Source: Ruminococcus sp. UBA6407
GTDB lineage: Bacteria > Bacillota > Clostridia > Oscillospirales > Ruminococcaceae
Direction of reading: 5' to 3'
Length of the DNA stretch: 5,692 bases
Assembly (NCBI GenBank): GCA_002438605.1
Contig: DJPR01000032.1
Coordinates: 19,629 to 25,320 of the forward strand
Shown: piece after piece, positions 1 to 5,692 of the stretch
Numbering within the stretch: position 1 is the stretch's first letter
How the letters are laid out: each line of letters begins with the position of its first letter
Position numbers and translations under genes: made by a program
The notes under the pieces: model-generated
What the model was told of the DNA's origin: nothing
The model's database searches: none
What the model saw: the letters and a program-made list of their open reading frames with translations, nothing else

Positions 1-25
1 GCTTTGTGCGGTGTTGCCTTTATCA
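1..25. repeat. Right arm of a dispersed hairpin repeat (cut by window edge)
   Basis: Bases 5-25 (TGTGCGGTGTTGCCTTTATC plus A) are identical to 2921-2941. At the second site the GGTGTTGCCT segment pairs with an upstream AGGCAACACC. Here the matching left arm would lie before position 1, so the element is truncated by the window. It touches the mscS stop codon at 23-25, so on the minus strand the hairpin would form immediately after mscS and could act as its terminator or 3' stabiliser. That role is inferred. Confidence 0.6.
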
Positions 26-883
26 CTGCTTATTCATATGTACATCTAATTGGTTGAATGGGATTTCTATATTATTTTTGTCAAATTCAACTTTAACTGT
101 CTCTGCAATATCATAGGATGCTTCAAAATAGTCCTCATTTTTAACCCAAAATTTTGCTGATATTTCAAGTGAGCTTTCTTTAAACGAACCAAGTCTGACT
201 ACAGGTTCAGGTTCATTAAGTATAAGCTTGTTTTCAATAGCAATATCAAGAATAATCTGCTTTGCTTTTTCAAAGTCATTATTGTAGCTTATATCAAAAG
301 TCATGTCAAGACGTCTTGTAGGAAGTTCTGTATAATTTATTATTTTAGCATCTGTTATTTTTCCATTAGGTATCATAACTGTCTTATTATCAAATGTTAT
401 TATTTTAGTATATAAGATATTTATAGACTGAACTACACCTATTGAAGTATCCAATTCGATTGTATCTCCTGATTTAAATGGTTTGGAGAATAATATTATA
501 AATCCTCCTGCAAGATTTGAAAGACAATTTTGTAGTGCAAGGCTTATTGCAAGTCCGGCTGCACCTATGAGTGTAATTATAGATGACATCGGAACACCCA
601 AAAATGTCAGTGCACTCACTATTACAATTGTATACAAAATTATTCGTATAAATGAAACAAGAAAACTTACTGCAGCATCATCTACAGTTGACCGTTTCAT
701 AAACTTATTTATAATTTTTATTATTATTTTAGATATTAGTATACCAAGCAAAAAAATAATTAATGCAAAAAGCAGTGTTGGTAAGGCTTCTTTAAGTGTA
801 TCAGTGAGCTTTGTCAGAAAATCAGTTGCTTTTTCTGCATCATTTTTTATTATATCCTCATTTTTACTTAAAAATAAAATCAT
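23..883 (-). CDS. mscS: MscS family small-conductance mechanosensitive channel
   Basis: Encodes an inner-membrane tension-gated channel that releases solutes on hypo-osmotic shock. From the start chosen here the protein has 286 residues, the same length as E. coli MscS. Hydrophobic segments lie at about 33-55 (TM1), 73-95 (TM2) and 98-131 (TM3). TM3 carries the family's pore-lining pattern GAAGLAISLALQNCLSNLAG; Leu111 and Leu115 fit the E. coli gate leucines 105/109. The beta-domain motif IPNGKI (171-176) matches E. coli, and the C-terminus ends in the family-like IPFNQLDVH. The start at 883 is preferred over the in-frame ATG at 910, because the only Shine-Dalgarno (896-901) lies inside the longer reading, which itself has no RBS. 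The Gly113 hinge of E. coli is Asn119 here. The gene has its own promoter (937-965) and is divergent from oadG. Confidence 0.95.
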   Translation of the reverse strand: MILFLSKNEDIIKNDAEKATDFLTKLTDTLKEALPTLLFALIIFLLGILISKIIIKIINKFMKRSTVDDAAVSFLVSFIRIILYTIVIVSALTFLGVPMSSIITLIGAAGLAISLALQNCLSNLAGGFIILFSKPFKSGDTIELDTSIGVVQSINILYTKIITFDNKTVMIPNGKITDAKIINYTELPTRRLDMTFDISYNNDFEKAKQIILDIAIENKLILNEPEPVVRLGSFKESSLEISAKFWVKNEDYFEASYDIAETVKVEFDKNNIEIPFNQLDVHMNKQ

Positions 884-895
884 GCTTATTTTTAT

Positions 896-901
896 CTCCT
901 C
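896..901 (-). promoter_or_regulatory. RBS that decides the mscS start
   Basis: On the minus strand GAGGAG lies 12 nt before the ATG at 883, a slightly long spacing. The alternative ATG at 910 has only A/T-rich DNA before it and would start about 20 nt after the predicted transcription start. The 286-residue reading is therefore favoured. Confidence 0.7.
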
Positions 902-912
902 ACGCTTCATGT

Positions 913-927
913 ATTGAAAAATTCAAT
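913..927. promoter_or_regulatory. Perfect dyad in the mscS 5' leader
   Basis: ATTGAA-AAA-TTCAAT is a perfect 6-bp inverted repeat with a 3-nt centre. It lies just downstream of the mscS -10 box and before the gene. The position fits an operator or a small 5'UTR hairpin, but such AT-rich dyads also arise by chance and no regulator is visible. Confidence 0.3.
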
Positions 928-936
928 CTGTATACT

Positions 937-965
937 ATTATAACAAATCATACTTAAAAGGTCAA
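937..965 (-). promoter_or_regulatory. Sigma-A promoter of mscS
   Basis: Read on the minus strand: TTGACC (965-960), a 17-nt spacer, then a perfect TATAAT (942-937). Transcription should begin near 930, giving a leader of about 45 nt before the ATG at 883. Confidence 0.85.
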
Positions 966-1025
966 TGTTAAGAGTTCAGCATATATAAAATCTCAAATAC
1001 CTTAACGCAAATATATCCAATAAGG

Positions 1026-1123
1026 TGTTAAAAGATGTTAAAAAATAAATTTTTCTCACAAAATACACTTAATACCTTGAAATTTATTTTTGAATAGTGT
1101 ATAATTAATGTATCTGTTAAAAT
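1026..1123 (+). promoter_or_regulatory. TGTTAAAA repeats around the oadG promoter
   Basis: TGTTAAAA occurs at 1026-1033 and 1036-1043, exactly 10 bp apart (one helical turn), and again at 1115-1122 just after the -10 box. Two copies lie 35-50 bp upstream of the -35 box, where an activator could bind on one DNA face. The DNA is very AT-rich, so the pattern may be fortuitous. Confidence 0.25.
1077..1105 (+). promoter_or_regulatory. Sigma-A promoter of oadGB
   Basis: TTGAAA (1077-1082), a 17-nt spacer, and a perfect TATAAT (1100-1105). It lies about 40 nt before the oadG ATG and points rightward. It is the only good promoter seen before oadG and probably serves both genes. Confidence 0.85.
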
Positions 1124-1143
1124 TTAAGAATGGAGTGTGAGAT

Positions 1144-1554
1144 ATGTATCTCGATCTTATTGCAAAGCTTTCTCCAACAAGCAAGCTTTCAGGACAAGAA
1201 CAGGCTGCTGTAGTCATTACAGGTTTAGTAGTTGTTTTCTTAGTTCTTGCGTTCCTCGTTTTGTTTGTTTCATGGTTTGGAAAGCTCTTTGACAAAAGCA
1301 AAAAAAATAATACAGAAAAACCGTCAGCTCCTGCTGCACCAAGGACTACTTCAACTGTTAAACCATCTGCTCCTGTAGTTAAGTATGATGAAAGCGATGA
1401 AGTAGTTGCTGCTATCTCTGCTGCTATTGCACAGATGAGTCTGAACGACGGAAAAGTCTACAAAATCAAGTCAATCAAGCCAAAGCATACAAAGTCTTAT
1501 GGCAGACCTATCTGGGCTGCTGAGGGACTTCGTCAAAACACCAGTCCTTTTTAG
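1144..1554 (+). CDS. oadG: Sodium-pump decarboxylase gamma subunit (OadG family)
   Basis: Small membrane subunit of biotin-dependent Na+-translocating decarboxylases (oxaloacetate, methylmalonyl-CoA or glutaconyl-CoA type). In the family it anchors the cytoplasmic carboxyltransferase and biotin carrier to the beta subunit. The 136-residue protein has a short N-terminal segment, one strong transmembrane helix at about 21-45, a basic stretch (KSKKNN) and a Pro/Ala-rich linker at about 58-80. It ends in a conserved tail with GRPIWAAEGLRQNTSPF, a pattern I recognise from clostridial gamma subunits. The His-rich zinc-binding tail of the Klebsiella protein is absent. The ATG at 1144 has GGAG 8 nt upstream. 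oadB follows after 49 nt, so the two are probably co-transcribed. The substrate cannot be told from this subunit. Confidence 0.88.
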   Translation: MYLDLIAKLSPTSKLSGQEQAAVVITGLVVVFLVLAFLVLFVSWFGKLFDKSKKNNTEKPSAPAAPRTTSTVKPSAPVVKYDESDEVVAAISAAIAQMSLNDGKVYKIKSIKPKHTKSYGRPIWAAEGLRQNTSPF

Positions 1555-1603
1555 AAGCTGTTTTCAGTTTCCAATAGAATAAATCAGGAAAGGAAATTTA
1601 TTT

Positions 1604-2860
1604 ATGAGTGAAGTTTTCAATCTGTTTGTAGACACTCTTAAAGAAATCTGGCAGACCAGTGGTTTGTATGCCTTGTTCCAGGATGACGGCTGGAAATCAC
1701 TTATCATGATTGCTATTTCTTTTGTGTTTATGTATCTTGCTATTGCAAAGCAATTTGAACCGCTTTTGCTGCTTCCTATTGCTTTTGGTATGTTCTTAAC
1801 GAACCTGCCTCTTATTAATCTTGATGATGCTATGTATCATCCTGAACTGTTTGATTATGTTTATGAATATGCTGAGGACGGCTCGGTAATCGACCATTAC
1901 ATAAATTACGGTCAGATACTTAAAAAAGGCGGCCTTCTTGATATTCTTTATCTCGGCGTTAAGCTCGGTATTTATCCTCCGATAATATTCCTCGGAATCG
2001 GTACTATGACTGACTTTGCTCCTCTTATTGCCAATCCTAAGAGTTTCCTCCTCGGTGCTGCTGCACAGGGCGGTATCTTCTTTACATTTATAGGCGCTGC
2101 AGTCCTTGGATTCTCAGCTGCTGAAGCAGGTTCAATTGCTATTATCGGCGGTGCTGACGGTCCTACTGCAATTTATGTTTCAACAAAACTGCTTTCAGGC
2201 GGAGATTTCAAAATAAGTACAGGTACAATTGCACTTGCCGCTTATACATATATGGCTCTTGTTCCTGTTATCCAGCCGCCGATTATGAAAGCTCTTACAA
2301 CTAAAAAGGAACGTGCTATTAAAATGGCAACTCTCAGAACTGTTACAAGAACTGAAAGACTTATCTTCCCTGTTGCCGTTACATTAATAGTTGCTCTTAT
2401 TGTTCCTTCTGCTGCTCCTCTCGTTGGTATGCTTATGCTTGGTAATATCATAAAGGAAAGCGGCGTTTGTCAGCGTCTTGTTGATACAGCTCAGAATGCT
2501 CTGATGAATATTATTACTATTTTCCTTGGAGTTTCAGTTGGTGCTACAACAAAGGCTGATAAAATTCTTAATCCTGAATTTGCAAAGGTTATCGCTCTTG
2601 GAGTACTTGCTTTTGGTATTGGTACTGCATGTGGTGTTCTTCTTGGCAAACTTATGTGTAAGCTTTCAGGTGGAAAAATCAATCCGCTTATTGGTTCAGC
2701 AGGTGTTTCTGCTGTTCCTATGGCAGCTCGTGTATCACAAAAAGTTGGTGCTCAGACAGATCCGACAAATTTCCTGCTCATGCACGCTATGGGCCCGAAT
2801 GTTGCAGGTGTTATAGGTTCTGCAGTTGCTGCCGGCGTTCTCTTAAGTGTTATCGGCTAA
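1604..2860 (+). CDS. oadB: Sodium-ion-translocating decarboxylase beta subunit
   Basis: Multi-spanning membrane subunit that decarboxylates carboxybiotin and couples it to Na+ export. The protein has 418 residues, similar to the family. Residues shown to be important in Klebsiella OadB are all present: Asp203 in GGADGP (here Asp185), Tyr229 in the YTYMALVP segment (Tyr216), and the region VIII set Asn373, Gly377, Ser382, Arg389 in NPLIGSAGVSAVPMAARV (Asn360, Gly364, Ser369, Arg376). FLGIGTMTDFAPLIANPK (129-146) is another family hallmark. An acidic, Tyr-rich segment at about 78-105 looks longer than in the enterobacterial protein. SD AGGA lies 9 nt before the ATG. The substrate (oxaloacetate, methylmalonyl-CoA, glutaconyl-CoA) is undetermined. 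No alpha or biotin-carrier gene follows; a terminator does. Confidence 0.96.
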   Translation: MSEVFNLFVDTLKEIWQTSGLYALFQDDGWKSLIMIAISFVFMYLAIAKQFEPLLLLPIAFGMFLTNLPLINLDDAMYHPELFDYVYEYAEDGSVIDHYINYGQILKKGGLLDILYLGVKLGIYPPIIFLGIGTMTDFAPLIANPKSFLLGAAAQGGIFFTFIGAAVLGFSAAEAGSIAIIGGADGPTAIYVSTKLLSGGDFKISTGTIALAAYTYMALVPVIQPPIMKALTTKKERAIKMATLRTVTRTERLIFPVAVTLIVALIVPSAAPLVGMLMLGNIIKESGVCQRLVDTAQNALMNIITIFLGVSVGATTKADKILNPEFAKVIALGVLAFGIGTACGVLLGKLMCKLSGGKINPLIGSAGVSAVPMAARVSQKVGAQTDPTNFLLMHAMGPNVAGVIGSAVAAGVLLSVIG

Positions 2861-2868
2861 TAAATTTT

Positions 2869-2903
2869 ATGCACTCAATCTTAGGATTGGGTGCATTATT
2901 TTA
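2869..2903 (+). terminator. Terminator after oadB
   Basis: A 12-bp stem (2869-2880 with 2885-2896, one G-U pair) with a TTAG loop, followed by the T-rich TATTTTA. It begins 8 nt after the oadB stop codon. The T tract is interrupted, so termination may be incomplete and helped by the next hairpin. Confidence 0.75.
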
Positions 2904-2941
2904 GGCAACACCATAAAAAATGTGCGGTGTTGCCTTTATCA
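2903..2941. repeat. Dispersed hairpin repeat, full copy
   Basis: AGGCAACACC (2903-2912) pairs perfectly with GGTGTTGCCT (2926-2935) around a 13-nt loop. Bases 2921-2941 are identical to 5-25 at the left window edge. It stands in tandem with the oadB terminator. Two copies, each just after a gene, suggest a small non-coding repeat used as a terminator or mRNA 3' stabiliser in this genome. Confidence 0.6.
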
Positions 2942-2993
2942 ATATTTACCAAATAATCTTATTCACAAGCTTTATTTTCTGCCATTTTTATAT

Positions 2994-3022
2994 TTGATTT
3001 TATGTCTGTTTTGTGTTATAAT
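2994..3022 (+). promoter_or_regulatory. Promoter of the tRNA-Arg gene
   Basis: TTGATT (2994-2999), a 17-nt spacer, and a perfect TATAAT (3017-3022) preceded by TGT, an extended -10. The -10 box ends 9 nt before the mature tRNA 5' end, leaving a very short 5' leader for RNase P. Confidence 0.8.
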
Positions 3023-3031
3023 TATATTAAT

Positions 3032-3108
3032 GTTTCCGTAGCTCAGCTGGATAGAGCGACCGCCTCCTAAGCGGTAGGTCGGGTGTTCGAATCACCTCGG
3101 GAACGCCA
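3032..3108 (+). tRNA. tRNA-Arg (anticodon CCU)
   Basis: A full cloverleaf of 77 nt with encoded CCA. The acceptor stem GTTTCCG pairs with CGGGAAC (one G-U). The D arm contains AGCTCAGCTGGATAGAGC with an A at the position typical of arginine tRNAs. The anticodon stem ACCGC/GCGGT holds the loop CTCCTAA, with anticodon CCT at 3066-3068, which reads AGG. The T arm contains GGTGTTCGAATCACC. The discriminator is G3105, followed by CCA at 3106-3108. The gene stands alone between oadB and sequences of mobile-element type; tRNA 3' ends are common integrase targets. Confidence 0.96.
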
Positions 3109-3115
3109 AAAACTC

Positions 3116-3157
3116 CGCCGGAAAACCCAGTAAAATCAAGGGTTTCCGGCGTTTTTT
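3116..3157 (+). terminator. Rho-independent terminator after tRNA-Arg
   Basis: CGCCGGAAA-CCC (3116-3128, one bulged A) pairs with GGGTTTCCGGCG (3140-3151), followed by six Ts (3152-3157). It starts 8 nt after the tRNA CCA end and should end the tRNA transcript. Confidence 0.9.
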
Positions 3158-3201
3158 CATTTTTACGAAGAAACAGCAAAAACGAAAAAATCACAAATTT
3201 T

Positions 3202-3390
3202 CATTAGCAAATTCTCCGTCTGCTAATGGAATTTAGGACTAATGTCGTCCGCCTTTCAGGTGGACGGCTTGCTAATAAAAATTAGCAAAAAAATCACTGT
3301 TTTGCTAATGAAATTGCCATCTCTGCTAATGGCGGAAAAAATCGAGCCAAAAATCCTGCTAATGGACAAGGCGGTCGTTACCCTGTTAAT
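3202..3390. repeat. TGCTAATG repeat array downstream of tRNA-Arg
   Basis: TGCTAAT occurs seven times exactly. Forward copies start at 3221, 3270, 3303, 3324 and 3357; reverse copies lie at 3203-3209 and 3281-3287. Degenerate copies lie near 3238-3244 (ACTAATG) and 3384-3390 (TGTTAAT). Two opposed pairs form dyads: 3202-3209 with 3221-3228 (8 bp, 11-nt gap) and 3269-3276 with 3281-3288 (TTGCTAAT-AAAA-ATTAGCAA). A separate hairpin, GTCCGCC/GGTGGAC (3247-3253 with 3259-3265), sits among them. The stretch from the tRNA terminator to the next gene (3158-3478) holds no convincing gene. An open frame crosses the array and reads the repeats as Leu-Leu-Met, but it lacks an RBS. The array may be a protein-binding site; its function is unknown. 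Confidence 0.7.
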
Positions 3391-3450
3391 TCGTTCATTT
3401 TTCAATAATGGAGGATTATTCGCAAACTACACCTATACCATTTCCTGTTA

Positions 3451-3470
3451 TATAATTGCAGGACAGGAGG
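3451..3470 (+). promoter_or_regulatory. Possible -10 box and strong RBS of the 59-aa gene
   Basis: TATAAT at 3451-3456 is preceded by a TGT extension, but no good -35 is seen at the right distance. AGGAGG at 3465-3470 is a perfect Shine-Dalgarno 8 nt before a TTG codon. This settles the start at 3479 rather than the far upstream ATG at 3242. If the -10 is real, the RBS lies very close to the transcription start. Confidence 0.55.
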
Positions 3471-3478
3471 TGGTTGCT

Positions 3479-3658
3479 TTGAAAGAACAGAAATATCATT
3501 TATATCTTTGCGATGATGAATACAGACAGACTATTCAGTCCCTTGTTCGCTTGAAGAACAACCTAATTGCACAAGGTAGATACACCGATGGAGTTGACGA
3601 TGTTCTTTGCAAAGTGCTTTCTGCCAAGATAAGAAAGCTCAAAATCAAATATATATAA
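3479..3658 (+). CDS. Small conserved mobile-element protein, function unknown
   Basis: A 59-residue, basic, probably cytosolic protein starting at TTG with AGGAGG 8 nt upstream. It reads MKEQKYHLYLCDDEYRQTIQ at the N-terminus, then SLVRLKNNLIAQGRY, and ends in a Lys/Arg-rich tail (SAKIRKLKIKYI). No signal peptide or membrane segment is seen. The pattern (short strand, acidic turn, two amphipathic helices) could suit a small DNA-binding or regulatory protein, but no domain is certain. From memory, similar short proteins recur next to ParA cassettes in clostridial conjugative elements; a search would have to confirm this. It is followed by about 90 nt without a good gene and then a strong terminator, so it appears monocistronic. 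The same frame is open upstream to 3242, but that part runs through the repeat array and is not judged coding. Confidence 0.75.
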   Translation: MKEQKYHLYLCDDEYRQTIQSLVRLKNNLIAQGRYTDGVDDVLCKVLSAKIRKLKIKYI

Positions 3659-3750
3659 ATGTGAAAGAATTTGCTTGATGAAAGCTCTTGAACAGGACTT
3701 TACCATTTATTAAGAACAAAATAAACATCTAAATTATGAACATTTCTATC

Positions 3751-3796
3751 AGCCGTCTATTGACCTCTAATTTGAGGAGAATAGGCGGCTTTTTTT
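3751..3796 (+). terminator. Strong terminator between the 59-aa gene and the parA leader
   Basis: AGCCGTCTATT (3751-3761) pairs with AATAGGCGGCT (3780-3790), 11 bp with one G-U. The stem continues past a 2x2 mismatch into CCTC/GAGG with loop TAATTT, and at least six Ts follow (3791-3796). It insulates parAB from upstream transcription unless it is overridden. Confidence 0.92.
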
Positions 3797-3910
3797 GCGT
3801 TCAAAAAAATATTTAAGAAATTTTGAAAAAACACCCCCCAAAAACGCTCTCCCATTTCAAACAAGTGAAGGGGTTAATTCCGAACCAAGAAAACGGAAGC
3901 CTTTCACTTG

Positions 3911-3928
3911 TACTTTGAAAACTGAATA
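3911..3928 (+). promoter_or_regulatory. boxA-like antitermination motif
   Basis: TACTTTGAAAACTGAATA follows hairpin P0 directly. It resembles the CTTTGAAAACT motif (boxA region) in rRNA leaders and 16S-23S spacers of Firmicutes, where Nus factors bind nascent RNA. No rRNA gene is present in the window. The resemblance is from memory of the motif, and function here is inferred. Confidence 0.4.
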
Positions 3929-4118
3929 CACAGGTCACTAAGACTTTATTTCTGATGAATTTAGCCACCTTATCGGGTACGCCTTGACTTCTGCCTTGCA
4001 GGACAGCGAGAACTCCCGGTATAAGTAACAGGTTGCCCCTGTTACGGCGATGACAGTCAGAATGATAATGATACTTCTCTACGGAGCTGGCGGAGAACCC
4101 GGCAGAGGTGAAATTCCT

Positions 4119-4160
4119 ATGATACAGATGAGCTGTCTGTTCCTTAGTGACTTCCCGTGA
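4119..4160 (+). CDS. Possible 13-aa leader peptide inside the parA leader
   Basis: ATG at 4119 has GAGGTG (4105-4110) 8 nt upstream and encodes MIQMSCLFLSDFP before TGA at 4158-4160. The frame is open farther upstream to an ATG at 4050 (36 codons), but that start lacks an RBS. The codons overlap the 3' arm of the long-range helix (4143-4153), so a translating ribosome would have to open it. No run of a single amino acid is present, so classical amino-acid attenuation is not indicated. It may also be a chance frame within structured RNA. Confidence 0.3.
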   Translation: MIQMSCLFLSDFP

Positions 4161-4199
4161 GCGTTTGCTCGGCAAGGGGTGTTGAGAACAAATATTGCC

Positions 4200-4253
4200 T
4201 GACCGGTTAGGAAATGAGCCGGTCAAGTACATAGCCATACTGCGATGGCTATG
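4200..4253. promoter_or_regulatory. Two strong palindromes just before the parA RBS
   Basis: TGACCGGTT/AGCCGGTCA (9 bp with one G-U, 8-nt loop) is followed after 4 nt by CATAGCCAT/ATGGCTATG (9 bp perfect, 6-nt loop). Neither is followed by a T tract, so they are not terminators, and the parA Shine-Dalgarno (4263-4270) stays free. They could be the end of the leader RNA, or DNA operator/centromere sites for ParA/ParB autoregulation. No match to the chromosomal parS TGTTTCACGTGAAACA is seen. Confidence 0.5.
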
Positions 4254-4262
4254 AATACTACG

Positions 4263-4270
4263 AAAGGAGG
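4263..4270 (+). promoter_or_regulatory. RBS that decides the parA start
   Basis: AAAGGAGG abuts the ATG at 4271 with no spacing, too close for initiation. The in-frame GTG at 4280 lies 9 nt after GGAGG, an ideal distance. The GTG is therefore taken as the parA start. Confidence 0.8.
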
Positions 4271-4279
4271 ATGCACAAA

Positions 4280-5104
4280 GTGTCGAACTGCAAAACGATT
4301 GCTATATGCAATCAAAAAGGCGGAGTTGGAAAGACAACCACTACGGTAAATCTCGGAGTCGGTCTTGCTATGCAGGGAAAGAAAGTATTGCTCATTGACG
4401 CAGACCCGCAGGGCGATTTAACGACCTGTCTCGGTTGGCGGGATACGGACAGCTTGGGTATCACGCTTGCAACGAAACTCACAGATGTAATAAATGAGAC
4501 GATGAATGACCCTATGGTCGGTGTTCTGCACCACGAGGAAGGTGTAGACCTTGTTCCTGCAAACCTTGAGCTTTCTGCAATGGAGTTTAACCTTGTTAAT
4601 GCAATGAGCAGAGAAACAGCATTGAGAAATTACCTCAGCGAAGTGAAGGACAAATACGATTATGTACTTATTGATTGTATGCCTTCCCTCGGTATGGTAA
4701 CAATCAATGCCTTATCTGCGGCAGACAGCGTCATTATTCCTGTTCAGGCTCAATATCTACCGGCAAAAGGAATGACGCAGCTTGTTCAGACTATTTCAAG
4801 AGTTAAGAAGCGTATCAATCCGAACTTGAAGATTGACGGTATGCTTCTCACTTTGGTGGATAGCCGTACCAACCTCGCTAAAAGCACGGTAGAAGCTCTG
4901 AGAGAAAACTTCGGTAATCAAATCAAGATGTATCGCACATATATACCGATTGCCGTTAAAGCCGCAGAGACTTCTTCTAAAGGCAAGAGCATTTTTGCCT
5001 ACGAACCCAACAGTACGGTGTCAAAGGCGTACACCGAATTTACGAAGGAGGTGTTAGCCGATGGCAGGAAGAAAGAGCGACTTCACTCTCACGAAGCTCG
5101 ATGA
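4280..5104 (+). CDS. parA: ParA/Soj family partition ATPase
   Basis: A Walker-type ATPase that with ParB segregates or maintains plasmids, chromosomes and circular forms of integrative elements. From the GTG start it has 274 residues, slightly longer than Soj. The deviant Walker A is KGGVGKTT (13-20, signature Lys13 and catalytic Lys18), DADPQ (40-44) is the A' motif, and the Walker B region is YDYVLIDCMPSLG (126-138, Asp132). There is no N-terminal helix-turn-helix, so it is of the short Soj/type Ib kind rather than the P1 type. The C-terminal part GKSIFAYEPNSTVSKAY (235-251) follows the usual Soj layout. Its last 44 nt overlap parB, implying translational coupling. The long structured leader before it suggests RNA-level control. 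Together with the upstream 59-aa gene and nearby tRNA, this fits a clostridial conjugative element. Confidence 0.95.
   Translation: MSNCKTIAICNQKGGVGKTTTTVNLGVGLAMQGKKVLLIDADPQGDLTTCLGWRDTDSLGITLATKLTDVINETMNDPMVGVLHHEEGVDLVPANLELSAMEFNLVNAMSRETALRNYLSEVKDKYDYVLIDCMPSLGMVTINALSAADSVIIPVQAQYLPAKGMTQLVQTISRVKKRINPNLKIDGMLLTLVDSRTNLAKSTVEALRENFGNQIKMYRTYIPIAVKAAETSSKGKSIFAYEPNSTVSKAYTEFTKEVLADGRKKERLHSHEAR
5045..5051 (+). promoter_or_regulatory. RBS of parB inside parA
   Basis: AAGGAGG lies within the parA coding sequence, 9 nt before the parB ATG at 5061. It gives parB independent initiation despite the overlapping reading frames. Confidence 0.85.
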
Positions 5105-5692
5105 TTTATTTTCTACGCAGGAGCAGAGAGATGAAGAAAAGCTTTCAAAAATCCGAGATATTCCATTAACAGAGATTGACGATTTCCCCGACCACCCTTT
5201 TAAGGTGCGTGATGATGAGGATATGGCACAGCTCGTTGAGAGTATCAAGGAACGAGGGATTATCACCCCAGCTACGGTAAGGCAGAAAGAGGACGGCAGA
5301 TATGAACTCATTTCAGGTCACAGACGAAAAAGAGCCTGCGAACTTGCCGGTTTTAATACGCTCCGCTGTGAGGTCGTTGAGCTGAACCGAGACGAAGCAA
5401 CAATCCTTATGGTTGAAAGTAACTACCAACGCTCACAGATACTCCCCTCTGAAAAAGCCTTTGCCTATAAAATGCGTTTGGACGCTATGAACAGACAAGG
5501 ACAACGAACAGATTTAACTTCGACACCAGTGGTGTCAAAGTTGAGGACAAACGAAACTCTTGGAAATGAGGTTGGAGAAAGCCGTGAGCAAATTCGAAGA
5601 TATATTCGCCTTACAAGTCTTGTTCCCGAACTGTTGGACTGTGTTGATGAGGGGCGAATTAAAATGCGACCGGCAGTTGAATTGTCTTATCT
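5061..5692 (+). CDS. parB: ParB/Noc family partition protein (3' end beyond window)
   Basis: The DNA-binding partner of ParA; ParB proteins load at parS-type sites as CTP-dependent clamps. The first 210 codons are visible and the frame is open at the window end. Residues 31-75 (IPLTEIDDFPDHPF onward, then SIKERGIITPATVR) form the start of the ParB N-terminal domain. ISGHRRKRACELAG (84-97) is the conserved arginine-rich nucleotide-binding patch, with His where GERR is commonest. VESNYQRSQILPSEKAFAYK (118-137) matches the ENxQR-type box. ESREQIRRYIRL (173-184) with the following residues fits the helix-turn-helix region. A polar segment at about 144-170 (NRQGQRTDLTSTPVVSKLRT) looks like an insertion before the HTH. 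The start overlaps parA by 44 nt. The dimerisation domain cannot be assessed. Confidence 0.93.
   Translation, partial: MAGRKSDFTLTKLDDLFSTQEQRDEEKLSKIRDIPLTEIDDFPDHPFKVRDDEDMAQLVESIKERGIITPATVRQKEDGRYELISGHRRKRACELAGFNTLRCEVVELNRDEATILMVESNYQRSQILPSEKAFAYKMRLDAMNRQGQRTDLTSTPVVSKLRTNETLGNEVGESREQIRRYIRLTSLVPELLDCVDEGRIKMRPAVELSY

Follow-up and report, generated by a model that had tools for sequence, protein, structure and literature searches.

The question raised by this locus is what occupies the ~400 nt separating a terminator-like hairpin from parA, in which no convincing gene was found. The window, by which we mean the whole 5,692-nucleotide stretch of Ruminococcus sp. UBA6407 analyzed here, starts in chromosomal genes, which are followed by a tRNA-Arg (CCT) gene (3032-3108, + strand, by ARAGORN; Rfam tRNA match at 3032-3105) and then by a region that closes with parA and parB. 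The tRNA gene is likely the attachment site beside an element, and the parA region is probably part of a mobile element. On the + strand, parA was annotated at 4271-5104 as an ORF from ATG 4271; the alternative GTG at 4280 is more likely the true start, because AAAGGAGG (4263-4270) directly abuts the ATG and relatives carry their ATG at the position of 4280. The parB gene (5061-5690, + strand; ORF and domain search) runs past the contig end.

A 59-aa ORF with a TTG start (3479-3658) lies between tRNA-Arg and the leader, and had no match in Pfam or NCBIfam. Upstream of the leader is an intrinsic-terminator-like hairpin (3754-3787, + strand; -15.7 kcal/mol) with the T-tail GCTTTTTT, and of 12 relatives inspected at this position all but L055 showed the GGCGGC-T-tract end of such a hairpin. 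No convincing or canonical promoter was found between upstream terminator and leader, either in the window or in the relatives. We considered whether CTTGACAACTGAATA, which is conserved, could belong to a sigma-70 promoter and rejected this by eye, as the spacer part is itself conserved and no -10 element lies behind it. Between 3790 and 3862 there are an AT-rich stretch and a GGGTGTC-like motif, seen also in several relatives, and an element-encoded sigma factor may have its promoter there.

A conserved RNA fold upstream of parA

To sample relatives, the ParA protein was used to scan one genome per species, yielding 80 loci, 65 of which matched the leader stretch by blastn over at least 50 bases. 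Seven of the remaining 15 had little or no upstream sequence and eight had other upstream sequence (L049, L058, L089, L090, L091, L094, L095 and L096); where alignments were confined to the core (L043, L050, L056, L059, L081 and L085), identity was ~88-97%. We extracted 72 parA leaders and removed those at least 93% identical, leaving 43 plus the window, then left out 12 by eye as N-masked, partial or unalignable (L063, L065, L067, L075 and the same eight loci with other upstream sequence) and dropped L092 for its Ns, giving a final alignment of 31 sequences including the window. From these 31 leaders a covariance model of 135 positions (R1) was built, with no canT sequence in it. Three of the loci without the RNA (L094, L095 and L096) showed a terminator-like hairpin ~110-150 nt before parA followed by TACATAGCC, an arrangement that suggests an RNA module inserted at some loci or lost from others.

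A preliminary description of this DNA had proposed a structured leader of about 400 nt with an 11-bp long-range helix, and both were borne out. The + strand of 3862-4260 had a folding energy of -135.1 kcal/mol; 100 shuffles averaged -108.5 (z -4.78), and none of them folded as well. The 11-bp helix (3932-3942 with 4143-4153) is present in the sequence, including one G-U pair, and the minimum-energy fold pairs its inner 9 bp, here termed P1 (5' strand at 3934-3942, 3' strand at 4143-4151). Reading along the + strand, the fold begins with a 5' hairpin (3862-3910) and continues through P1 into an upper domain (3950-4062) made up of P2 (3950-56/4056-62), P3, P4 (3971-77/4015-21), P6 and the P7 hairpin (4025-4045), with P5 as a further predicted helix of this domain. 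A core with hairpins P8, P9 and P10 (4065-4122) follows, then the P11 hairpin (4123-4141), the 3' strand of P1, the P12 helix containing the conserved GGGGTGTTGAGAACAAATA (4171-4199), and a hairpin shortly before the ribosome-binding site (4230-4253).

Covariation, the check suggested for this fold, supported most of it. The 68 predicted pairs gave 5202 covarying comparisons, against a mean of 774 and a maximum of 1301 in 200 simulations of a tree null. P1, P2, P4, P7, P8, P11 and P12 lay above all 200 simulations; P6 (reached by 2/200) and P9b (4/200) were borderline; P3, P9a and P10 varied little among the leaders; and P5 was unsupported, with 149 of the 200 simulations reaching the observed value. 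For the tree-null and pairwise tests a script right-justified the P1 5'-strand columns in all 31 rows, which favours P1, and one additional gap was shifted in L050; in the unedited full alignment RNAalifold recovered 45 pairs, 24 of them with compensated changes, and P1 was absent. The case for P1 therefore rests on permutation tests of leaders and pemK RNAs. Without any alignment, the two strands paired over 8.5 bp within a sequence versus 6.1 bp between sequences in the 31 non-redundant leaders (19 different strands; one mis-anchored row, L053, scored as 6), and over 9.6 versus 6.1 bp in 37 pemK RNAs chosen through Rfam, values reached by none of 10,000 permutations in either set. P1 of at least 7 bp was found in 34/37 motif-bearing pemK RNAs, compared to 27.7% of mismatched combinations.

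A stricter pair-by-pair test returned just three pairs with E < 0.05, all among those predicted. In a core alignment with P7 and P11 (A2, 144 columns), 19 of 24 pairs varied on both sides (0/500 shuffles) and 97.2% of cells could pair, falling to 37-45% when the partner was slid by 1-3 columns. The hairpin before the ribosome-binding site was supported (0/5000 permutations reached it), the 5' hairpin formed in many leaders and in a weak test was reached by 7/5000 permutations, and a further hairpin at 4200-4225 was absent from many relatives. Covariation thus shows a conserved RNA structure in 3862-4260.

Strand-biased pairing also bears on whether the region acts as DNA, as an oriT, single-strand origin or partition centromere, an option that the preliminary description had kept. 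Such a locus might be expected from its place adjoining parAB at the element end and from inverted repeats that could function in single-stranded DNA, and the - strand does fold too (z -3.00). The + strand nevertheless folds better, and in it G-U pairs outnumber A-C mismatches (172 versus 99 cells). At the 5' end an rRNA-type motif shares the orientation of the fold, related RNAs precede many genes besides parA, and canT, the counterpart in Tn916, is orientation-specific in a transcription reporter that contains no other Tn916 genes (PMC11658703). With pairing, motif and orientation dependence all fitting it poorly, we regard a DNA locus as highly improbable.

The pemK RNA family and its relationship to canT

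The preliminary description had called the leader undescribed, a label we dropped when comparison against all Rfam families placed RF02913, "pemK RNA", at 4065-4122 (72.4 bits, E 3.7e-12) over the whole model (1-61) and above the gathering cut-off of 34.8. What stood of that description was a large structured cis-acting RNA before a mobile-element parAB; its core is a known family, and a relative, canT, has been published. The core opens with AUAAUGAUAC, seven of whose ten positions never vary among the 31 leaders. The leader is a member of the pemK/canT family and shares the 61-nt core of RF02913; the Rfam model ends there, whereas the conserved RNA of the window measures ~290-340 nt and adds P1, the upper domain and a boxA-like motif.

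RF02913 was found in 9/60 relatives, 139/394 genomes of the order and 26/398 of the phylum (counts that include the window's own genome, several genomes being multi-copy), in 0/14 control genomes in each of three surveys, and was absent from 8 of the 9 doubtful parA relatives. Downstream of 42 pemK RNAs were genes of a serine-recombinase cluster (15 loci), a PemK cluster (11 loci; presumably the origin of the family's name) and a ParA cluster (9 loci), clusters that overlap at some loci and of which one or two representatives each were Pfam-confirmed; BRO and integrase genes were also found behind these RNAs. The window's own genome carries a second copy (G000:C16:14092-14164, locus L012), with a boxA-like motif 239 nt upstream at one mismatch and, downstream, a PemK-cluster gene and a gene for a BRO/KilAC-type phage antirepressor; this locus is probably a prophage or phage-like element.

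Rfam types the pemK RNA as Cis-reg, and a leader of riboswitch-like or attenuation type, responding to a signal and acting on parA alone, would suit the highly conserved core, the conserved hairpin right before the ribosome-binding site and a loose scan that flagged the 5' hairpin (3865-3907, tail TTGTACTT, -13.0 kcal/mol) as a terminator. A stricter terminator scan found none within the leader, however, and the genes that follow these RNAs (ParA, PemK, serine recombinase, BRO and integrase) are unrelated, so that a general transcription function fits better than one ligand-gene pair. Since canT also functions with foreign terminators and promoters (PMC11658703), we think control of parA by such a sensor quite unlikely.

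The published canT of Tn916 is a cis-acting processive antiterminator located 126-577 bp after orf8, which acts in one orientation, on heterologous promoters and terminators, and needs no other Tn916 genes; its description offers single-sequence fold predictions only, and its main text mentions none of pemK, Rfam, boxA or NusB (PMC11658703). We examined the copy in pCF10 (locus L182), in which a helix-turn-helix gene, orf8 by synteny, ends at 828 and an excisionase gene lies at 1289-1492. By synteny the canT interval transfers to 954-1405, which we take to be canT; the names orf5 and orf8 and the designation Tn916-type are likewise assumed, in part from synteny. The locus carries RF02913 (1111-1211, 55 bits), the exact boxA-like 15-mer (953-967) and a P1 of 12 bp, and R1 matched all of its 135 positions there (1063-1235, 39.3 bits, E 8e-8). 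The leader is accordingly homologous in sequence and structure to canT, as represented by the pCF10 copy and not by the type sequence. Another candidate for Tn916, the best PF09035 match (L166), was rejected because its sequence is a different element.

RF02913 occurred in 6 of the 19 excisionase loci scanned. In two vanB elements, which we take to be of Tn1549 type, on Enterococcus plasmids, the RNA lies at the canT position, in the gap between helix-turn-helix gene and excisionase (L164:2821-2918 and L165:2821-2918), as it does in L182; in L172, L173, L174 and L180 it lies 89-150 nt upstream of xis. R1 scored 43.6 bits on a vanB element. The copies in L164 and L165 come without a recognisable boxA-like motif, none being present at up to 5 mismatches in the gap searched. 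Partial or sub-threshold matches to RF03532 (Rfam SQ2397, a cis-regulator of a helix-turn-helix gene) were seen in the right ends of L172, L173, L164 and L165.

Published mutations also bear on the relationship. The inactivating canT(S3) mutation hits a tyrosine codon of orf5 (AUA to UGC) and drops a 452-bp canT fragment to < 5% activity, whereas a 400-bp fragment is active and the effect of S3 in it is small (PMC11658703). In L182 the corresponding frame, of 83 aa, holds two tyrosines only, both encoded by AUA and both inside AUAAUGAUAC, so at either possible position S3 falls in the highly conserved core. Judged by sequence and structure, pemK RNA and canT form one family, a link that is new as far as our literature search shows. 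The two differ in setting: canT sits between orf8 and xis-int and reaches the transfer genes only once the element is circularised (PMC11658703), whereas the RNA of the window directly precedes parA, behind an upstream terminator, and activity is known for canT alone.

A boxA-like motif at the 5' end

Directly 3' of the first hairpin is the 15-base motif TTTGAAAACTGAATA (3914-3928, + strand). A degenerate pattern of it, YTTGAMAAYTGMATA, had 34 matches in 12 genomes that had been selected for their parA loci, against one for a reversed control pattern. Eleven matches were in parA leaders, including that of the window, eight in other Rfam-confirmed pemK RNAs, eight shortly before 23S rRNA (in two genomes) and seven in other places (L110, L112, L114, L117, L119, L122 and L123). 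We found no 23S match in the window's own assembly; the rRNA operons examined are those of relatives. Among 12 rRNA loci, examined on the 23S side only, one was masked (L108) and two fragments were left out (L101 and L105), and the motif was present in all nine readable stretches, from four genomes (six exact, three with one mismatch), 104-358 nt upstream of 23S rRNA.

We then looked for the motif in the 60-320 nt range upstream of 42 pemK RNAs, on the strand of the RNA (the best-scoring with enough upstream sequence, not de-duplicated and including some parA leaders; L005 had too little upstream sequence and was excluded). It was exact in 18, present in 32 at up to one mismatch and in 37 at up to two, compared to 0, 0 and 0 of 42 in downstream controls and 0, 0 and 1 in reverse-complement controls; five lacked it even at two mismatches. 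With 32/42 against 0/42 in both controls at one mismatch, the motif is part of the pemK RNA family, and it matches the ribosomal signal in sequence as well as in its placement after a hairpin. We call it boxA-like, since what identifies it as boxA is its position ahead of 23S rRNA together with its likeness to the boxA consensus as we take it to be. Core, long-range P1 and 5' boxA-like motif are common to the leader and the RNA at the canT position.

The boxA element is a binding site of NusB/NusE (PMC6614801, PMC4807359, PMC5725501), and by analogy with rRNA operons the motif may load NusB/S10, the least certain part of our reading. The boxB-boxA-boxC of rRNA operons and the lambda nut site likewise have a linear boxA-type motif behind a hairpin (PMC6614801), whereas in the window a large conserved fold comes after the motif and NusB/S10 binding is a prediction. 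Such recruitment finds no clear support in the published canT fragments: placed on L182, the 452-bp fragment begins one base inside the boxA-like 15-mer, and shorter fragments are active as well, so that boxA may be dispensable for antitermination.

The rRNA machinery might nonetheless account for the locus alone, with the motif recruiting NusB/S10 and the folded RNA serving as a scaffold or processing signal. Consistent with this, the motif precedes 23S rRNA in every readable operon, L117, L119, L122 and L123 carry it before ORFs without a pemK match, and intrinsic antitermination by the E. coli rRNA complex has been mentioned (PMC6614801). The E. coli Nus complex, however, acts against Rho and in rRNA folding (PMC5725501), whereas canT overrides intrinsic terminators (PMC11658703); S3, which abolishes nearly all activity of the 452-bp fragment, is ~150 nt from boxA; and five of the 42 pemK RNAs lack the motif at two mismatches. 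We therefore consider it unlikely that the rRNA machinery alone does the work here.

At L117 and L119 (motif near 1440 in both), L123 (near 1512) and L122 (near 1516), the motif without a pemK RNA match precedes small ORFs, and at L123, in the window's own genome, the ORF resembles a serine recombinase by eye. Other elements possibly use boxA alone.

A predicted antitermination leader of the parAB operon

At 28 loci, including L049, which lacks the RNA, we searched the 3 kb beyond the parA match for hairpins with a T-tract. A sense hairpin lay 1750-2173 nt after the match in 16 loci and at 1052-1154 in five, with neither in seven. In the 16 relatives it precedes the fourth gene of the parAB operon as an intrinsic-terminator-like hairpin, and in 15 of these it starts 16-28 nt beyond the stop codon of the ORF before it. 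In 15/16, counted by eye, a ribosome-binding site of GGA type lies no more than 45 nt further on, so that a promoter would hardly fit in between. Hairpin sequences vary among relatives and the arrangement is kept; at 7/21 loci the hairpin was overlapped by a mechanically listed ORF that uses an earlier alternative start. Terminator-like hairpins overall were not enriched in the sense direction (25 sense versus 20 antisense across the 28 loci, and 21 versus 19 by hand count in one operon), so the case for the hairpin before gene 4 rests on its position. Four of the eight doubtful parA relatives without RF02913 (L049, L090, L091 and L096) also had terminator-like hairpins downstream, and a test among parA relatives found no coupling between the RNA and downstream terminators; the two are not strictly coupled. 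In Ruminococcus sp. FMBCY1, co-directional ORFs run on for tens of kilobases.

Several leader RNAs are known to make polymerase resistant to terminators, among them EAR, the HK022 put RNAs and LoaP leaders (PMC11658703, PMC12691694). Comparison with these was through the Rfam hits of the window, which included no other antitermination family. The conAn2 RNA of pLS20 is similar in being a large terminator-overriding RNA that starts a conjugation operon and differs in requiring the ConAn1 protein for processivity (PMC8955417). R1 had no match in bases 1-40000 of the 65,774 of pLS20 (L131), no boxA-like motif was found near its operon start at up to two mismatches, and conAn was rejected as the family of the leader for want of homology in both searches.

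We hold with good confidence that the leader is a canT-type antitermination RNA of the pemK/canT family before parAB. By analogy with canT, whose activity we expect it to have, it likely works in cis, modifying the very RNA polymerase by which it is transcribed, and this polymerase would then read through intrinsic terminators of the downstream parAB operon, so that the long operon of the element would be switched on as a single unit. The hairpin before gene 4 would be its main target, and the upstream terminator (3754-3787) would insulate it from host transcription.

Two features are new as far as our searches show: the 15-base boxA-like motif at the 5' end of pemK RNA, which also precedes 23S rRNA, and the hairpin resembling an intrinsic terminator that precedes gene 4 of the parAB operon in 16/28 relatives. 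No report linking pemK RNA, canT and boxA was found in the literature within reach, which excluded most subscription papers. What surprises here is the boxA of rRNA type, for which a function is predicted.

More tentatively, and as a reading nearly as apt to hold as to fail, we propose that pemK RNA, canT and the Tn1549-type leader are one antitermination family that copies the host's rRNA boxA, in which elements of Bacillota borrow NusB/S10 and add a polymerase-binding fold. If true, the elements would obtain a transcript that is proof against terminators and that could not be mimicked by spontaneous transcription from the host. The analysis gives a likely function to the widespread Rfam family RF02913, supplies for canT a structure tested across relatives, and would tie the control of conjugation genes, including those of Tn916- and vanB-type elements, to an rRNA antitermination signal.
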